The notes beneath the pieces are model-generated. The model was not told the DNA's origin. It saw only the letters and a list, made by a program, of their open reading frames with translations, and did not search any database. Below, in pieces: positions 1-64,000 of a DNA stretch of 64,000 nt. The stretch is from Nitrospirota bacterium (GTDB lineage: Bacteria > Nitrospirota > UBA9217), in contig JAGVOT010000134.1 of the NCBI GenBank assembly GCA_020052615.1, positions 1 to 64,000 on the forward strand. The letters run 5' to 3'. Position numbers and translations under genes: made by a program. Every line of letters starts with the position of its first letter. The stretch's first letter is position 1.

Positions 1-291
1 CGGGAGGTGCTGGCGAACCTCGAAAAGGCGGAGTTTAACGAGGTCGGGGAGCCGACGCCGGCGCCGAAGGCCGGACGCGGGGACACGGGGACGCGGGGAC
101 GGGGGGAAACGGCTGACGGGGGGACGCGAGGACGCGGGGACGCGGCGAGAGAGCGGCAGCTCGGTCTGTTTGCTGCGCGGGACGCGAACCTTGTGAGGGA
201 GATCGCCGAGCTCGACCTGAACAGCATCACGCCGCTCGATGCCATGAACAAGCTGGCGGAGATCAAGAAGAAGGCGGCAGAGAATACCTAA
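1..291 (+). CDS. mutS: DNA mismatch repair protein MutS, C-terminal fragment
   Basis: The frame is open from the first base and ends at TAA 289-291, so only the last ~96 codons are present. The end of the product (QLGLF, then LVREIAELDLNSITPLDAMNKL and AEIKKKA) matches the usual MutS C-terminus, where QLxLF and LDxNxxTPLxALNxL precede a basic tail. MutS recognises mismatches and recruits MutL. The ATPase domain lies outside the window. The linker before QLGLF is unusual: it is encoded by a GC-rich direct repeat and reads as Gly/Arg/Thr-rich low complexity. Assignment rests on the C-terminal motif only. Confidence 0.75.
   Translation, partial: REVLANLEKAEFNEVGEPTPAPKAGRGDTGTRGRGETADGGTRGRGDAARERQLGLFAARDANLVREIAELDLNSITPLDAMNKLAEIKKKAAENT
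76..148. repeat. GC-rich direct repeat inside mutS linker
   Basis: Units of the type GGGACGCGGGGACACGGG recur four to five times with small changes. They stay in frame and give a Gly/Arg/Thr-rich linker (GDTGTRGRGE, then GGTRGRGDAA). A related string (GACACGGAGACGCGG, then GACACGGGGAAAGGAGAC) is found at the end of murJ near 31616-31673, so this is a dispersed short-repeat family. Confidence 0.7.
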
Positions 292-316
292 CGCTCATTG
301 CACCACGACCAAACGC

Positions 317-880
317 ATGAACATTACCAGGACATTGTACGTCGCTAAGCGGAAAGAGTGGCGTGCCTGGCTGAAAAAGCATTATAAGACCGAAAAAGAG
401 GTCTGGCTGGTCTATTACAAGAAGCAGTCGGGAAAGCCGCGCATCCCCTATGAGGACGCGGTCGAGGAGGCCCTCTGCTTCGGCTGGATCGACAGCACGG
501 CCAAGCCTATCGATGATGACCGGTACGCCCAGAGGTTCTCTCCGAGAAATCCAAAAAGTTCGTATTCCCAGCCGAACAAGGAACGGCTGCGATTGCTCGC
601 CCGCAAGGGAAAGGTGGCGACGGATGTTTTGGCCGGCCTGGGCACGATCCTGAAAGAGAAGTTCATTGTCCCGCCTGACATCCTGCAGGCGATCAAGTCC
701 GATCCGCAGGTCTGGAAGAATTTCCAAAAATATCCAAAGGCTTACCAGCGCATCCGCATCGCGTTCGTCGACGGATCGAGAAAAAGGCCGGAAGAATTCA
801 AAAAACGCCTGAAGTATCTCATCAAGATGACTGCTCAGAACAAGCGGTTCGGGTTCGGCATCGACAAGTTCCTGAAGTAG
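317..880 (+). CDS. YdeI/OmpD-associated (OmdA) family protein
   Basis: The 187-residue product begins with LYVAKRKEWRAWLKKHY and continues with EVWLVYYKKQSGKPRIPYED, EALCFGWIDS and RFSPRNPKSSYSQPN. This is the pattern of the YdeI/OmpD-associated family, annotated as bacteriocin-protection (OmdA) proteins. No signal peptide or membrane helix is visible, so it is probably cytoplasmic. The C-terminal third (LKYLIKMTAQNKR) is the basic tail seen in this family. The ATG at 317 has no clear Shine-Dalgarno. It follows mutS by 25 bases, so it could be co-transcribed. The biochemical role of the family is poorly defined. Confidence 0.8.
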   Translation: MNITRTLYVAKRKEWRAWLKKHYKTEKEVWLVYYKKQSGKPRIPYEDAVEEALCFGWIDSTAKPIDDDRYAQRFSPRNPKSSYSQPNKERLRLLARKGKVATDVLAGLGTILKEKFIVPPDILQAIKSDPQVWKNFQKYPKAYQRIRIAFVDGSRKRPEEFKKRLKYLIKMTAQNKRFGFGIDKFLK

Positions 881-912
881 GATTGTGAACGGCTCATCGA
901 AGCATAAAAAGC

Positions 913-956
913 CTTACCACGAATGACACGAATAGGACACGAATGGCACGAATGGC
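913..956. repeat. CACGAATG-type short tandem repeat
   Basis: CACGAATGACACGAAT and variants occur four times in a row. A second copy of the same family lies at 29929-29965 upstream of murJ. Both are intergenic. Confidence 0.65.
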
Positions 957-1004
957 CACCGTGCATAAGAAATTGTCCTCTGCAGCTCAGTCTGCTGATC
1001 TTTT

Positions 1005-1085
1005 TTCATTGCGAGCGACCGAAGGGAGCGAGGCAATCTCGTCGTAAAGAACAGATTGCTTCGTCGCCATGCTCCCCGCAATGAC
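1005..1085. repeat. Imperfect palindromic intergenic repeat
   Basis: The left arm starts TCATTGCGAGCGACCGAAGG and runs to GGCAATCTC. The right arm (AGATTGCTTCGTCG to CCGCAATGA) is its imperfect reverse complement, with a loop of about 12 bases. This layout is typical of REP-like non-autonomous palindromic elements. It ends about 25 bases before recQ. Confidence 0.65.
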
Positions 1086-1108
1086 ACAATAGTAAGTGCC
1101 TTTTTGCA

Positions 1109-2947
1109 ATGGTCTTGAAACTCATGCCACTTCAACCTCCTAGCAACGACAAAGCAGTGTATGACGTCCTACGCACCGTGTTCGGTTTTGAATCGTTCCG
1201 GCAGGATCAGGAGACCATCATCAGGAATATCCTGAACGGGAAGGACGTGTTCGCGGTCATGCCCACGGGCGGAGGAAAGTCCCTTTGCTACCAGCTGCCC
1301 GCGCTTCTGATGGAAGGCACGGCGGTCGTCATCAGCCCCCTTATTTCTCTGATGAAGGACCAGGTCGACGCTGCTGTGGAGAACGGCATCGCGGCCGTGT
1401 TCATGAACAGTTCGCTCGATCAGCGGGAGATAGCGGACGCCTACCGCCGGCTCAATGAGAAAAAGGTAAAACTCCTCTACATCGCGCCGGAACGGTTCGC
1501 CATGCCGCAGTTCACGGAGATGCTGAAGGGGATCCCCCTTTCGCTTTTCGCCATAGACGAGGCGCACTGCATATCCGAATGGGGCCATGATTTCCGTCCC
1601 GACTACCTCGCCCTGTCCGCTATTCCCGCGCTCTTTCCCCGTGTCCCCATTGCAGCCTTCACCGCCACGGCCACGCACAAGGTCCAGCAGGACATCATCA
1701 GCAAGATCGGGCTCAGGACGCCCCATTCCGTGCGCGCTTCGTTCAACAGGCCCAATCTTTTCTACCAGGTAGAATCCAAGTCGCAGGTCGAACAGCAGCT
1801 CCTGAAATTCCTGAAGGACCACGAGGGAGAAGCGGGGATCATCTACCGGACGACCCGCGACGCGGTCGCGGCAATAGCGGAATTTCTGGTTTCCAGCGGC
1901 ATCAGGGCGCTGCCGTACCATGCAGGGCTGCCTGCGGAGGTCCGTGAACGGAACCAGGAGGCCTTTAACAGGGACGAGGTCCAGGTGATCGTGGCGACCA
2001 TAGCCTTCGGCATGGGCATCGACAAGTCGAACGTCCGGTTCGTGGTCCACGCCGACCTTCCCCGGCACATCGAAGGATACTACCAGGAGACCGGCAGGGC
2101 GGGGCGGGACGGCGAACCGGCCCATTGCCTGCTCTTTTTCAGCAGGGGCGACATACCGAAGATCAGATACTTCATCGACAGGATGGAGGACGAGGGCGAG
2201 CGCCGGATCGCCATGGAGAAACTGAACCAGACCGTGGGGTTCGCTTCTCATAACGTATGCAGACGGAAACAGCTTCTCTCCTTTTTCGGAGAAACGTATC
2301 CGTCGGCAAATTGCGAGGCCTGCGACATCTGCACCGGCTCAGCGGAGCGCATCGACATCTCGACCGATGCGCGGATATTCATGTCGGCCATGGCCAGGAC
2401 CAATGAGCGCTTCGGCATCGTCCATATCATCGACATCGTCATGGGCGCGGACACCAAGCGCGTCAGGGAACTGGGCCACCACGAGATCAGAACCTTCGGC
2501 GCGGGACGGCACCACGATAAGCACCACTGGCACTTCATTGTCGACGAACTTCTTGCCCAGGAACTGATCAAGCAGGACGGAGATCGCTACCCGGTGCTGA
2601 AGCTCACGCCCAGGGGAGCGGGTGTGCTCACCGGAACGGGCGAGGTCTTCGGGCTCAAGCGTGAAGCGGTAAAAGCGAAAGTGCGGAGACGGAAGACCGT
2701 GGAAGGCGGACCCTGCGACGAGGCGCTCTTTGAACGGCTGCGCGTCATCAGGAAGAGGATTGCCGGGGAGAGCCATGTTCCGCCTTATGTAATATTTTCG
2801 GACAAAACGCTTCACGAGATGTGCGTGCATTTGCCGAAGACCGCTTCCGAAATGAGAATGATCTCGGGCGTGGGGGATGTCAAGCTGGAGCGTTACGGAG
2901 GTGAGTTCCTCAAAGAGATCCGGTCCCATGGGGAAAAGGGCAGATGA
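1109..2947 (+). CDS. recQ: ATP-dependent DNA helicase RecQ
   Basis: This is a 612-residue superfamily 2 helicase of normal RecQ length, unwinding DNA 3'-5' in recombination and fork repair. Visible motifs are Walker A (MPTGGGKSLCYQ, ~residues 53-64), DEAH (AIDEAHCISEWGHDF, ~150) and the motif VI region (QETGRAGRDG, ~327). The RQC zinc cluster follows (CRRKQ, then CEACDIC, ~385-408), then a winged helix. A C-terminal HRDC-like segment ends in MISGVGDVKLERYG. The start may be ATG 1109 or ATG 1124; neither has a good Shine-Dalgarno. Its stop overlaps the next gene by four bases (ATGA), implying coupled translation. Confidence 0.95.
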   Translation: MVLKLMPLQPPSNDKAVYDVLRTVFGFESFRQDQETIIRNILNGKDVFAVMPTGGGKSLCYQLPALLMEGTAVVISPLISLMKDQVDAAVENGIAAVFMNSSLDQREIADAYRRLNEKKVKLLYIAPERFAMPQFTEMLKGIPLSLFAIDEAHCISEWGHDFRPDYLALSAIPALFPRVPIAAFTATATHKVQQDIISKIGLRTPHSVRASFNRPNLFYQVESKSQVEQQLLKFLKDHEGEAGIIYRTTRDAVAAIAEFLVSSGIRALPYHAGLPAEVRERNQEAFNRDEVQVIVATIAFGMGIDKSNVRFVVHADLPRHIEGYYQETGRAGRDGEPAHCLLFFSRGDIPKIRYFIDRMEDEGERRIAMEKLNQTVGFASHNVCRRKQLLSFFGETYPSANCEACDICTGSAERIDISTDARIFMSAMARTNERFGIVHIIDIVMGADTKRVRELGHHEIRTFGAGRHHDKHHWHFIVDELLAQELIKQDGDRYPVLKLTPRGAGVLTGTGEVFGLKREAVKAKVRRRKTVEGGPCDEALFERLRVIRKRIAGESHVPPYVIFSDKTLHEMCVHLPKTASEMRMISGVGDVKLERYGGEFLKEIRSHGEKGR

Positions 2948-3807
2948 CTTCCATCCTGCAATGTCCCGTCTGCCGTGAGCTCACGGTCCGCACTGAGACC
3001 GGCTGCCAATGCGCGAACAAGCACACCTTCGACGCCGCCCGCCAGGGGTATATCAACTTTCTTCTTGTCCAGAAGAAGCATTCCAAGGAACCCGGAGACA
3101 ACAAGGACATGATCCAGAGCCGCAGAAGGTTCCTTGACCGGGGGCATTACGACAAATTATCGGACGGTATTAACGAAACTATAGCCGGTATTCTCTCCGG
3201 ACGGGAGAGGGGGAGCGTGCGCAGCATCCTTGACGCGGGCTGCGGGGAAGGATTTTATCTCGAGCGGCTGAAGGGATCCATAGGCCGGAGTGACATGGAC
3301 CCGGCCGTTTTCAGCTATTACGGCGTCGACATTTCGAAATACGCTGTCCAGCAGGCCACACAGCGCGACCGAACAGTGAACTGGTTCGTTGCCAGCATCA
3401 TCGATCTGCCCTTTGTGAACTCCTCTCTGGATATCATTTTCAACGTCTTTTCTCCGGTGAACTTTTCCGAATTTTCGAGGATACTCAAGAACATGGGCAA
3501 ACTCGCGATTGCCCATCCCGGCCCCCGGCACTTGAACGGTCTCCGGGAGGTCATCTATCCCGTCGCCCGGGAACATGAAGAGTCGGACCTGGTTGAACAG
3601 GCCATGGGGCTTTTTTCTCTTTCGAACAGAACGAGGGTCAATTACCAGCTTGAGCTGAAAAGCAGCGGAGAGATCATGGACCTGCTGGCAATGACCCCCT
3701 ATTTCTGGAACATCGACCGGAGCACCCGGTCCCGGGTGGAGACGCTTGACAGGTTGGCGCTGGATGTCGATGTGATGATAAGCGTCTTCAGCAAGGCCGT
3801 GGGGTGA
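2944..3807 (+). CDS. rlmA: RlmA-type 23S rRNA (guanine-N1)-methyltransferase
   Basis: The 287-residue product has an N-terminal zinc-ribbon (CPVC at 8-11, then CQCANKH) and the RlmA signature DAARQGYINFLL, followed by KEPGDNKDMIQSRRRFLDRG. A class I SAM-binding core follows (ILDAGCGEGFY, ~residue 97). RlmA/RlmAII methylate N1 of G745 or G748 of 23S rRNA; which site applies here cannot be read from sequence. The start overlaps the recQ stop by four bases, so the two are probably one transcript, although their functions are unrelated. Confidence 0.85.
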   Translation: MTSILQCPVCRELTVRTETGCQCANKHTFDAARQGYINFLLVQKKHSKEPGDNKDMIQSRRRFLDRGHYDKLSDGINETIAGILSGRERGSVRSILDAGCGEGFYLERLKGSIGRSDMDPAVFSYYGVDISKYAVQQATQRDRTVNWFVASIIDLPFVNSSLDIIFNVFSPVNFSEFSRILKNMGKLAIAHPGPRHLNGLREVIYPVAREHEESDLVEQAMGLFSLSNRTRVNYQLELKSSGEIMDLLAMTPYFWNIDRSTRSRVETLDRLALDVDVMISVFSKAVG

Positions 3808-3996
3808 AGAATGAACCCTTCGGCGTCAAATATCCCCCCAGATACTAAAGGTCTTTGACACAGAAGAGACAGATTGGTACGGCGATAAAGGCGGTATAAG
3901 CTGAGACAATAAAGGACCATCGATAGTGGGAAGGAACGGACAAGAAACCGGACGCCGGGGACACTGGAAAGGTCTGATAAGACTTGCAATTCCCTG

Positions 3997-4025
3997 TTGA
4001 CACCCGGCCCCTGTTCTGGTAGTAT
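3997..4025 (+). promoter_or_regulatory. Sigma70-type promoter of rplI
   Basis: TTGACA (3997-4002) and TAGTAT (4020-4025) are separated by exactly 17 bases. Transcription would begin near 4032, with a strong Shine-Dalgarno AAAGGAG at 4047-4053 before ATG 4065. The rest of the 257-base gap after rlmA shows no gene. Confidence 0.75.
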
Positions 4026-4064
4026 CACCCTCTACGAAAAAAGCTGAAAGGAGTTGCACACGCA

Positions 4065-4511
4065 ATGCAGGTAATTTTACGCGAAGATGTAGAGAAACTC
4101 GGCAAGATCGGCGACCTCGTGAAGGTGAAGCCCGGCTATGGCCGGAACTTCCTGGTCCCGACGAAGAAGGCCATCGAGGCCACCCCGAAGAACCTCAAGG
4201 CGATGGAACACGCCAAGAAGATGGTGTCTGACCGCATCCGCACGCTCAAGAAGACGGCGGCTGCCGATGCCGACCGGATCAAGTCCCTTGCCATCACCAT
4301 CAAGGCCAAGGTCGGCGAGGAAGGCAAGCTGTTCGGTTCCGTGACGACCATGGACATCGCCGATGCCGCGAAGGCGCAGGGCGTGGACATCGACAAGCGG
4401 AAGATCACTCTGGAAGAGCCCATCAAACGCCTCGGCGATTTCACCGTGCAGGTGAAGCTCCATTCCGACGTCGTTGCGGACCTCAAAGTCTCCGTCGTCG
4501 CTGAAGACTAA
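4065..4511 (+). CDS. rplI: 50S ribosomal protein L9
   Basis: The 148-residue product has the L9 N-terminal motif (MQVILREDVEKLGKIGDLV, then VKPGYGRNFLVPTKKA). The connecting helix is rich in Lys and Ala, and the C-terminal domain ends TVQVKLHSDVVADLKV. L9 binds 23S rRNA near the L1 stalk base. In many bacteria it sits after rpsF-ssb-rpsR. Here it has its own promoter and precedes dnaB, keeping the common rplI-dnaB pairing but losing rpsF and rpsR. The start is fixed by AAAGGAG 12 bases upstream. Confidence 0.97.
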   Translation: MQVILREDVEKLGKIGDLVKVKPGYGRNFLVPTKKAIEATPKNLKAMEHAKKMVSDRIRTLKKTAAADADRIKSLAITIKAKVGEEGKLFGSVTTMDIADAAKAQGVDIDKRKITLEEPIKRLGDFTVQVKLHSDVVADLKVSVVAED

Positions 4512-4534
4512 CAACATACCTTTTCCCCGTTTCA

Positions 4535-4596
4535 AGGAGCCGGAGTCAGGGTCTGGAGAATATCTCCCGGCTTCTGATCACCGGCTTCTTTTTTTT
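4535..4596 (+). terminator. Probable terminator after rplI
   Basis: GGAGCCGGAGTCAG can pair with CTGATCACCGGCTTC across a loop of about 23 bases, and eight T residues follow. It lies between rplI and dnaB, so it would limit read-through into dnaB. Confidence 0.55.
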
Positions 4597-4630
4597 CGCT
4601 CGATTCTGTTAGTTATCAAGAGGTAAGAGC

Positions 4631-6013
4631 ATGCCCCTCCAGGAAGAAGTCTCGCTCCAGAAGCTCCCTCCCCAGAACATCGAGGCCGAACAGATGGTCC
4701 TCGGCGCAATCCTCATCGAGAACAGCGCGATGGAGAACGTCAGCGACATCCTGGTGCCCGATGATTTCTACAAGGATGCGCATCGGCGGATCTTTGCCGC
4801 CATGCTCGAGATGTTCGAGGGCCGCGACGCGATCGACCTGGTGACGCTGACGGACGCCTTGCGCCACGGCGGGGCGATCGAAAAAGCGGGCGGCGCCTCC
4901 TACCTTTCAACACTGGTCAGCCTTGTGCCGACGGCGGCGAACGTCAAGTATCACGCGCGGATCGTCCGGGACAAGTCCGTGCTCCGCCAGCTGATCCACG
5001 CCTCGACGGACATCATCACCAAGAGCTACGACGGATCTCCCGAGGCGGTCAAGATCGATGAGCTTATCGACCAGGCGCAGCAGCGCATCCTCGAGATCTC
5101 CGACAAGAAGATGACAGAGCCGTTCTCGTCGCTCAAGGACATCGTCCACGGAAGCTTCAAGACCATCGAACAGCTTTTCGACCGCAAGGAGATGATCACG
5201 GGGCTCGCGACCGGGTTCATCGACCTCGACAAGCTCACATCGGGCTTCCAGGCCAGCGACCTCATCATCATCGCGGGCCGCCCCTCCATGGGCAAGACCG
5301 CCTTCTGCCTGAACATCGCGTCCCACGCTGCGCTGGAGAACAGCAAGACCGTGGCGATCTTCAGTCTGGAAATGGCCAAGGAGCAGCTCGGCCTCCGCAT
5401 GCTCTGCTCCGAGGCGCGGGTGGACGCGCACAAGCTCCGGACCGGGTATCTTGCCGAGGCGGACTGGGGGCGGCTCTCCACCGCTGCCGGGAGGCTGGCG
5501 GAAGCGCCGATCTATATCGATGATACCGGCGCCATCGGCGTCCTCGAGATGCGTTCCAAGGCCCGGCGGCTCAAGATGGACAAGGGGCTGGACCTGATCA
5601 TCGTTGACTACCTCCAGCTCATGCGCGGCAGGGGGGAGGACAGCCGGGAGCAGGAGATCTCCAACATATCCCGATCGCTCAAGGCGCTCGCCAAGGAGCT
5701 CAAGGTCCCGATCGTCGCCCTTTCCCAGCTCAACCGCGCCGTGGAGACCCGGGGCAAGGACAAGCGGCCCATGCTGGCCGACCTCCGCGAGTCCGGCGCC
5801 ATCGAGCAGGACGCCGACGTGATCCTGTTCATCTACCGCGAGGAGCAGTACAACAAGTGCGAGTGTCCTTGGGACGGTGAATGCCTCTGCGGACGACGGG
5901 GGAAGGCGGAAGTGATCATCGGCAAGCAGCGCAACGGCCCGACGGACATCGTGGACGTGACCTACCTGAAGCAGTTCACCCGGTTCGAGAACGCGGAAAA
6001 GAGAAACTTTTAG
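4631..6013 (+). CDS. dnaB: Replicative DNA helicase DnaB
   Basis: The 460-residue product is of typical DnaB length. The N-terminal domain starts LPPQNIEAEQMVLGAIL. The RecA-like domain carries Walker A GRPSMGKTAF (~residues 216-225), Walker B LIIVDYLQLM (~326) and the DnaB motif DLRESGAIEQDADVI. It loads on single-stranded DNA as a hexamer and unwinds ahead of the replisome. A short insertion near residue 415 (KCECPWDGECLCGRRGK) holds four cysteines where many DnaB proteins have only polar residues, possibly a metal site. ATG 4631 is preceded by AAGAGGTAAGA. Confidence 0.96.
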   Translation: MPLQEEVSLQKLPPQNIEAEQMVLGAILIENSAMENVSDILVPDDFYKDAHRRIFAAMLEMFEGRDAIDLVTLTDALRHGGAIEKAGGASYLSTLVSLVPTAANVKYHARIVRDKSVLRQLIHASTDIITKSYDGSPEAVKIDELIDQAQQRILEISDKKMTEPFSSLKDIVHGSFKTIEQLFDRKEMITGLATGFIDLDKLTSGFQASDLIIIAGRPSMGKTAFCLNIASHAALENSKTVAIFSLEMAKEQLGLRMLCSEARVDAHKLRTGYLAEADWGRLSTAAGRLAEAPIYIDDTGAIGVLEMRSKARRLKMDKGLDLIIVDYLQLMRGRGEDSREQEISNISRSLKALAKELKVPIVALSQLNRAVETRGKDKRPMLADLRESGAIEQDADVILFIYREEQYNKCECPWDGECLCGRRGKAEVIIGKQRNGPTDIVDVTYLKQFTRFENAEKRNF

Positions 6014-6036
6014 AAACCCGGAAAATAGTATATAAT
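6009..6036 (+). promoter_or_regulatory. Candidate promoter for the cNMP-domain pair
   Basis: TTTAGA (6009-6014, overlapping the dnaB stop) and a perfect TATAAT (6031-6036) are spaced by 16 bases. The -10 is convincing and the -35 is weak. Confidence 0.45.
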
Positions 6037-6098
6037 CGTCCCCACATGGAAGGTCTCGACCGGCCGGCCATGATCCCGCATTGACGGAGGATACAGCC

Positions 6099-6881
6099 TT
6101 GGCGTCAGAAAAAAACCAACTCACCGAGAACGTTCAAAAATACATCCAGAAAAGCGACTGGAAGAACGCTATCGCCGACATGGAGAAGCTCTTTGCCCTT
6201 GATCACGACCCCCAGGTCAAGGTGCGCATGGGCGACGTCCGGCAGAAGATGAACCAGAAGCCCCAGGCCATCGTCGAGTACATGAAGGCCGCCGAGATCT
6301 TCGCGGAAAGGGGATTTGTCGTCAAGGCCCTGGCCATGTACAAGATGGTGCTGCGGCTGGACCCGAGCAACGACAAGGCCTTGACGCAGATGTCTTCGCT
6401 TCATTCCAACAAGTCCGTGACCGAACTGAAGCTCGAGCCTGTGGAGCTCGGCGAGGTGGCGCCGGAGAGCAGCATCGTCCCGCTCTTTGCGGACCTCACC
6501 CAGGAAGAGTTCAATGATTTCACCAAACGCATGGTGTTCCATACCGTGCCGGCCGGCAAGGCGATCGTCAGAGAGGGCGAAGGGGGAGCGTCGGTCTACG
6601 TGGTCACCCGCGGCACCGTTCGCGTCCTGACGACCGTGGACGGCAAACAGGTGGAACTGGCAATACTCCATCCCAGCGATTTTTTCGGCGAGATCGCGTT
6701 CCTCACCGGCAAACCGCGGACGGCAACCGTGGAGGCGGCCGAAGAGTGCGATATCCTGGAAGTCCCCGAGGATCAGATCGCCGATCTCCTCCGCCAGAAA
6801 CCACGCATCCGCGATGTCATGCAGAACTACTACAATCAGCGGGTGGCCAATACCCTGCAGAAGCTGAAAGGGATCGGATAA
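6099..6881 (+). CDS. TPR-like and cyclic-nucleotide-binding domain protein (copy 1)
   Basis: The start is placed at TTG 6099: GGAGG at 6086-6090 lies eight bases upstream, and the reading then aligns with the next gene from its first residues. The N-terminal ~110 residues are helical and TPR-like (IVEYMKAAEIFAERG, then ALAMYKMVLRLDPSNDKAL). The C-terminal half is a CRP-type cyclic-nucleotide domain with the phosphate-binding cassette FFGEIAFLTGKPRTATVEA, including the conserved Glu and Arg. There is no helix-turn-helix, so it is unlikely to bind DNA directly. It is about half identical by eye to its neighbour, indicating tandem duplication. Ligand and target are unknown. Confidence 0.8.
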   Translation: MASEKNQLTENVQKYIQKSDWKNAIADMEKLFALDHDPQVKVRMGDVRQKMNQKPQAIVEYMKAAEIFAERGFVVKALAMYKMVLRLDPSNDKALTQMSSLHSNKSVTELKLEPVELGEVAPESSIVPLFADLTQEEFNDFTKRMVFHTVPAGKAIVREGEGGASVYVVTRGTVRVLTTVDGKQVELAILHPSDFFGEIAFLTGKPRTATVEAAEECDILEVPEDQIADLLRQKPRIRDVMQNYYNQRVANTLQKLKGIG

Positions 6882-6970
6882 TAACGGCCGAAAAGCGTAA
6901 GCGTGAGACGTGAGACGCAACGCGCAAGATACTCCCAGATCGGAATAGGGAACAGAATCCGGAGGCGAAG

Positions 6971-7765
6971 ATGGCCGCAGAAACCAAGGCACAGTTGATC
7001 GAGAACGTCCAGAAATACCTGGGCAAGGGGAAATGGAAGGAGGCCGTTGGAGAAATGGAGAAGCTCTTCGCCCTGAATCCCGATCCGATCATCCGGGTCC
7101 GCATGGGCGATGCCTATCAGAAACTGAGCTCAAAGCCGGAAGCGACGCGCGAATATGTCTATGCGGCGGACCTCTATGCCGAGACGGGCGCCGTGGTCAA
7201 GGCCCTGGCGCAGTACAAGCTGGCGCTTCGCCTCGACCCGCAGCACAAGCGGGCCCAGGACCGCATGGCCGCGCTCCACTCCAACAGGACCATTGCCGAG
7301 AAGAAGGCCGAGCCCGTGGAAGAGGGCAAGCAGAAGCCGGCCAACAGCGCCATTCCGCTCTTCGCCGGATTCACCCAGGGCGAGTTCCAGGAGTTCACGA
7401 ACCTCATGAACGTCCATACCCACGGCGCTGGCGAGGTCATCGTCCGCGAAGGGGACAAGGGAAAATCCGTCTACATCATTGCCAGCGGCTCCGTCAAGGT
7501 CTACACGACCATGCTGTCGGGCGAGGTCGTTGTGCTGGCGAAGCTCTGGCCCAGCGAGTTCTTCGGCGAGATATCGTATCTTACCGGCAAGCCCCGGACC
7601 GCCACGATCGAGACGCTTGAGGAAACGACGGTCCTGGAGCTGACCGAGGACAAGCTGAACTATCTTCTCGAAAAGCATCCCCGTGTCCGCGAGGTCCTGC
7701 AGAAGTTCTCCGAGATGCGGCTTAAAGGCACCATCGAGACGGTCATCAGCAAATCCGTGGAGTAG
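6971..7765 (+). CDS. TPR-like and cyclic-nucleotide-binding domain protein (copy 2)
   Basis: This 264-residue paralogue of the preceding gene has the same architecture. A helical repeat region (ATREYVYAADLYAETG, then ALAQYKLALRLDPQHKRA) precedes a cyclic-nucleotide domain with the cassette FFGEISYLTGKPRTATIET. The Glu and Arg expected to contact cyclic phosphate are present. ATG 6971 is preceded by CGGAGGCG. The 89-base gap from copy 1 holds only short GTGAGACGTGAGAC-type repeats, so co-transcription is likely. With no DNA-binding domain, it may regulate a partner protein in response to a cyclic nucleotide; that is inference. Confidence 0.8.
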   Translation: MAAETKAQLIENVQKYLGKGKWKEAVGEMEKLFALNPDPIIRVRMGDAYQKLSSKPEATREYVYAADLYAETGAVVKALAQYKLALRLDPQHKRAQDRMAALHSNRTIAEKKAEPVEEGKQKPANSAIPLFAGFTQGEFQEFTNLMNVHTHGAGEVIVREGDKGKSVYIIASGSVKVYTTMLSGEVVVLAKLWPSEFFGEISYLTGKPRTATIETLEETTVLELTEDKLNYLLEKHPRVREVLQKFSEMRLKGTIETVISKSVE

Positions 7766-7769
7766 CCCC

Positions 7770-7972
7770 GATTGCGGATTTCGGATTGCGAATTGCGGAT
7801 TGGAACAGAGTGCGACAATCGTTAACGTACTCTTGCTCTGATCACGCAAAAAGTATCACCCTTCAGTTGTGTTATTGCTGCCCAACCTCCCGCATTTCCT
7901 CAATGTTTCATCAAGAGTGATATAATCAAAACAGCTTTAAATCCGCAAACTAAAATCCGCAATCCGCAATGG
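7770..7972. repeat. GATTGCGGATT repeats in opposite orientation, with amrB promoter between
   Basis: GATTGCGGATTTCGGATTGC (from 7770) and the reverse-oriented AAATCCGCAATCCGCAAT (up to 7972) flank about 135 bases. A third copy lies at 37475-37500. Within the enclosed DNA, TGATATAAT at 7918-7926 is an extended -10 element that could serve the gene at 7980. Confidence 0.55.
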
Positions 7973-7979
7973 AGATGCC

Positions 7980-8807
7980 ATGATCCGTCAACCGGCTGTC
8001 GCAGGATATTTCTACCAGGGCTCCCGGTCGGCCTTGAAGGACCAGGTGGAGCGATTCGTTGAGCCCGAGGCGAAGAAAATCAGGGCGCTCGGCATCGTTT
8101 CCCCTCACGCAGGTCTCATTTACTCGGGGCCTGTAGCCGGCGCTGTCTATTCACGCATCGAACTGCCCGGTACCATCGTGCTCATAGGACCCAACCACAC
8201 CGGCCTGGGAGCGCCGGTGTCGCTCATGACGAACGGCAGCTGGGAGACACCGCTCGGCGTCGTCCGGATAAACGAGGACCTTGCCGCTGCGATCCTTTCG
8301 AGATCCGGCCGGATCAGCGAGGACTCGGTGGCCCATCTCCGCGAGCATTCGCTGGAGGTCCAGCTTCCCTTCATCCAATACCTGAGAAGCGAATTTACGA
8401 TCGTTCCCATCCAGATGATGGACACGCGGCTCGAGACCTGCATGGAACTGGGCAACGCCATAGCACAAGCAATTGCGGAGTGCGAAGTGCGGAGTGCGGA
8501 GTATAAAGCAGGGGGAACATTGATCGTGGCAAGCTCGGACATGAGCCACTATGTCCCGGCCGCGACCGCGAAGAAGAAGGACCAGGCGGCCATCAAGCGC
8601 ATCCTTGAACTGGACGCCCAGGGGCTTTACTACACGGTCCGCGACGAGAACATCAGCATGTGCGGTTTCGGGCCAGCCGTGGCCATGCTCGCGGCCTGCA
8701 AGGTCCTCGGGGCGACAAAGGCGGAGCTCGTCAAGTACGCGAACTCCGGAGACGTGAGCGGTGACTATGACCAGGTCGTGGGATACGCCGGGATCGTGGT
8801 GTCGTGA
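7980..8807 (+). CDS. amrB: MEMO1 family protein (AmmeMemoRadiSam system protein B-like)
   Basis: The 275-residue product carries the family signatures: IRQPAVAGYFYQG at the N-terminus, SPHAGLIYSGPVAG (~residues 41-54), LIGPNHTG, EHSLEVQLPFIQYL and SSDMSHY. MEMO proteins share the extradiol-dioxygenase-like fold with a His-lined pocket. In bacteria they often accompany a radical SAM protein and an AMMECR1 protein, but neither is in this window. The stretch QAIAECEVRSAEYKAGG (~residues 161-177) is encoded by a copy of the dispersed TGCGGAGTGCGAAGTGCGGA repeat (8473-8503), an in-frame insertion between conserved blocks. Confidence 0.85.
   Translation: MIRQPAVAGYFYQGSRSALKDQVERFVEPEAKKIRALGIVSPHAGLIYSGPVAGAVYSRIELPGTIVLIGPNHTGLGAPVSLMTNGSWETPLGVVRINEDLAAAILSRSGRISEDSVAHLREHSLEVQLPFIQYLRSEFTIVPIQMMDTRLETCMELGNAIAQAIAECEVRSAEYKAGGTLIVASSDMSHYVPAATAKKKDQAAIKRILELDAQGLYYTVRDENISMCGFGPAVAMLAACKVLGATKAELVKYANSGDVSGDYDQVVGYAGIVVS
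8473..8503. repeat. GTGCGGAGTGCGAAG-type repeat inside amrB
   Basis: The string TGCGGAGTGCGAAGTGCGGA continues with another GTGCGGAGT unit and remains in frame with the gene. Other copies lie at the lptE start (27796-27824) and at 63313-63342. Confidence 0.7.
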
Positions 8808-8855
8808 TGGCCTTTGTGAAACGCTTTCGACCGTGACATCGAAAAACTCTTTTTT

Positions 8856-8927
8856 GACAGGATAACAGGATTGACAGGATATTCAGGATGAGATCCTTTT
8901 TATCGGAATTTATCCAGTTATCCTGTC
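8856..8927. repeat. Inverted repeat with GACAGGAT arms
   Basis: The arms GACAGGATAACAGGAT (8856-8871) and ATCCAGTTATCCTGTC (8912-8927) pair at 15 of 16 positions. The inner part repeats TTGACAGGATATTCAGGAT. A shorter relative (TTGACAGGATTACATGAT) is near 25111 upstream of leuS. Confidence 0.65.
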
Positions 8928-8971
8928 GAAGATTTGTGCTCTTGTTTGTTCGATTATAGTTTGATGACAAT

Positions 8972-10351
8972 ATGTCCGAACGCTACGATGTGATAATCGT
9001 CGGCACCGGTCCCGCGGGCATCTTCTCCGCGCTGGAACTGGCGAGACAGCGGGGGCTTAAGGTGCTGATGCTCGAAAAAGGCGGGGATATCCAATCCCGC
9101 TCCTGTCCGATGAAGGACGCGGACGTTCCCTGCGTCCAGTGCGAGCTCTGCGGCATCCTCTGCGGGTGGGGCGGGGCAGGGGCGTACAGTGACGGCAAAT
9201 TGACGCTTACCTCCGAGGTGGGTGGCTGGCTCAACGAATATCTGCCGCAGGAGGCCCTGGACCGGCTCATTGCCCATGTCGATGCGGTGTACCGCCGGTT
9301 CGGCGCCGTGCAGGAGGTCCACGGCGAGGACCTTGATGCCGTGAAGAGGCTTCAAAAGAAAGCGGCGGGATACGACCTTGCGCTCATCCCGGCACGCATC
9401 AGGCATATCGGCACGGACCTGTGCAGAGAGGTGCTCAAGAACATCTATGAACAGCTTCGCCGGAACGTCACGATACGTTTCGATACGGCTGTGTCCCGGG
9501 TGAACGTTCAACAGGGCGTGGTGACCGGTGTGGCTGCGCAGGACGGAAAGGAGTATCAGGCGCCCGTCGTGATCGCCGCGGTCGGGAGGGAGGGTTCCCC
9601 CTGGCTGTCGGGGGAGGCAAAACGGCTGGGATTGTCACTCCAGAACAACCCGGTGGACATCGGCGTCCGCGTCGAACTGCCCGCATCTATCATGAAGGAC
9701 ATCACGGACGTCGCCTATGAAGCGAAATACGTCTATCACACAAAACGGTTCCACGACCGCATCAGGACCTTCTGCATGAATCCCTATGGAGAGGTGGTGC
9801 AGGAGCGCAGCGACCACATATTCAGCGTCAACGGCCACAGTTATCAGGACAAGAGGACGATGAATACCAATTTCGCGCTCCTGGTCAGCACGGATTTTAC
9901 CCAGCCGTTCCATGAACCCATTACCTACGGGAAGTACATTGCCGGCCTGGCGAACCTGCTGGGCAGCGGAGTCATCGTCCAGCGGTTAGGCGACCTCAAG
10001 ATGGGCAGACGTTCAACGCCCGAGCGCATCGCCGAGGGTTCGGTCAAGCCGACGCTCGAGGGTGCCACGCCCGGGGACCTGAGCTTCGCGCTCCCGTTCC
10101 GCCATCTCACGGCGATCCTGGAGATGCTCGAGGTGCTGGACAACGTGGCGCCGGGCGTCAACTCCGGCGACACGCTGCTGTACGGCGTGGAGGTGAAGTA
10201 TTATTCCATGCGGCTGAAGCTTACGCAGAACCTTGAAACGGAGATCAGGAACCTCTACGCCGTCGGAGACGGCGCGGGCGTCACGCGGGGGCTGATCCAG
10301 GCTTCCATTTCAGGCGTTGTCGCGGCGAGGGAGATACTAAAAAGACAGTAA
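8972..10351 (+). CDS. FAD-dependent dehydrogenase (COG2509-like)
   Basis: The 459-residue flavoprotein starts with a Rossmann FAD motif, YDVIIVGTGPAGIFSALELA, and an acidic MLEKGG strand end. A cysteine-rich segment follows (CPMKDADVPCVQCELCGILC, ~46-65), then GWGGAGAYSDGKLTL. This resembles the uncharacterised FAD-dependent dehydrogenases of COG2509. The C-terminus has the second FAD contact (NLYAVGDGAGVTRGLIQAS). The cysteine motif may bind a metal or act in redox chemistry, but its role is not established. ATG 8972 lacks a strong Shine-Dalgarno. The repeat-filled gap before it suggests separate transcription. Substrate unknown. Confidence 0.85.
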   Translation: MSERYDVIIVGTGPAGIFSALELARQRGLKVLMLEKGGDIQSRSCPMKDADVPCVQCELCGILCGWGGAGAYSDGKLTLTSEVGGWLNEYLPQEALDRLIAHVDAVYRRFGAVQEVHGEDLDAVKRLQKKAAGYDLALIPARIRHIGTDLCREVLKNIYEQLRRNVTIRFDTAVSRVNVQQGVVTGVAAQDGKEYQAPVVIAAVGREGSPWLSGEAKRLGLSLQNNPVDIGVRVELPASIMKDITDVAYEAKYVYHTKRFHDRIRTFCMNPYGEVVQERSDHIFSVNGHSYQDKRTMNTNFALLVSTDFTQPFHEPITYGKYIAGLANLLGSGVIVQRLGDLKMGRRSTPERIAEGSVKPTLEGATPGDLSFALPFRHLTAILEMLEVLDNVAPGVNSGDTLLYGVEVKYYSMRLKLTQNLETEIRNLYAVGDGAGVTRGLIQASISGVVAAREILKRQ

Positions 10352-10861
10352 AGAGCAGCCTGGAGACAGTATCCAGGAGGCAGGAGAAAACCATCTCATT
10401 TTCATCGTTGTGTGAGCTCGTCGCCTGGGGAAGGCTGTGACAGATGCGCTCTTTGCCCTTGGTCCAGGAAAAGATCGCATCGAATACATCATCGTAAGGC
10501 ATGGAAGGACCCTGGATGATGACTCTTGTCTGCGTGGATTCAATGTCCGTCAGCAGGGTGAAGTATCCCCCTTCCGGCATTTTCCCGGTTGCTTCCTTGT
10601 CCATCTGCAGGACCATTTCGCCCGTCTTCCCGCCGGTCTTCCTTGCGATTGTACGGTACGGGATGGAACGTTCAGATACTTGTCCGAGCGCGATCTGATG
10701 TCGCCGCACACATTGGCAAAGGGGCGATCCACCTCCTGCGTCTCGACCTTGGTAAGCGCAGGACCACCCTTGAATCCGTCGCGGAACTTACTCACCGTCC
10801 GGGGAGGGGCAACGCAGCCGAAGACAAGTCTGGATGTCAACAGTGTAAGCAGTGCTCTCAT
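10281..10861 (-). pseudogene. Frameshifted lipoprotein gene, unknown family
   Basis: Reading the minus strand from ATG 10861 gives a lipoprotein signal ending in LVFGC, followed by RDGFKGGPALTKVETQEVDR, CGDIRSRSDKYLNV. The frame then degenerates. In the next frame the coding quality resumes at SIPYRTIARKTGGKTGEMV and continues through YFTLLTDIES to MPYDDVFDAIFSWTKGKE. The best explanation is a single-base loss near 10640-10670, either a real mutation or a sequencing error. The 3' end is uncertain: the second frame runs 71 bases into the end of the convergent flavoprotein gene, so another frame change is possible. Neither half matches a family I recognise. Confidence 0.45.
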
Positions 10862-11011
10862 GGGGTCTCCCTGGATCTTGGAACGATCTTTTTCGTACAG
10901 CGTAATTGCCGCGCTCCCCTCGGGCGCCTGCAATGACAGCGTAACAAGAACAACCTGCGCCTTTTCCCTGACCCGGACAAGCCGGAACTGAAAGCAAAAC
11001 ATAAAGGCATC

Positions 11012-11104
11012 TCTCGCAAAGCTCGCAAAGAACGCCAAGAAAAGCAGGCGCGGCTTTGCTAAAGCTTTGGACTTTCTTTGCGACCTTTGCGTGCTTTGCG
11101 AGAA
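11012..11104. repeat. Long inverted repeat of CTCGCAAAG units
   Basis: The left arm TCTCGCAAAGCTCGCAAAG (from 11012) and the right arm CTTTGCGTGCTTTGCGAGA (ending 11102) form a near-perfect stem of about 33 bases with a 27-base loop. It lies downstream of the DJ-1 gene, which ends at 11147 on the minus strand, and could fold in its transcript. It looks like a non-autonomous palindromic element. Confidence 0.65.
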
Positions 11105-11146
11105 ATATTCTTGCCATTTTGGGTAGATTTTTTGATTCGTAACTTG

Positions 11147-11683
11147 CTAAATACCGGACAATACTTCAACGAGCTTTTCCCCGAACTGCTTCGCAGCTTC
11201 CGGGCCTACGGCGGTCACCACCGTGCCGTCAACGATCACTGGTTCACCTGTCACTATCGCGCCATGAGACTTGAGGATAGCCACGGAAGAGGGGAAGGCA
11301 GTCGCTTTTTTCCCTTTCAGCAGACCGGCGTTCGCCAGCGTCGCCGGAGCGATGCAAATCGCCGAGGTGAGCTTGCCGTGTTCGAAAAAGCTGCGCGCGA
11401 GCGTGTGCGCGACGGGATCGTCGAAATATTCCTTCGCCCCGCCTCCGCCGACGAAGACGATGCCGTCAAAGTCCGCTTCCTTCACATTCCCGATCAGCAC
11501 ATCGGGTTTCACCTTGAGCCCAAGCATTCCTTCGGACAGGTTCAGTGACGACGAGGCAACGGTTATGACCGCGCCGGCGTCTTCCAGGGCCTTCCTGGGT
11601 TCGAGATATTCCTCGTCACGGAACTTGCTCTTCGCAATGGCCATTAAGATCCTTTTACCGGACAGGCTTTTCATAGGCATCAT
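11147..11683 (-). CDS. DJ-1/PfpI family protein
   Basis: The 178-residue product has a flavodoxin-like start (GKRILMAIAKSKFRDEEYLE) and VKEADFDGIVFVGGGGAKEY. The nucleophile elbow AICIAPATLANAGLLKGKKAT places Cys at ~residue 110. These are features of the DJ-1/ThiJ/PfpI superfamily, whose members include deglycases, chaperones and amidases; the exact activity cannot be told from sequence. On the minus strand AAAGGGATG lies directly before ATG 11683, so the second or third Met (MMPM) may be the true start. It stands alone, between the palindromic repeat and the divergent NosL operon. Confidence 0.85.
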   Translation of the reverse strand: MMPMKSLSGKRILMAIAKSKFRDEEYLEPRKALEDAGAVITVASSSLNLSEGMLGLKVKPDVLIGNVKEADFDGIVFVGGGGAKEYFDDPVAHTLARSFFEHGKLTSAICIAPATLANAGLLKGKKATAFPSSVAILKSHGAIVTGEPVIVDGTVVTAVGPEAAKQFGEKLVEVLSGI

Positions 11684-11762
11684 CCCTTTCTGGCAGACAT
11701 GTTGCTTTTAATAAAGCTATCAGAGATATGGCTCAAAATCAAGTCCTGTCGATCACCGACAT

Positions 11763-11805
11763 TTGCACCAGTCGTGTCTTTATGCTATCATAGCGTCATT
11801 GACGC
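11763..11805 (+). promoter_or_regulatory. Promoter and dyad at the head of the NosL/ABC operon
   Basis: TTGCAC (11763-11768), a 17-base spacer and TGC-TATCAT (extended -10, 11783-11791) precede a perfect dyad GCGTCA-T-TGACGC at 11793-11805. The dyad would sit at the transcription start, a place where a repressor could act. Identity of any regulator is unknown. Confidence 0.5.
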
Positions 11806-11867
11806 GAGGGATGGACACAGCAGATGCCAATGGGGAGGAATATTCTCATCACAAGGAGGAAGGGGTC

Positions 11868-12380
11868 ATGAAGAAAGCAGGGATAGTCCTATTGGTGGTG
11901 CTGTTTGCCGCAACGCTGACGGTGTTTGCCCAGGGTGACGACATCAATCGGTTCCCGTCGTGCAAGTATTGCGGAATGGACCGGGAGAAGTTCGGCCACA
12001 GCAGGATGCTCATCGAGTACGATGACGGTACGTCCGTGGGGACCTGCAGCATCCACTGCGTTGCCGTTGACCTTGCGCTGAACATCGACAAGACGCCGAA
12101 AGCGCTGATGGTCGGCGATGCCCGGACGAAAAAGCTCGTTGACGCCGAGAAAGCAACGTGGGTAGTCGGCGGGAACAAGCCCGGTGTTATGACCAAGCGC
12201 GCCAAGTGGGCCTTTGAAACGAAGGAAGATGCCGAGAAATTCGTCAAGGAGAACGGCGGGGCTCTTTCGTCCTTCGATGAGTCGATCAAAATGGCCTACG
12301 AGGACATGTACCAGGATACGAAAATGATCCGTGAAAAAAGGAAGATGAAGAAGATGGGCATGGAGCATATGCACAAGTAA
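11868..12380 (+). CDS. NosL family copper-binding protein (first copy)
   Basis: The start at ATG 11868 is supported by AAGGAGGA at 11853-11860 and gives a 170-residue exported protein. Its cleavable signal (IVLLVVLFAATLTVFAQG) precedes a NosL-type metal motif, SCKYCGMDREKFGHSRM, then DDGTSVGTCSIHCVAVD. NosL proteins bind Cu(I) and help assemble nitrous-oxide reductase. No nosZ lies in this window. The C-terminus is rich in Lys, Met and His (KRKMKKMGMEHMHK), which could also bind copper. It heads a run with a second NosL and an ABC exporter. A general copper-delivery role is inferred. Confidence 0.8.
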   Translation: MKKAGIVLLVVLFAATLTVFAQGDDINRFPSCKYCGMDREKFGHSRMLIEYDDGTSVGTCSIHCVAVDLALNIDKTPKALMVGDARTKKLVDAEKATWVVGGNKPGVMTKRAKWAFETKEDAEKFVKENGGALSSFDESIKMAYEDMYQDTKMIREKRKMKKMGMEHMHK

Positions 12381-12423
12381 GGATGTGCACGCTGTTGAAA
12401 AAATGCTTTTTCGCCCTCTTTTC

Positions 12424-12493
12424 CGTCATTCCCGCGCATGCGGAAAACCGGATTTTCAGCAGGTTGTTTAATGCATTCCAGGGGAGAATGACG
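12424..12493. repeat. Palindromic repeat overlapping the nosL2 start
   Basis: CGTCATTCCC (12424-12433) and GGGGAGAATGACG (12481-12493) are terminal inverted arms of the common CGTCATTCCCGCG-type palindrome, here with a degenerate middle. The right arm contains both the Shine-Dalgarno (GGGGAG) and the ATG of the next gene. Confidence 0.65.
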
Positions 12494-12970
12494 GTGAGGC
12501 AGATAACGGTCATCGCGGCGGTGGTCTGGGTCCTGAGCTTCAACCATGCAGGCGCCGCGGAAACAAAATTCACCAAGCCCGCGGACCGGGACAAGTGCCC
12601 GGTCTGCGGGATGTTCGTCGCCAAGTATCCCGACTGGATCGCCGAGGTCGTGTTCAAGGACGGATCATACGCTGTATTCGACGGGCCCAAGGACCTGTTC
12701 AAGTTCATCATTGACCTGAAGCGCTATGCCCCGGGAAAGGGGCAGCAGGACATTGACGCGGTCTTCGTAAGCGATTATTATGCGGTCAGGCCGGTCGACG
12801 GCCGCAAGGCGTTCTATGTGCTCGGGAGCGATGTTTACGGCCCGATGGGGCGTGAACTGGTTCCCTTCGAGAACGAGGCCGATGCGCGTGAGTTCATGAA
12901 GGACCACCGCGGCAGGAAGATACTCCGGTTCGATGATATCTCTTCCGACATCCTGAAACCACTCGATTAG
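12488..12970 (+). CDS. NosL family copper-binding protein (second copy)
   Basis: Start ATG 12488 is chosen because GGGGAG lies just upstream and the product then begins with a normal signal peptide (TVIAAVVWVLSFNHAGA). The longer open frame from 12383 only translates the repeat. The mature part has CPVCGMFVAKYPDWIAEVVF (~residues 38-57), the C-x2-C-G-M motif of NosL, and later FDGPKDLFKFIIDL and YYAVRPVDGRKAFYVLGSD, as in family members. It is probably periplasmic, with Cu(I) bound by Cys and Met. It differs clearly from the first NosL, so it is not a recent duplication. Confidence 0.8.
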   Translation: MTVRQITVIAAVVWVLSFNHAGAAETKFTKPADRDKCPVCGMFVAKYPDWIAEVVFKDGSYAVFDGPKDLFKFIIDLKRYAPGKGQQDIDAVFVSDYYAVRPVDGRKAFYVLGSDVYGPMGRELVPFENEADAREFMKDHRGRKILRFDDISSDILKPLD

Positions 12971-13054
12971 ACTGACTTGGTCTCTTGAGGACCTGCAAAG
13001 GAAACGCAGCGCGCGCGGGCAGACCGGCATGCTTGCGCTCGTGCGCCGCACCGA

Positions 13055-13348
13055 ATGAGAAAATCCACCCTGTTCTTCATGTCCCTCGCCGTCCAGTCGG
13101 TCCTTTTGATCGGCGCGTTCACCCATGCAGCGTACCAGCACGGGCGCGATGCGTTTATCCTCGGGGAAACAGCCGCGCTGGTGAAGCGTCTTGAACTGAC
13201 CGATCTCTGTCTCTTTACCGAAGCCCGCTATACCCGCCATCCCACCCAGGCCGATCTTCATTCACCGTTCCAGGACCATCCGCTGTCCTTTGAGCATTTC
13301 CCCTCGGGGTCGCTGCTGGCGCTCCCGAAAGGTATCGGGGGCCGATAA
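13055..13348 (+). CDS. Small membrane-anchored protein of unknown function in NosL/ABC operon
   Basis: The 97-residue product has one N-terminal hydrophobic helix (TLFFMSLAVQSVLLIGAF) and a periplasmic region ending LCLFTEARYTRHPTQADLHS, FQDHPLSFEHFPSGS. It is rich in His (several DH/EH pairs) and has one Cys, compatible with but not proving metal binding. The stop is two bases before the permease ATG, so it is part of the operon. I do not recognise a named family. The start (ATG 13055 or 13079) has no clear Shine-Dalgarno. Confidence 0.65.
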   Translation: MRKSTLFFMSLAVQSVLLIGAFTHAAYQHGRDAFILGETAALVKRLELTDLCLFTEARYTRHPTQADLHSPFQDHPLSFEHFPSGSLLALPKGIGGR

Positions 13349-13350
13349 CC

Positions 13351-14487
13351 ATGGGCAACTGGTTCGAGCGGCAGCGGAACATCATTGACTTTACCCTTTC
13401 CTCCCTGGTGCGCAGAAAAGGAAAGAATCTCGCCCTCCTGCTGGTGTACGCCCTGCTTGTTTTCCTGCTCGCGTCGGTCATGTTCTTCACCCACGCCCTC
13501 CGCAGGGAGGCTTCCTTCGTTCTTCAGGGAGCACCCGAGATCGTGGTCCAGAGGATGTCAGCGGGACGCCACGAACTGATCCCGGCACGTTACCTCGGCA
13601 TGATCAAGGGGATACGGGGCGTGAGCGGTGTGCGCGGCAGGCTCTGGGGGTATTATTTCGATCCCTTCTCGGGCGCGAACTATACGCTCATGGTCCCCGA
13701 GGCGTTTTCCCATGGTTCCGGTGATGTCATTATCGGCCAGGGGATCGCCCGGACCCGCCTGGTCGGCCCCGGCGATGTTCTGTCGTTCCAACGGTATGAC
13801 GGGACCCCGGCGATCCTGACGGTCCGGGAAGTCCTTCCCTCGGCATCCGAGTTGGTGTCGTCGGACCTGATCGTGCTCTCGGAAAATGACTTCAGGCGTT
13901 TTTTCGGCATGGCGCCGGGCCTCTACACCGACATCGTCCTGACCGTGCGGAACGCCAAGGAGGTCGCCACGGTCGCAGGGAAGGTCCAGAAGCTCCTGCC
14001 CGACACCCGGCCTATCCTGAAAAGCGAGATCCTGAGGACCTACGACACCATCTTCGACTGGCGCAGCGGCATCATCGTGGTCATCCTGTCCTCGGCGGTG
14101 CTGGCCTTCATTATCTTCGCCTGGGACAAGGCCTCGGGCCTTTCGGCCGAGGAGCGGAAGGAAATAGGAATTCTGAAGGCCATCGGGTGGGAGACCTCCG
14201 ATGTCCTTCTGATGAAGTTCTGGGAGGGGGCGGCCGTGTCCCTGACCGCTTTCCTGGCGGGCGTCCTGCTTGCCTACGTACATGTATTCTTCACGCCAGT
14301 GATGCTCTTCGAGCCGGTGCTCAAGGGATGGTCCACGCTCTACCCCTCGTTCAAGCTCGTCCCGTTCATCAACCCCTACCAGGTCGCGACGCTGTTCTTC
14401 CTCACCGTGGTCCCGTACACGGTGGCGACCATCGTGCCTTCATGGCGCGCGGCGACCATTGATCCCGATTCGGTGATGCGGTCATGA
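13351..14487 (+). CDS. ABC transporter permease, FtsX/MacB type
   Basis: The 378-residue product has the FtsX-like layout. One helix near the N-terminus (LALLLVYALLVFLLASVMFF, ~25-44) is followed by a ~190-residue extracytoplasmic domain and three C-terminal helices (IIVVILSSAVLAFIIFAW, then AVSLTAFLAGVLLAYV and TLFFLTVVPYTVATIVP). The conserved end PSWRAATIDPDSVMR is present. It overlaps the ATPase gene by four bases. MacB/LolCE-type systems couple cytoplasmic ATP hydrolysis to events in the periplasm or outer membrane rather than moving solutes across the inner membrane. Here the NosL neighbours suggest a copper-protein or assembly role. Confidence 0.88.
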   Translation: MGNWFERQRNIIDFTLSSLVRRKGKNLALLLVYALLVFLLASVMFFTHALRREASFVLQGAPEIVVQRMSAGRHELIPARYLGMIKGIRGVSGVRGRLWGYYFDPFSGANYTLMVPEAFSHGSGDVIIGQGIARTRLVGPGDVLSFQRYDGTPAILTVREVLPSASELVSSDLIVLSENDFRRFFGMAPGLYTDIVLTVRNAKEVATVAGKVQKLLPDTRPILKSEILRTYDTIFDWRSGIIVVILSSAVLAFIIFAWDKASGLSAEERKEIGILKAIGWETSDVLLMKFWEGAAVSLTAFLAGVLLAYVHVFFTPVMLFEPVLKGWSTLYPSFKLVPFINPYQVATLFFLTVVPYTVATIVPSWRAATIDPDSVMRS

Positions 14488-15164
14488 TCGAGCTCAGGGA
14501 CATACGGAAGGTCTTCAACGAGGGGAAGCCCCATGCGCTTACGGCGGTTGACGGCGTAAGCCTCGTACTCGATGCCCGCGCCGTGACCGTCCTGCAGGGG
14601 CCGAGCGGTTCGGGCAAGACGACGCTTCTCTCCCTGGTGGGATGCATGGCGCGGCCCACCGAGGGGAGGATCCTTCTGGGGGACCGTGAGATCACCAGCC
14701 TGCCGGAGCGGTTCCTGACGGATGTTCGGCGCCGGACCTTCGGGTTCATCTTCCAGCAGTTCAACCTGGTCAAAGGGATCTCCGCCCTGGAAAACGTCAT
14801 GCTTCCCGCGTACCCGCTGGGCGAGCACCATGCCTCACTGAAGAAACGGGCGCGGGCGCTCCTCGATCTGTTCGGCATACTGCCCCGCGAGTCATCGAAA
14901 GCCGAGTGGCTTTCCGGCGGCGAGGCCCAGCGCACTGCCATCTGCCGGGCGCTGATCAACGACCCGCAGATCATCATTGCCGACGAGCCGACCGCCCATC
15001 TTGATACGAAACTCTCGCGCGAGTTCATGGACATCGTCGGGCGGTTCAAGGCGGAGCAGAAGACCGTGATCATCGCGAGCCACGATCCGCTGGTCTATGG
15101 ATCACCGGTGGTGGACCGGGTCATCACGATGCGTGACGGAAAGATCGAGGCCGCAGGCCGATGA
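14484..15164 (+). CDS. ABC transporter ATP-binding protein, LolD/MacB type
   Basis: The 226-residue ATPase has Walker A GPSGSGKTTLL (~residues 38-48), Q-loop FQQFNLV, signature LSGGEAQRTAICRAL (~138-152), Walker B IIIADEPTAHLD and the H-loop ASHD. Its length and sequence fit the LolD/MacB/FtsE class that pairs with FtsX-like permeases. It overlaps both neighbours by four bases (ATGA junctions), so stoichiometric production with the permease and the following membrane protein is likely. Confidence 0.93.
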   Translation: MIELRDIRKVFNEGKPHALTAVDGVSLVLDARAVTVLQGPSGSGKTTLLSLVGCMARPTEGRILLGDREITSLPERFLTDVRRRTFGFIFQQFNLVKGISALENVMLPAYPLGEHHASLKKRARALLDLFGILPRESSKAEWLSGGEAQRTAICRALINDPQIIIADEPTAHLDTKLSREFMDIVGRFKAEQKTVIIASHDPLVYGSPVVDRVITMRDGKIEAAGR

Positions 15165-16150
15165 TCCTTCATCCCGCGATCATCGCGCTTGTGGCATCGT
15201 CCGTTCTTATCTCCAGCCTCGTCCTCTACGCGGTGTGGTACGGCGTGAGGATCCTCCACTCCTGGGACCTTCGGAGCGGCAGCAGCCTGCAGCTGGACCT
15301 CGAACGACGGACCTACCTCATCTCCACGGTACTTGCCTATGTTTTCGGCTTTCAGCTTGTTTCCCTCTTTCTGCTTATCTATACGGCCGACAGCCTCAGC
15401 ACGCTCTTTACGGGGGCCATGTGCGCAGCCGGGACCTTCAACGTCAATTTCTACGGCTATCCGCTGCTGGTTGTAAAGATCGTGAACTTCCTTCTGGCCG
15501 GGCTGTGGCTTACGGTTAATTATGCGGACAACCGTGCCTACGACTACCCGCTCATCAGGAAAAAGTATGCCTTTCTCCTGTTCCTTGCGCCGTACCTTGT
15601 GCTGGAAACGGTCCTCCAGGTCCGGTATTTCCTCGGCATGAGTCCTGACGTGATCACGTCCTGCTGCGGGAGCCTTTTCAGTGTCAACGCCTCCGGTGTT
15701 GCCTCTGACCTCGCCGCACTGCCGGCCGTCCCCCTGCAGTATGCCTTCACCGCGAGCATGGCGGCAACGGTCGTTCTCGGTATCATCGTCGTTGTCACGA
15801 GAAGGGGAGGGTGCGCATTTTCCTTCGTTGCTGGAGCGGCGTTCATCATAGGGATCGCATCTTTGATCTCCTTCATTTCCCCGGCGATCTACGAACTGCC
15901 TACCCACCACTGCCCGTTCTGTGTCCTCCAGAAGGAATACGGCTACATAGGGTATATCTTCTATGCCACCCTGCTCGGGGGAGCGGTCACCGGGATCGGC
16001 GTGGGAGTTCTGGGTCCTTTTCGTTCCGTTCCCAGCCTGGTCGACATTATTCCCTCGCTGCAGAGGAGATTGGCTGTTCTCTCCGTCCTGTTCTATACCT
16101 CTGCCGGTCTGCTTACGCTGATAACGATCGTCAGATCCAATCTCAAGTAA
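15161..16150 (+). CDS. Polytopic membrane protein with CxxC motif, NosL/ABC operon
   Basis: The 329-residue protein has about eight predicted membrane helices (for example IIALVASSVLISSLVLYAVW, YAFTASMAATVVLGIIVVV and YIFYATLLGGAVTGIGVGVL). Between helices 6 and 7 it has HHCPFCVLQKEYG, a C-P-F-C-x2-Q pattern like the redox-active motif of DsbB-type proteins. A Cys pair (TSCCGS, ~residue 167) lies in another loop, and a single Cys in AMCAAGTFN. Thiol exchange or metal transfer is possible; family assignment is not firm. Its start overlaps the ATPase stop, so it is part of the transporter operon. Confidence 0.7.
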   Translation: MILHPAIIALVASSVLISSLVLYAVWYGVRILHSWDLRSGSSLQLDLERRTYLISTVLAYVFGFQLVSLFLLIYTADSLSTLFTGAMCAAGTFNVNFYGYPLLVVKIVNFLLAGLWLTVNYADNRAYDYPLIRKKYAFLLFLAPYLVLETVLQVRYFLGMSPDVITSCCGSLFSVNASGVASDLAALPAVPLQYAFTASMAATVVLGIIVVVTRRGGCAFSFVAGAAFIIGIASLISFISPAIYELPTHHCPFCVLQKEYGYIGYIFYATLLGGAVTGIGVGVLGPFRSVPSLVDIIPSLQRRLAVLSVLFYTSAGLLTLITIVRSNLK

Positions 16151-16467
16151 ATGGTATGATCCCCGAAAGCGCCATTCCCTCGTCGTGCTGTTTCCCCATT
16201 TCTTCGGTTCTATCTGATTTTATCTGTGTTGAAGGTTACTTTAAGGTATATTCCCGTGATCGTGATGCGTGCGTATTGTGCGCTCCCCTTGTTTCGAAAG
16301 TTCACAACTGTCGTACTGACATTGTAATGATCGAGAAGAGTGTGGAAATTTGTAACAAATTATGATAATATGCCTTCCAATAAAACAAGGTTTTTCGGTT
16401 TTACCGGGTCTGATCGCTCGCGTAACCTGAATTGTGCAGAAAGGTTACATGAAATGGAGGGATGATC
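16151..16467. other. Intergenic gap, 317 bases
   Basis: The base composition is lower in GC than the flanks. It contains no convincing open frame, tRNA or palindromic repeat. TATGATAAT at 16361-16369 is a possible -10 for the downstream sensor operon, but no -35 is clear. Confidence 0.5.
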
Positions 16468-16644
16468 ATGAGGCGGGACATCTGGATATTTCTGTTCTTT
16501 CTCGGTTCGATCCTGTTCGGCTGGCCCTTTCTCAGGATATTCCATCAAAGCCTCACCTATTATCTCTTCATCTCCTGGATTGCCTTCATTGGACTGCTCT
16601 TCCTGGCTTCCTTATCATCAGATAAAGGGGACGGAGGAAACTAA
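16468..16644 (+). CDS. Small two-helix membrane protein preceding symporter-kinase
   Basis: The 58-residue protein is almost entirely two hydrophobic helices (IWIFLFFLGSILFGWPFLRI and YLFISWIAFIGLLFLASL) with a charged tail. ATG 16468 is preferred over 16462 because GGAGGG ends six bases upstream. Its stop adjoins the GTG start of the symporter-kinase. Small two-helix partners (DUF485/DUF4212-like) commonly precede sodium/solute symporters, and this protein has that shape and position. A subunit or assembly role is therefore likely but inferred. Confidence 0.75.
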   Translation: MRRDIWIFLFFLGSILFGWPFLRIFHQSLTYYLFISWIAFIGLLFLASLSSDKGDGGN

Positions 16645-19587
16645 GTGTTCTCGCCCTGGGTCCTGCTGACGATCATACTGGCCTATCTCCTCTTTCTTTT
16701 CTTTGTCGCCTATATGGCCGACCGGAAGGAGAAGCAAGGGAAGAGCCTGGTCTCGAATCCCTACATCTACTCCCTTTCCCTGGCTGTTTATTGCACCTCC
16801 TGGACCTTCTATGGCAGTGTTGGCAGGGCAGCCAACTCAGGGCTCAGTTTCCTCACCATCTATCTCGGCCCGACCCTTATGGCGGCCCTCTGGTGGATCA
16901 TCCTCCGGAAAATCATCCTGATTTCCAAAGAGAACCGCATTACCACCATCTCGGATTTTATCTCCACCCGTTACGGCAAGTCCCTGGGCCTCTCGGCGCT
17001 CGTGACGATCGTAGCGGTCGTCGGCATCACCCCGTACCTCGGCCTCCAGCTCAAGGCGATCATGTCGACCTTCTCGCTCCTGTCGGGCAGGCATGAGGGG
17101 AGCCACTTTGCGGGCTGGTTCATATCGGTCATCCTGGGCGTGTTCGCCATCATCTTCGGCGCGCGCCGCCTTGATTCCTCGGAGCGGCACGGAGGCCTGG
17201 TGTTCGCCGTTGCCTTCGAGTCGGCCTTCAAGCTCGTGGCCTTCCTGCTCGTCGGCATCTTTGTCACCTACGGCCTCTTCGACGGCATCGGGGATATCAT
17301 GGCCAAGATGAAAGAGAGCACGTACGCCGGGCTCATGACCCTGGGAGAGGGGTCCCGGGAGAGCTACCTCGAGTGGATGTCGCTCACCTTCCTCTCGATG
17401 ATGGCCATCCTGTTCCTGCCCCGACAGTTCCACGTGGCTGTCGTCGAGAACACCTCGGCCGACCACGTCAAGAAGGCGGTCTGGCTGTTCCCGCTGTACC
17501 TGTTCCTGATCAACCTCTTCGTTCTCCCCATCGCCTACGGCGGGCTTATGCTCGGCGGCGCCCAGGAGAAGGCGGATTTCTTCGTGCTTTCCATCCCGCT
17601 CCAGCAGGGGAACCCGCTCCTGGCAGCCATCGTCTTCCTGGGAGGGTTCTCGGCGGCGACGGCCATGGTCATCGTCGAGTCCCTGGCACTCTCGACCATG
17701 GTGATGAACAGCCTCGTACTGCCCGCCCTCCTCGGCTTGAACGTCAAGAGCCTGCACATGATGATCCTGAACATCAAACGGCTGGTGATCCTGGGGCTTG
17801 TGTTCATGGGGTATATCTTTGCCGTGTCCATCGGCGAGTTCTACAGCCTCGTGGACATCGGATTGAAATCCTTCGAGGCGGTGACCATCTTTGCGCCCGC
17901 CCTCCTGCTGGGGCTTGTCTGGAAGGGGGGGAACCGGAAAGGCGCCATTGCCGGCATTACGGCCGGATTTTTCGTCTGGATCTATACGCTGCTGATCCCG
18001 GCGATGATGCGGGCCCGGATCATCGAAAAGGGCGGCGTTATGGAGTCGGTGTTCAATTCACACCTTCTGAATCCCACGGCCCTCTTCGGCCTCCCGGGGC
18101 TTGACCGGTGGACCCACTCCCTGTTCTGGGGCCTCATGCTCAATCTGTTCTTTTTCGTCACCGTTTCGATTTTTACCCGGCAGAGCGATGAAGATACGCG
18201 CCAGGCCATCATTTTCGTCGATTCCTTCTCTCCGCGCCACTTCTCATCGATGCAGCGCCCTTCCACGATAGCGGTGATCGAGGACGCTCTCGGCCAGTAT
18301 ATCGGCCCCGGAGAGGCGCGCGAGGCGATCGAAGACTTTCTCCGGCGGAACAAACTGACGCGCGAGGCCATATCGGGCGAGTGGCTCATGAGGCTGCGCG
18401 AGGAGGCTGAACGGATCCTGTCGGGCGTGCTGGGGCCGTCCATCAGCACCCTGGTCTTTCAAGAACTGAGCACGATGTCCCACGACGAGACGCACCGGAT
18501 ATCCAACTCGATCCGTCAGATATCCCGGAGCCTCAGGCTGTCGCGCCAGGAGCTTGCCGAAGCCAACCGGCAGCTTGCCATGCTCAAAGAATTCAGCGAG
18601 AACATCATTGAAAGCCTTCCGGTGGGGGTAGCCACGCTCGACGATTCCCACCGGGTCACCTATTGGAACTCGGCCATGGAGATGATCACCGGCGTGGAGA
18701 AGTCCGACGCCCTGAACAAGGAAGCGGTCCGGCTCCTCACCTGCCTCGAGCCCCGTCTCTTCAATCCCGAGATCCAGGAGGGCGAGATCACCTGCCGCCG
18801 TAATTTCGATCCCCAGATCATCCTGAAAGGTTACGTCAGCAAGCTGACCGGGGTCCAGAAGGGGTTCGTCCTGGTGCTTGAGGACATCACGGAGAAGAAA
18901 AAGATCGAGGAGGAGCTGTTCCGCACGACGAAGCACGCCAGCGTCGGCCGGCTCGCGGCGGGCGTGTCCCACGAGATCGGGAACCCGCTGGCATCCATAT
19001 CATCCCTGGTGCAGGAGCTCCTGACCGAGGACGGCTCCCCGTTCGTGAAAGGATCGCTCAATACCATCCATCAGCATGTGAACCGCATCGCCCGCATCGT
19101 GCGGAACCTCGGCGATTTCGCCCGGCTCTATCCCCGCCAGCGGGTGCCGACCAGCCTGCGGGACATCCTTCAGAACACCATTGACCTCGTGCGGTTCGAC
19201 AAGAACTTCAAGAAGATCGATCTCGTAACGGACGTGCAGAGCAGCCGGCCCGTTAAGATCGACCCCGACCAGATGCAGCAGGTCTTCCTGAACCTCCTGC
19301 TGAACGCGCGGGACGCCATGCCCGAGGGGGGGAAGCTCGATATCTCGATGAAGGAGAGCGACGGACGCGTGTCGATGGTGTTCGCCGATACGGGAACGGG
19401 GATCGACACAGAGGTGAAGGACAAGGTCTTCGATCCCTTCTTCACCACCAAGGGGCCGACGCGGGGGACAGGATTGGGCCTCTCCATCTGCTACAGCATC
19501 GTCAAGGACCACGGCGGCACCATCGAGGTGGAGTCCGTGAAGGATAAAGGTACGAAATTCATCATAACCCTGCCGGTCGAGGAGTAA
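16645..19587 (+). CDS. Sodium/solute symporter-domain sensor histidine kinase
   Basis: The 980-residue protein has an N-terminal symporter-like domain of about 13 helices (YSLSLAVYCTSWTFYGSVGR, then ITTISDFISTRYGKSLG and FLPRQFHVAVVEN). A PAS domain follows (~650-760), then the kinase core: H-box SVGRLAAGVSHEIGNPLASI (~770), N-box NLLLNARDAMPEGG, G1 DTGTGID, F-box FDPFFTTK and G2 GTGLGLSICYSIV. It is a CrbS-like arrangement in which a transporter domain senses or carries the ligand. GTG 16645 is supported by GGAGG at 16633-16637. The adjacent response regulator is its likely partner. Confidence 0.92.
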   Translation: MFSPWVLLTIILAYLLFLFFVAYMADRKEKQGKSLVSNPYIYSLSLAVYCTSWTFYGSVGRAANSGLSFLTIYLGPTLMAALWWIILRKIILISKENRITTISDFISTRYGKSLGLSALVTIVAVVGITPYLGLQLKAIMSTFSLLSGRHEGSHFAGWFISVILGVFAIIFGARRLDSSERHGGLVFAVAFESAFKLVAFLLVGIFVTYGLFDGIGDIMAKMKESTYAGLMTLGEGSRESYLEWMSLTFLSMMAILFLPRQFHVAVVENTSADHVKKAVWLFPLYLFLINLFVLPIAYGGLMLGGAQEKADFFVLSIPLQQGNPLLAAIVFLGGFSAATAMVIVESLALSTMVMNSLVLPALLGLNVKSLHMMILNIKRLVILGLVFMGYIFAVSIGEFYSLVDIGLKSFEAVTIFAPALLLGLVWKGGNRKGAIAGITAGFFVWIYTLLIPAMMRARIIEKGGVMESVFNSHLLNPTALFGLPGLDRWTHSLFWGLMLNLFFFVTVSIFTRQSDEDTRQAIIFVDSFSPRHFSSMQRPSTIAVIEDALGQYIGPGEAREAIEDFLRRNKLTREAISGEWLMRLREEAERILSGVLGPSISTLVFQELSTMSHDETHRISNSIRQISRSLRLSRQELAEANRQLAMLKEFSENIIESLPVGVATLDDSHRVTYWNSAMEMITGVEKSDALNKEAVRLLTCLEPRLFNPEIQEGEITCRRNFDPQIILKGYVSKLTGVQKGFVLVLEDITEKKKIEEELFRTTKHASVGRLAAGVSHEIGNPLASISSLVQELLTEDGSPFVKGSLNTIHQHVNRIARIVRNLGDFARLYPRQRVPTSLRDILQNTIDLVRFDKNFKKIDLVTDVQSSRPVKIDPDQMQQVFLNLLLNARDAMPEGGKLDISMKESDGRVSMVFADTGTGIDTEVKDKVFDPFFTTKGPTRGTGLGLSICYSIVKDHGGTIEVESVKDKGTKFIITLPVEE

Positions 19588-19589
19588 TA

Positions 19590-20939
19590 ATGCCCAAGAG
19601 CCTGCTGATCGTGGAAGACGAGGAAACCCTGCGGGAGTCCATGAAACGGATATTCTCCAAGGAGGGATATGCCGTGGAGGCCGTGGAATCGGCTGAGAAG
19701 GGACTTTCCCTGCTGGAGTCGAACCTCTATGACGTCATTATCTCCGATATCATCCTGCCGGGGATGGACGGCATCGAGATGCTGACCAAGGTGCGGGAGC
19801 AGCTCCCGGACCAGATCTTCATCGTGGTGACGGCCTATGCGTCCCTCGACACGTCGGTCAAGGCGCTCCGGGCCGGCGCCTACGACTATATCATGAAGCC
19901 CATTATCCATGAAGAGATCAAACAGGTGGTGCGGAACGCCCTGAAGCAGAAGAGCCTGCAGGTGGAGAACATCCTGCTGAAGCGCGAGATCGCCAAGGAG
20001 CACGATTTCAGCACGATCATCGGCGAGAGCGTTGCGATCAGAACGATCCTTGCCGAGGTCAAAAAGGTCACGGACACCCGGAGCAACGTGCTGCTGCTCG
20101 GCGAGACCGGCACAGGCAAGGAGCTCTTCGCCCGGGTGATCCATCACAACAGCTCACGGCGCGACATGCCCTTCGTGCCCATCAACTGCTCGGCGATCCC
20201 CGAGAACCTTCTGGAGACCGAGCTTTTCGGCCATGTGCGCGGAGCGTTCACCGGCGCCGTCGCGTCCAAGAAAGGGCTTCTCGAGGAAGCGGACGGAGGG
20301 ACGGTCTTTCTGGACGAGATCGGCGACATGAGCCTCCCGCTCCAGGCGAAACTGCTGAGGGTCATCGAGGATCAGGTGATCCGTCCGGTGGGAAGCACCA
20401 AGGGAACCAAGATCGACATCCGCTATATCACGGCCACCAACCGGGATCTCCGGGCGGCCGTGCGGGAAAATGCCTTCCGCGAGGACCTCTACTACCGGAT
20501 CAACGTGATATCGCTCCAGATCCCGCCGCTCCGGGACCGCAAGGACGACATCCGCAACCTGGTAACGCACTATCTCAACAAGTATGTCCAGGAGATGGGG
20601 AAGCAGGTCAAGGACATCGCGCCCCAGGCGCTGGATGTGATGGTCAACTATCCATGGCCCGGGAACGTTCGCGAGCTCCAGAACGTGGTGGAACGGGCGA
20701 TCCTTATCGCCGAAGGGGACACCATAACGGTAGAGTGCCTTCCCGAGGGTGTCAAGGCGGGTGACGGGTTCCAGCAGACCGTGTCCGACCGGAAGCTCAC
20801 CATCGAGGACTATACCAAGGCCTTCATCCAGCGCTACCAGGTCCAGCATAATGAGCAGCAGATCGCCGACATGCTCGGCATCACACGGAAATCCCTGTGG
20901 GAAAAACGGAAGAAGTGGGGGATACCGCGGGAACGATGA
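19590..20939 (+). CDS. Sigma54-dependent NtrC-family response regulator
   Basis: The 449-residue regulator begins two bases after the kinase gene. The receiver domain has phosphoacceptor Asp in VIISDIILPGMDG (~residue 52) and K in YIMKPI. The AAA+ domain has Walker A GETGTGKELFARVIH (~172) and the sigma54-contact motif GAFTGA. VFLDEIGDM forms Walker B, and the R-finger region is also present. A Fis-type helix-turn-helix ends the protein (EQQIADMLGITRKSLWEKRK). It should activate sigma54 promoters in response to the symporter-kinase. No clear -24/-12 element was found nearby, so its targets are probably elsewhere. Confidence 0.95.
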   Translation: MPKSLLIVEDEETLRESMKRIFSKEGYAVEAVESAEKGLSLLESNLYDVIISDIILPGMDGIEMLTKVREQLPDQIFIVVTAYASLDTSVKALRAGAYDYIMKPIIHEEIKQVVRNALKQKSLQVENILLKREIAKEHDFSTIIGESVAIRTILAEVKKVTDTRSNVLLLGETGTGKELFARVIHHNSSRRDMPFVPINCSAIPENLLETELFGHVRGAFTGAVASKKGLLEEADGGTVFLDEIGDMSLPLQAKLLRVIEDQVIRPVGSTKGTKIDIRYITATNRDLRAAVRENAFREDLYYRINVISLQIPPLRDRKDDIRNLVTHYLNKYVQEMGKQVKDIAPQALDVMVNYPWPGNVRELQNVVERAILIAEGDTITVECLPEGVKAGDGFQQTVSDRKLTIEDYTKAFIQRYQVQHNEQQIADMLGITRKSLWEKRKKWGIPRER

Positions 20940-21179
20940 GCCCGACGGCGCTGGAATGCAGTAGACGGGCAACGTACCCTGCGAAGACCTGAAAAAGAGC
21001 TTTGCGGCCTCGTAAAGGCCATCAATACGTCCTGCCACGAATCTTTCAAAGCGACCAAAAATACATCTTCCTTCCTCAATCCAACCTTGCAGTTGGCGTC
21101 GTCAGGGGCTTTTGTCATCAGCGCCGATTCCTGCCTGCGAGGTTGTTGCGTTCAACCTTTTCGCTCTGCCGCTGTCTCA

Positions 21180-21198
21180 TGATCAGGAAAACTGATCA
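21180..21198 (+). promoter_or_regulatory. Perfect hairpin before small secreted protein gene
   Basis: TGATCAG-GAAAA-CTGATCA is a 7-base-pair perfect stem with a five-base loop, ending three bases before the Shine-Dalgarno CAGGAGG of the next gene. It could be a protein-binding dyad or an RNA hairpin. Confidence 0.4.
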
Positions 21199-21213
21199 GA
21201 CAGGAGGATCATC

Positions 21214-21558
21214 ATGAGGATCATTGCGATCGCTGTTGTAGTTGTTTTGCTCTTGACGGCAGGTTCCGTTGTGGTTCTCGCCCAGCAGGGACCGTCAGGC
21301 GGGCCGGGCACCGGCATGCAGGAGGGGATGAAGAAGGAGTACACGCCCGAGCAGTTCCCGGAGGTCAAAGCGCGGGTGCTGAAGATGCTTGATGAGCGGA
21401 AGGCGCGGCTTGAGCGGGAGCGGGCTTGCGTCGAGAAGGCAACGACCCATGCAGAACTGAAGAAATGCCGGCCCGAGCCTCCGATGGGCGGGCAGATGCA
21501 TCGCGGCGGAACCGGCCAGCAGCGGCCGCAGATGCCGGGCGGCCAGGGTGGTCAGTAA
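21214..21558 (+). CDS. Small secreted Gly/Gln-rich protein, unknown function
   Basis: The 114-residue product has a clear signal peptide (MRIIAIAVVVVLLLTAGSVV, cleavage after VLA). A charged helical middle follows (FPEVKARVLKMLDERKARLE), with two Cys (ACVEKA and KKCRPE), then a Gly/Gln/Met/Pro-rich tail. It is likely periplasmic. The heptad-like charged helix resembles small periplasmic metal-stress or chaperone-like proteins, but this is only a resemblance. CAGGAGG lies seven bases before ATG. It follows the response regulator by 274 bases and may be a target of it. Confidence 0.7.
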   Translation: MRIIAIAVVVVLLLTAGSVVVLAQQGPSGGPGTGMQEGMKKEYTPEQFPEVKARVLKMLDERKARLERERACVEKATTHAELKKCRPEPPMGGQMHRGGTGQQRPQMPGGQGGQ

Positions 21559-21574
21559 TGGAAAAAACAAAGCC

Positions 21575-22009
21575 CGGCAGGGCGCACTCACTTGATGTGC
21601 AAGTCCTCTATGGACCCTGCTGACGGGAACCATTAGCCGAACCGCAGGGATCACCCGTCCGGCGGTCGCAAAGACTCCCCGGACGTGAGCTGGCTTGCGA
21701 CGGGAACTGCGCTGCATCCTGTGGCGGCAGTGGAAGAGTCCCATGACCAGGGCCAAGAAACTCATCGAACGGGGGATAGAGCGGATGCGAGCCTACACGT
21801 CGGCAAATAACGGCCGGGGTCAATGGCAGAGTGCCGGAGAGTCTTGCATGAATGCTGCGATTCCTGCACGGTGGCTCATGCAACAGGGACTCGTCAGCCT
21901 CATTCAGGCACATCGACGCTTATCATGCCTTGCATGGAACCGCCGTATGCCGAGCGGCACGTACGGTGGTGTGAGAGGCGGGGGTCGGGAGGCCCCTACC
22001 TACTCGATT
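21575..22009 (+). mobile_element. Degenerate group II intron remnant
   Basis: The 3' part has an intact domain V. The stem ACCGCCGTATGCC, loop GAGC and GGCACGTACGGTGGT give a 9-bp helix, a CG bulge and a 4-bp tip, with a CGC triad at the catalytic position. A domain VI-like hairpin and the end CCTACCTACTCGAT follow. The 5' part (GTGCAAGTCCTCTATGG, then GGGAACCATTAGCCGAACCG) matches bacterial group II intron domain I as I know it. Between them lies only the tail of the maturase. A full element would be 2-3 kb, so most of the reverse transcriptase has been deleted. Exact 5' boundary is uncertain. Confidence 0.75.
21698..21922 (+). pseudogene. C-terminal fragment of group II intron reverse transcriptase/maturase
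   Basis: The frame reads RRELRCILWRQWKSPMTRAK, then TSANNGRGQWQSAG, SCMNAAIPARWLMQQGLVSL. This resembles the C-terminal end of group II intron-encoded proteins (an L-R-x-x-L-W-R-Q-W-K block, then MNAAxP followed by a GLVSL segment). An in-frame TGA occurs just upstream, and no RT domain is present. It sits inside the intron remnant, directly before domain V. Confidence 0.65.
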
Positions 22010-22038
22010 CGTTCCGTTTGACGAAGAAGCCCCTCCGG

Positions 22039-23430
22039 TCACGTCGCCTTCTTTTTCCTGCCCCGTGCGGCCGGCGGCCGTGTCCGTTCCTCGGCCGTCT
22101 GTTCTTCCCGCCGCCGCTTCGGATAGATCCTGATGGGTGAGCCGTGGAAGCCGAAGGCCTGGCGCAGGTTGTTCTCGATGTACCGGATATAGGAGAAGTG
22201 GACTCCCTCGGGATAGTTCACGAAGACGACGAAGGTCGGCGGCTTTATCGCCACCTGGGTGACGTAGAAGTACTTGACCCGCTTGCCGTGGTACATCGGC
22301 GGCTCGTGCCGCGACGTAAGGCGTTCGAACACGCGGTTCAACTCGGCCGTGGGCACGCGCTTCTCCCGTTCGGACACGATTTTGTCGATCTCGTCGAAGA
22401 CCTTGGTCAGCCGCTGGCGCGTGAGCGCCGACAGGGTGAGCACGGGCGCATAGTCGACGAACTTGAGGCGATATTTCACGTCGTCGATGAATTTCTTGTA
22501 TGCTTCTTCCTTGTCCTGCACCAGGTCCCACTTGTTCAGGACGATGATGATGCCTTTGCCTTCCTCGTGGGCGATGCCGACGATCCGTTCGTCCTGCTCG
22601 GTGACGCCTTCCGCGGCGTCGAGCAGGACCAGGGCTACATCGCAGCGGTCAACGCCCTTCATGGCACGCATGACGCTGAACTTTTCCACGCCCTGGCTGA
22701 TCCTGCCGCGGCTCCGGATGCCCGCCGTGTCCACCAGGATGTATTCCCGCCCGTAATACCGGTACAGGCTGTCCACGGCGTCCCGCGTGGTGCCCGACAC
22801 CGGGCTCACGATCATGCGGTCCTCGCCGATGAGCGCATTTATGAAGGATGACTTGCCCACGTTGGGCCTTCCGATAATGGCGATCCGTGGGGTGACCCGC
22901 GTTCCTTCCTCGGGCTCGGGAACCGGAGGTGTATCAGGCAGGATCTTCGCCAGTTCGTCCATGAGGTCGGTAAAACCCGAACCGTGCAGGGCGGACAAGG
23001 GGATGAGCGTGTCCACGCCAAGTCGGTAGAAATCCGGGAGGAGCCCCTCGTGCCGGGCGCCGTCCACTTTGTTGATGGCGTAGATGACCGGCTTTGCGGC
23101 GGCGCGCAGCCGCTGGGCGACCTCGAGATCGGCCGGCAGCAGGCCCTCCTGACCGTCCATGAGGAAAATGATGTAATCCGCCTCCTCGATGGCAAGGGTC
23201 GTCTGGTCGCGGATCTTCATGAACATGGGATCTTCGGACTCGGGCTCGAAGCCGCCCGTATCGACGAGGTGGAACTGCTTGCCTTCCCACTCCGCGTCGG
23301 CGTAGTTGCGGTCCCGCGTGACGCCGGGCATGTCCTCGACGATTGCGAGGTTCCTCCCGAGGATCCGGTTGAACAGTGCGGACTTGCCGACATTCGGCCT
23401 GCCCACGATGGCGACGACTGGTTTGTTCAT
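22039..23430 (-). CDS. der: GTPase Der (EngA), ribosome assembly
   Basis: The 463-residue protein has two tandem GTPase domains, each with G1 GRPNVGKS (at residues ~9 and ~187), followed by DTGG or DTAG and NKVD or NKWD guanine-specificity motifs. The C-terminal KH-like domain (YHGKRVKYFYVTQVAIKPPT) is intact, then a basic tail (RRREEQTAEERTRPPAARGR). Der acts in 50S subunit maturation. ATG 23430 is the first Met of the conserved MNKPVVAIVGRPNVGKSALF. It is convergent with the intron remnant, which ends 29 bases beyond the der stop. Confidence 0.96.
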   Translation of the reverse strand: MNKPVVAIVGRPNVGKSALFNRILGRNLAIVEDMPGVTRDRNYADAEWEGKQFHLVDTGGFEPESEDPMFMKIRDQTTLAIEEADYIIFLMDGQEGLLPADLEVAQRLRAAAKPVIYAINKVDGARHEGLLPDFYRLGVDTLIPLSALHGSGFTDLMDELAKILPDTPPVPEPEEGTRVTPRIAIIGRPNVGKSSFINALIGEDRMIVSPVSGTTRDAVDSLYRYYGREYILVDTAGIRSRGRISQGVEKFSVMRAMKGVDRCDVALVLLDAAEGVTEQDERIVGIAHEEGKGIIIVLNKWDLVQDKEEAYKKFIDDVKYRLKFVDYAPVLTLSALTRQRLTKVFDEIDKIVSEREKRVPTAELNRVFERLTSRHEPPMYHGKRVKYFYVTQVAIKPPTFVVFVNYPEGVHFSYIRYIENNLRQAFGFHGSPIRIYPKRRREEQTAEERTRPPAARGRKKKAT

Positions 23431-23835
23431 GGTTTTATCAATGCCTGCGAATTGGAATCCCCGGCTCCCGCCGGGGGAGGAATGCGGAATTCGCGGGAGG
23501 TCGCGTTCTTAAAGGGAGCCACCGGCTCCTGCCGGTGGGGGCTCCATGCCAGCGGCATCGGACCAGCGGATCCTTATTTCGCTCGAACGATGATGGACCG
23601 TAGTTCAAATATGCCACGCAATATCGATCGGGATCTCGTAGTATGAGATCGCATTTGCAGTCACGCACTATAGCACTAATGTCCCTGTTAATTCAATAAA
23701 AACCTTGCGAACCACCGGTAATTATGATATTTATTACCATTGAAGTCACCTGCAGGCTGCAGGGCACTTCGATCCTCAAGGAAGTCTAATCGCCCGTTCC
23801 TGGATCCACCACCCTGAAAAAGACCGGAGGCGCCT
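23431..23835. other. 405-base gap holding the der leader and two strong hairpins
   Basis: No gene is visible. CCCCGGC-TCCC-GCCGGGG (23459-23476) and GGAGCCACCGGC-TCCT-GCCGGT-GGG-GGCTCC (23515-23545) are stable stems. If the minus-strand promoter at 23667-23696 is used, both lie in the der 5' untranslated region. Confidence 0.5.
23667..23696 (-). promoter_or_regulatory. Candidate der promoter
   Basis: On the minus strand TTGAAT (23696-23691) and an extended -10, TGC-TATAGT (core 23672-23667), are spaced 18 bases apart. The implied leader is about 230 bases. Confidence 0.5.
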
Positions 23836-24354
23836 GTGTTGAGATCATTGGTTCTGTTGCTGCTGCTGGTATCCGTGCTGGCGTCGTCGGAGGCGCGAGC
23901 GGAGTTCTACAAGTGGGTGGACCGCGACGGGAGGGAGTTCATCACCAACGACAAAGAGAAGATCCCCGCTGAATACCGTCACACGGCAAAACCCGTGGAG
24001 GTCCGGGAAGACCGGGTGAGCGTGGGGAAGCCGCCCGTCGCCGCGGACAAGAAGACGGTCAAAAGCACGGAGCACAAGGACCGGCACGGCAGGGGAGAAG
24101 AATATTGGAACAAGCGTGCTGAGAACCTGCGGCGTCAGATCCGGGAACAGCAGGACGAACACGACATCATCGTGGAGCAGGAGAAGGACGAAAAGGCAAG
24201 GGCGAAAAAGGGCAAAAAGAGCGGTTCCCAGTCGGCGCGCGACAAGAAAAAAACGAAGATCGAAAAAAAGATCGCCCGTCTCAAGCATGAGCTCGAGACG
24301 GAACTCCCTGAGGAGGCGCGGAAGGCCGATGCATACCCCGGCTGGGTCCGGTAG
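23836..24354 (+). CDS. DUF4124 domain-containing secreted protein
   Basis: The 172-residue product has a signal peptide (LVLLLLLVSVLASSEARA) followed by a DUF4124 motif (FYKWVDRDGREFITNDKEKI, ~residues 25-44). A long Lys/Glu-rich coiled-coil region follows. DUF4124 proteins are envelope proteins of unknown function with a small beta domain. GGAGG at 23826-23830 supports GTG 23836 or TTG 23839. It precedes a receiver-PilZ gene by 27 bases, so they may be co-transcribed. Confidence 0.8.
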   Translation: MLRSLVLLLLLVSVLASSEARAEFYKWVDRDGREFITNDKEKIPAEYRHTAKPVEVREDRVSVGKPPVAADKKTVKSTEHKDRHGRGEEYWNKRAENLRRQIREQQDEHDIIVEQEKDEKARAKKGKKSGSQSARDKKKTKIEKKIARLKHELETELPEEARKADAYPGWVR

Positions 24355-24381
24355 CTGGCAGAGGCGAAACCGTAAACCTGC

Positions 24382-25056
24382 ATGAAGAACGTCATCATTG
24401 CACAGACCATCCTCGATGCCATCGAGCTCAGTACAACGTTGTTCGGCAGGGGAAGCATCAAGCTGCATCCCGTTCGGTCCTCGGAAGAGATCCTCGATCT
24501 CCACCGCCGGATGAAGGCGGACCTCATCATCACGGACCACTCTCTGCCGGAGATGGGAGGGGTACGGCTCTGCTCCGCCATTCGCAGTGAACCGGGCCTC
24601 AAGGGCGTCTCCCTCATTATCTACTGCGATGACAACCAGGTATTCCAGGCCGCCTGCCGGGATGCGGGCGCGAATGCCGTCATCCAGAAGCCTGTTGACG
24701 CCTACGACCTGTTCTCGAAGATATCGGAGCTGATCGTCATTCCGCAGCGAAAAGACATGCGGGTCCTCCTGCGTATTTCCCTCGATGGCCGGCGGGAGGA
24801 CGCTTCCTTCGCGGCTACATCGTATAATATCAGCATCTCCGGGCTCCTCCTGGAAACGAAGCATGAGCTGAATAAAGGCGACAAGCTGGCCTGCACCTTC
24901 AATATTGCCCACGCCGAGGTCAACGCGCAATGCATGGTCATGCGGGTGGACACGACCGACACGGGACGGTTCCGCTACGGGGCCAAGTTCCTGGGCCTCG
25001 ACACAAGGTCCATTGTGGTCATCGAGCAGTATGTGAAAAGCAAGATAAAATCCTGA
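24382..25056 (+). CDS. Receiver-PilZ protein (c-di-GMP-type effector)
   Basis: The 224-residue protein has an N-terminal CheY-like receiver: ADLIITDHSLPEMGG places the phosphoacceptor Asp at ~residue 54, and K in VIQKPVD is present. A C-terminal PilZ domain has the RxxxR element (RKDMRVLLR, ~121-129) and an NxSxxG-type motif (SYNISISGLLLE, ~151). This combination suggests a cytoplasmic protein that integrates phosphorylation with cyclic di-GMP binding, often acting on motility or surface behaviour. No DNA-binding domain is present, and the partner kinase is not adjacent. Confidence 0.85.
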   Translation: MKNVIIAQTILDAIELSTTLFGRGSIKLHPVRSSEEILDLHRRMKADLIITDHSLPEMGGVRLCSAIRSEPGLKGVSLIIYCDDNQVFQAACRDAGANAVIQKPVDAYDLFSKISELIVIPQRKDMRVLLRISLDGRREDASFAATSYNISISGLLLETKHELNKGDKLACTFNIAHAEVNAQCMVMRVDTTDTGRFRYGAKFLGLDTRSIVVIEQYVKSKIKS

Positions 25057-25318
25057 CTGCGAAGGCATTGCAGATTGGCATTTGGACCGCAGAGAAGAAC
25101 CAGGGCATTCTTTGACAGGATTACATGATAAGATCGGATAGGTTCAAAAAGGTCATTCAACGCTGAAAAGGCTATGAGAGAACCTATGATTTGTGCTGCA
25201 GGACAAAAGACTTGCATAATTTTTCATAAAGAATATCAGCGAAAATCTGCGTTGATAGAATTCTCCATTTTTTCCCGCTATCTCTATAGTTGCAATTTGC
25301 ACTGTTCTGGAGGGCTCT

Positions 25319-27790
25319 TTGGAAGAACGCTATAACCCGCAGACCGTCGAGGAACGCTGGCAGCAGCAGTGGGCTGCCGATAAGACCTTCAAGGTCACCG
25401 AGGACCCGTCAAAACCAAAGTACTACTGCCTCGAAATGTTCCCCTATCCATCGGGCAGGATCCACATGGGCCATGTGCGGAACTATTCCATCGGCGATGT
25501 CGTGTCCCGGTACAAGCGGATGCGCGGGTTCAACGTGCTCCATCCCATGGGGTGGGACTCTTTCGGCCTGCCCGCCGAGAACGCCGCGATAAAGCACGGG
25601 ACCCATCCGTCAAAGTGGACGCTCGAGAACATTGACTTCATGCGCGACAAGCAGCTGAAGCGCATGGGGCTATCGTACGACTGGGACCGCGAGGTGGCGA
25701 CCTGCCTCCAGGAGTACTACCGCTGGAACCAGTGGCTCTTCCTGAAGATGTACGAGAAGGGGATAGCGTACAAGAAGCGCTCCTACGTGAACTGGTGCCC
25801 CTCGTGCAGCACGGTCCTGGCCAACGAGCAGGTGAATGAGGGGCTGTGCTGGCGCTGCAGCTCCGTGGTGACGCACCGCGAGCTGGAGCAGTGGTTCTTC
25901 AAGATCACGGCCTATGCCCAGGAGCTGCTCGATCACTGCGACAAACTCCCGGGCTGGCCGGAGCGGGTGCTCACGATGCAGCGGAACTGGCTCGGCAGGT
26001 CCACGGGCGTCGAGGTGGACTTCGCGGTGGAAGGGTCCGGCGAGAAGCTCACGATCTTTACCACCCGGCCGGACACGCTCTACGGCGTCACCTTCATGAG
26101 CATTGCGCCCGAGCATCCCATGGTGGAGACGCTCGTCAAGGGGAAGCAGCAGGCCGATGCCGTGAGGGCATTCTGCCAGCGGGTGATGCGCGAGGACAAG
26201 GCGGAACGGACGGACGAAAGCAGGGAGAAGGAAGGCATCTTCACCGGCACCTTCGCGGTCAATCCTTTGAACAACGAAAAGGTCCCTGTCTGGGTCGGCA
26301 ACTTCGTGCTGATGGACTACGGCACCGGCGCCATCATGTCGGTCCCGTCCCATGACCAGCGGGACTTCGAGTTCGCGAAGAAGTACGGCCTTCCGATCCG
26401 TGTGGTGATCCAGAACGCCGACAAGGATCTGGACGCGGCCACGATGAAGCAGGCCTATGTGGGCGAAGGGGCCATGATCAGCTCGGGGCCCTTCGACGGG
26501 ACCCCGAACGCCGCGGGCAAGGACAGGGTCGCGGAATATGCAGAACAGAAGGGCTACGGCAGGCGCACGGTGAACTGGCGCCTCCGCGACTGGGGCATCT
26601 CCCGCCAGCGGTACTGGGGTACGCCGATCCCGATCATCTATTGCGAACAGTGCGGGACCGTACCGGTACCCGAGAAAGACCTGCCGGTCCGGCTTCCTGT
26701 GGACGTGGAGTTCACCGGCAAGGGGCTTTCGCCCCTGGCCGAATCGAAGGCATTCCGCGAAACGACATGCCCGAATTGCGGCGGCCCGGCCCGGCGCGAG
26801 TCCGATACCATGGACACCTTCGTGGACTCGTCGTGGTATTTCCTCCGCTACTGCTCGCCGAAGTTCGACAAGGCCCCCTTCGACAAGAAGGCGGCCGCCT
26901 ACTGGATGAACGTGGACCAGTATATCGGCGGCATCGAGCACGCCGTGCTCCATCTCCTGTACGCGCGGTTCTTCACCAAGGTGATCCGCGACCTCGGCCT
27001 GTTCGACGGCGACGAACCCTTCAAGAACCTTCTGACCCAGGGCATGGTGATCAAGGACGGCGCCAAGATGAGCAAGTCCAAGGGCAACGTGGTGGACCCG
27101 GACTTCATCATCTCGAAGTACGGCGCGGACACGGCGCGGCTGTTCTCGCTCTTTGCGGCCCCGCCGGAGCGCGACCTCGAATGGAACGACCAGGGAGTTG
27201 ACGGAGCATACCGGTTCCTCCACAGGATCTGGGCGCTGGTCCACAAGTTCCACGGCCGGATCGAGTCCGTAAAACCGGCGGGGAGAGAGGCCGCGGGCGA
27301 TCCCTTGTTCCGGAAGACGCACCTGACCATCAAGAAGGTGACCGAGGACATCGAACGGCAGTTCCAGTTCAATACGGCCATTGCTGCCATGATGGAGCTG
27401 GTGAACGAGGCATACGAGTACACGGCGAAGGACGTCCGCGTGGAAAAGCTGCCCGTCGTAAGAACGACCCTCGACGCGCTCGTTCAACTGCTCGCGCCCT
27501 TTGCTCCCCATATTGCCGAGGAGCTCTGGGCCGGGCTGGGGTACGAACAGCCTATCGCCAACGCGGCCTGGCCAAACCACGACCCAGAAGCGATCGTGGT
27601 GACCGAGGTCACGCTGGTCGTACAGGTGAATGGAAAGGTCCGGAGCAAGCTGGTCGTTCCCGCGGGACTGTCCGATGAGGAAACGAAGTCAGCCGCCCTC
27701 GCGGACCCCAAGATCCAGGAACTTACGGCCGGCAAGGCGCCGAAAAAGGTCATTGTCGTGCAGGGGAAGCTGGTGAACGTGGTCGTCTAA
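25319..27790 (+). CDS. leuS: Leucyl-tRNA synthetase
   Basis: The 823-residue class I synthetase has the HIGH-type motif in [14 protein letters not shown] (~residues 41-54), the zinc-like Cys pairs [14 protein letters not shown] and LCWRC (~158-183), an editing (CP1) domain with [11 protein letters not shown], and KMSKS in [10 protein letters not shown] (~583). The anticodon-binding region and the C-terminal domain are complete. It starts at TTG 25319, fixed by GGAGGG four bases upstream and by the usual N-terminal reading [16 protein letters not shown]. leuS-lptE-holA is a conserved order in Gram-negative bacteria. Confidence 0.97.
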
Positions 27791-27795
27791 ATTCA

Positions 27796-27824
27796 GTGCG
27801 GAATGCGGAGTGCGAAGTGCGGAA
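27796..27824. repeat. GTGCGGAGTGCGAAG-type repeat at lptE start
   Basis: GTGCGGAATGCGGAGTGCGA followed by AGTGCGGAA belongs to the family also found inside amrB and at 63313-63342. It supplies the only start codons available for lptE. Confidence 0.7.
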
Positions 27825-28344
27825 TAAGACCCTCATAATCGTTCTGCTGATGCCGATCCTTGGCTTGCATGCCTGCGGCTATCATCTCTCCGGGAAGGGG
27901 TCCCTGGTTCCCGAGGGTGCAAAGACCATCGCTGTTCCGGCATTCATCAACAATACCAATGAACCCTATGTCGACCTGGAGGTGACCAAGGCTGTCGTGG
28001 ACGAGTTCATTGCGGACGGCAGACTTCGGATCGTGGACGTGGAGGTGGCCGACCTCGCGCTGCGCGGGAGGATCATGAAGTACGAGGTCACGGCGCTTTC
28101 CTATACGGCGGACTCGTTTGTCCAGCAGTACAAGGTGCGGCTGGTCGTGAATGCATCGCTTGAAGATCTCAGGTCGAAGAAGACCATCTGGCAAGAGGCC
28201 GGCATCGAGGCTGTTTTCATCTCCGACTATAAGGTGACCATCGGTGATATCACTTCCACGAAGTCCGCGAAGGATACAGCCATTAAAAAAGCGGGCCAGG
28301 ACATCGCCTGGACGCTCAGAAGCAGGGTGCTGGAAGGGTTCTGA
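27817..28344 (+). CDS. lptE: LPS-assembly lipoprotein LptE
   Basis: The product is a lipoprotein of ~175 residues. The signal TLIIVLLMPILGLHACG gives lipobox LHAC, then GYHLSGKGSLVPEGAKTIAV, the typical LptE start (CGYHLxG, then AVP and FxNxT). LptE plugs LptD in the outer membrane. The position between leuS and holA is the conserved place for lptE. The start is ambiguous: GTG 27796 or GTG 27817, both inside the repeat; neither has a good Shine-Dalgarno. The shorter form has a more normal signal peptide. Confidence 0.85.
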   Translation: MRNKTLIIVLLMPILGLHACGYHLSGKGSLVPEGAKTIAVPAFINNTNEPYVDLEVTKAVVDEFIADGRLRIVDVEVADLALRGRIMKYEVTALSYTADSFVQQYKVRLVVNASLEDLRSKKTIWQEAGIEAVFISDYKVTIGDITSTKSAKDTAIKKAGQDIAWTLRSRVLEGF

Positions 28345-28347
28345 TCG

Positions 28348-29364
28348 ATGACGAAATATGAGGACCTGATCAAGAGCCTGAAGCAGGGGGTGTTGCTTCC
28401 CCTCTATCTGTTCTTCGGCGAGGAGGAGTTCCTGGTCCAGGAGGCCGTCGATCTGATCATCAGCAAGGCGGTCGATCCGGGCGCCCGGGACTTCAACTTC
28501 AATACGGTCTACTGCAAGGGATCGTCGGGCAACGAGATCGTAAACCTTGCCCAGACCTTTCCATTCATGTCTGACCGCCGCCTGGTGATCGCCAAGGAGA
28601 TCGAGGCCCTCAAGGCCGCGGACCTTGAAGAGCTTGTTTCCTACCTGAAATCGCCATCTCCCACGACCTGCCTGGTCATGATCGCGAACCAGCCCCGATT
28701 TGACAAAAAGTCCGTTCTTGCGCCCGTCGAGGCGAACGGGGCCGTTGTCCGGTTCTATTCGATCCTCGACCGGGATGTCAATGCATGGATAGACAGCTGG
28801 GCACGCCAGCGCGGGCTGTCCATCCAGCGCGACGCGGCGCAGTATGTCTGGCAGGTCCTGGGCAGCGACCTCCAGGCCATCACGAACGAACTTCAAAAGG
28901 CGGTCATCTACATCAAGGACCGGAAGAACATCACGCTCGACGATGTGAAGGTCGTGGTGGGGGATTTCCGTGAGTACACGTCTTTTGACCTTGCGTCAGC
29001 GCTGGGGGCAAAGAAACAAGAAAAGGCCTTTCTCGTTCTCTCCCGTCTGGTTCAGGAAGGGGAGTCGCCGGTTGGACTGCTGGGTTCTATTGCGTGGAAC
29101 TTCAGGAGGCTCATGCAGGTAAAAGCCATGGAGTACGCCGGTATGGGGATTGATGAGGGCATGAAGAAGCTTCGACCCCCGGTGATCTTTCACCAGGCGA
29201 CCGCGTTCAAGGAGCAGGTGCGGAGCTACTCCCTGGCGGAACTGGAAAAGGTCTTCGAAGTCCTGCTCACTGCGGACAAGGCGATGAAATCAAGCGGCAT
29301 CGGCGGAAGGCTGGTGCTGGAACGGATGATCTTGAGGCTGTGCGGGAGTGACGCGCGTAGATGA
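28348..29364 (+). CDS. holA: DNA polymerase III subunit delta
   Basis: The 338-residue product has the HolA pattern: an early LYLFFGEEEFLVQEAVD, then FMSDRRLVIAKEIEAL. The middle domain includes LGSDLQAITNELQKAVIYI, and a C-terminal helical collar follows (SSGIGGRLVLERMILRLC). Delta opens the beta clamp in the clamp loader. ATG 28348 lies three bases after the lptE stop. The N-terminal Walker-like element is degenerate, as usual for delta, which does not bind ATP. Confidence 0.92.
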   Translation: MTKYEDLIKSLKQGVLLPLYLFFGEEEFLVQEAVDLIISKAVDPGARDFNFNTVYCKGSSGNEIVNLAQTFPFMSDRRLVIAKEIEALKAADLEELVSYLKSPSPTTCLVMIANQPRFDKKSVLAPVEANGAVVRFYSILDRDVNAWIDSWARQRGLSIQRDAAQYVWQVLGSDLQAITNELQKAVIYIKDRKNITLDDVKVVVGDFREYTSFDLASALGAKKQEKAFLVLSRLVQEGESPVGLLGSIAWNFRRLMQVKAMEYAGMGIDEGMKKLRPPVIFHQATAFKEQVRSYSLAELEKVFEVLLTADKAMKSSGIGGRLVLERMILRLCGSDARR

Positions 29365-29416
29365 GCGAGGGGAGCGCGGAGACGGGGGATGCGGCAGGGC
29401 CGGGCTTCGCCAGGCA

Positions 29417-29463
29417 ATAAAAATCCCCCCAAGCCGCAAGTTTAGCCGGGTTTGGAGGGATCT
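29417..29463 (-). terminator. Terminator of rpsT
   Basis: On the minus strand ATCCCTCCAA pairs with TTGGGGGGAT (one G-U), and the sequence then runs TTTTATT. It lies 28 bases beyond the rpsT stop. Because the stem is symmetric it may also slow transcription leaving holA. Confidence 0.65.
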
Positions 29464-29490
29464 GCTGTTCGTAAATAACGAGCACGCGGT

Positions 29491-29760
29491 TTAGGCAGCG
29501 CCGATCTTGCCGACCTTGGTGGAAAGGCGGGAGATCTTGCGGGAGGCGGTGGTCCGATGGACGATGCCGGCAGATGCCGCCTTGTCATAGGCCTTCATGG
29601 CCTTGACCAGCGCGTCCTTCGCGGTATCGGCGCTTTTCGCTTCAACGGCCTGCTCGACCTTCTTGGACAGGGTCTTGAGCAAGGATTTCACGGACGTGTT
29701 CCTCTCGTGCTTCTTCACGTCCTGCTTCTGCCTCTTGATCACTGACTTGTGTATTGCCAC
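29491..29760 (-). CDS. rpsT: 30S ribosomal protein S20
   Basis: The 89-residue basic helical protein starts MAIHKSVIKRQKQDVKKHER and ends IVHRTTASRKISRLSTKV, matching S20. It binds 16S rRNA in the body of the 30S subunit. The start codon is GTG 29760, with AAGGAGGAG five bases upstream on the minus strand. It has its own promoter and terminator. Confidence 0.95.
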   Translation of the reverse strand: MAIHKSVIKRQKQDVKKHERNTSVKSLLKTLSKKVEQAVEAKSADTAKDALVKAMKAYDKAASAGIVHRTTASRKISRLSTKVGKIGAA

Positions 29761-29795
29761 GGTACTCCTCCTTGGAATAATTAAACAGGCTGTCT

Positions 29796-29824
29796 TTTTA
29801 ACATAAACAACCGCTTACTGTCAA
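29796..29824 (-). promoter_or_regulatory. Promoter of rpsT
   Basis: On the minus strand TTGACA (29824-29819) is followed after 13 bases by TATGTTAAAAA, giving TTAAAA at 17-base spacing with an extended TATG element. The same architecture with identical spacing occurs before ilvD. Confidence 0.6.
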
Positions 29825-29928
29825 GGGAAAAAACGGTAAGTTCTCAGAAACAAACCCTTTTCAGGCCGGGGAAAGTTTGTTAGAGTGGGCATCGGAGCAA
29901 TTCACGACACCTCCAAGAGCACTGCGAA

Positions 29929-29965
29929 CACAAATGTCACGAATGAGACGAATGGCACGAATAAA
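29929..29965. repeat. CACGAATG-type short tandem repeat
   Basis: CACAAATGTCACGAATGAGA continues as CGAATGGCACGAATAAAG. It is the second copy of the family at 913-956. Confidence 0.65.
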
Positions 29966-30041
29966 GAACAGAAAAGATCGTTTCATGAAATGGTTGTATT
30001 CGCTGGCGGACGTAAGTATCCAGGAGCAACGGTGATCAATA

Positions 30042-31643
30042 ATGTCTGAGAACATCAAGGTGGCAAAGGCTGCCGGGGTGGTGGGGGCGGCGACGCTCCT
30101 GTCCCGCATCATGGGGTATGTGCGGGACATGGTGATGTCGTGGGCCTTCGGCACCAGCGCCGCGGCCGACGCTTTTTACGTTGCCTACCGCATTCCGAAC
30201 CTGCTCAGGGAACTGCTCGCCGAGGGCTCCATGTCGGCGGCCTTCATCCCGGTCTTCACCGAGACCCTGACGAAGGGGACAAAAGAGGAGGCGCGGCATC
30301 TGGCGAATGCCGTGTTCGCGCGGCTCCTGGTCATCCTGGTGATCGTCACGGGCATCGGGATCATCTTTGCGCCTTATATCGTGAAGGCCATCGCCTGGGG
30401 CTGGAAGATCGAGAACCAGCGGGAAAAGATCCTCATGGCCGCCGAGCTCACCCAGATGATGTTCCCGTACCTCCTGTTCGTCGGTCTCGCGGCGCTGGCC
30501 ATGGGAATGCTCAATTCGCTGCGGTCCTTCCTGACACCGGCGCTGTCGCCTGTCATGCTGAACGTCATGACCATCGGTTCCGTGGTCTTTCTGGCGCCCA
30601 GGATGCCCGAGCCCATCATGGGCGCCGCCATCGGCGTGGTTCTGGGCGGCATGTGCCAGTTCCTGATACAGCTGCCCGGTCTGCGGAAGCAGGGTATGAT
30701 GCTGAAGCCCCAGTTCAGCCCGAGCCATCCCGGGGTCCGGAAGATCGGAAAGCTTGCGGTCCCGGTGCTTCTCAGTTCCTCGGTGACCCAGCTCAATATC
30801 TTCATCAGCACCATCCTGGCCTCCTTCCTGGCCACCGGGAGCATCACCTTCCTGTTCTACGGCATGCGGTTCATCCATTTTCCGCTGGGGATCTTCGGCG
30901 TTGCCATCGCCACGGCCGTGCTCCCGACGCTATCCGCTCAGGCGGCGAAGCAGGAGACGGAGAATTTCCGCAATACCCTGTCCCTCGGCCTGCGGCTCGT
31001 GTTCTTCATCATGTTCCCGGCCATGGCGGGCCTTATCATGCTCCGGATTCCCATTGTTAACCTTTTACTTGAGCACGGTGAGTTCAACCGCATATCGACG
31101 CTCGGCACCGCTTCGGCGTTGCTCTATTATGCCGTCGGCCTCTGGGCATTCGCCGGCGTACGTGTTCTGTCGCAGGCTTTCTATTCTCTCCAGGACACGA
31201 GGACGCCGGTCAGGATCGCAATGCTCGCCCTGGCAGCGAACATTGTGCTGAGCGTTGTGCTCATACAGACGCCGCTTCAGCATGGCGGTCTTGCATTGGC
31301 GAACTCGCTGGCAGCGGCCCTGAACATCACGCTGCTCACGAAACGGCTTCGCAAGAAGATCGGCCGCATGGACGGAAGACGGATATTCGCGTCGCTCGTC
31401 AAGATCGTTCCCGCGTCGATCGTCATGGGCGCCATCGGCTGGTGGGTCGGCAGGAATCCCGTGTGGGATGCACCGGGGAACACCCTGTACAAGATCGAAT
31501 GGCTTTCCGGAGGCATGGCAGCGAGCGTGGTGTTCTATGTCCTTGCCATGTGGGCCATGCGGAGCGAGGAGCTTGGATTCCTGTGGGGAATGGTGAGGAG
31601 AAAAAACCGGCAGGGTGACACGGAGACGCGGAGCCAAAAGTAG
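30042..31643 (+). CDS. murJ: Lipid II flippase MurJ
   Basis: The 533-residue polytopic protein has 14 likely helices and the MurJ/MVF pattern: AAGVVGAATLLSRIMGYVRD at the N-terminus, AFGTSAAADAFYVAYRIPNL, and LLAEGSMSAAFIPVF. It moves lipid II across the inner membrane for peptidoglycan synthesis. The last ~15 residues (RKNRQGDTETRSQK) are encoded by a GACACGGAGACGCGG string like the mutS repeat, so the natural end may have been replaced. ATG 30042 is chosen to match the family N-terminus; the Shine-Dalgarno is weak. Confidence 0.93.
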   Translation: MSENIKVAKAAGVVGAATLLSRIMGYVRDMVMSWAFGTSAAADAFYVAYRIPNLLRELLAEGSMSAAFIPVFTETLTKGTKEEARHLANAVFARLLVILVIVTGIGIIFAPYIVKAIAWGWKIENQREKILMAAELTQMMFPYLLFVGLAALAMGMLNSLRSFLTPALSPVMLNVMTIGSVVFLAPRMPEPIMGAAIGVVLGGMCQFLIQLPGLRKQGMMLKPQFSPSHPGVRKIGKLAVPVLLSSSVTQLNIFISTILASFLATGSITFLFYGMRFIHFPLGIFGVAIATAVLPTLSAQAAKQETENFRNTLSLGLRLVFFIMFPAMAGLIMLRIPIVNLLLEHGEFNRISTLGTASALLYYAVGLWAFAGVRVLSQAFYSLQDTRTPVRIAMLALAANIVLSVVLIQTPLQHGGLALANSLAAALNITLLTKRLRKKIGRMDGRRIFASLVKIVPASIVMGAIGWWVGRNPVWDAPGNTLYKIEWLSGGMAASVVFYVLAMWAMRSEELGFLWGMVRRKNRQGDTETRSQK

Positions 31644-31702
31644 GCGCTTCTAAGCGACACGGGGAAAGGAGACGAAAATCTCTGATGCAGGAGGGACGCG
31701 AA

Positions 31703-32224
31703 ATGAAAAAGACCGTATTTTCCACCCCCCTTGGGTGGGCGGGAGTGGGTGTTGCTGAGAAGGGGGTATGCAGGATCGTTCTGCCCCGGCGTTCTCTGAA
31801 GACCGTTAAGAACGAACTGGCAAAGGGAAAACGCGATGTATCGAAGATGGCAGAAGCGCGATCATCCGACCGCAACATCAAGAAGATGGTAAAACTCCTT
31901 CAGGAGTACTTTTCAGGCCGAGGCGTAGCATTCGACCTGCCCCTCGACCTCGATTATTATACGCCTTTCCAGCGGGCGGTCTGGAAGGCTGCGGCAACGA
32001 TCCCTTACGGCGAGACGCGGTCCTATGCATGGATCGCGAAAAAGATAGGAAAAGCGAAAGCGGCCCGGGCCGTCGGCCAGGCCCTGGGAGCCAATCCGGT
32101 CCCGATCCTGATCCCCTGTCATCGGATCATCAGCTCGGCAGGTTCGCTGGGCGGGTTCTCCGGTGGGCTGGAAATGAAGAAGAAGCTTTTGAGGCTGGAA
32201 CAACATGACAGGAAACGACGCTGA
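31703..32224 (+). CDS. ogt: Methylated-DNA-protein-cysteine methyltransferase
   Basis: The product has ~173 residues. The catalytic motif IPCHRII (Cys at ~residue 139) sits after VGQALGANPVPIL, and the DNA-binding winged helix (TPFQRAVWKAAATIPYGETR) precedes it. It removes O6-alkyl groups from guanine by suicide transfer. Start ATG 31703 is preferred because GGAGGG lies seven bases upstream; an ATG at 31685 is in frame but poorly placed. The N-terminal domain is short, as in Ogt-type proteins. Confidence 0.92.
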   Translation: MKKTVFSTPLGWAGVGVAEKGVCRIVLPRRSLKTVKNELAKGKRDVSKMAEARSSDRNIKKMVKLLQEYFSGRGVAFDLPLDLDYYTPFQRAVWKAAATIPYGETRSYAWIAKKIGKAKAARAVGQALGANPVPILIPCHRIISSAGSLGGFSGGLEMKKKLLRLEQHDRKRR

Positions 32225-32271
32225 ATCGGGTCGTCGAAGGACAAAGCTTTTTTACTAAAGGGAAAAGCACA

Positions 32272-32907
32272 ATGCAATTAGCAAGACTGGTCGTCGGGCC
32301 GCTGCAGGTGAATTGCTACATCGTCTACGACGAGAAGACCAAGGACGCCATCGTCATCGATCCGGGCGACGATGGCCAGGAGATCCTCCAATTGGTCAAC
32401 GGCAAGGGGCTCAAGGTCAAGTATCTCATCAATACCCACGCCCATTTCGACCATGTAGGCGCGAACGAGCAACTCAAAAAAGCCACCGGAGCCGAATTGC
32501 TCGTCCACGAAGGGGACAGCGGGCTCCTGGGGGCCACGGCGCACCAGGCCAGGATGTTCGGCATGACCGCGCCCTCATCGCCGAAGGCGGACCGGTTCGT
32601 GAAGCACGGTGATGTCATACAGGCTGGTGACGTCGCTCTCAAGGTCCTCCATACCCCCGGGCATTCTGCAGGCGGGATCTCTCTCGCGGGTGGTGGTGTG
32701 GTCTTCACCGGGGACGCACTCTTTGCCGGCTCCATCGGCAGGACCGATCTCATGGGCGGAGACCTCATGACGCTTCTTACGTCCATCAAGGAACATCTCA
32801 TGACCCTTCCCGACGATACGGTGGTCCTTTCCGGCCACGGTCCGCAGTCCACCATCGGCGAAGAACGCCGCGAGAATCCCTTCCTGAACGCCAAATCGGG
32901 CTTTTAA
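32272..32907 (+). CDS. MBL-fold metal-dependent hydrolase (glyoxalase II-like)
   Basis: The 211-residue product has the zinc-binding motif NTHAHFDHVGANEQL (HxHxDH, ~residues 60-65), further ligands in TPGHSAGGISL (His ~131) and GDALFAGSIGRTDL (Asp ~150), and a C-terminal His in VLSGHGPQSTIGEE. It resembles glyoxalase II/YcbL-type hydrolases that cleave thioesters, but lacks the long C-terminal domain of true GloB. Substrate not certain. AAGGGAAAAG precedes ATG 32272. Confidence 0.85.
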   Translation: MQLARLVVGPLQVNCYIVYDEKTKDAIVIDPGDDGQEILQLVNGKGLKVKYLINTHAHFDHVGANEQLKKATGAELLVHEGDSGLLGATAHQARMFGMTAPSSPKADRFVKHGDVIQAGDVALKVLHTPGHSAGGISLAGGGVVFTGDALFAGSIGRTDLMGGDLMTLLTSIKEHLMTLPDDTVVLSGHGPQSTIGEERRENPFLNAKSGF

Positions 32908-32931
32908 GTTAACACCTTTCCAACACCGCCC

Positions 32932-32960
32932 TTGAGGTTTCATCTGATTTATGGTACAGT
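32932..32960 (+). promoter_or_regulatory. Candidate guaB promoter
   Basis: TTGAGG (32932-32937) and TACAGT (32955-32960) are spaced 17 bases, about 80 bases before the guaB start. Confidence 0.5.
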
Positions 32961-32985
32961 ACAGCCTAAATTTCAGCCTGTGTAA

Positions 32986-34506
<1,521 letters not shown>

Positions 34507-34550
34507 GCGCGCAAAGGGAGTCGGGAACCGGGAGTCTGGAGAAAACCGAG

Positions 34551-34572
34551 GGGCGGCCCGCTGTGGCCGCCC
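34551..34572 (+). terminator. Hairpin after guaB
   Basis: GGGCGGCC-CGCTGT-GGCCGCCC is a perfect 8-bp stem 45 bases after the guaB stop. It is followed by GTTCTATC rather than a long T-run, so termination may be incomplete. Confidence 0.5.
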
Positions 34573-34603
34573 GTTCTATCAATAACAGGTGTGGTCAGGA
34601 ACG

Positions 34604-34789
34604 ATGTCAAGGGTCATCAGCATCAGCAAAGCACGCGATAAGAAAAAGCAGAAGGCCGGTACAGTGACCGGGCACGACGGCTTTCATCCCTGCAGTCCCG
34701 ACATGACCCTCTGCGGCGACTGCCAGGACAATCGCGCAAAGAACAAATGTCCGAGGCTCAAAGAGTGGCTGGCAAAACGAGAACAGTGA
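34604..34789 (+). CDS. Small four-cysteine protein, unknown
   Basis: A 61-residue protein starts at ATG 34604 (upstream in-frame starts lack a Shine-Dalgarno). The N-terminal third is basic (SKARDKKKQKAG), then HPCSPDMTLCGDCQDN and NKCPRLKEW give Cys spacing C-x6-C-x2-C-x8-C. This could bind zinc or an iron-sulfur cluster. I do not recognise the family. It lies between guaB and rluB in the same direction and may be co-transcribed with rluB, 50 bases downstream. Confidence 0.6.
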   Translation: MSRVISISKARDKKKQKAGTVTGHDGFHPCSPDMTLCGDCQDNRAKNKCPRLKEWLAKREQ

Positions 34790-34839
34790 ATTCAGGAAGG
34801 ATAACGGGGAGCGGATGCCGCGTCCCTTGAGGTGAATGC

Positions 34840-36435
34840 ATGGAAGAACGACTACAGAAGATCCTATCGGCAGCGGGGATCGCCTCGCGCAGGGCGGCCG
34901 AGGAGATCATCCAAGAGGGAAGGGTGCGGGTGAACGGGAAGGTCGTGACCGAACTGGGAGCCAAGGCCGACCCTGACAAAGATCACGTCAAGGTCGATGG
35001 CAAACTGATCAACCCGAAACAGCCCAAGAACTATATCATGCTGAACAAGCCGGCCGGTTTCGTCACGACCATGTCGGATCCCGAGAAACGTCCGATCGTC
35101 GCGAATCTTCTGAAGGGCGTCAAGGTCCGCGTCTATCCCGTGGGCAGGCTCGACTATGACACCGAGGGCCTGCTGTTGCTGACCAACGACGGGGATTTTG
35201 CCCACCTGGTGACCCATCCCCGGCATGAACTGCCGAAGACCTACCTGGTGAAGGTCAAGGGCGCGCTGGAGGACCGGCACGTCGCAAGCCTGGAGCAGGG
35301 CGTATTTCTCAAGGACGGCAAGACGGCGCCCGCCCGGGTCAGAAAGCTTCGCAAGGAAGAGTCCAACTCCTGGGTCGAGATCACGATCCACGAAGGCAGA
35401 AAACGCCAGGTCCGGCGCATGATCGACTACACCGGCCATTCGGTGATCAAACTCAAGCGGACCAAGGTCGGCAACCTGAACCTCGGAGACCTTCCCATGG
35501 GCGCCTATCGTCACCTGACACTCGAAGAGGTGAAGGGACTGCGCGAAATGGCGACGCAGGAGGAAGCGAAGCGTCTCGTGCCGAAGTCCATATCGCAGAA
35601 GAAAGGCGAAGTATCTCAGGCCAGGACCGATCGACGCGAGGCAGGAGACGGGCCGAAACGTGGGGAGACCGGCTTTGATGATTCGAAGATGTGGGGCCGC
35701 GGTGAAGAAAAGCGAAGGACCCGCGTACATGCCCCCCGCGGTGCGTCAGGAGCGCGGGGAACCGGAGGAGATCGAACCGGCGGACAGAGAACTGGGGGGC
35801 CGGGATTCAAGAAGGACCACGGTGCTCGCGGAGAATCTGCAGCGGGTCGCCCGGCCAGCACGGGTGATCGGCGGCCGGTGTTCGACGGAAGGCGGCTAGA
35901 AGCGAGGCCGTCGTGGAATGAACAGCGGGGTCCGTCTGCAGGACCGCGACATCCGTCAGGAGAACGACAGCGGCCATCAGCGCCGCGGGCGACGGATCAA
36001 CGGGGCCCCCGGCAGGCCGAGCGGGGAGCGCGGGTGAGCAGCAGAGGACCGGCACGTGACGGAATGCGCGCCCAGCGGCCGACGTTCGCGGGCAAGGTAT
36101 ATGATACCCGGGATCAGGGAGCGGCGAGATCTTCGAGCTTTAAATCGGCAGGTCCAAAGAGAACCGAAGAAAAACCGCGACCATCGGCGGTACGAGCGAC
36201 TGATCATCGGGGTGCCAGGCAGGAAGGGCGGGGGACGATGGCAGTCGGCAGAGAACCTGTAAGTGACGAAAAACGTTCCTGGCGTCCAGCGCATCCGGGC
36301 AAGGTGTACGGTACACGGAAACAAGGGCCGGCTCGATCCTCGAGCTTTAAGCCGGGAGGCCCGAAAAGGTCTGGATCGCGGCCTTCTCGTCCGCGGCCGT
36401 CGAGCACCGGGGGCAGAGGCGGCAGAAGATCATAA
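34840..36435 (+). CDS. rluB: RluB-type pseudouridine synthase with long repetitive basic tail
   Basis: Residues 1-~245 are a complete RsuA/RluB-family enzyme. An S4 domain (LQKILSAAGIASRRAAEEII) leads to the catalytic motif GRLDYDTEGLLLLTNDG (Asp ~residue 105) and ITIHEGRKRQVRRMID. It should isomerise a uridine in 23S rRNA. The remaining ~285 residues are Arg/Gly/Ser/Pro-rich and probably disordered. They include two copies of a ~70-residue unit (~376-445 and ~448-517), each with ATDxRGxRQ, then GKVYxTRxQGxARSSSFK and GPKR. The tail is far longer than in E. coli RluB. It may bind RNA nonspecifically. Confidence 0.9.
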   Translation: MEERLQKILSAAGIASRRAAEEIIQEGRVRVNGKVVTELGAKADPDKDHVKVDGKLINPKQPKNYIMLNKPAGFVTTMSDPEKRPIVANLLKGVKVRVYPVGRLDYDTEGLLLLTNDGDFAHLVTHPRHELPKTYLVKVKGALEDRHVASLEQGVFLKDGKTAPARVRKLRKEESNSWVEITIHEGRKRQVRRMIDYTGHSVIKLKRTKVGNLNLGDLPMGAYRHLTLEEVKGLREMATQEEAKRLVPKSISQKKGEVSQARTDRREAGDGPKRGETGFDDSKMWGRGEEKRRTRVHAPRGASGARGTGGDRTGGQRTGGPGFKKDHGARGESAAGRPASTGDRRPVFDGRRLEARPSWNEQRGPSAGPRHPSGERQRPSAPRATDQRGPRQAERGARVSSRGPARDGMRAQRPTFAGKVYDTRDQGAARSSSFKSAGPKRTEEKPRPSAVRATDHRGARQEGRGTMAVGREPVSDEKRSWRPAHPGKVYGTRKQGPARSSSFKPGGPKRSGSRPSRPRPSSTGGRGGRRS

Positions 36436-36459
36436 GTTTCTGGAATTTTCCCTTTCGCC

Positions 36460-36756
36460 ATGTCAAGCAGCAGGGAACAACTTCGAGCTCATGTCACCGT
36501 GCACGGTCTTGTGCAGGGTGTCTGGTTCCGTGCGAGCGCCAAGGATGAGGCGGACCGTCTCGGCGTCAACGGCTGGGTGAGGAACCTGGCGGACGGTTCC
36601 GTGGAAGCGGTGTTCGAAGGGGACAAGAAGAAGGTCGAGGAGATCGTCGGGTGGTGCCACCGCGGCCCATCGGGCGCGAAGGTGCACAAGGTAGACATTG
36701 TCTGGGAACCCTATGCTAGAGAGTTCGCTCATTTCGATATCCGCTATGGCAGGTAG
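36460..36756 (+). CDS. acyP: Acylphosphatase
   Basis: The 98-residue product matches the family: VTVHGLVQGVWFRASAKDEA holds the catalytic Arg (~residue 24), and VNGWVRNLADGSVEAVFEGD the catalytic Asn (~42). It hydrolyses acyl phosphates such as carbamoyl phosphate. It is cytoplasmic and usually solitary. Here it overlaps the following lipoprotein gene by 11 bases and starts 24 bases after rluB. Confidence 0.93.
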   Translation: MSSSREQLRAHVTVHGLVQGVWFRASAKDEADRLGVNGWVRNLADGSVEAVFEGDKKKVEEIVGWCHRGPSGAKVHKVDIVWEPYAREFAHFDIRYGR

Positions 36757-37471
36757 ATATCTCGTCATTGCCGCTTTGGTCCTCCTCACCATGGTATCGT
36801 GCTCGAAAGAGGAAAAACCATCGGTTGCGGACAAGAAGGCCGCGCCCATGGTCATCCTGAGGCCCAAGCCCAAGGTGATGACCGCGGAACAGAGGACAGA
36901 ACTTGGATTTCCGCCGGACCTTATCGCACAGGCAGAGACCGCGGCAAACACTCAGGCAGAACCGTTCTTTGACGAAGTGATGATCCGTTCCTCGAACCTG
37001 AAGGGCGATGTCATGATCGCTACAGCGCGGCTGTCCGGATTCAGCGTGCGTTCGACGAATGCCGACCAGATCATCGCGGACCTATCACCGTCCTTCCGGA
37101 AGAAGGGGTACCTCATTTTCAGGAGCCAGCAGAACTTTGGGAACGTCCCCGATGTGGTCACGGTGGTCAGGGGCAATAATTCCTACGACATCCTCCTGGT
37201 CCAGAGGACCGAGGCGCCCCGGCATCGCCTCGATACGAAAAAAATCATTAAATGGCTCAAGGAACAGCAGAAGCTGGCGTCCTTCGTCATCACGGGCGCC
37301 GGACCCGACTGGCTGGAGGCTCGTTTTATCAAGCCTCCGAAGAACATGAAGGCCTTCGCGCGGAAGGTCGCAGCATTTTCACCTGATGTGCTTGCCGAGA
37401 ACAAAGGGACACTTGAGAGGCTCGTGGACACCATGGAGCGGACAAATGGATTTTCCCTGTGGTGGGACTGA
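36746..37471 (+). CDS. Lipoprotein with DUF4253-like C-terminus
   Basis: Starting at ATG 36746 gives a signal MAGRYLVIAALVLLTMVSCS with lipobox MVSC, so an outer-membrane or periplasmic lipoprotein of ~241 residues. The C-terminal half (IIKWLKEQQKLASFVITGAG, then AAFSPDVLAENKGTLERL and TNGFSLWWD) resembles DUF4253, where a P-D motif and a final F-x-L-W-W-D are typical. Function is unknown. A longer open frame begins inside acyP but has no signal-like start. Confidence 0.75.
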   Translation: MAGRYLVIAALVLLTMVSCSKEEKPSVADKKAAPMVILRPKPKVMTAEQRTELGFPPDLIAQAETAANTQAEPFFDEVMIRSSNLKGDVMIATARLSGFSVRSTNADQIIADLSPSFRKKGYLIFRSQQNFGNVPDVVTVVRGNNSYDILLVQRTEAPRHRLDTKKIIKWLKEQQKLASFVITGAGPDWLEARFIKPPKNMKAFARKVAAFSPDVLAENKGTLERLVDTMERTNGFSLWWD

Positions 37472-37474
37472 ATA

Positions 37475-37500
37475 AATTGCGGATTTCGGATTGCGGATTT
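37475..37500. repeat. ATTGCGGATT-type repeat
   Basis: AATTGCGGATTTCGGATTGC, then GGATTT, the third copy of the family at 7770-7972. It lies between two genes. Confidence 0.6.
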
Positions 37501-37520
37501 ACAACGACAGCTGTTAAACC

Positions 37521-38405
37521 ATGAAAACCGCCTTGAATATCCTGATCGGCATAGTCCTCCTGGTTGTTGCGTTGTCGTTCATTCTCGTCTACGCCAATAC
37601 CCATCCTCCTCGTTATCCGCTGACCATACCGCCTTCGGACTATCAAAGGGAATATGAAAAGGTTGCGTTCGTCACGAAGGACGGACTGACGCTGGCGGGC
37701 TGGCTGTTAAAGCCGGATCAGGTGGGAAAGAAAGTGCCCGCCATCGTTATTTGTCACGGCCTGGGAGCGAACAAGTCGGATTTTACCGATCTTGCCGTCT
37801 TCCTGGTGCGGAGGGGCTATCTTGTCCTTACCTTTGATTTTCGCGCACACGGGGACAGTGAAGGGTCCAGGACATCGCTTGGATATCACGAGCAGAAAGA
37901 TGTGAATGCAGCACTGCGCTATCTTTCCGCGCGGCCCGAGGTCGACCAGGGGCGCATCGGCATCTTCGGGTTCTCCCTCGGCGGTTCAACCGCCATCCTG
38001 ACCGCCGCCGAAACGGGGAATTTCAGGGCCATTGCCGCAGACAGCGCCTTCACCAGCCTCAGGGACCAGGCTCGTCAGGCGATCACCGGCTATTATCATC
38101 TGCCTGCCTTCCCCTTTGTCAACCTCTCGGTCATCGGTTACGAACTGTATTTCCAGACGAGGGTGAGCAATATCGATCCTGAGTCGGTCATCGGTGCGAT
38201 CGCTCCGGCTCCCGTTCTTATCATAGCCGGCGAAGGAGACGACATGATCCCCGCCGGGAACGGAAGACGGCTCTTCCAGGCGGCGAAGGAACCAAAAGAG
38301 CTCTGGATCATCCCGGTGGGAGGGCACGGGGGCACCGTTGCCGCTGCTGGGCAGGAGTACAACAAGAGAGTCGGGGATTTTTTCGATAAACATCTGAAGC
38401 AGTGA
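37521..38405 (+). CDS. Membrane-anchored alpha/beta hydrolase
   Basis: The 294-residue product has an N-terminal helix (NILIGIVLLVVALSFILVYA) and a serine-hydrolase fold. VICHGLGANKSDF supplies the oxyanion region, and the nucleophile motif GFSLGGS contains Ser ~155. Asp in AGEGDDMIPAG (~239) and His in GGHGGTVAAAG (~272) complete the triad. It is probably tethered on the periplasmic side and acts on an ester or peptide substrate that cannot be named from sequence. ATG 37521 has only a weak Shine-Dalgarno. Confidence 0.85.
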   Translation: MKTALNILIGIVLLVVALSFILVYANTHPPRYPLTIPPSDYQREYEKVAFVTKDGLTLAGWLLKPDQVGKKVPAIVICHGLGANKSDFTDLAVFLVRRGYLVLTFDFRAHGDSEGSRTSLGYHEQKDVNAALRYLSARPEVDQGRIGIFGFSLGGSTAILTAAETGNFRAIAADSAFTSLRDQARQAITGYYHLPAFPFVNLSVIGYELYFQTRVSNIDPESVIGAIAPAPVLIIAGEGDDMIPAGNGRRLFQAAKEPKELWIIPVGGHGGTVAAAGQEYNKRVGDFFDKHLKQ

Positions 38406-38463
38406 GCAGGAAAAGCAGGTGTTTTGTTTGACAGGGAAGTATGTTTTCGCTAAGGTACCGTCT

Positions 38464-39162
38464 ATGTATATTCTCGGCATCGAAACAGCAACCAAGACCG
38501 GAGGGGTCGCCATCGTATCGGAGGCCGGCGTCCTCGCCGAGTATACGTTGAATATCGAGGTTACCCATTCCGAACGGCTCATGTCCACGGTAGACAGGGT
38601 GCTGAAGGACACGGGATTCACCCTCGCGAACGTAGACGGGTTCGGCGTTTCCATAGGGCCGGGGTCCTTCACCGGTCTCCGTATCGGTCTGGCCACCATC
38701 AAAGGGCTGGCCTTCGCCACGGGCAAGCCCGTTGCCGCGGTGCCCACCCTCAAAGCGCTTGCCTGGAACATTCCCTTTTCGCGCTATCCCGTCTGTCCGC
38801 TGCTCGATGCAAGGAAGAGTGAGGTCTACGCGGCGCTCTTCCGGCACGACGGCAGCGATTACGATCAGGAAATGCCTGAAACGGTCATATCCCTTGCGGA
38901 AATGGCGGGAACGATGAACAGAGACATCCTCTTCACCGGGGAAGGGGCGCGTCTCTTCGCGGGGGAGATAGAAAAGATCTTCGGTGACCGGGCGCATTTT
39001 GCCTCCCTGTCCTCGACAGCGCCCTCGGCCGCCAGTGTAGCCGAGATCGCCCTGATGATGCTCAAGGCAGGTCAGCAGACCATGCCTGACGCGCTTGTTC
39101 CGATGTACATCCGAAGACCGGAGGCTGAGGTGGCGTGGGAGAAACGTCAACGATCTCGATAG
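38464..39162 (+). CDS. tsaB: tRNA threonylcarbamoyladenosine biosynthesis protein TsaB
   Basis: The 232-residue protein, read from ATG 38464, starts MYILGIETATKTGGVAIV and has the ASKHA-fold motif IGPGSFTGLRIGLATIKGLA (~60-79). TsaB stabilises TsaD for t6A37 modification of ANN-decoding tRNAs. The open frame extends upstream to 38419 but the conserved reading begins here. It is followed by rimI with a 28-base overlap, a frequent pairing. Confidence 0.93.
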   Translation: MYILGIETATKTGGVAIVSEAGVLAEYTLNIEVTHSERLMSTVDRVLKDTGFTLANVDGFGVSIGPGSFTGLRIGLATIKGLAFATGKPVAAVPTLKALAWNIPFSRYPVCPLLDARKSEVYAALFRHDGSDYDQEMPETVISLAEMAGTMNRDILFTGEGARLFAGEIEKIFGDRAHFASLSSTAPSAASVAEIALMMLKAGQQTMPDALVPMYIRRPEAEVAWEKRQRSR

Positions 39163-39650
39163 ACCGCATGACAAAGGAGGACCTGGACCAGGTCCTTGCG
39201 ATCGAGCAGGCGTCATTTACCATGCCCTGGTCGCGGAACCTGTTCCTTTCGGAATTCCGCAATGCTCCGGTCTCGCTCATGCTGGTCGCTCGTTCGTCGC
39301 CGGAGCCCCGGGACGTCATCGGTTACATCGTCTGCTGGATCGTTGCCGATGAATTGCATATTTTGGACCTTGCTACGCAGGCGGCGCGGCGGCGCAGAGG
39401 GATCGCCCATCACCTGGTCCTTGCGGCCCTCAAATATGGGTATGAGCGCAACGTTCGAAGGGCTTTTCTTGAAGTGAGGGAATCGAACGAGACTGCCCTG
39501 AATCTTTATGAGCGGCTTGGATTTTCGAGATCGATCGTGCGAAAGGGTTATTACGATCTTCCCGTCGAGGATGCCGTGGTCATGTCCCTTGAGCACGATG
39601 GTTTGCAGCAACTAGTCGAGAAGGAGACAGAGAGTGAGCATGATAAATAG
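39135..39650 (+). CDS. rimI: Ribosomal protein S18-alanine N-acetyltransferase RimI
   Basis: The 171-residue GNAT protein has MTKEDLDQVLAIEQASFTMP near the N-terminus. Its acetyl-CoA loop is AARRRRGIAHHLVLAAL (R/Q-x-x-G-x-A pattern, ~residues 84-100), and LEVRESNETALNLYERLGF is the RimI-type C-terminal block. It acetylates the N-terminal alanine of S18. GTG 39135 gives a complete domain and overlaps the tsaB end, so translation is likely coupled. Confidence 0.9.
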   Translation: MGETSTISIDRMTKEDLDQVLAIEQASFTMPWSRNLFLSEFRNAPVSLMLVARSSPEPRDVIGYIVCWIVADELHILDLATQAARRRRGIAHHLVLAALKYGYERNVRRAFLEVRESNETALNLYERLGFSRSIVRKGYYDLPVEDAVVMSLEHDGLQQLVEKETESEHDK

Positions 39651-39683
39651 CGCACAACGATTTTGCAACATGATGATAACAAA

Positions 39684-39703
39684 AGGAAATATGCATATTT
39701 CCT
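39684..39703 (+). promoter_or_regulatory. Perfect 20-bp palindrome, candidate operator
   Basis: AGGAAATATGCATATTTCCT is fully self-complementary. It lies 34 bases after rimI, in an AT-rich gap before the DUF465 gene. A perfect dyad of this length is more like a dimeric repressor site than a terminator, as no loop or T-run is present. Confidence 0.5.
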
Positions 39704-39716
39704 AAAAGAAATTTGC

Positions 39717-39748
39717 CTTGCCTTTTCAAGGCAAGTGTGTTATTTTTT
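39717..39748 (+). terminator. Terminator of tsaB-rimI
   Basis: CTTGCCTT-TTC-AAGGCAAG, a perfect 8-bp stem, is followed by TGTGTTATTTTTT. Confidence 0.7.
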
Positions 39749-39820
39749 ACAAAACTGAATAGCGTCCCACGATCTTCTTGTCATTCAAAGACCCCAGTAA
39801 ATAAAAAGGAGGGTATGCTT

Positions 39821-40060
39821 ATGAATGTGATGGAGGTATCTGAGGAAGCACTAAGGGTCAGGCTCAGGACGGAGAATGCGGAGTTCCAGCAGTTGGAACG
39901 GGAGCACAGAAAGCTGGACAGCGAGCTCATGAACTTCGAAACGCACCTGTATCTCACCCCTGAGGAAGAGTTCGAAAGGAGAAGGCTTCAGAAACTAAAA
40001 CTGGCAGCGAAAGATAAAATGATGGAAATGATCAGGCGCTTCAAAACCGGTAACGCCTGA
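39821..40060 (+). CDS. DUF465 (YdcH-like) family protein
   Basis: The 79-residue helical protein matches DUF465: LEREHRKLDSELMNFE, then a short linker and LQKLKLAAKDKMMEMIRRF. These proteins form small coiled coils; function unknown. AAGGAGG at 39807-39813 fits ATG 39821 with seven bases spacing, better than ATG 39815. It is monocistronic, framed by terminators on both sides, with the palindrome at 39684-39703 upstream. Confidence 0.85.
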   Translation: MNVMEVSEEALRVRLRTENAEFQQLEREHRKLDSELMNFETHLYLTPEEEFERRRLQKLKLAAKDKMMEMIRRFKTGNA

Positions 40061-40069
40061 GGACGCAGA

Positions 40070-40100
40070 GGCAAGGGATACTCCCTTGCCTTCACTGTTT
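40070..40100 (+). terminator. Terminator of DUF465 gene
   Basis: GGCAAGGGA-TAC-TCCCTTGCC is a perfect 9-bp stem ten bases after the stop, followed by TTCACTGTTTT. Confidence 0.7.
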
Positions 40101-40121
40101 TGTACTGCCGAACGATATGAG

Positions 40122-40159
40122 ATCCCTCCCTGCGGAGAGTGCAAGGGGGGATTTTTTTT
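40122..40159 (+). terminator. Second terminator before ilvD
   Basis: ATCCCTCCC can pair with GGGGGGAT (wobble and one mismatch) across about 14 bases, followed by eight T residues. It insulates the ilv operon from upstream transcription. Confidence 0.6.
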
Positions 40160-40160
40160 A

Positions 40161-40189
40161 TTGACTCTCCTGCTGTATCTATGTTAAAA
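40161..40189 (+). promoter_or_regulatory. Promoter of the ilv operon
   Basis: TTGACT (40161-40166), then 13 bases, then TATGTTAAAAA, the same layout as the rpsT promoter. The likely start point is near 40197, and GGAG at 40210-40213 precedes TTG 40222. Confidence 0.6.
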
Positions 40190-40221
40190 ATAATAACTAT
40201 TTTGCCATTGGAGACGATATT

Positions 40222-41874
40222 TTGAGAAGCGACAGGATCAAAAAAGGTGTCGAACGGGCCGGTCACCGGTCCCTTCTGTTCGCCACAGGGATCACCCGGA
40301 AAGGGCTCGATATGCCCATGATCGGTGTCGCCACGAGCTTCACCGACCTTATCCCGGGCCATATCGGCATGCGCGACCTCGAGCGGTTCATCGAAAAGGG
40401 CGTGCATACCGGAGGCGGCTGGCCGCTTTTCTTCGGTCTTCCCGGCATCTGTGACGGAATTGCCATGGGCCATACGGGCATGCATTACTCGCTGCCGTCG
40501 CGCGAGCTTATAGCCGATCTCGTCGAGTCCGTCGCAACGGCCCATGCCTTCGACGGTCTGGTGCTGCTCACGAACTGTGACAAGATCACGCCTGGCATGC
40601 TCATGGCTGCGGCACGGCTCGATATCCCGACGATCGTCGTGACCGCAGGTCCCATGCATTCGGGAACGTTCCGCGGTCAGCGGGTCAATCTCATCAGCGC
40701 GTTCGAGGCCGTGGGCAAGGTGAAGAAGGGCGAGATGTCCGAAGCGGACCTCGCCGAGCTCGAGATGTGCGCCTGTCCGGGCCCGGGATCGTGCCAGGGG
40801 ATGTTCACGGCAAATACCATGGCCTGCGTGACCGAGGCGATCGGCATGAGCCTGCCGGGTTGCGCGACCGCCCTCGCGGTGTCGGGTGAAAAGCGGCGCA
40901 TCGCCTTCGAGAGCGGAAAGCGTATCGTTGGGCTGGTCAAGGAGGATATTACGCCGCGAAAGATCATGACGAAAAACGCCTTCGAGAACGCCATCAGGAT
41001 AGACATGGCGCTCGGCGGTTCGACGAACACGTCGCTCCATATCCCGGCGATCGCCCATGAGGCAGGGATAGAATTGCCGATCTCGCTCTTTGATGCGATC
41101 AGCAGAAAGACGCCCCATATCTGCAATATGCTCCCCGGCGGTCAGTCCTACATGGAGGATCTCGATGCTGCGGGCGGCATTCCCGGTGTGTTGTCGCGGT
41201 TCAAAGACGTGTTAAAGAGCTCTCCGACCGTGAGCGGCAGATCGATCGTCGATCACGCTAAGACAGGCCGCGTCAGGAACGATGATGTCATCAGGACCTT
41301 AAAAAATGCCTACCACAAAGAGGGCGGCATCGCCGTACTCTCCGGCAACCTTGCGCCGCATGGCAGCGTCGTGAAACAGACGGCGGTGAGCGACAAGATG
41401 CAGAAGTTCGAGGGAAGGGCCGTTGTCTTCGACTCCGAAGAGGCCGCCATGGCGGCCATCATGGGCGGGAAGATCAAGGCCGGCCACGCCATCGTGATCC
41501 GCTACGAGGGACCGAAGGGCGGCCCCGGCATGCGTGAGATGCTCTCGCCTACATCGGCCATCATGGGGATGGGTCTCGGAGAGTCGGTGGTACTAATCAC
41601 CGACGGCAGGTTCTCGGGTGGGACGAAGGGGCCCTGCATAGGGCACGTTTCCCCCGAGGCGGCTGAAGGCGGTCCCATTGCTGTCGTGAAGAACGGCGAC
41701 AGGATCGTTCTCGACATACCGAACCGGAAGCTTGAGATCAAGCTTTCCAAGGCAGAAATCAAGAAACGGCTGGCTAAGTGGAAGCCGCGAGAACCCAAGA
41801 TCAAGAGTGGCTGGCTTGCCCGATATGCGAAGGTCGTTACATCGGCGAACACGGGAGCAGTTGTAAAAGCATAG
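40222..41874 (+). CDS. ilvD: Dihydroxy-acid dehydratase
   Basis: The 550-residue enzyme catalyses the third common step of valine and isoleucine synthesis. It carries the Fe-S cysteine motifs: [15 protein letters not shown] (~residues 113-127), [20 protein letters not shown] (~183-202), and an ICDGIAMG region near residue 76. The substrate loop [13 protein letters not shown] is present. TTG 40222 is the start, eight bases after GGAG. It heads ilvD-ilvB-ilvN, with a lipoprotein gene before ilvC. Confidence 0.96.
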
Positions 41875-41922
41875 TAAGGCTCTCAAGCTTGTTCGCTGAC
41901 GAGCGTAAAAAAGGATCCCATC

Positions 41923-43662
41923 ATGTCCAACAAAGAGATCACCGGTGCTGAAATATTCCTCGAATGTCTGAAAAAGGAGAAGGTCGACACGCTCTTCTGT
42001 TATCCCGGCGGCGTCGTGCTCAAAATATTCGATATCCTCTATGCGCAAAAGGACCTGCGCATTATCCTGCCGAGGCACGAGCAGGGAGGGGTGCACATGG
42101 CCGACGGCTATGCGCGTTCGACGGGCAAGGTCGGTGTTGCGCTCGTTACATCGGGGCCGGGAGCCACGAACGTGGTGACGGCGCTGGCGACGGCCTATAT
42201 GGATTCCATTCCGCTCGTGGTCTTTACCGGTCAGGTCCCGACGGCGCTCATCGGCAACGATGCATTCCAAGAGGCCGATATCGTCGGCATCACGCGTCCC
42301 TGCACCAAGTATAATTTTCTGGTGAAGGACGTGAAGGAACTTGCCCAGACCATCAAGGAGGCATTCTTCATCGCTTCGACCGGCAGGCCCGGCCCGGTGC
42401 TCATCGACCTTCCGCGCGACGTGGTGACGAACAAGGCTGAGTTCCACTATCCCGAAAAGGTGAAGATCAGGAGCTACAATCCGACGGTCGAAGGCAACAA
42501 GCGTCAGATCAAGCAGGCGGCCGAGGCCATCGCAGCGGCCAAACGGCCGGTCGCCTACATCGGCGGCGGCGTGATCCTGTCCAATGCCTCCCGTGAGATC
42601 CTCGAGTTCGCCGAGATGACGAAGGTCCCGGTGACCCACACGCTCATGGGCATCGGAGGGTTTCCGGGCACGCATCCGCTTTCCCTGGGCATGCTGGGCA
42701 TGCACGGAACATACTATGCCAACATGGCGATCCACAACTCCGACCTCATTGTTGCCATTGGCGCGCGGTTCGACGACCGGGTGACGGGGAAGGTGGAGGG
42801 ATTCGCCCCTGAAGCAAAGATCATCCACATCGACGTGGACCCCACGTCCATCCGGAAGAACGTGCGCGTGGACATTCCGGTCGTCGGCGACGTGAAGCAT
42901 GTGATGGTGGAGCTCAACAAGGAATTGCGCGCCATCAAGGAGCCTTGGGACGCGATCCGCAAGAGCTGGCAGAAACAGATCGACGCCTGGCGCGAGGAGC
43001 GGCCGCTGACCTATGAACCGTCCGACGAGGTCATCAAGCCGCAGTTCGTTATCGAAAAGCTCTATGAGCTTACCGGCGGCGATGCGATCATCGTCACCGA
43101 CGTCGGGCAGCACCAGATGTGGGCGGCGCAGTTCTTCAAGTACGATACGCCGAGGAACTGGCTGTCATCCGGCGGACTCGGGACCATGGGCTACGGTTTT
43201 CCGGCAGCGATCGGCGCCAAGGTTGCCCGGCCGGATAAGAACGTGTTCAGCATCTCCGGTGACGGCAGCATCCAGATGAACATCCAGGAGATCGCGACCT
43301 CGATCGAGAACAATATCCCGGTGAAGGTGGTCATCCTGAACAACCGCTTTCTCGGCATGGTGCGTCAATGGCAGGAACTGTTCTACGGCGAGCGCTATTC
43401 GTCCGTGGACCTGGGCAGCACGCCGGACTTTGTCAAGCTTGCCGAGGCCTATGGGGCTATCGGCCTGCGCGCGACGAAGCCTGAGGACGTTGTGCCGGTG
43501 CTGAAAGAGGGACTGAAGGCGAAAAAGACGGTGTTCATGGATTTTGTGACGGCGCGGTATGAAAAGGTCTTCCCCATGGTGCCGGCAGGGGCATCGATCA
43601 ACGAGATGATCTTCGGCGAGGAAAAAAAGAAGGAAGAGAAGAAGCTTAAGGTCGTTAGATAA
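41923..43662 (+). CDS. ilvB: Acetolactate synthase large subunit
   Basis: The 579-residue thiamine-diphosphate enzyme has the catalytic Glu in [18 protein letters not shown] (~residue 51), FAD-binding middle domain and the ThDP motif [13 protein letters not shown] through [15 protein letters not shown] (GDG to NN, ~446-473). It condenses pyruvate or pyruvate plus 2-ketobutyrate. The regulatory partner is ilvN, 91 bases downstream. AAAGGATC precedes ATG 41923. Confidence 0.95.
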
Positions 43663-43753
43663 ATAAGTGCCGGCGAATTTCACAACGCGGTCAATGATCG
43701 ATCCGTTTGCCGTGTTCATCCGTGGTTATTATACATGGTAAGGACTTTAAAGA

Positions 43754-44227
43754 ATGAAACACATCATATCGGTTCTCGTTGAAAACAAATTTGGCGTGCT
43801 CTCGCGCGTGTCGGGACTGTTCAGCGGCAGGGGTTTCAATATCGAGACGATCTCCATCGGTCCGACCCTTGACCCTACGGTCTCGCAGATGACGATCGTG
43901 ACCACCGGCGATGAGCGGATCCTGGAGCAGATCCTGAAGCAGCTCAACAAGCTCATCGACGTCATCAAAGTCACCGATTTTGCCGACAAGGAGTTCGTCG
44001 AACGCGAAATGTGTCTCATCAAGATCAACACGCCGCAGGAGCACCGCTCAGAGGCGCTCCGGATCGCTGATATTTTCCGCGCCCGCGTCGTGGACTCCAC
44101 GCAGAAGTCGTACACCTTTCAGGTGACTGGCGATGAGAAGAAAATCGAGGCCTTTATCGAGCTCCTGAAGCCCATGGGCATCAAGGAGGTCGTTCGCACC
44201 GGCAAGGTAGCCATCACCCGGGATTGA
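43754..44227 (+). CDS. ilvN: Acetolactate synthase small (regulatory) subunit
   Basis: The 157-residue product has an N-terminal ACT domain (HIISVLVENKFGVLSRVSGL, then FNIETISIGPT) and the C-terminal small-subunit domain (EALRIADIFRARVVD, then KIEAFIELLKPMGIKEVVRT). It confers valine feedback on the large subunit. The ACT loop with the usual GVLxRVxGLF is intact. It is followed after ~100 bases by a lipoprotein gene. Confidence 0.95.
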   Translation: MKHIISVLVENKFGVLSRVSGLFSGRGFNIETISIGPTLDPTVSQMTIVTTGDERILEQILKQLNKLIDVIKVTDFADKEFVEREMCLIKINTPQEHRSEALRIADIFRARVVDSTQKSYTFQVTGDEKKIEAFIELLKPMGIKEVVRTGKVAITRD

Positions 44228-44330
44228 TCCGTCATTAAACGTTCGTGATAAGGCGTGACCGTGTCTCGGTACCGCATGCGCGTTCGGACATCGGGAGCCC
44301 GATGTCCGTCGCTGTTAAGGGAGAATGGTC

Positions 44331-44963
44331 ATGAAGCGTTGTGTCTGGGTACTGCTGGTCATAGCTGTTATGTTCTCCCTGTCCGCCTGCGCGCAGCAAG
44401 GGCCGGTGCTCCTGAAGGGAGTCGCCTATCAGGGTCCCGATGGGAAGCCGGCGGGCGCGTCGAACGTGACGGTCGGCGTAAGCCCCTTCAAGGATGAACG
44501 CGGGAAGATTGCGTCGGTGCTGGGCAAACGGACGATCCGCGACGCCGTCGAGAACGATCTCGTCGTGCAGGGCACGGTCGCGGACCTGGTGGCTGCGGTC
44601 ATGAAGGACGCTCTCAAGGCGCGGGGTATCGCGATTAAGGATGTCCCCGCCGGCGACCTCGGCGAACTGGCGGGCAAGGCTGATGCTGCTGATATTGTTA
44701 TCGGCGGAGAGATCAAAACCCTGTGGGTCGATGCGCTCTCCCAGCCGCTGGACGTCAAGATGACCGCAGAGGTGCAGCTTCGTGTATCGGCAGCAGACAA
44801 GGCGGAGAAAAAGGTATTCCGTACACTGGTGCTGAACAGCAAGGTGGAACGCCGGGACATCGTGTTCTCCTTTGATACGGTGGTCGGCGCGCTGTCCGAA
44901 GCACTCACCTCCGCGATCGACCAGCTGATGCAGGACGATGAGTTCAAGAAGAGGATCCACTGA
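44331..44963 (+). CDS. Lipoprotein, YajG-like, between ilvN and ilvC
   Basis: The 210-residue lipoprotein has signal MKRCVWVLLVIAVMFSLSAC (lipobox LSAC) and a mature part with VTVGVSPFKDERG and VGGEI-like strands (IVIGGEIKTLWVDAL). This layout is shared with YajG-type lipoproteins of unknown function; the resemblance is moderate. AAGGGA at 44317 supports ATG 44331. It has no evident link to amino-acid synthesis, but is embedded in the operon with 30 bases to ilvC. Confidence 0.65.
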   Translation: MKRCVWVLLVIAVMFSLSACAQQGPVLLKGVAYQGPDGKPAGASNVTVGVSPFKDERGKIASVLGKRTIRDAVENDLVVQGTVADLVAAVMKDALKARGIAIKDVPAGDLGELAGKADAADIVIGGEIKTLWVDALSQPLDVKMTAEVQLRVSAADKAEKKVFRTLVLNSKVERRDIVFSFDTVVGALSEALTSAIDQLMQDDEFKKRIH

Positions 44964-44978
44964 TATATTTATCCATAG

Positions 44979-46010
<1,032 letters not shown>

Positions 46011-46121
46011 GAAAAGTCCGCTTCAGAGATGCAGAGGTTCAGAGACGTGAGACATTTGGGAAGATGCGTTCAAACCTTCTCGGGGTCTCTGCGCCTCTAC
46101 GGCTAAAGGATTTTATACACC

Positions 46122-46766
46122 ATGATGAAAAACTACGGAATACCGGTGGCCGCCGAAGGATGGCCGTTCATCCTTCCCCTTGCCGCCGTCACGCCCCTGC
46201 TCTTCATAGTTGGATGGAAGAACACCGGTTATGCGGTGCTGGTGCTTACGCTGTTCGTCCTATTCTTCTTCCGCGATCCCGACCGGACGGTACCACATGG
46301 CAAGGACGTGGTCGTATCGCCGGCAGACGGGAGAGTGATCGTTGTAAAGGACATCTATGAACCCGATTATCTCAAACAGGACGTGAAGCAGATCAGCATC
46401 TTCCTGTCAGTGTTCAATGTGCATGTGAACAGGGCGCCTATCGGCGGGACCATCGAGACGGTGAAATATAATCCCGGAAAGTTTCATGTGGCGTCGGTTG
46501 ACAAGGCGTCGCTGGACAACGAGCAGACCGCCATGGTGATCTCTGATGGGAAGAACAAGATACTGGTCAAACAGATCGCCGGACTTATTGCCCGCCGCAT
46601 CGTGTGCTACGCTAAGCCGGGCGACACGATCAAGGTCGGCGAACGGTACGGCCTTATCCGCTTCGGGTCGCGGGTGGACCTGTTTCTCCCAAAGAATACC
46701 GACCTGATGGTGAAGGTCGGCGACCGCATCAAGGGTTCGCGGGACGTCATCGGGGTCATAAAATGA
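46122..46766 (+). CDS. psd: Phosphatidylserine decarboxylase (short, archaeal-type)
   Basis: The 214-residue proenzyme has two N-terminal helices (WPFILPLAAVTPLLFIVGW and LTLFVLFFFRDPDR), DGRVIVVKD, FLSVFNVHVNRAP with catalytic His, and the autocleavage site in GLIRFGSRVDLFLP (Gly-Ser, ~residues 184-185), which generates the pyruvoyl group. It makes phosphatidylethanolamine. It overlaps pssA by four bases, so both steps of PE synthesis are translationally coupled. Confidence 0.93.
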   Translation: MMKNYGIPVAAEGWPFILPLAAVTPLLFIVGWKNTGYAVLVLTLFVLFFFRDPDRTVPHGKDVVVSPADGRVIVVKDIYEPDYLKQDVKQISIFLSVFNVHVNRAPIGGTIETVKYNPGKFHVASVDKASLDNEQTAMVISDGKNKILVKQIAGLIARRIVCYAKPGDTIKVGERYGLIRFGSRVDLFLPKNTDLMVKVGDRIKGSRDVIGVIK

Positions 46767-47509
46767 GAAAAGGGATCTACCTGCTCCCGAACATTATCAC
46801 GCTTTCAAGCATGTTCGCGGGCTTTTACTCGATCATCGCGTCCTTCAACTCGGATTACGAGCGGGCGGCATGGGCTATCATGATCGCATCGGTATTCGAT
46901 GTCCTTGACGGCTGGGTCGCGCGGGTGACGCACACGACGTCGAAGTTCGGGATCGAGATCGACTCGCTTTCCGACGCCATCTCGTTCGGCGTCGCTCCCG
47001 GCGTGCTGGTGTACAGCTGGTCGCTTCAGTCCTTCGGAAAGATCGGTTGGCTCGGAGCTTTCTTTATGGTCGCCTGTGCGGCTCTGCGGCTCGCCCGGTT
47101 CAACGTGCAGATGGGCAGCGAAGAGAAGAAGCATTTTACCGGTCTGCCGTCGCCTGCGGCTGCCCTGATGATCGCAACAACGGTTCTGGCGTACCAAGAA
47201 GTCATTGACGCGCTGAAGAATCTGCATCTTGGGGGGCTGGCCGATGTGCTCAGCCTCGATTACTGGGTCCTGGCGTTGACCTTCACGGTGGCCGGGCTCA
47301 TGGTGAGCAACATTACCTACCACAGTGTGAAGGAGGCCAACCTGAAGGAGCGCCGCCCCTTCGGGCTGCTGGTGGGAATCGTTGCGCTCCTGACCGTCGT
47401 GGCCTACCATCCAGCTCTCGTGCTGTTCCTCATCTCGCTCACCTATGTCCTTGCGGGCATCGGTGAAGCGCTCTTCAAACTGCTGAGGCCCAGAACAACA
47501 GCGGCGTAG
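46763..47509 (+). CDS. pssA: CDP-diacylglycerol-serine O-phosphatidyltransferase
   Basis: The 248-residue membrane protein has the CDP-alcohol phosphotransferase motif in DVLDGWVARVTHTTSKFGIE, IDSLSDAISFG (D-G-x2-A-R-x8-G-x3-D-x3-D). About six to eight helices surround it. It converts CDP-diacylglycerol and serine to phosphatidylserine, the substrate of Psd. The ATGA junction with psd shows coupling. It lies between ilvC and leuA, an order known from other bacteria. Confidence 0.93.
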   Translation: MRKGIYLLPNIITLSSMFAGFYSIIASFNSDYERAAWAIMIASVFDVLDGWVARVTHTTSKFGIEIDSLSDAISFGVAPGVLVYSWSLQSFGKIGWLGAFFMVACAALRLARFNVQMGSEEKKHFTGLPSPAAALMIATTVLAYQEVIDALKNLHLGGLADVLSLDYWVLALTFTVAGLMVSNITYHSVKEANLKERRPFGLLVGIVALLTVVAYHPALVLFLISLTYVLAGIGEALFKLLRPRTTAA

Positions 47510-47588
47510 AAAGGAACACGGCATGGCTTTCATCCGGTGACGGGCCGCCAGTCCGCTTCTCGTGAAGCATCCAAACCGAAATTCTGCT

Positions 47589-47605
47589 ATCGAGCGAAGC
47601 TCGAT
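47589..47605 (+). promoter_or_regulatory. Hairpin abutting the leuA ribosome-binding site
   Basis: ATCGAGC-GAA-GCTCGAT is a perfect 7-bp stem with a GCGAAGC core, a known very stable mini-hairpin. It ends directly before the Shine-Dalgarno GGGGAGGA (47606-47613) of leuA. Confidence 0.45.
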
Positions 47606-47617
47606 GGGGAGGATAAT

Positions 47618-49147
47618 ATGAGCAGGGTCATAAAAATATTTGATACAACGCTCCGTGACGGTGAACAATCGCCCGGTGCGAGCATGAATGTTGAGGAAAA
47701 GGTCACCCTGGCAAAGCAGCTTGCCCGGCTTGGCGTCGACATCATTGAGGCCGGATTCGCCATCAGCTCCCCCGGCGATTTCGAGGCCATCAAACGTATC
47801 GGCGGCGAGGTGGACGGGCCAATCATCTGCAGCCTCGCCCGGGCTAAGAAAGAGGATATCGACCGTGCATGGGAGGCGCTCAAGGCCGCCCCGAAACGGC
47901 GCATCCATACCTTTCACTCTACTTCCGACATCCATCTCCAGCACCAGTACCGTATATCGCGCGCCGAGGCGCTCAAGCGTTCTGTAGAGATGGTACAGCA
48001 TGCGCGCGCCTACGTTGATGACGTCGAATTCTCACCCATGGACGCGACACGGACCGAAATTGCCTATCTCCATGAGGTCGTGGAAGCAGTGATCGATGCG
48101 GGTGCGACCACCGTAAATATTCCCGATACGGTCGGCTATGCCATGCCCGAGGAGTTCGGGGCTTTGATCAAGAGCGTCAAGGACCAGGTCAGGAACATCG
48201 AGAAAGCGATCATCTCCGTGCATTGCCACAACGATCTCGGGCTCGCCGTTGCGAACGCCGTGGCCGCTATCCGGAACGGTGCGGGCCAGATCGAATGCAC
48301 GGTCAACGGCATCGGCGAACGCGCAGGCAACTGCTCCATGGAAGAGGTCGTCATGGCCCTCCGCACACGGAAAGACTTCTTCGGAGCCGACACGAAGATC
48401 AATACCGAGGAGATCACCCGATCGAGCAGGCTCGTTACCAAGATCACCGGGATACCGGTGCAGCCGAACAAGGCCATTGTGGGAGCGAACGCCTTCGCCC
48501 ACGAGTCCGGCATCCACCAGGACGGACTGCTCAAGGAACGGACGACCTACGAGATCATGCGGCCGGAATCCGTCGGCCTGGTAAAGACGCACCTTGTGCT
48601 CGGCAAACATTCCGGCAGGCATGCGTTCCGCGACCGGCTGAAGCAGATCGGATATGAGCTTTCGGAAGAGGACCTCAATAAGGCGTTCGAACGGTTCAAG
48701 CGCCTTGCCGACCAGAAGAAAGAGGTCTTTGACGAGGACCTTGAGGCGATCATCTCTGACGAGGTCCAGCATATCGCCGAGGTGTACGTTCTTAAAAGCA
48801 TCAAGGCGGAGAGCGGAACCGGCATCACGCCGGCAGCCACGGTGGAAATGGAGTTTGAGGGCAGGGTCGTGAAGCAGACAGGAAGCGGTGATGGCCCCGT
48901 TGACGCTGTTTACCGTATGATCGCGGCCATTACGGGGACCAGAAGCAGACTTGACGCCTATTTGGTGAAAGGCATCACCGGCGGCACGGACGCCTTGGGC
49001 GAGGTGACGGTGAAGGTCGAGGAGCAGGGAAAGAAGGTGGCCGGCCACGGTGCGGACACCGACATCATCGTCGCCAGCGCGAAGGCATACGTGAATGCCC
49101 TGAACAAACTGGAATACTGGAAAAAGGGCAAAGCAAAAACAAGTTGA
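47618..49147 (+). CDS. leuA: 2-isopropylmalate synthase
   Basis: The 509-residue enzyme starts at ATG 47618 (GGGGAGGA five bases upstream). It has the DRE-TIM motif [18 protein letters not shown], the metal-binding [20 protein letters not shown] (~residues 199-218), and [11 protein letters not shown]. The C-terminal LeuA regulatory domain (~380-509) is present, so leucine feedback is expected. It condenses acetyl-CoA with 2-ketoisovalerate. The open frame extends upstream over the hairpin but has no start signal there. Confidence 0.96.
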
Positions 49148-49172
49148 AACCACTCTAGGGATATTGTATATT
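49144..49172 (+). promoter_or_regulatory. Internal promoter before leuC
   Basis: TTGAAA (49144-49149, overlapping the leuA stop codon) and TATATT (49167-49172) are spaced exactly 17 bases. Transcription would begin at 49177-49182, at or just before the leuC ATG at 49182, giving a leaderless or near-leaderless message. Confidence 0.55.
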
Positions 49173-49181
49173 CTTCGAACT

Positions 49182-50441
49182 ATGATGACCATAACAGAGA
49201 AGATACTGGCCGCACATTGCGGCAAAAAAGAAGTGAAGGCGGGCGAATTGATCAGTGCCAGGCTGGACGTGGTGCTTGCCAATGATATTACCGCGCCCAT
49301 ATCCATCAAGGAGTTCCGCGCGGCCGGAGCGAAAAAGGTGTTCGATCCGGACCGGATCGCGCTGGTCCCGGACCATTTTGCGCCGAACAAGGACATCGCA
49401 TCGGCTGAGCAGTGCAACATGCTCCGCCAGTTCTCGCGCGAGCACAGCCTGTCGCTGTATTTCGAGGTAGGCAGGATGGGCGTGGAGCATGCACTCCTGC
49501 CGGAACAGGGCATCGTAGTGCCCGGCGACGTGGTGATCGGCGCCGACAGCCACACGTGCACCTACGGCGGTCTCGGAGCGTTCTCTACAGGCGTGGGCAG
49601 CACCGATGTTGCCGCTGCCATGATCACGGGCGAGGCCTGGTTCAAGGTCCCCGAGAGCATGAAGTTCGTGTACAAGGGCAAGCTCGGAAAATGGGTGAGC
49701 GGCAAGGACATCATCCTGCACACCATCGGCGATATCGGCGTTGACGGGGCGCTCTACCGGGCAATGGAATTCACCGGCGAAGTGATCAGGAAACTTCCCA
49801 TGGCCGGCAGGCTCACGATCTGCAACATGGCCATCGAAGCGGGGGGGAAGAACGGCATCATTGAACCCGATGAGATCACCAAGAAGTACGTGGCTAAACG
49901 AGCACGCCGCAAGTACAAGTTCTACAAGAGCGACAAGAAAGCGACCTATGTGGACGTCCGGGAGTACGATCTCACCGGCATGGAGCCGCAGATCGCCTGC
50001 CCGCATCTTCCGGAGAACGTGAAGCCCGTGAGCGAGTTGGGTTCTATCAATGTTGACCAGTCCGTGGTCGGCTCCTGCACTAACGGCAGGATCGAGGATA
50101 TTCGTGAAGCGGCAAAGGTGATCAAGGGCCACAAGGTCCATCCTTACGTCAGGATGATCGTCATTCCCGCGACCCAGGAGATCTACAAACAGTCGATCAA
50201 AGAGGGACTGGTGGACGTATTCATCAACGCTGGAGCCGCTTTCAGTACGCCGACCTGCGGCCCCTGTCTCGGCGGGCATATGGGCATCCTCGCTGCAGGC
50301 GAGAAGGCCATTTCCACGACGAACCGCAACTTTGTCGGCAGGATGGGCAGCCCGAAGAGCGAGGTCTATCTTTCCAACCCGGCCATTGCCGCAGCGTCAG
50401 CCGTGCTTGGCAGGATCGGCCGACCGGAAGAGCTGAAATAA
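49182..50441 (+). CDS. leuC: 3-isopropylmalate dehydratase large subunit
   Basis: The 419-residue aconitase-family protein starts [20 protein letters not shown]. It has the Fe-S ligands in [11 protein letters not shown] (~residue 302) and [16 protein letters not shown] (Cys ~361 and ~364), and [20 protein letters not shown]. With LeuD it isomerises 2-isopropylmalate. No Shine-Dalgarno precedes the start; see the internal promoter at 49144. The length is that of the short, archaeal-like/hyperthermophile-type LeuC class. Confidence 0.95.
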
Positions 50442-50527
50442 TTCACATATCACGTCGCCACGGGAAAGACGGTTGGTCCGTTGTTCTCTGAGATTTCTAT
50501 GTCTCTGTGGCAGAGTTTGAGGTTAAT

Positions 50528-51025
50528 ATGAAATTCAAAGGCAAAGCATGGAAATTCGGCGCAGACGTGGATACGGACGCGATCATCCCGGCACGGTACC
50601 TGAACACCTCTGACCCGAAGGAACTGGCAAAGCATTGCATGGAAGACTCCAGCAATCCGGATTTCATGAAGAAGATGCAGCCCGGTGACATCATGGTCGC
50701 TGACAAGAACTTCGGCTGCGGGTCTTCCCGTGAGCACGCGCCCATCGCCATCAAGGCGGCAGGCGTTTCCTGCGTCGTGGCGAAGAGCTTCGCCCGCATC
50801 TTCTACCGGAACTGCTTTAACATGGGGCTCCCAATCTTCGAAAGCGTGGAAGCGGTTGATGGCATACAGGAAGGCGACCAGATCGAGGTGGATGCCGATG
50901 CGGGCGTGATCCGGAATGTGACGTCCGGCAAGATCTTCACGGTCGCGCCGGTGCCGCCATTTATGCAGGAACTGATCGCCTCAGGCGGGCTCATGGCGTA
51001 CACCAAGAAGAAAGCTGGTCTGTAG
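50528..51025 (+). CDS. leuD: 3-isopropylmalate dehydratase small subunit
   Basis: The 165-residue swivel-domain protein, from ATG 50528, has WKFGADVDTDAIIPARYLNT, IMVADKNFGCGSSREHAPIA and SFARIFYRNCFNMGLPIF, all typical. Its GCGSSRE substrate loop is intact. It pairs with LeuC to complete the Fe-S enzyme. GAGG at 50519-50522 is the likely ribosome-binding site. The open frame starts 21 bases earlier at GTG 50507, less well placed. Confidence 0.95.
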   Translation: MKFKGKAWKFGADVDTDAIIPARYLNTSDPKELAKHCMEDSSNPDFMKKMQPGDIMVADKNFGCGSSREHAPIAIKAAGVSCVVAKSFARIFYRNCFNMGLPIFESVEAVDGIQEGDQIEVDADAGVIRNVTSGKIFTVAPVPPFMQELIASGGLMAYTKKKAGL

Positions 51026-51050
51026 GCAAGTGACCGCGTGTTTCAAACTG

Positions 51051-51254
51051 ATGAGAACGCTCCGGCCGAACAACCAGGAACAGGTTGCATCCCTCTGCGC
51101 TCCCTGCGTTTACTACAGCAAGAACCTCGACCCGTCATTTACTCCATCATCAGAGATAGCACAACATGCGTGCGGTCTGGGATTCGTCCCCGGGGATGAT
51201 AACTGCATCGAGATGCGGACGAACAATTGCGGTGGGAGAAAAAAGAGGGGCTGA
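51051..51254 (+). CDS. Small cysteine-containing protein between leuD and leuB
   Basis: A 67-residue frame starts at ATG 51051 (GTG 51030 is also in frame). It contains SLCAPCVYYSKNL, then HACGLGFVPGDDNCIEMRTN, NCGG, giving five Cys with a C-x2-C pair. The pattern loosely recalls small Fe-S proteins such as the benzylsuccinate synthase beta subunit, but I cannot assign a family. There is no clear Shine-Dalgarno. Its position in the leu operon and the regular Cys spacing favour a real gene. Confidence 0.45.
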   Translation: MRTLRPNNQEQVASLCAPCVYYSKNLDPSFTPSSEIAQHACGLGFVPGDDNCIEMRTNNCGGRKKRG

Positions 51255-51299
51255 TCGTTTACTTATTCCGTGATACTAACGTGAGAGGAATCATTGACC

Positions 51300-52376
51300 A
51301 TGGCAAAGACCTACAAGATCGCGATAATCCCCGGTGACGGCACCGGACCGGAAGTCGTACGGGAAGCATTGAAAGTGCTAAACGCAGCCGCAGCAAAGAA
51401 CGGCTTCAAGTTTGAATATACCGAGTTCGATTTCGGCGCTGCGCGATATCTCAAGACCGGCGAGACGCTACCGGACAGTGCCGTTGCAGAGTTCAGGAAG
51501 TTCGATTCGATGTTCCTGGGCGCCATCGGCCATCCTGACGTAAAACCCGGCATCCTCGAGACCGGCATCCTGCTCAAGATCCGCTTTGCGCTCGATCAAT
51601 ACATAAATCTGCGGCCGGTGAAGCTCTATCCGAACGTGGAAACGCCGCTCAAGGACAAAGGGCCAGAACATATCGATTTTGTTGTCATCCGCGAGAACAC
51701 CGGCGGCATCTATACCGGCCACGGCGGAGCGACCCGGGTAGGCACGTCCGAGGAGATCGCGACGCAGCTCATGGTCTATGACCGCCGTACCGTTGACCGG
51801 TGTCTGAAATACGCGTTCGAACTGAAGAAGAAACGGAACGCTTTGAATCCGAAGTATGCCGCAAAGCCGATCACGCTCATCCATAAGCGGAACGTACTGA
51901 CCCACTGCGGCGACCTCTGGTACCGGGCTTTTGAAGAGATGGGCGCGAAGCAGTACCCGGAAATCAAGCGCGACTACAATCATGTTGATGCCGCGAACAT
52001 GTGGTTCGTCAAGAACCCCGAGTGGTTCGATGTGGCGGTGACGGAGAATCTCTTCGGGGACATCATCACGGACCTGGGAGCCATGATCCAGGGCGGGCTC
52101 GGGGTCGCTTCGGGCGGGAACATCAATCCCGAGGGCGTCTCCATGTTCGAGCCCATGGGCGGCAGCGCTCCCAAATATGCCGGTCTGAACGCCATCAATC
52201 CCATGGCCGCCATTGGCGCCGCCATGATGATGCTTGATTCCCTGGGAGAGACGAAGTCCTCGCAGGCGATCGAGGCCGCCATGATCGCCACCATGAAGAA
52301 GATGAAGAGCCAGGCAGCAGGTAAGATGGGCATGTCCACGACGGAAGTAGGGGACATGGTGGCCGGAATGATCTAG
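51300..52376 (+). CDS. leuB: 3-isopropylmalate dehydrogenase
   Basis: The ~358-residue enzyme has IAIIPGDGTGPEVVREALKV at the N-terminus and substrate-binding LKIRFALDQYINLRPVKLY. Metal ligands are the Asp residues in the VTENLFGDIITDLGAMIQGG region, and EPMGGSAPKYAGLNAINPMA is the NAD-site loop. It oxidises and decarboxylates 3-isopropylmalate. ATG 51300 has GAGAGGA upstream. Related tartrate or isocitrate dehydrogenases share these motifs, but the leu context supports LeuB. Confidence 0.93.
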   Translation: MAKTYKIAIIPGDGTGPEVVREALKVLNAAAAKNGFKFEYTEFDFGAARYLKTGETLPDSAVAEFRKFDSMFLGAIGHPDVKPGILETGILLKIRFALDQYINLRPVKLYPNVETPLKDKGPEHIDFVVIRENTGGIYTGHGGATRVGTSEEIATQLMVYDRRTVDRCLKYAFELKKKRNALNPKYAAKPITLIHKRNVLTHCGDLWYRAFEEMGAKQYPEIKRDYNHVDAANMWFVKNPEWFDVAVTENLFGDIITDLGAMIQGGLGVASGGNINPEGVSMFEPMGGSAPKYAGLNAINPMAAIGAAMMMLDSLGETKSSQAIEAAMIATMKKMKSQAAGKMGMSTTEVGDMVAGMI

Positions 52377-52410
52377 CAGCACCGTCCGGCCGGAGAAAGA
52401 GGTGGTATGT

Positions 52411-53079
52411 ATGTTCTCGCTAGTCCAGAAATGTATCCGTGAAGTGCTGCATAACAGTCCGTTGCGGAGATATTTTTTCCCCAAGTACTTGTATAATTTC
52501 ACGCCACCCCAATTGTGCTTCCTTTGCAAGTGCGTCGAGGACGTTAGGGACGTACCCGGTGTGACCGCCGAACTCGGCTGCGCGAACGGTCTGACCTCGG
52601 TGTTCCTCAACAAATACATGACGGAACAGGGCATTGACAAACCCTATGTCGCGATCGATACATTTTCGGGATTTGTCGCTGAAGATGTCCGGTACGAGGT
52701 GGTCAATCGGGGAAAACAAGAACGGCTGTTCAAACGTTTTCAGGTGAACAGCAAGAAATGGTACGACAAGACCATGCGGACCAACGGTGTCACTCGCGTC
52801 ACATCCATTCAGGCGGACGTGAACATGATTGACATGAGGATCTTGGGACCATTGTCCTTCGTCCTGCTGGATGTTGACCTGTACCGTCCGATGAAGAAGT
52901 GCCTGCCCGAGCTCTATGAACAGCTGAGTCCCGGCGGTATTATGGTCGTGGATGACTGCGATGCCGAGCATGTACGCTGGGACGGGTCCGATCAGGCGTA
53001 CAAGGAGTTCATGACAGGCATGGGGCGTCCGGCGCGGATTCTGCATGGCAAGCTCGGTTTTATACAGAAAGACAGATAG
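52411..53079 (+). CDS. TylF/MycF-type class I methyltransferase
   Basis: The 222-residue protein has a SAM-binding motif in VTAELGCANGLTSVFLNKYM, then FVLLDVDLYRPMKKCLPELY with the DVDLY signature of TylF (macrocin O-methyltransferase) proteins, and IMVVDDCDAEHVRWDG with the metal-binding Asp pair. ATG 52411 follows AAAGAGG by eight bases. It sits between leuB and asd, where it does not belong to the pathway, suggesting insertion into the operon. Substrate unknown; sugar or secondary-metabolite methylation is typical of the family. Confidence 0.8.
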   Translation: MFSLVQKCIREVLHNSPLRRYFFPKYLYNFTPPQLCFLCKCVEDVRDVPGVTAELGCANGLTSVFLNKYMTEQGIDKPYVAIDTFSGFVAEDVRYEVVNRGKQERLFKRFQVNSKKWYDKTMRTNGVTRVTSIQADVNMIDMRILGPLSFVLLDVDLYRPMKKCLPELYEQLSPGGIMVVDDCDAEHVRWDGSDQAYKEFMTGMGRPARILHGKLGFIQKDR

Positions 53080-53188
53080 GTTCGTCTGCCGGTCCGGAAG
53101 GATCTTTTCGACGGTGTATGCGATATACGGTCGCACCGTGACAGTCAGGATATGGCAGTTATGACTATTCCATTGAGATAGGAGCAAG

Positions 53189-54301
53189 ATGATGAGAGTG
53201 GGTTTCATAGGGTGGCGCGGGATGGTGGGCTCGGTGCTCATGGGCCGCATGAACGATGAAAAGGATTTCAATCTCATTGATCCGGTGTTCTTCACCACGT
53301 CGAACGTGGGCGGCAAGGGGCCGAAGATCGGCAAGGAAGTGCCGGCGCTGAAGGACGCGAAGAACATCAATGAACTGAAGGCGATGGAGGCTATCATCTC
53401 CTGCCAGGGCGGCGACTATACGACCGAGGTCTATCCCAGGCTTCGTGAAGCGGGCTGGAAAGGCTATTGGATCGACGCGGCGTCCTCGCTTCGCATGACG
53501 AGCGATTCCATCATCATTCTCGATCCTGTCAATATGCAGGTGATCAAGGACGGCCTCGCCAAGGGCATCAAGAACTACATTGGCGGAAACTGTACCGTAT
53601 CGCTCATGCTCATGGCCCTGGGAGGGCTGTACGAGCGCGACCTGGTCGAATGGATGATCGCAATGACCTATCAGGCGGCTTCGGGTGCCGGCGCGAACAA
53701 TATGCGCGAACTGCTGAAGCAGATGGGCTCCGCCTACGGATCGGTCAATACCCTGCTGAATGATCCGGCAGGCGCCATCCTGGACATCGACAGGAGGGTC
53801 TCCGAGCATGTCCGCTCCGACGCCTACCCCAAGGAGTTCTTCGGCGTGCCGCTGGCATGTTCCGTCATCCCCTGGATCGACAAACAGCTCGAGAACGGCC
53901 AGAGCAAGGAGGAATGGAAGGGACAGGCCGAAACGAACAAGATCCTTGGACGCGAAGGGAACCCGGTACCTATCGACGGTACGTGTGTGCGTGTCGGCGC
54001 CATGCGCTGTCACAGCCAGGCGCTTACGATCAAGATGAAGAAGGACGTGCCGCTCAACGAGATCACCGATATGATCGCCGCGCACAACAAATGGGTGAAG
54101 GTGGTACCGAACGTACGCGAGATCACGATCAAAGAGCTCACGCCAGCCGCCATAACCGGCACACTGACGGTACCGATCGGCAGGCTTCGCAAGATGAACA
54201 TGGGACCGACGTTCCTGAACGCATTTACCTGCGGCGACCAGCTCCTCTGGGGCGCGGCGGAACCGCTCAGGCGGATGCTGCGGATCGTAGTGGAGAAGTA
54301 G
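53189..54301 (+). CDS. asd: Aspartate-semialdehyde dehydrogenase (enterobacterial type)
   Basis: The 370-residue enzyme matches the E. coli-type Asd: [40 protein letters not shown], catalytic Cys in [17 protein letters not shown] (~residue 135), and [20 protein letters not shown] with the active His. It reduces aspartyl phosphate for lysine, threonine, methionine and diaminopimelate. GGAG at 53181-53184 allows ATG 53189 or 53192. It is followed six bases later by a second Asd-like gene. Confidence 0.95.
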
Positions 54302-54307
54302 CGACGA

Positions 54308-55321
54308 ATGCTTAAGAAAAAGAGCAAATACATCGTTGCCATCGTCGGTGCAACCGGAGCAGTAGGCAGAGAAATGGTCTCGATCCTGGAGGAGCGTAAG
54401 TTCCCGGTATCCGAGCTGGTGCTGTTGGCCTCCGACCGTTCGGAAGGTGAACGGATCGAGTTTGACGGCAAGAACCGTTCCGTCAAGAAGCTCGTGAATG
54501 ACTCTTTCCATGGCGTCGATATCGCCCTGTTCTCGGCGGGAAGCGAACAAAGCCTGAAATACGCACCCCTTGCCGTTGCCGCCGGGGCTGTGGTGATCGA
54601 TAATTCGAGTGCGTTCCGCATGGATGACAAGGTCCCGCTGGTGGTTCCGGAGATCAATGCTCATGCCCTGGACAAACATACGGGTATTGTCGCGAATCCG
54701 AGCAGCTCGACCATTGGCCTGCTCATGGCGCTCAAACCCATCCACGAGGCTGTAAAGGTCAAGCGGGTCGTGGTGACGACGTTCCAATCGGTTTCAGGCA
54801 CCGGTAAGGATGCCATTGACGAGCTTGCCGGTCAGACCGTTGCTCTCCTGAACTTCAAGGATATAGAAGTAAAGGTCTACCCTCATCAGATAGCGTTCAA
54901 CTGCCTGCCGCACATTGACGGGTTCCTGGAAAACGGCTATACCAAGGAAGAAATGAACATGGCGAACGAGACCCGGAAGGTCATGGAGGATGACACGATC
55001 CGGCTTACCTGCACGACAGTTCGCGTTCCTGTTTTCCGCTGTCATGCGGAATCCGTCAATATAGAGACCGAAAAAGAACTGAGCGCGAACGAAGCCCGTG
55101 CCATTCTCGCAAAGATGCCGGGCGTGCTGGTATATGATGATCCAAGCCGGAGCATCTATCCGCTCCACCTCGACGTGTCCGGGAAGGACGAAATCTATGT
55201 GGGCCGGGTGCGCGCCGATGATACCGTCAAGAACGGCCTGAACATTTGGATCGTGATCGATAATATCAGAAAAGGCGCTGCGCTGAATGCGGTCCAGATA
55301 GCGGAGCGCCTTCTCCCTTAG
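54308..55321 (+). CDS. Asd-like protein lacking the catalytic cysteine
   Basis: The 337-residue protein belongs to the other (non-enterobacterial) Asd subfamily: VAIVGATGAVGREMVSILEE, then VPEINAHALDKHTGIVANPS. Where active enzymes read P-N-C-S-T, this one reads P-S-S-S-T (Ser at residue 133, AGC at 54704-54706). The motif FQSVSGTGKDAIDELAGQTV and the His in RCHAESVNIE remain. Without Cys it should not form the acyl-enzyme. Cys-less Asd homologues next to asd (USG-1) are known in some proteobacteria. It may regulate or stabilise Asd, or have another role. Confidence 0.85.
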   Translation: MLKKKSKYIVAIVGATGAVGREMVSILEERKFPVSELVLLASDRSEGERIEFDGKNRSVKKLVNDSFHGVDIALFSAGSEQSLKYAPLAVAAGAVVIDNSSAFRMDDKVPLVVPEINAHALDKHTGIVANPSSSTIGLLMALKPIHEAVKVKRVVVTTFQSVSGTGKDAIDELAGQTVALLNFKDIEVKVYPHQIAFNCLPHIDGFLENGYTKEEMNMANETRKVMEDDTIRLTCTTVRVPVFRCHAESVNIETEKELSANEARAILAKMPGVLVYDDPSRSIYPLHLDVSGKDEIYVGRVRADDTVKNGLNIWIVIDNIRKGAALNAVQIAERLLP

Positions 55322-55363
55322 CTAGTCATTCTCACTGTCGTGCCGGATTGATGCAAAGCCTGT

Positions 55364-56200
55364 ATGATCAAATTCCTCGAGAACCTCTTTGAAAAGCTGG
55401 ACCGCGGATTAACTCCCCGGGACAAGGTCATCCTTGTCTCGATCCTGCTCGTTATCAGCATTATCGGCATCATCCTCGCGGTGAGATATTATACGTATAT
55501 TCAGAAAAATCCGGAGTTCTGCAGCAGTTGTCATCTGATGGAGGAGGCGTATACCGCCTGGAAGTTGTCAGGACACCGGCATATCGTCTGTCAGGACTGT
55601 CATCAACTCGGGATCATCGAGCAGAACGGCCTGCTCGTCAAATTCGTGTTTACGTCCGACCGCAAGACACCGGAGCCGCACGGCCTGGCGACCCCCTGGA
55701 CCACGTGCACCAAATGCCATTGGGACGAGGCGTCACAGGGCGCCACGCATATTACGAAATCAACTGGACATGCAAGGCACATCTCCGTGGAAAAGCTGGA
55801 GTGCAGGGACTGCCATCAGAGGACGGTGCATTCATTCCGTCCCGATAGAAACGCCTGCCTGCGCTGCCACAAGGACTGGAAGATACACGGAATGGGGATG
55901 GAAGAAGTTTCCTGCATGACCTGTCATCCCTTTGCTGCGAAAAAACCGGGTGGATTCATTCCTGACCGGGAGCGTTGCCTCTCGTGTCACCGGTCATCCA
56001 CCAGAACATCATTTCCCTCGAAGGTCCCTATGGCACGGCTGAACTGTTATGAATGCCATAAACCTCACACGAGGTTGAAGCCTGTGGATGAGGACTGTCT
56101 GCGCTGTCACACGCGGGAAGTGCTGAACATCAAAGCGGTTCATCGTTCCGGCAGCCGGTGCATAGCCTGTCACCGGCCTCACCGGTGGATCGCAAAATAA
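55364..56200 (+). CDS. Membrane-anchored decaheme cytochrome c
   Basis: The 278-residue protein has one N-terminal helix (VILVSILLVISIIGIILAVR) and ten CxxCH haem motifs: CSSCH, CQDCH, CTKCH, CRDCH, CLRCH, CMTCH, CLSCH, CYECH, CLRCH and CIACH. That is one haem per ~23 residues after the anchor. The start resembles the NapC/NirT/NrfH family, whose members usually carry four or five haems and take electrons from quinol. The extra haems suggest a fusion of a quinol-oxidising head with a haem wire. It follows the asd-like gene by 42 bases in the same direction. Confidence 0.9.
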   Translation: MIKFLENLFEKLDRGLTPRDKVILVSILLVISIIGIILAVRYYTYIQKNPEFCSSCHLMEEAYTAWKLSGHRHIVCQDCHQLGIIEQNGLLVKFVFTSDRKTPEPHGLATPWTTCTKCHWDEASQGATHITKSTGHARHISVEKLECRDCHQRTVHSFRPDRNACLRCHKDWKIHGMGMEEVSCMTCHPFAAKKPGGFIPDRERCLSCHRSSTRTSFPSKVPMARLNCYECHKPHTRLKPVDEDCLRCHTREVLNIKAVHRSGSRCIACHRPHRWIAK

Positions 56201-56328
56201 ATAATCGATTTTATAGAAGCAAAACAGTTATCGGCTTCATCGAGGACTAAAAGGCACTTAATTTTAAAAAAGAGGTGCAGAAAGATGCAAAAAAAATCGT
56301 TAAATATGTCTTATCCTGCAAATAATTG

Positions 56329-56399
56329 TGCTACAATTCTAAACATAAATCACAAACGTAAAATATAGATAAGTTATTGCTGTAAATATAGATACTAAG
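56329..56399 (+). promoter_or_regulatory. Promoter and direct repeats before small HTH gene
   Basis: The gap 56201-56426 is strikingly AT-rich. TGC-TACAAT (56329-56337) is an extended -10. Downstream, GTAAAATATAGATAAG (56358-56373) is repeated as GTAAATATAGATACTAAG (56382-56399) with a 24-base offset, so two dimers could bind on the same DNA face. The adjacent HTH protein is the obvious candidate. Confidence 0.45.
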
Positions 56400-56426
56400 A
56401 GTCATAATCTGAAAGTGAGGTGGCCC

Positions 56427-56615
56427 ATGTATAACATTGAAGTCCTTGAGAAAAAGCGGTTGGAGAAGGGATTGAGCTATACTGAGATCGCTGACCGGCT
56501 CGGTATACACAAAGTCACTGTTTCAAGAACCCTTAAGGGCATCACAATGAAGCCGAGGACCGTAAAGCTCCTCGCTGACCATCTCGGCGTCGAAATGAAC
56601 AGAATTGTTCAGTAA
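56427..56615 (+). CDS. Small XRE-like helix-turn-helix protein
   Basis: The 62-residue protein is essentially one helix-turn-helix domain: NIEVLEKKRLEKGLSYTEIA, DRLGIHKVTVSRTLKGITMK, PRTVKLLADHLGVEMNRIVQ. This is the five-helix lambda-repressor/XRE fold without a sensor domain. ATG 56427 is preferred: GTGAGG ends six bases upstream. It is monocistronic, with its own AT-rich leader and strong terminator. It may repress itself through the direct repeats and control the neighbouring respiratory genes; that is inference. Confidence 0.85.
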   Translation: MYNIEVLEKKRLEKGLSYTEIADRLGIHKVTVSRTLKGITMKPRTVKLLADHLGVEMNRIVQ

Positions 56616-56674
56616 ATTATTATCCTATTAAAAACAATTGAATAAAACAGCGGTCGACGTGCGATCATCTGGCA

Positions 56675-56705
56675 AGGCAGGGCTTTATAGCCCTGCCTTT
56701 TTGTT
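56675..56705 (+). terminator. Strong terminator of HTH gene
   Basis: AGGCAGGGCT-TTAT-AGCCCTGCCT, a perfect 10-bp stem, followed by TTTTGTTT. Confidence 0.85.
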
Positions 56706-56739
56706 TCTCAGCCGCAGGAACGATTGGATTATGATGCCG

Positions 56740-56768
56740 TTGGTACCGTCAGAAAATCATGGTACTAT
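56740..56768 (+). promoter_or_regulatory. Candidate promoter of the broken inositol-phosphatase gene
   Basis: TTGGTA (56740-56745) and TACTAT (56763-56768) are spaced 17 bases, 20-25 bases before the Shine-Dalgarno GGGGAGG. Confidence 0.4.
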
Positions 56769-56791
56769 CATGGCGATCTTGGGGAGGAACG

Positions 56792-57583
56792 ATGAAGATG
56801 AAAGAATATCTGCTGGTCGCAACGGCCGCGGCGGTCAAGGCGGGAACCATCCTGCGAGAGCGCATCAGGGGGAACAGGAAAATTACGTATTAAGGTGATA
56901 TCAATCTGGTCACGGAGATGGACCGCCTTTCTGAGAAGACGGTGGTGGATACTGTTCTTGAGGCCTTTCCGGACCACGGCATTCTGGCGGAAGAAGAAAC
57001 GAATATCGAGAACGGCTCCGGGTTCCTCTGGATCATAGATCCCCTTGACGGCACTACGAACTATGCTCATGGATATCCCAGCTTTTCGGTCTCTATCGGC
57101 CTCGAGCATTCAGGCGACGTTGTCGTCGGTGTCGTCTACGATCCCATGAGGGATGAGCTGTTTTCGGCGATACGGGGACAGGGTGCTTTCCTTAATGGAG
57201 ATACCATCACGGTATCAAGGAGCGAGGTCCTGATCAGAAGCCTTCTTGCGACGGGATTCCCTTATGACCGGGCGGTGAGCAAGGAGAACAATCTTAGCTA
57301 TTTTAGTGCACTGATCATGGCATCGCAGGAGATCAGACGAAGCGGCTCGGCAGCGCTCGATCTATGTGCCGTGGCGGACGGACGGCTGGACGGATACTGG
57401 GAGCTAAAGCTCCATCCCTGGGATGTGGCAGCCGGCAGTCTCATCGTGCAGGAGGCAGGCGGCACGGTGTCCGATTTTTCGGGAATCCGATTCAGCATTC
57501 GCGACAAAGAGCTCGTTGCCAGCAACGGCAGGATACATGGCGCCATGCTGGAAGTACTGAATACCGTGAAAAGCAAAGCATGA
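56792..57583 (+). pseudogene. suhB: Inositol-1-monophosphatase (SuhB-like) with in-frame stop
   Basis: From ATG 56792 (GGGGAGG upstream) the product reads MKMKEYLLVATAAAVKAGTI through GNRKITY, then TAA at 56891-56893, then GDINLVTEMDRLSEKTV in the same frame to the normal end. Family members have Y-K-G at this place, so one base change (AAA to TAA) explains the stop. Downstream motifs are intact: AEEETNIENG, the metal-binding IDPLDGTTNYAHGYPSFSVS and HPWDVAAGSLIVQEAGG. Restart at ATG 56918 would lose 42 residues. It is a recent pseudogene, a sequencing error, or a read-through case. Confidence 0.75.
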
Positions 57584-57902
57584 GCGATTTCGTGAGCAAA
57601 CTGGTGTTATTTCGCTTGTGCTAATACAGTATGACCTCTGTCTGCTCCGATGAACCCCGATAGACGTCAATACGATACCTCCACCATTTCGTCACTCCAG
57701 TCCAGCCTGCGCCTTGACACGAGCTCGATCGGTGTTATACTAAAATTAATTCCTGTCCTGTTATAACTCTGATTTTTCAAATCAATAATAGAAGAGCGTT
57801 GCTTATAGTGTCGAATTTAATGCCAGTGTTATTATTTGCAGTGCCTTGTTTTCTTCTGTGACTATGGCTGGCAATAAACCTTGAATACGCGGAGGGATCC
57901 CC
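57584..57902. other. 319-base leader region of the oxidase locus
   Basis: No gene is visible. TTGACA (57714-57719), a 16-base spacer and TATACT (57736-57741) form a strong promoter for the oxidase genes, with a leader of about 155 bases. A small dyad TGATTT-TTC-AAATCA lies near 57770-57784. Confidence 0.6.
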
Positions 57903-59261
57903 TTGGAGAAAGACAACGGCCTGGTAAACAAGAACGTTGTCAAGGAGTGGCTGCTGTGGGGCTTCTTCTGGGCGGTCCTTGCTCCGCTGTGGGGCATCCT
58001 GCTCTCGCTCACGTTCAATTATCCGACCTATCTGAGCGGCGAATTCATTCACTTCGGGCGGCTCCGGCCGCTCCATGTGAACGGCGTGATCTTCGGCGTT
58101 TTCTCCACGCTTTTCCTGGGGCTCATCCAGTACATGGTGCCGAAGCTTACAGGCGCACGGATGGAGCGCGAGGCGTGGTCCCGTGCGGCACTGTGGATAT
58201 GGAACGTATCCTTGCTTGCCGGTTTCGGCGGCATCCTGTTGGGGTACAACAAGGGACTCGAGGCGGACGAACTGCCGGCCCTGGCGGCATCGGGGCTCGT
58301 GGCCTCCCTGCTCATCGTCACCTGGCAGGTGCTCGGGGCCATCGCCCGGCGGAAGGAAGAAAAGATCTATGTTGCCCTGTGGTACACGATCGCCGCCCTC
58401 GTCTGGACCGACCTGAACATGGTGTTCGGCAACCTCGTGCTTCCCCATGTCATGCCGGGTGTGAGCAACGCCGCCCTGCACGGTCTCTATATCCACTATG
58501 TCGTGGGGCTCTGGATCACGCCGGGCGGCCTCGCGATCATCTATTTCTTCCTGCCGGCGGCGGCGAAGGCCCCGCTCTACAGCCATAAGCTCTCCCTCAT
58601 CGGGTTCTGGTCGCTGGCGTTTTTCTACCCCTTCGTGGGCATCCACCATTATCTCCTGAGCCCCATACCTGCCTGGACGCAGACCATCGCCATCGTCGCG
58701 AGCATGATGCTGATCATCCCGGTCTGGACCGTGGTTGCGAACTTCTTCGGCACGCTCAAGGGCGGGAAGTGGGGGGCCTTCCAGACCGACTTCACCGTGA
58801 AGCTGCTCATCTTCGGGGCGGCCATGTATTTCATCGGCAGCACCCAGGGATCGGTGGAGGCGCTGCGGGGGCTCCAGGTGCCGACCCATTTCACCGATTT
58901 CGTGATCGCCCATTCCCATGCCACCGTGTTCGGCGGCTATGTCATCTTCGTGCTCGCGGCATGCTACTACGTCTGGCCGCGGATCGCCGGCGGCGGATTC
59001 GACGCCCGTCTGGCCCAGTGGAGCAGCTGGATGATCATGGCGGGCATCAGCTCCATGATCGGGATCCTGATCATCCAGGGCCTGGTCCAGGGGACCGCGC
59101 TCGCAGCCGGGGCCGAGTTCGTTGACACCGTCGTTGCCATGAAACCCTACTGGTTCATCAGGACGATCACGGGCATCACCATGGATATCGGCATCGCGCT
59201 CGTGGGCATCAATCTCTATCTCTCGGGCAGGAAAGCCGCAGCGGCACGGGGGGCGCGATGA
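57903..59261 (+). CDS. ccoN: cbb3-type cytochrome c oxidase subunit I
   Basis: The 452-residue, ~12-helix protein has the haem-copper oxidase residues in cbb3 arrangement: haem b His58 (RPLHVNGV), CuB His198, His248 and His249 (FFYPFVGIHHYLLSP), Tyr242 six residues before the His pair, and haem ligands His337/His339 (AHSHATVFGG). The His198-His248 distance of 50 and the Tyr position match C-type oxidases in which this Tyr is cross-linked. There is no glutamate typical of NO reductases in helix VI. It is shorter than classical CcoN. TTG 57903 has GGAGGG six bases upstream. Confidence 0.88.
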   Translation: MEKDNGLVNKNVVKEWLLWGFFWAVLAPLWGILLSLTFNYPTYLSGEFIHFGRLRPLHVNGVIFGVFSTLFLGLIQYMVPKLTGARMEREAWSRAALWIWNVSLLAGFGGILLGYNKGLEADELPALAASGLVASLLIVTWQVLGAIARRKEEKIYVALWYTIAALVWTDLNMVFGNLVLPHVMPGVSNAALHGLYIHYVVGLWITPGGLAIIYFFLPAAAKAPLYSHKLSLIGFWSLAFFYPFVGIHHYLLSPIPAWTQTIAIVASMMLIIPVWTVVANFFGTLKGGKWGAFQTDFTVKLLIFGAAMYFIGSTQGSVEALRGLQVPTHFTDFVIAHSHATVFGGYVIFVLAACYYVWPRIAGGGFDARLAQWSSWMIMAGISSMIGILIIQGLVQGTALAAGAEFVDTVVAMKPYWFIRTITGITMDIGIALVGINLYLSGRKAAAARGAR

Positions 59262-60553
59262 AACGGGCGAAAACCATAGCGCTCGTCGCGGGCTTCGGCT
59301 TCTTCTTCCTTGCCCTGCTCGTGCAGGGCATCCTGCCGTACCTCCTGAAGCCGGCGGCTGGCATCTCCTCCCGCGAGGTCACCCGGACAGTCAGGACCCC
59401 GCTGGGCGACCTTGCCGAGGTGAAGGCCGAGGCAGCGCCTGTCACGGACGGAGGCGAGAAGCGCGGCAGGGCGATCTATCTGCGCGAAGGGTGCTGGTAC
59501 TGCCATTCCCAGTACACGAGGCCAGCCGCCGGCGAGGAACGCCGCTGGGGCCCGGTCTCGGAAGCTGGAGAGTACGCCCATGACCTTCCGCACCTCTTCG
59601 GCACGCGCCGGATCGGTCCGGACCTGCTGCGCGTCGGCGGCAAGTACGGCGACGACTGGCACACGGCCCACTTCTTCGATCCCCGGGCAGTTGTCCCGGA
59701 CTCGGTCATGCCGCGCTTCACCTGGTTCTTCCGCACCGAGGGCGGCAGGCAGGTGCTGAACGACGAGGGCAGGGCCGTGACGGCGTACGTGCAGAGCCTG
59801 GGGATGCAGAAGGGAAAGTGGCGCGACGCCTTCCCCTACCAGAACGTGCGGAGCGGCTCGGCCTCTCCCGAGGCGGCGAAGTCCGCGGAGCGGGGCAAAC
59901 AGGTCTACAGCCGCCGGTGCGCCGGATGCCATGGCGAGAAGGGCGACGGAAAAGGCACCTCGCCCAAGGACGTTCTGTTCACCATCGCCCAGCCGCGCGA
60001 TTTCACGTCGGGCGTGTTCAAGTTCAGACTGACACCGACAGGGTCGGTCCCGCTTGATTCCGACCTGTACCGCACCATCACCGCCGGCATCCGGGGAACG
60101 GCCATGCCGCCGTGGTTCAACCTTTCCGAGGACGACCGGTGGGACGTTATTCACTACATCAAGACGTTCTCGCCCGACTTCAGTGAGTACCCGCCAGAGG
60201 CGCCGATCGTGGTCCCCCAGCCGCCGAAACCGTCGCCGGAACTGGTGGCGCGCGGCAGGCGGGTCTTCGACGAAATGAAGTGCTGGGAGTGCCATGGACG
60301 CGAGGGCAGGGGCGACGGGCCCAAGTCGGATACGCTCGAGGACGATTTCGGGAACCGCATCCCGCCGGCGAACTTCACGCGCGGCATCTTCAAGAGCGGC
60401 CCAAGGGCCGAGGACATCTTTCGGACCTTCATGACCGGGCTGAGCGGGACGCCCATGCCGTCCTTTGCTGATTCATTCGCGTCGCCCGATGACGGATGGG
60501 CGCTCACCTACTATGTCCTCAGTCTTTCCGCGGACGGAGGCGATCAGCCATGA
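59258..60553 (+). CDS. CcoO fused to diheme cytochrome c (CcoO-CcoP-like)
   Basis: The 431-residue protein begins with a membrane helix (LVAGFGFFFLALLVQGILPYL) and a CcoO-type monoheme domain (YLREGCWYCHSQYTRPAAGE, ~residues 73-92, then HLFGTRRIGPDLLRVGGKYG). Two further cytochrome c domains follow, with CAGCHGEKGDGKG (~residue 225) and CWECHGREGRGDGP (~343). Classical cbb3 oxidases have CcoO (one haem) and CcoP (two haems) as separate proteins. Here they appear joined, without the CcoP membrane anchor. It overlaps ccoN by four bases. Confidence 0.88.
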   Translation: MKRAKTIALVAGFGFFFLALLVQGILPYLLKPAAGISSREVTRTVRTPLGDLAEVKAEAAPVTDGGEKRGRAIYLREGCWYCHSQYTRPAAGEERRWGPVSEAGEYAHDLPHLFGTRRIGPDLLRVGGKYGDDWHTAHFFDPRAVVPDSVMPRFTWFFRTEGGRQVLNDEGRAVTAYVQSLGMQKGKWRDAFPYQNVRSGSASPEAAKSAERGKQVYSRRCAGCHGEKGDGKGTSPKDVLFTIAQPRDFTSGVFKFRLTPTGSVPLDSDLYRTITAGIRGTAMPPWFNLSEDDRWDVIHYIKTFSPDFSEYPPEAPIVVPQPPKPSPELVARGRRVFDEMKCWECHGREGRGDGPKSDTLEDDFGNRIPPANFTRGIFKSGPRAEDIFRTFMTGLSGTPMPSFADSFASPDDGWALTYYVLSLSADGGDQP

Positions 60554-60711
60554 TCGAATTGAGCATTCTCTACGCATTTCTCATCGCCCTCTGCATGGGG
60601 CTGGGCGCCCTTGCCGTGTTCATCTGGTCGGTCCTGGAGGGGCAGACCGACGATATCGAGGACGTGAAGCACCGGTTCCTCGATCGGGAGCTTGACGATG
60701 CGCAGAGATGA
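60550..60711 (+). CDS. ccoS: cbb3 oxidase maturation protein CcoS
   Basis: A 53-residue protein starts at ATG 60550, overlapping the previous stop by four bases. A single helix (LSILYAFLIALCMGLGALAVF) followed by WSVLEGQTDDIEDVKHRFLD fits CcoS (helix, then W-x3-x-G-Q-x-D-D). CcoS is needed for haem and copper insertion into CcoN. The partner copper ATPase CcoI and CcoG are not in this window. Confidence 0.8.
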   Translation: MIELSILYAFLIALCMGLGALAVFIWSVLEGQTDDIEDVKHRFLDRELDDAQR

Positions 60712-60856
60712 TGAGGAAAAAGAGACCTTTCCCGGTGGTGTAGAGTCCTATGAAGGCCACGTGCCGGTGTGGCTCATGGCGGTCTACGCGCTGCTGCTGC
60801 TCTGGGGAGGCTGGTACCTTGCGGCCTTCTGGGGAGGCTTCCCGGCAGGACCGTAG
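60698..60856 (+). CDS. Small single-helix protein of the oxidase locus
   Basis: A 52-residue protein starts at ATG 60698, overlapping ccoS by 14 bases. Its acidic N-terminus (RRDDEEKETFPGGVESYEGH) leads into a helix (VPVWLMAVYALLLLWGGWYL) and an aromatic Gly-rich end (AAFWGGFPAGP). It resembles the N-terminal anchor of CcoP or a CcoQ-like subunit, and could supply the membrane segment missing from the fused cytochrome. Function inferred from position and topology. Confidence 0.7.
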   Translation: MRRDDEEKETFPGGVESYEGHVPVWLMAVYALLLLWGGWYLAAFWGGFPAGP

Positions 60857-60905
60857 AGCGAAACAGCCCTACGAACGCTATTCTCAGAAAGGAGAAATGA
60901 AGCTT

Positions 60906-61628
60906 ATGACGAAAAACAAGCAATGGACCGCAATTGTGCTGTTCGCGGCGCTGGTGATCGTCCTGGCGGCGCCGACCGCCTGGTCCTACGAGGAGGTGAA
61001 GGTCGAAGGCGGCGGCGCGATCGCCGGTAAGATCATCTACAAGGGCGATGTGCCGATGCGCAAGATCATCCCAACGAAGGACCAGGAGGTATGCGGCGGC
61101 ATCCGGGACGTGCCGCTGGTGAAAGCCGGGCTTGGAGGCGGCGTGGCGGAGGCAATCGTCTACCTGAAGGACATGGCGAAGGGAAAAAAATGGGACAAGC
61201 CGAAAAAGAGCCCGGTACTGGACAACCGGAAATGTAACTTTACCCCCCACGTACAGGTGATCCCGGCAGGGATGAACGTGTCGATCCACAACTCCGACCC
61301 GGTCCTGCATAACACCCACGGGTTCCTGATCAAGGCTACGGTGTTCAACGTTGCCATGCCGAAGCAGGGCATGCAGGTGGAGAAACTCCTGCGGAAGCCC
61401 GGCATCGTCCGCGTCGAATGCGACGCCCACGGGTGGATGCTTGCCTGGATCTATGTGGCGGACAACCCCTATTACGCCGTCACGGGCAAGGATGGCTCCT
61501 TCGCGATCCGCGACGTTCCGCCGGGCCAGTACACGATGGTCGTCTGGCAGGAGCACACGGGCGCCACGGAAGTGCCGGTCACGGTCAAGGCGAAGGAAAC
61601 GGCAAGTGTTCCCGTGGAGATCAAATAA
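60906..61628 (+). CDS. Cupredoxin-like protein with carboxypeptidase-regulatory-like domain
   Basis: The product of ~240 residues has a signal peptide (AIVLFAALVIVLAAPTAWSY) and a beta-rich region with Asn-His motifs (IHNSDPVLHNTHGFL). VRVECDAHGWMLAWI follows, where C-x2-H-x2-M resembles a type 1 copper site. The last ~60 residues (YAVTGKDGSFAIRDVPPGQY, TMVVWQEHTGATEV) form a carboxypeptidase-regulatory-like fold. It is periplasmic and could carry electrons to or from the oxidase. Start is ATG 60897 or 60906, given AAAGGAG at 60888-60894. Confidence 0.78.
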   Translation: MTKNKQWTAIVLFAALVIVLAAPTAWSYEEVKVEGGGAIAGKIIYKGDVPMRKIIPTKDQEVCGGIRDVPLVKAGLGGGVAEAIVYLKDMAKGKKWDKPKKSPVLDNRKCNFTPHVQVIPAGMNVSIHNSDPVLHNTHGFLIKATVFNVAMPKQGMQVEKLLRKPGIVRVECDAHGWMLAWIYVADNPYYAVTGKDGSFAIRDVPPGQYTMVVWQEHTGATEVPVTVKAKETASVPVEIK

Positions 61629-61677
61629 CAATCAGCTGACAGCAGCATGCCGAAATACCCACAAGGAGGTTGAACAC

Positions 61678-62799
61678 ATGAAAGAACAGGAATGGAAGAA
61701 AGAGGAAGGCGGGACGCAGGGCCGTCACGACGAAAAGAGCGGCATGCGGAATGAGATAACACGCCGCACCTTTCTGCGGAGCTCGCTCATCGCGGGCGCG
61801 GCCGCAGGCGCGGCTGTGAACGGGCTGCTCCCGTTCATCCAGACGATCGAGGTCGCCTTCGGGGCGGATTCGTTCAGCTTCGCCTGGATCTCCGACAGCC
61901 ATCTCTATCCGAAGACGCTCAACACGCGCTTTGTCGAGAAAACCGAGCGGGCCATCAATGAGGTGAAGGCGATGAAGCCGGCGCCGGACTTTCTGATCTA
62001 TGGCGGCGACCTTGCCCAGCTCGGCGATCCAGTGGAACTCGACCTTGGCGCGGAGCTGCTGAAGTCGATAACGGTCAAGAAATACTACATCCCGGGCGAA
62101 CACGACTGGTACCTGGACATGGGCGACAAATGGATGAAGCTGTTCGGAAAACCGAACTGGACCTTCGACCATAAAGGCGTCCGGATCATCGGGCTCGACA
62201 CCATAAGCCGCGGACCGGACTACTGGTCGGCAAAGAAGATGTCGCAGCAGGAGCGTATGGGGCACATGGCGACCCTGGATGGCTCGGTGGCTGGGCCCTG
62301 GGCGGGCGTCGGCAGGGACCAGCTTGACTGGATGAGCAAGACGCTGTCCGACTGGCCCAAGGACAAGCCCGTGATCGTGTTCAGTCACAACCCGCTCTAC
62401 GAGTACTACCCGCCGTGGAACTTCTGGGTGAGGGACTGGCGGGAGGTGCAGGCGATTCTCAAACCGTACTCCAAAGTCACGAACGTCCACGGCCATACCC
62501 ACCAGGTGCTTTATAACGAGATCGGCAGCATGAGGTCCATCGGCATGCTCGCTACGTCCTGGAACTGGCCGTACCCGCCTGAGGGCGTGCCGGTATTGAC
62601 AACGCCGATGGTCCGCGTCGATCCCGGAGACCACTTTGACGGCGTCGGTTGGTCTAAACTGGCCATGACAGCGGCCGACAAGGTGAACAATGAGTACATG
62701 ATGTGGAGGAAAGATGTTTTTGCCCAGACCCAGGTCGATTCGGGGACCGGAGACAATACCAATCAGATATTGAGTCCCCGTTTCGCCGACCGTCCCTGA
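61678..62799 (+). CDS. Tat-exported calcineurin-like metallophosphoesterase
   Basis: From ATG 61678 (AAGGAGG at 61663-61669) the 373-residue protein has a twin-arginine signal (ITRRTFLRSSLIAGAAAGAA). The dimetal motifs follow in order: FAWISDSHLY (D-x-H), YGGDLAQLG (G-D), YIPGEHDWY (G-x-H-D), VFSHNPLY and VHGHTHQ (G-H-x-H). Tat export implies that it folds with metal before export. It is periplasmic, and no haem motif is present. It sits between a cupredoxin and a cytochrome c in the oxidase locus; its role there is not known to me. Confidence 0.88.
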   Translation: MKEQEWKKEEGGTQGRHDEKSGMRNEITRRTFLRSSLIAGAAAGAAVNGLLPFIQTIEVAFGADSFSFAWISDSHLYPKTLNTRFVEKTERAINEVKAMKPAPDFLIYGGDLAQLGDPVELDLGAELLKSITVKKYYIPGEHDWYLDMGDKWMKLFGKPNWTFDHKGVRIIGLDTISRGPDYWSAKKMSQQERMGHMATLDGSVAGPWAGVGRDQLDWMSKTLSDWPKDKPVIVFSHNPLYEYYPPWNFWVRDWREVQAILKPYSKVTNVHGHTHQVLYNEIGSMRSIGMLATSWNWPYPPEGVPVLTTPMVRVDPGDHFDGVGWSKLAMTAADKVNNEYMMWRKDVFAQTQVDSGTGDNTNQILSPRFADRP

Positions 62800-62849
62800 G
62801 GCTCTGCACAGGTCAGATGACGAACTCTCTACGTGAGGAGGAATCTATC

Positions 62850-63302
62850 ATGAAAAGAACACTGCTCTATCTCGCGGTGCCGGCCCTTTGTCTGGCACTG
62901 TTCATACTCTTGAGCGCCACACCCGGGATGGCGCACAAGGCAAAACATGCACCCGAGCAGCTCAAGGCCTTTGACGATGTGTTCATGGAACAGGTGCGAA
63001 TCGGCGATCTGCTCTTCCATGGAGACGCAGCCACGGAAAAGAAGATGAAGACCAAGCTTTCCCGGACCGGCATGGCATGCGCCATGTGCCACCCCTTCGC
63101 GGTCGACAACCATCCCCATGAGTTCCCCAAGTTCCAGGAGCAGATCAACAAGTTCTCCACGCTTCGGGACATGATCAATTGGTGCATCGAGAAGCCGAAC
63201 GAGGGTGAAAAGCTCGATCCCGATTCGGACGCCATGAAGGCGCTTGAGGCTTACATCTACTGGTCCAACCGGGGCAGCAAGCTCGACCCGGGAAGACATT
63301 GA
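62850..63302 (+). CDS. Periplasmic monoheme cytochrome c (SoxA/TsdA-like fold)
   Basis: The 150-residue protein has a signal peptide (LYLAVPALCLALFILLSATP, cleavage after GMA) and one haem site, GMACAMCHPFAVDNHPHE (~residues 74-91). The C-terminal block INKFSTLRDMINWCIEKP, then LEAYIYWSNRG resembles the SoxA/TsdA class of cytochromes, where such helices surround the haem. Met or His in HPFAVDNHPHEFPKF could be the sixth ligand. GAGGAGG at 62835 supports ATG 62850. It probably shuttles electrons in the periplasm. Confidence 0.82.
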   Translation: MKRTLLYLAVPALCLALFILLSATPGMAHKAKHAPEQLKAFDDVFMEQVRIGDLLFHGDAATEKKMKTKLSRTGMACAMCHPFAVDNHPHEFPKFQEQINKFSTLRDMINWCIEKPNEGEKLDPDSDAMKALEAYIYWSNRGSKLDPGRH

Positions 63303-63312
63303 TTTAGAAAAG

Positions 63313-63342
63313 TGCGGGGTGCGGAGTGTGAAGTGCGGAATA
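63313..63342. repeat. GTGCGGAGTGTGAAG-type repeat
   Basis: GTGCGGGGTGCGGAGTGTGA followed by AGTGCGGAA is the third copy of the family in amrB and at lptE. An open frame runs through it into the next gene, but the true start is downstream. Confidence 0.65.
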
Positions 63343-63383
63343 AAATGATGATACCAGGCCGGAATGCGAAGAGGGGAGTTCTC

Positions 63384-63896
63384 ATGAACCGCATTCTGGC
63401 CCTTCTTATTGCATGCTGCCTTTCCGGTGGAGGCGTTGCTGCGTTGGCACAGGATAAGAGAGAGCCGCTCCCCTGCGACTACAAACAGATGGGCCTCGAC
63501 GCCGTAAAGTTCTACATTTATCTGACCCAGGATACTCCCTATCGATCATGGTCCCTCTGGCCGGGTAGGAGCGAGTTCTCGCCAGGCAAGGCGCCGCACG
63601 GCAGATACGTGACGACCTATGTGAATCCCGCTGCCCTGCGTTCTCTTGAGAACGGGGAAGGAATGGCCTTTGGCTCCCTTCTCGTAACTGAAAACTTCGA
63701 TGCCGACAAAAAACCGACTGGTCTTATGGTGAAGCTGAAGATCAAGGGATACGATCCTCCGGAAGGGGACTGGTACTGGTTTCATTACGACCATCATGGC
63801 GCCGCGCTCGCTTCGGGGCGTGTGGACAGCTGCATAATCTGTCATCGCTCAAAGGCCGGAAAAGAAGATCTCACGATAAAGCCGGTCAATAGATGA
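63384..63896 (+). CDS. Cytochrome P460-like c-type haem protein
   Basis: The 170-residue exported protein starts at ATG 63384 (GGGGAG upstream) with signal MNRILALLIACCLSGGGVAA. YRSWSLWPGRSEFSPGKAPH, then RYVTTYVNPAALRSLENG and SCIICHRSKAGKEDL (CxxCH ~residue 153) fit the cytochrome P460 family, with the W-P-G and H-G motifs. P460 proteins oxidise hydroxylamine or NO in nitrifiers and methanotrophs when a Lys is cross-linked to haem. Whether this one is catalytic or an electron carrier cannot be told. It ends the oxidase locus; the last 104 bases of the window show no gene. Confidence 0.8.
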   Translation: MNRILALLIACCLSGGGVAALAQDKREPLPCDYKQMGLDAVKFYIYLTQDTPYRSWSLWPGRSEFSPGKAPHGRYVTTYVNPAALRSLENGEGMAFGSLLVTENFDADKKPTGLMVKLKIKGYDPPEGDWYWFHYDHHGAALASGRVDSCIICHRSKAGKEDLTIKPVNR

Positions 63897-64000
63897 CCGC
63901 ATCATGAACGTCGAGTGTCAAATTTCCCGCTGGGGATTCTTTGAAGGAGCCCCGTTCACCGTTCCCTCCGGCACCTAAGTGTTCTCCTGGTCCTCCTGTT

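Follow-up and report, generated by a model that had tools for sequence, protein, structure and literature searches.

The window, that is, the whole 64-kb stretch of DNA that was analysed, carries a 437-nt remnant of a group II intron at 21572-22008, lying between a gene for a small protein and a convergent gene which we take, from its sequence and established knowledge, to be der/EngA-like. The features of the locus are as follows (position, strand, feature).

21214-21558, + strand: open reading frame of the small protein (114 aa, N-terminal signal-like hydrophobic stretch), outside the intron
21565-21571, + strand: AAACAAA, the last bases of the 5' flank in common with the empty site of a sister species (AAACAAAGGCC...) and left edge of the original terminator, by comparison with locus L075
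21572-21665, + strand: 5' end of domain I without the initial GTGC, intron nt 5 to about 101, by alignment to L088, L027 and L028
21666-21697, - strand: deletion scar, in which ~30 nt from the lost RT gene probably stand inverted (minus strand of L088, about 1529-1560)
21698-22008, + strand: 3' part of the intron, comprising the RT/maturase C-terminus remnant, domain V (DV) and domain VI (DVI), 82.7% identical to L088 1579-1886
21704-21934, + strand: maturase C-terminus remnant, 77 codons, frame open, 66-68% identical to intact relatives
21938-21971, + strand: DV with CGC triad, part of the RF00029 match
21972-22008, + strand: DVI with GNRA loop (GGGA) and 3' boundary CCTACTCGAT, from the RF00029 match and the boundary consensus of PMC4028801
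22009-22016, + strand: 3' flank TCGTTCCG, which in the empty site of genome G001 follows on directly from the terminator (L075 about 1980-1990)
22039-23430, - strand: open reading frame of the der/EngA-like two-domain GTPase, the convergent neighbour

The window was searched with all Rfam families, and the sole match above gathering score was RF00029 (Intron_gpII) at 21938-22008 on the + strand (49.6 bits against a GA of 40; E = 9.9e-7, calculated over 64 kb). The model was covered end to end (1-77), and the CGC triad was read from the alignment. The last ten bases of DVI, CCTACTCGAT at 21999-22008, fit the published class C 3' boundary consensus CCUACYCGAU (PMC4028801), and A 22002 is the probable branch point, judged from position -7. 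A first-pass annotation made from the letters alone had described a group II intron with DV and its CGC triad, a DVI-like hairpin, the 3' end and nothing of the RT beyond the maturase C-terminus, all of which was borne out; its further description of an element collapsed to ~435 bases at 21575-22009 was right as to the internal deletion and has been corrected as to the limits, base 22009 already belonging to the 3' flank. The class C 5' boundary GUNYGCCNRGCAUGG was not found in the window, where the element begins AACAAAGCCCGGCAGGG as against GTGCGCCCGGCAGGG at the start of relatives, the first four intron bases GTGC of the 5' splice site (GTGCG, GUGYG) being absent; the element was therefore filed as a deleted derivative and not as an intact member. 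Assignment to class C (IIC) would follow from the intron ends together with the insertion site.

Full-length relatives, which the first-pass annotation had named as something to look for, were found with intact RT. With the element as query, collinear, split matches were obtained in related genomes: G001, of the same genus, and G003, of the same family, hold full-length introns whose two matching halves lie about 1.5 kb apart and enclose an intact 486-codon RT frame; the RT of L027 was recognised as a group II RT/maturase (TIGR04416, 416.7 bits, plus RVT_1 and GIIM). The nearest relative among public genomes, in Nitrospiraceae bacterium UBA6898 (L088), was a class C (IIC) intron of 1,882 nt with intact RT, running GTGCGCCCGGCAGGGCGC...GCCTACTCGAT. 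Alignments to the G001, G003 and L088 introns all show a gap of about 1.47 kb. The element shares with class C introns of the B.h.I1 type (L088, L027/L092, L028/L090, L093) the 5' and 3' end sequences, the type of DV/DVI with CGC triad, the type of site behind a terminator and, over the 77 codons left, what is probably the same RT/maturase C-terminus; these relatives are about 1.88 kb long, with domains I-III complete and the RT intact, whereas the window copy has 437 nt and lacks the 5' splice site, the ribozyme core and the RT.

With L088 as reference, the window keeps ~94 nt of domain I and the last ~313 nt of the intron, and ~1,470 nt between them are gone, comprising most of domain I, all of domains II-III and most of the RT. 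On the 3' side, 21698-22009 pairs with about L088 1573-1886. The 5' segment (21572-21665) is 88% identical to L088 8-92, with a gapped alignment extending to 8-104, and 91% identical to L027 and L028, so that the domain I-like sequence of the first reading stands for about 94 nt (88-91% to full-length introns) and falls for the rest of that domain. The Rfam D1-D4 models matched the full-length relatives strongly (RF02001, group-II-D1D4-3, at L088 90-264; RF01998, group-II-D1D4-1, at L088 299-380; both present in L088, L027, L093 and L037), the L088 regions falling in the deleted interval except for about 15 bases; in the window, a cut-off as loose as E<=1 gave no D1D4 match. In place of the deleted sequence stands the 32-nt scar, which aligned to the minus strand of L088 with a local score of 18, reached by 0 of 2000 shuffles; its counterpart there (about 1529-1560) lies just before the right-hand breakpoint. 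No match to the scar was found in the other relatives, which are more diverged at that place. On a single gapped alignment over 32 nt, to a single relative, the scar is read with moderate confidence as a small inversion accompanying the deletion. Foreign filler at 21650-21700 was considered and dropped, the minus-strand L088 match making an inverted piece of the intron itself the better explanation. A 14-nt forward match to the RT gene (L088 728-741) was not used, as it competes with plain continuation of domain I.

The small protein gave no Pfam or NCBIfam match above cut-off, and the 3' end of its gene aligns with G001 L075 1854-1930; der is present in all but one of 14 family genomes examined. 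In the sister species G001 the orthologous site, flanked by der and a fragment of the small-protein gene, is empty (AAACAAAGGCCAGCAGGGTATCCTGCAGGCCTTTTCTTG/TTCGTTCCG, L075), with an intact terminator hairpin (-19.9 kcal/mol), plus TTTTCTTG/TTCGTTCCG, running straight into the 3' flank of the element. Class C introns insert behind intrinsic terminators (PMC4424553), and relatives L092, L090, L093 and L089 sit directly behind terminator hairpins. By comparison with G001, the element occupies the former place of a bidirectional terminator, and the target would have been the terminator of the small-protein gene, its exact ancestral form in the window lineage being reconstructed from G001. Half of this terminator is now missing, its arm in the window probably having been deleted later, after insertion. 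At the orthologous place in G002 and in the further family members that were inspected, no matching element was found. G001 has a second copy of the site, with the terminator GGGCCGGCAGGGTATCCTGCCGGCC and an intron of a different subtype in it; the arm of that terminator has CCGGCAGGG in common with the 5' end of the window intron. In G001 the terminator site orthologous to that of the element occurs twice, as does the 3' end of der (L075 1-255 and 1930-2070 with L193 1560-1668); in one copy a subtype-2 intron sits at this very junction (TCGTTCCG), and the other is empty.

Taken together, the element is almost certainly an inactive, internally deleted class C (IIC) group II intron, a fossil of a known kind. 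A full-length IIC intron of about 1.88 kb with its own RT/maturase would have taken its place between the small-protein gene and der, behind the terminator. From its interior, one deletion would have removed about 1,470 nt (most of domain I, domains II and III, most of the RT), leaving the short inverted scar, and another, between the CCGGCAGGG copies in the terminator arm and the intron 5' end, would have taken the right arm of the terminator together with the 5' splice site; because CCGGCAGGG is common to both, recombination after normal insertion would give the 5' junction seen in the window. The outcome would be a 437-nt relic, with three quarters of the intron gone, unable to splice or move. 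The same relic might instead have been made short during reverse transcription, by template switching, and inserted already deleted, since faulty retrohoming could produce both the inversion at the junction and the loss of 4 nt from the 5' end. We regard this order of events as unlikely, because ordinary recombination at the CCGGCAGGG repeat (terminator arm at the end of G001 contig C1) would account for the 5' junction, and a search of the element's own genome with the element gave no second copy with the same breakpoints.

Decay of the relic is not deep, which counts against the main reading. The maturase remnant reads in frame (ELRCILWRQWK...RLSCLA), although conserved residues are lost (NGRGPWWNAGASHMN to NGRGQWQSAGESCMN), its stop codon is lost or displaced through a 1-nt insertion, and Pfam and NCBIfam do not recognise it as such. 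DV has one change (21954, A to G) among 35 columns invariant in functional copies. Over all such columns, changes numbered 3/56 in DV/DVI vs 9/94 in the RT remnant (Fisher p=0.54), so that the catalytic part gives no sign of upkeep by selection, at numbers small enough for weak selection to be missed.

The first-pass annotation had also offered a stable RNA, for which positive evidence was not obtained. In principle DV/DVI, and the whole-element fold with them, could be under selection for a role as stable or regulatory RNA, such as supplying a new 3' end to the small-protein mRNA or the der mRNA after the loss of their terminator: the element sits at the former bidirectional terminator, DV is nearly unchanged, and the stability of the fold exceeds that of shuffled sequences by a moderate margin (z=-2.5), as DV/DVI plus 5' hairpins would lead one to expect. 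This we consider very improbable, as DV/DVI is preserved no better than the dead RT remnant, no such element lies at this site in the sister species or the other genomes inspected, and a scan for promoter-like and terminator-like sites at the element found none. Slightly less credible still is the narrower form in which the relic was co-opted between its two convergent neighbours, with the DV/DVI hairpins as the 3' end structure of either mRNA.

DV needs domain I for docking and exon recognition, and a maturase assists a complete ribozyme. With the ribozyme core absent, splicing is not plausible with or without a maturase, and the earlier suggestion that the element could fold and splice through a maturase acting in trans is not supported. 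Domains I-III (Rfam, E<=1) and a 5' splice site GUGYG were not found in the window, and the element's own assembly gave no RVT_1 match and no group II RT/maturase above cut-off, only a trace of 37 residues well below it, an absence that falls short of proof, since a draft of 135 contigs may lack multi-copy introns. A splicing-competent reduced or ORF-less intron served in trans, for which one might cite the intact DV, DVI and 3' splice-site consensus, the known ORF-less introns served by related maturases (PMC4424553) and the ORF-less IIC intron of the genus (L037), deserves practically no credence, given the deleted 5' GTGC, the D1D4 models missing here yet present in the genuinely ORF-less L037, the lack of a maturase above cut-off and the lack of an interrupted gene to restore.

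The RT reading frame is absent from ORF-less bacterial group II introns as it is from the window element, but true ORF-less introns keep ribozyme domains I-III. Like truncated bacterial group II introns (PMC4028801; PMC3522654), the element has suffered deletion (internal or terminal in that group), is presumably inactive and lies in a genome without a detected functional counterpart; there is no essential difference, save that here the deletion is internal and leaves most of both ends in place. Truncated copies form the majority of bacterial group II introns (PMC4028801), and fragments without active counterparts are common in bacteria (PMC3522654).

Several related elements were seen in the genus. 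G002 carries at L037 1060-1760 (- strand, contig C74) a 689-nt ORF-less IIC intron directly behind a terminator, with D1D4-3, D1D4-1 and DV all above the Rfam cut-offs, and another at L038 1190-1810 (- strand, C25); this MAG gave no group II RT match (TIGR04416), although it is fragmentary (550 contigs, 8% contamination) and an RT may be missing from it. At least eight contig ends in G001 lie within an intron whose sequence agrees at 96-100% identity with the ends of the G002 ORF-less intron (L075 1-52, L193 1618-1668, L196 802-852, L197 706-757, L198 756-799, L199 630-680, L084-L087). Each 5' end is directly behind a terminator, which points to a IIC intron present in high copy number, its body lost in assembly. 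G001 yielded a single group II RT, of another subtype. The window's own genome, G000, holds four further relics of the ORF-less subtype (L190 485-696, C65; L191 491-889, C130; L200 310-530, C113; L192 508-620, C131:94.5 kb), in two of which, about 210 and 400 nt long, DV and the two intron ends survive and the middle is lost, as in the window element. It also holds two DV matches of a different group II class 2.1 kb apart (L006, G000:C58 13902-13982 and 16021-16141, - strand), with near-identical flanks and no RT.

By itself the element, one more case of a well-known kind, matters little, truncation being the majority form. It does illustrate clearly, thanks to the full-length relatives and the empty orthologous site, how a class C intron would land behind a terminator and then decay. 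Of more interest in the same genus is an intact ORF-less IIC intron lineage behind many terminators, where a review knew of only one independent ORF-less bacterial intron (PMC4424553).
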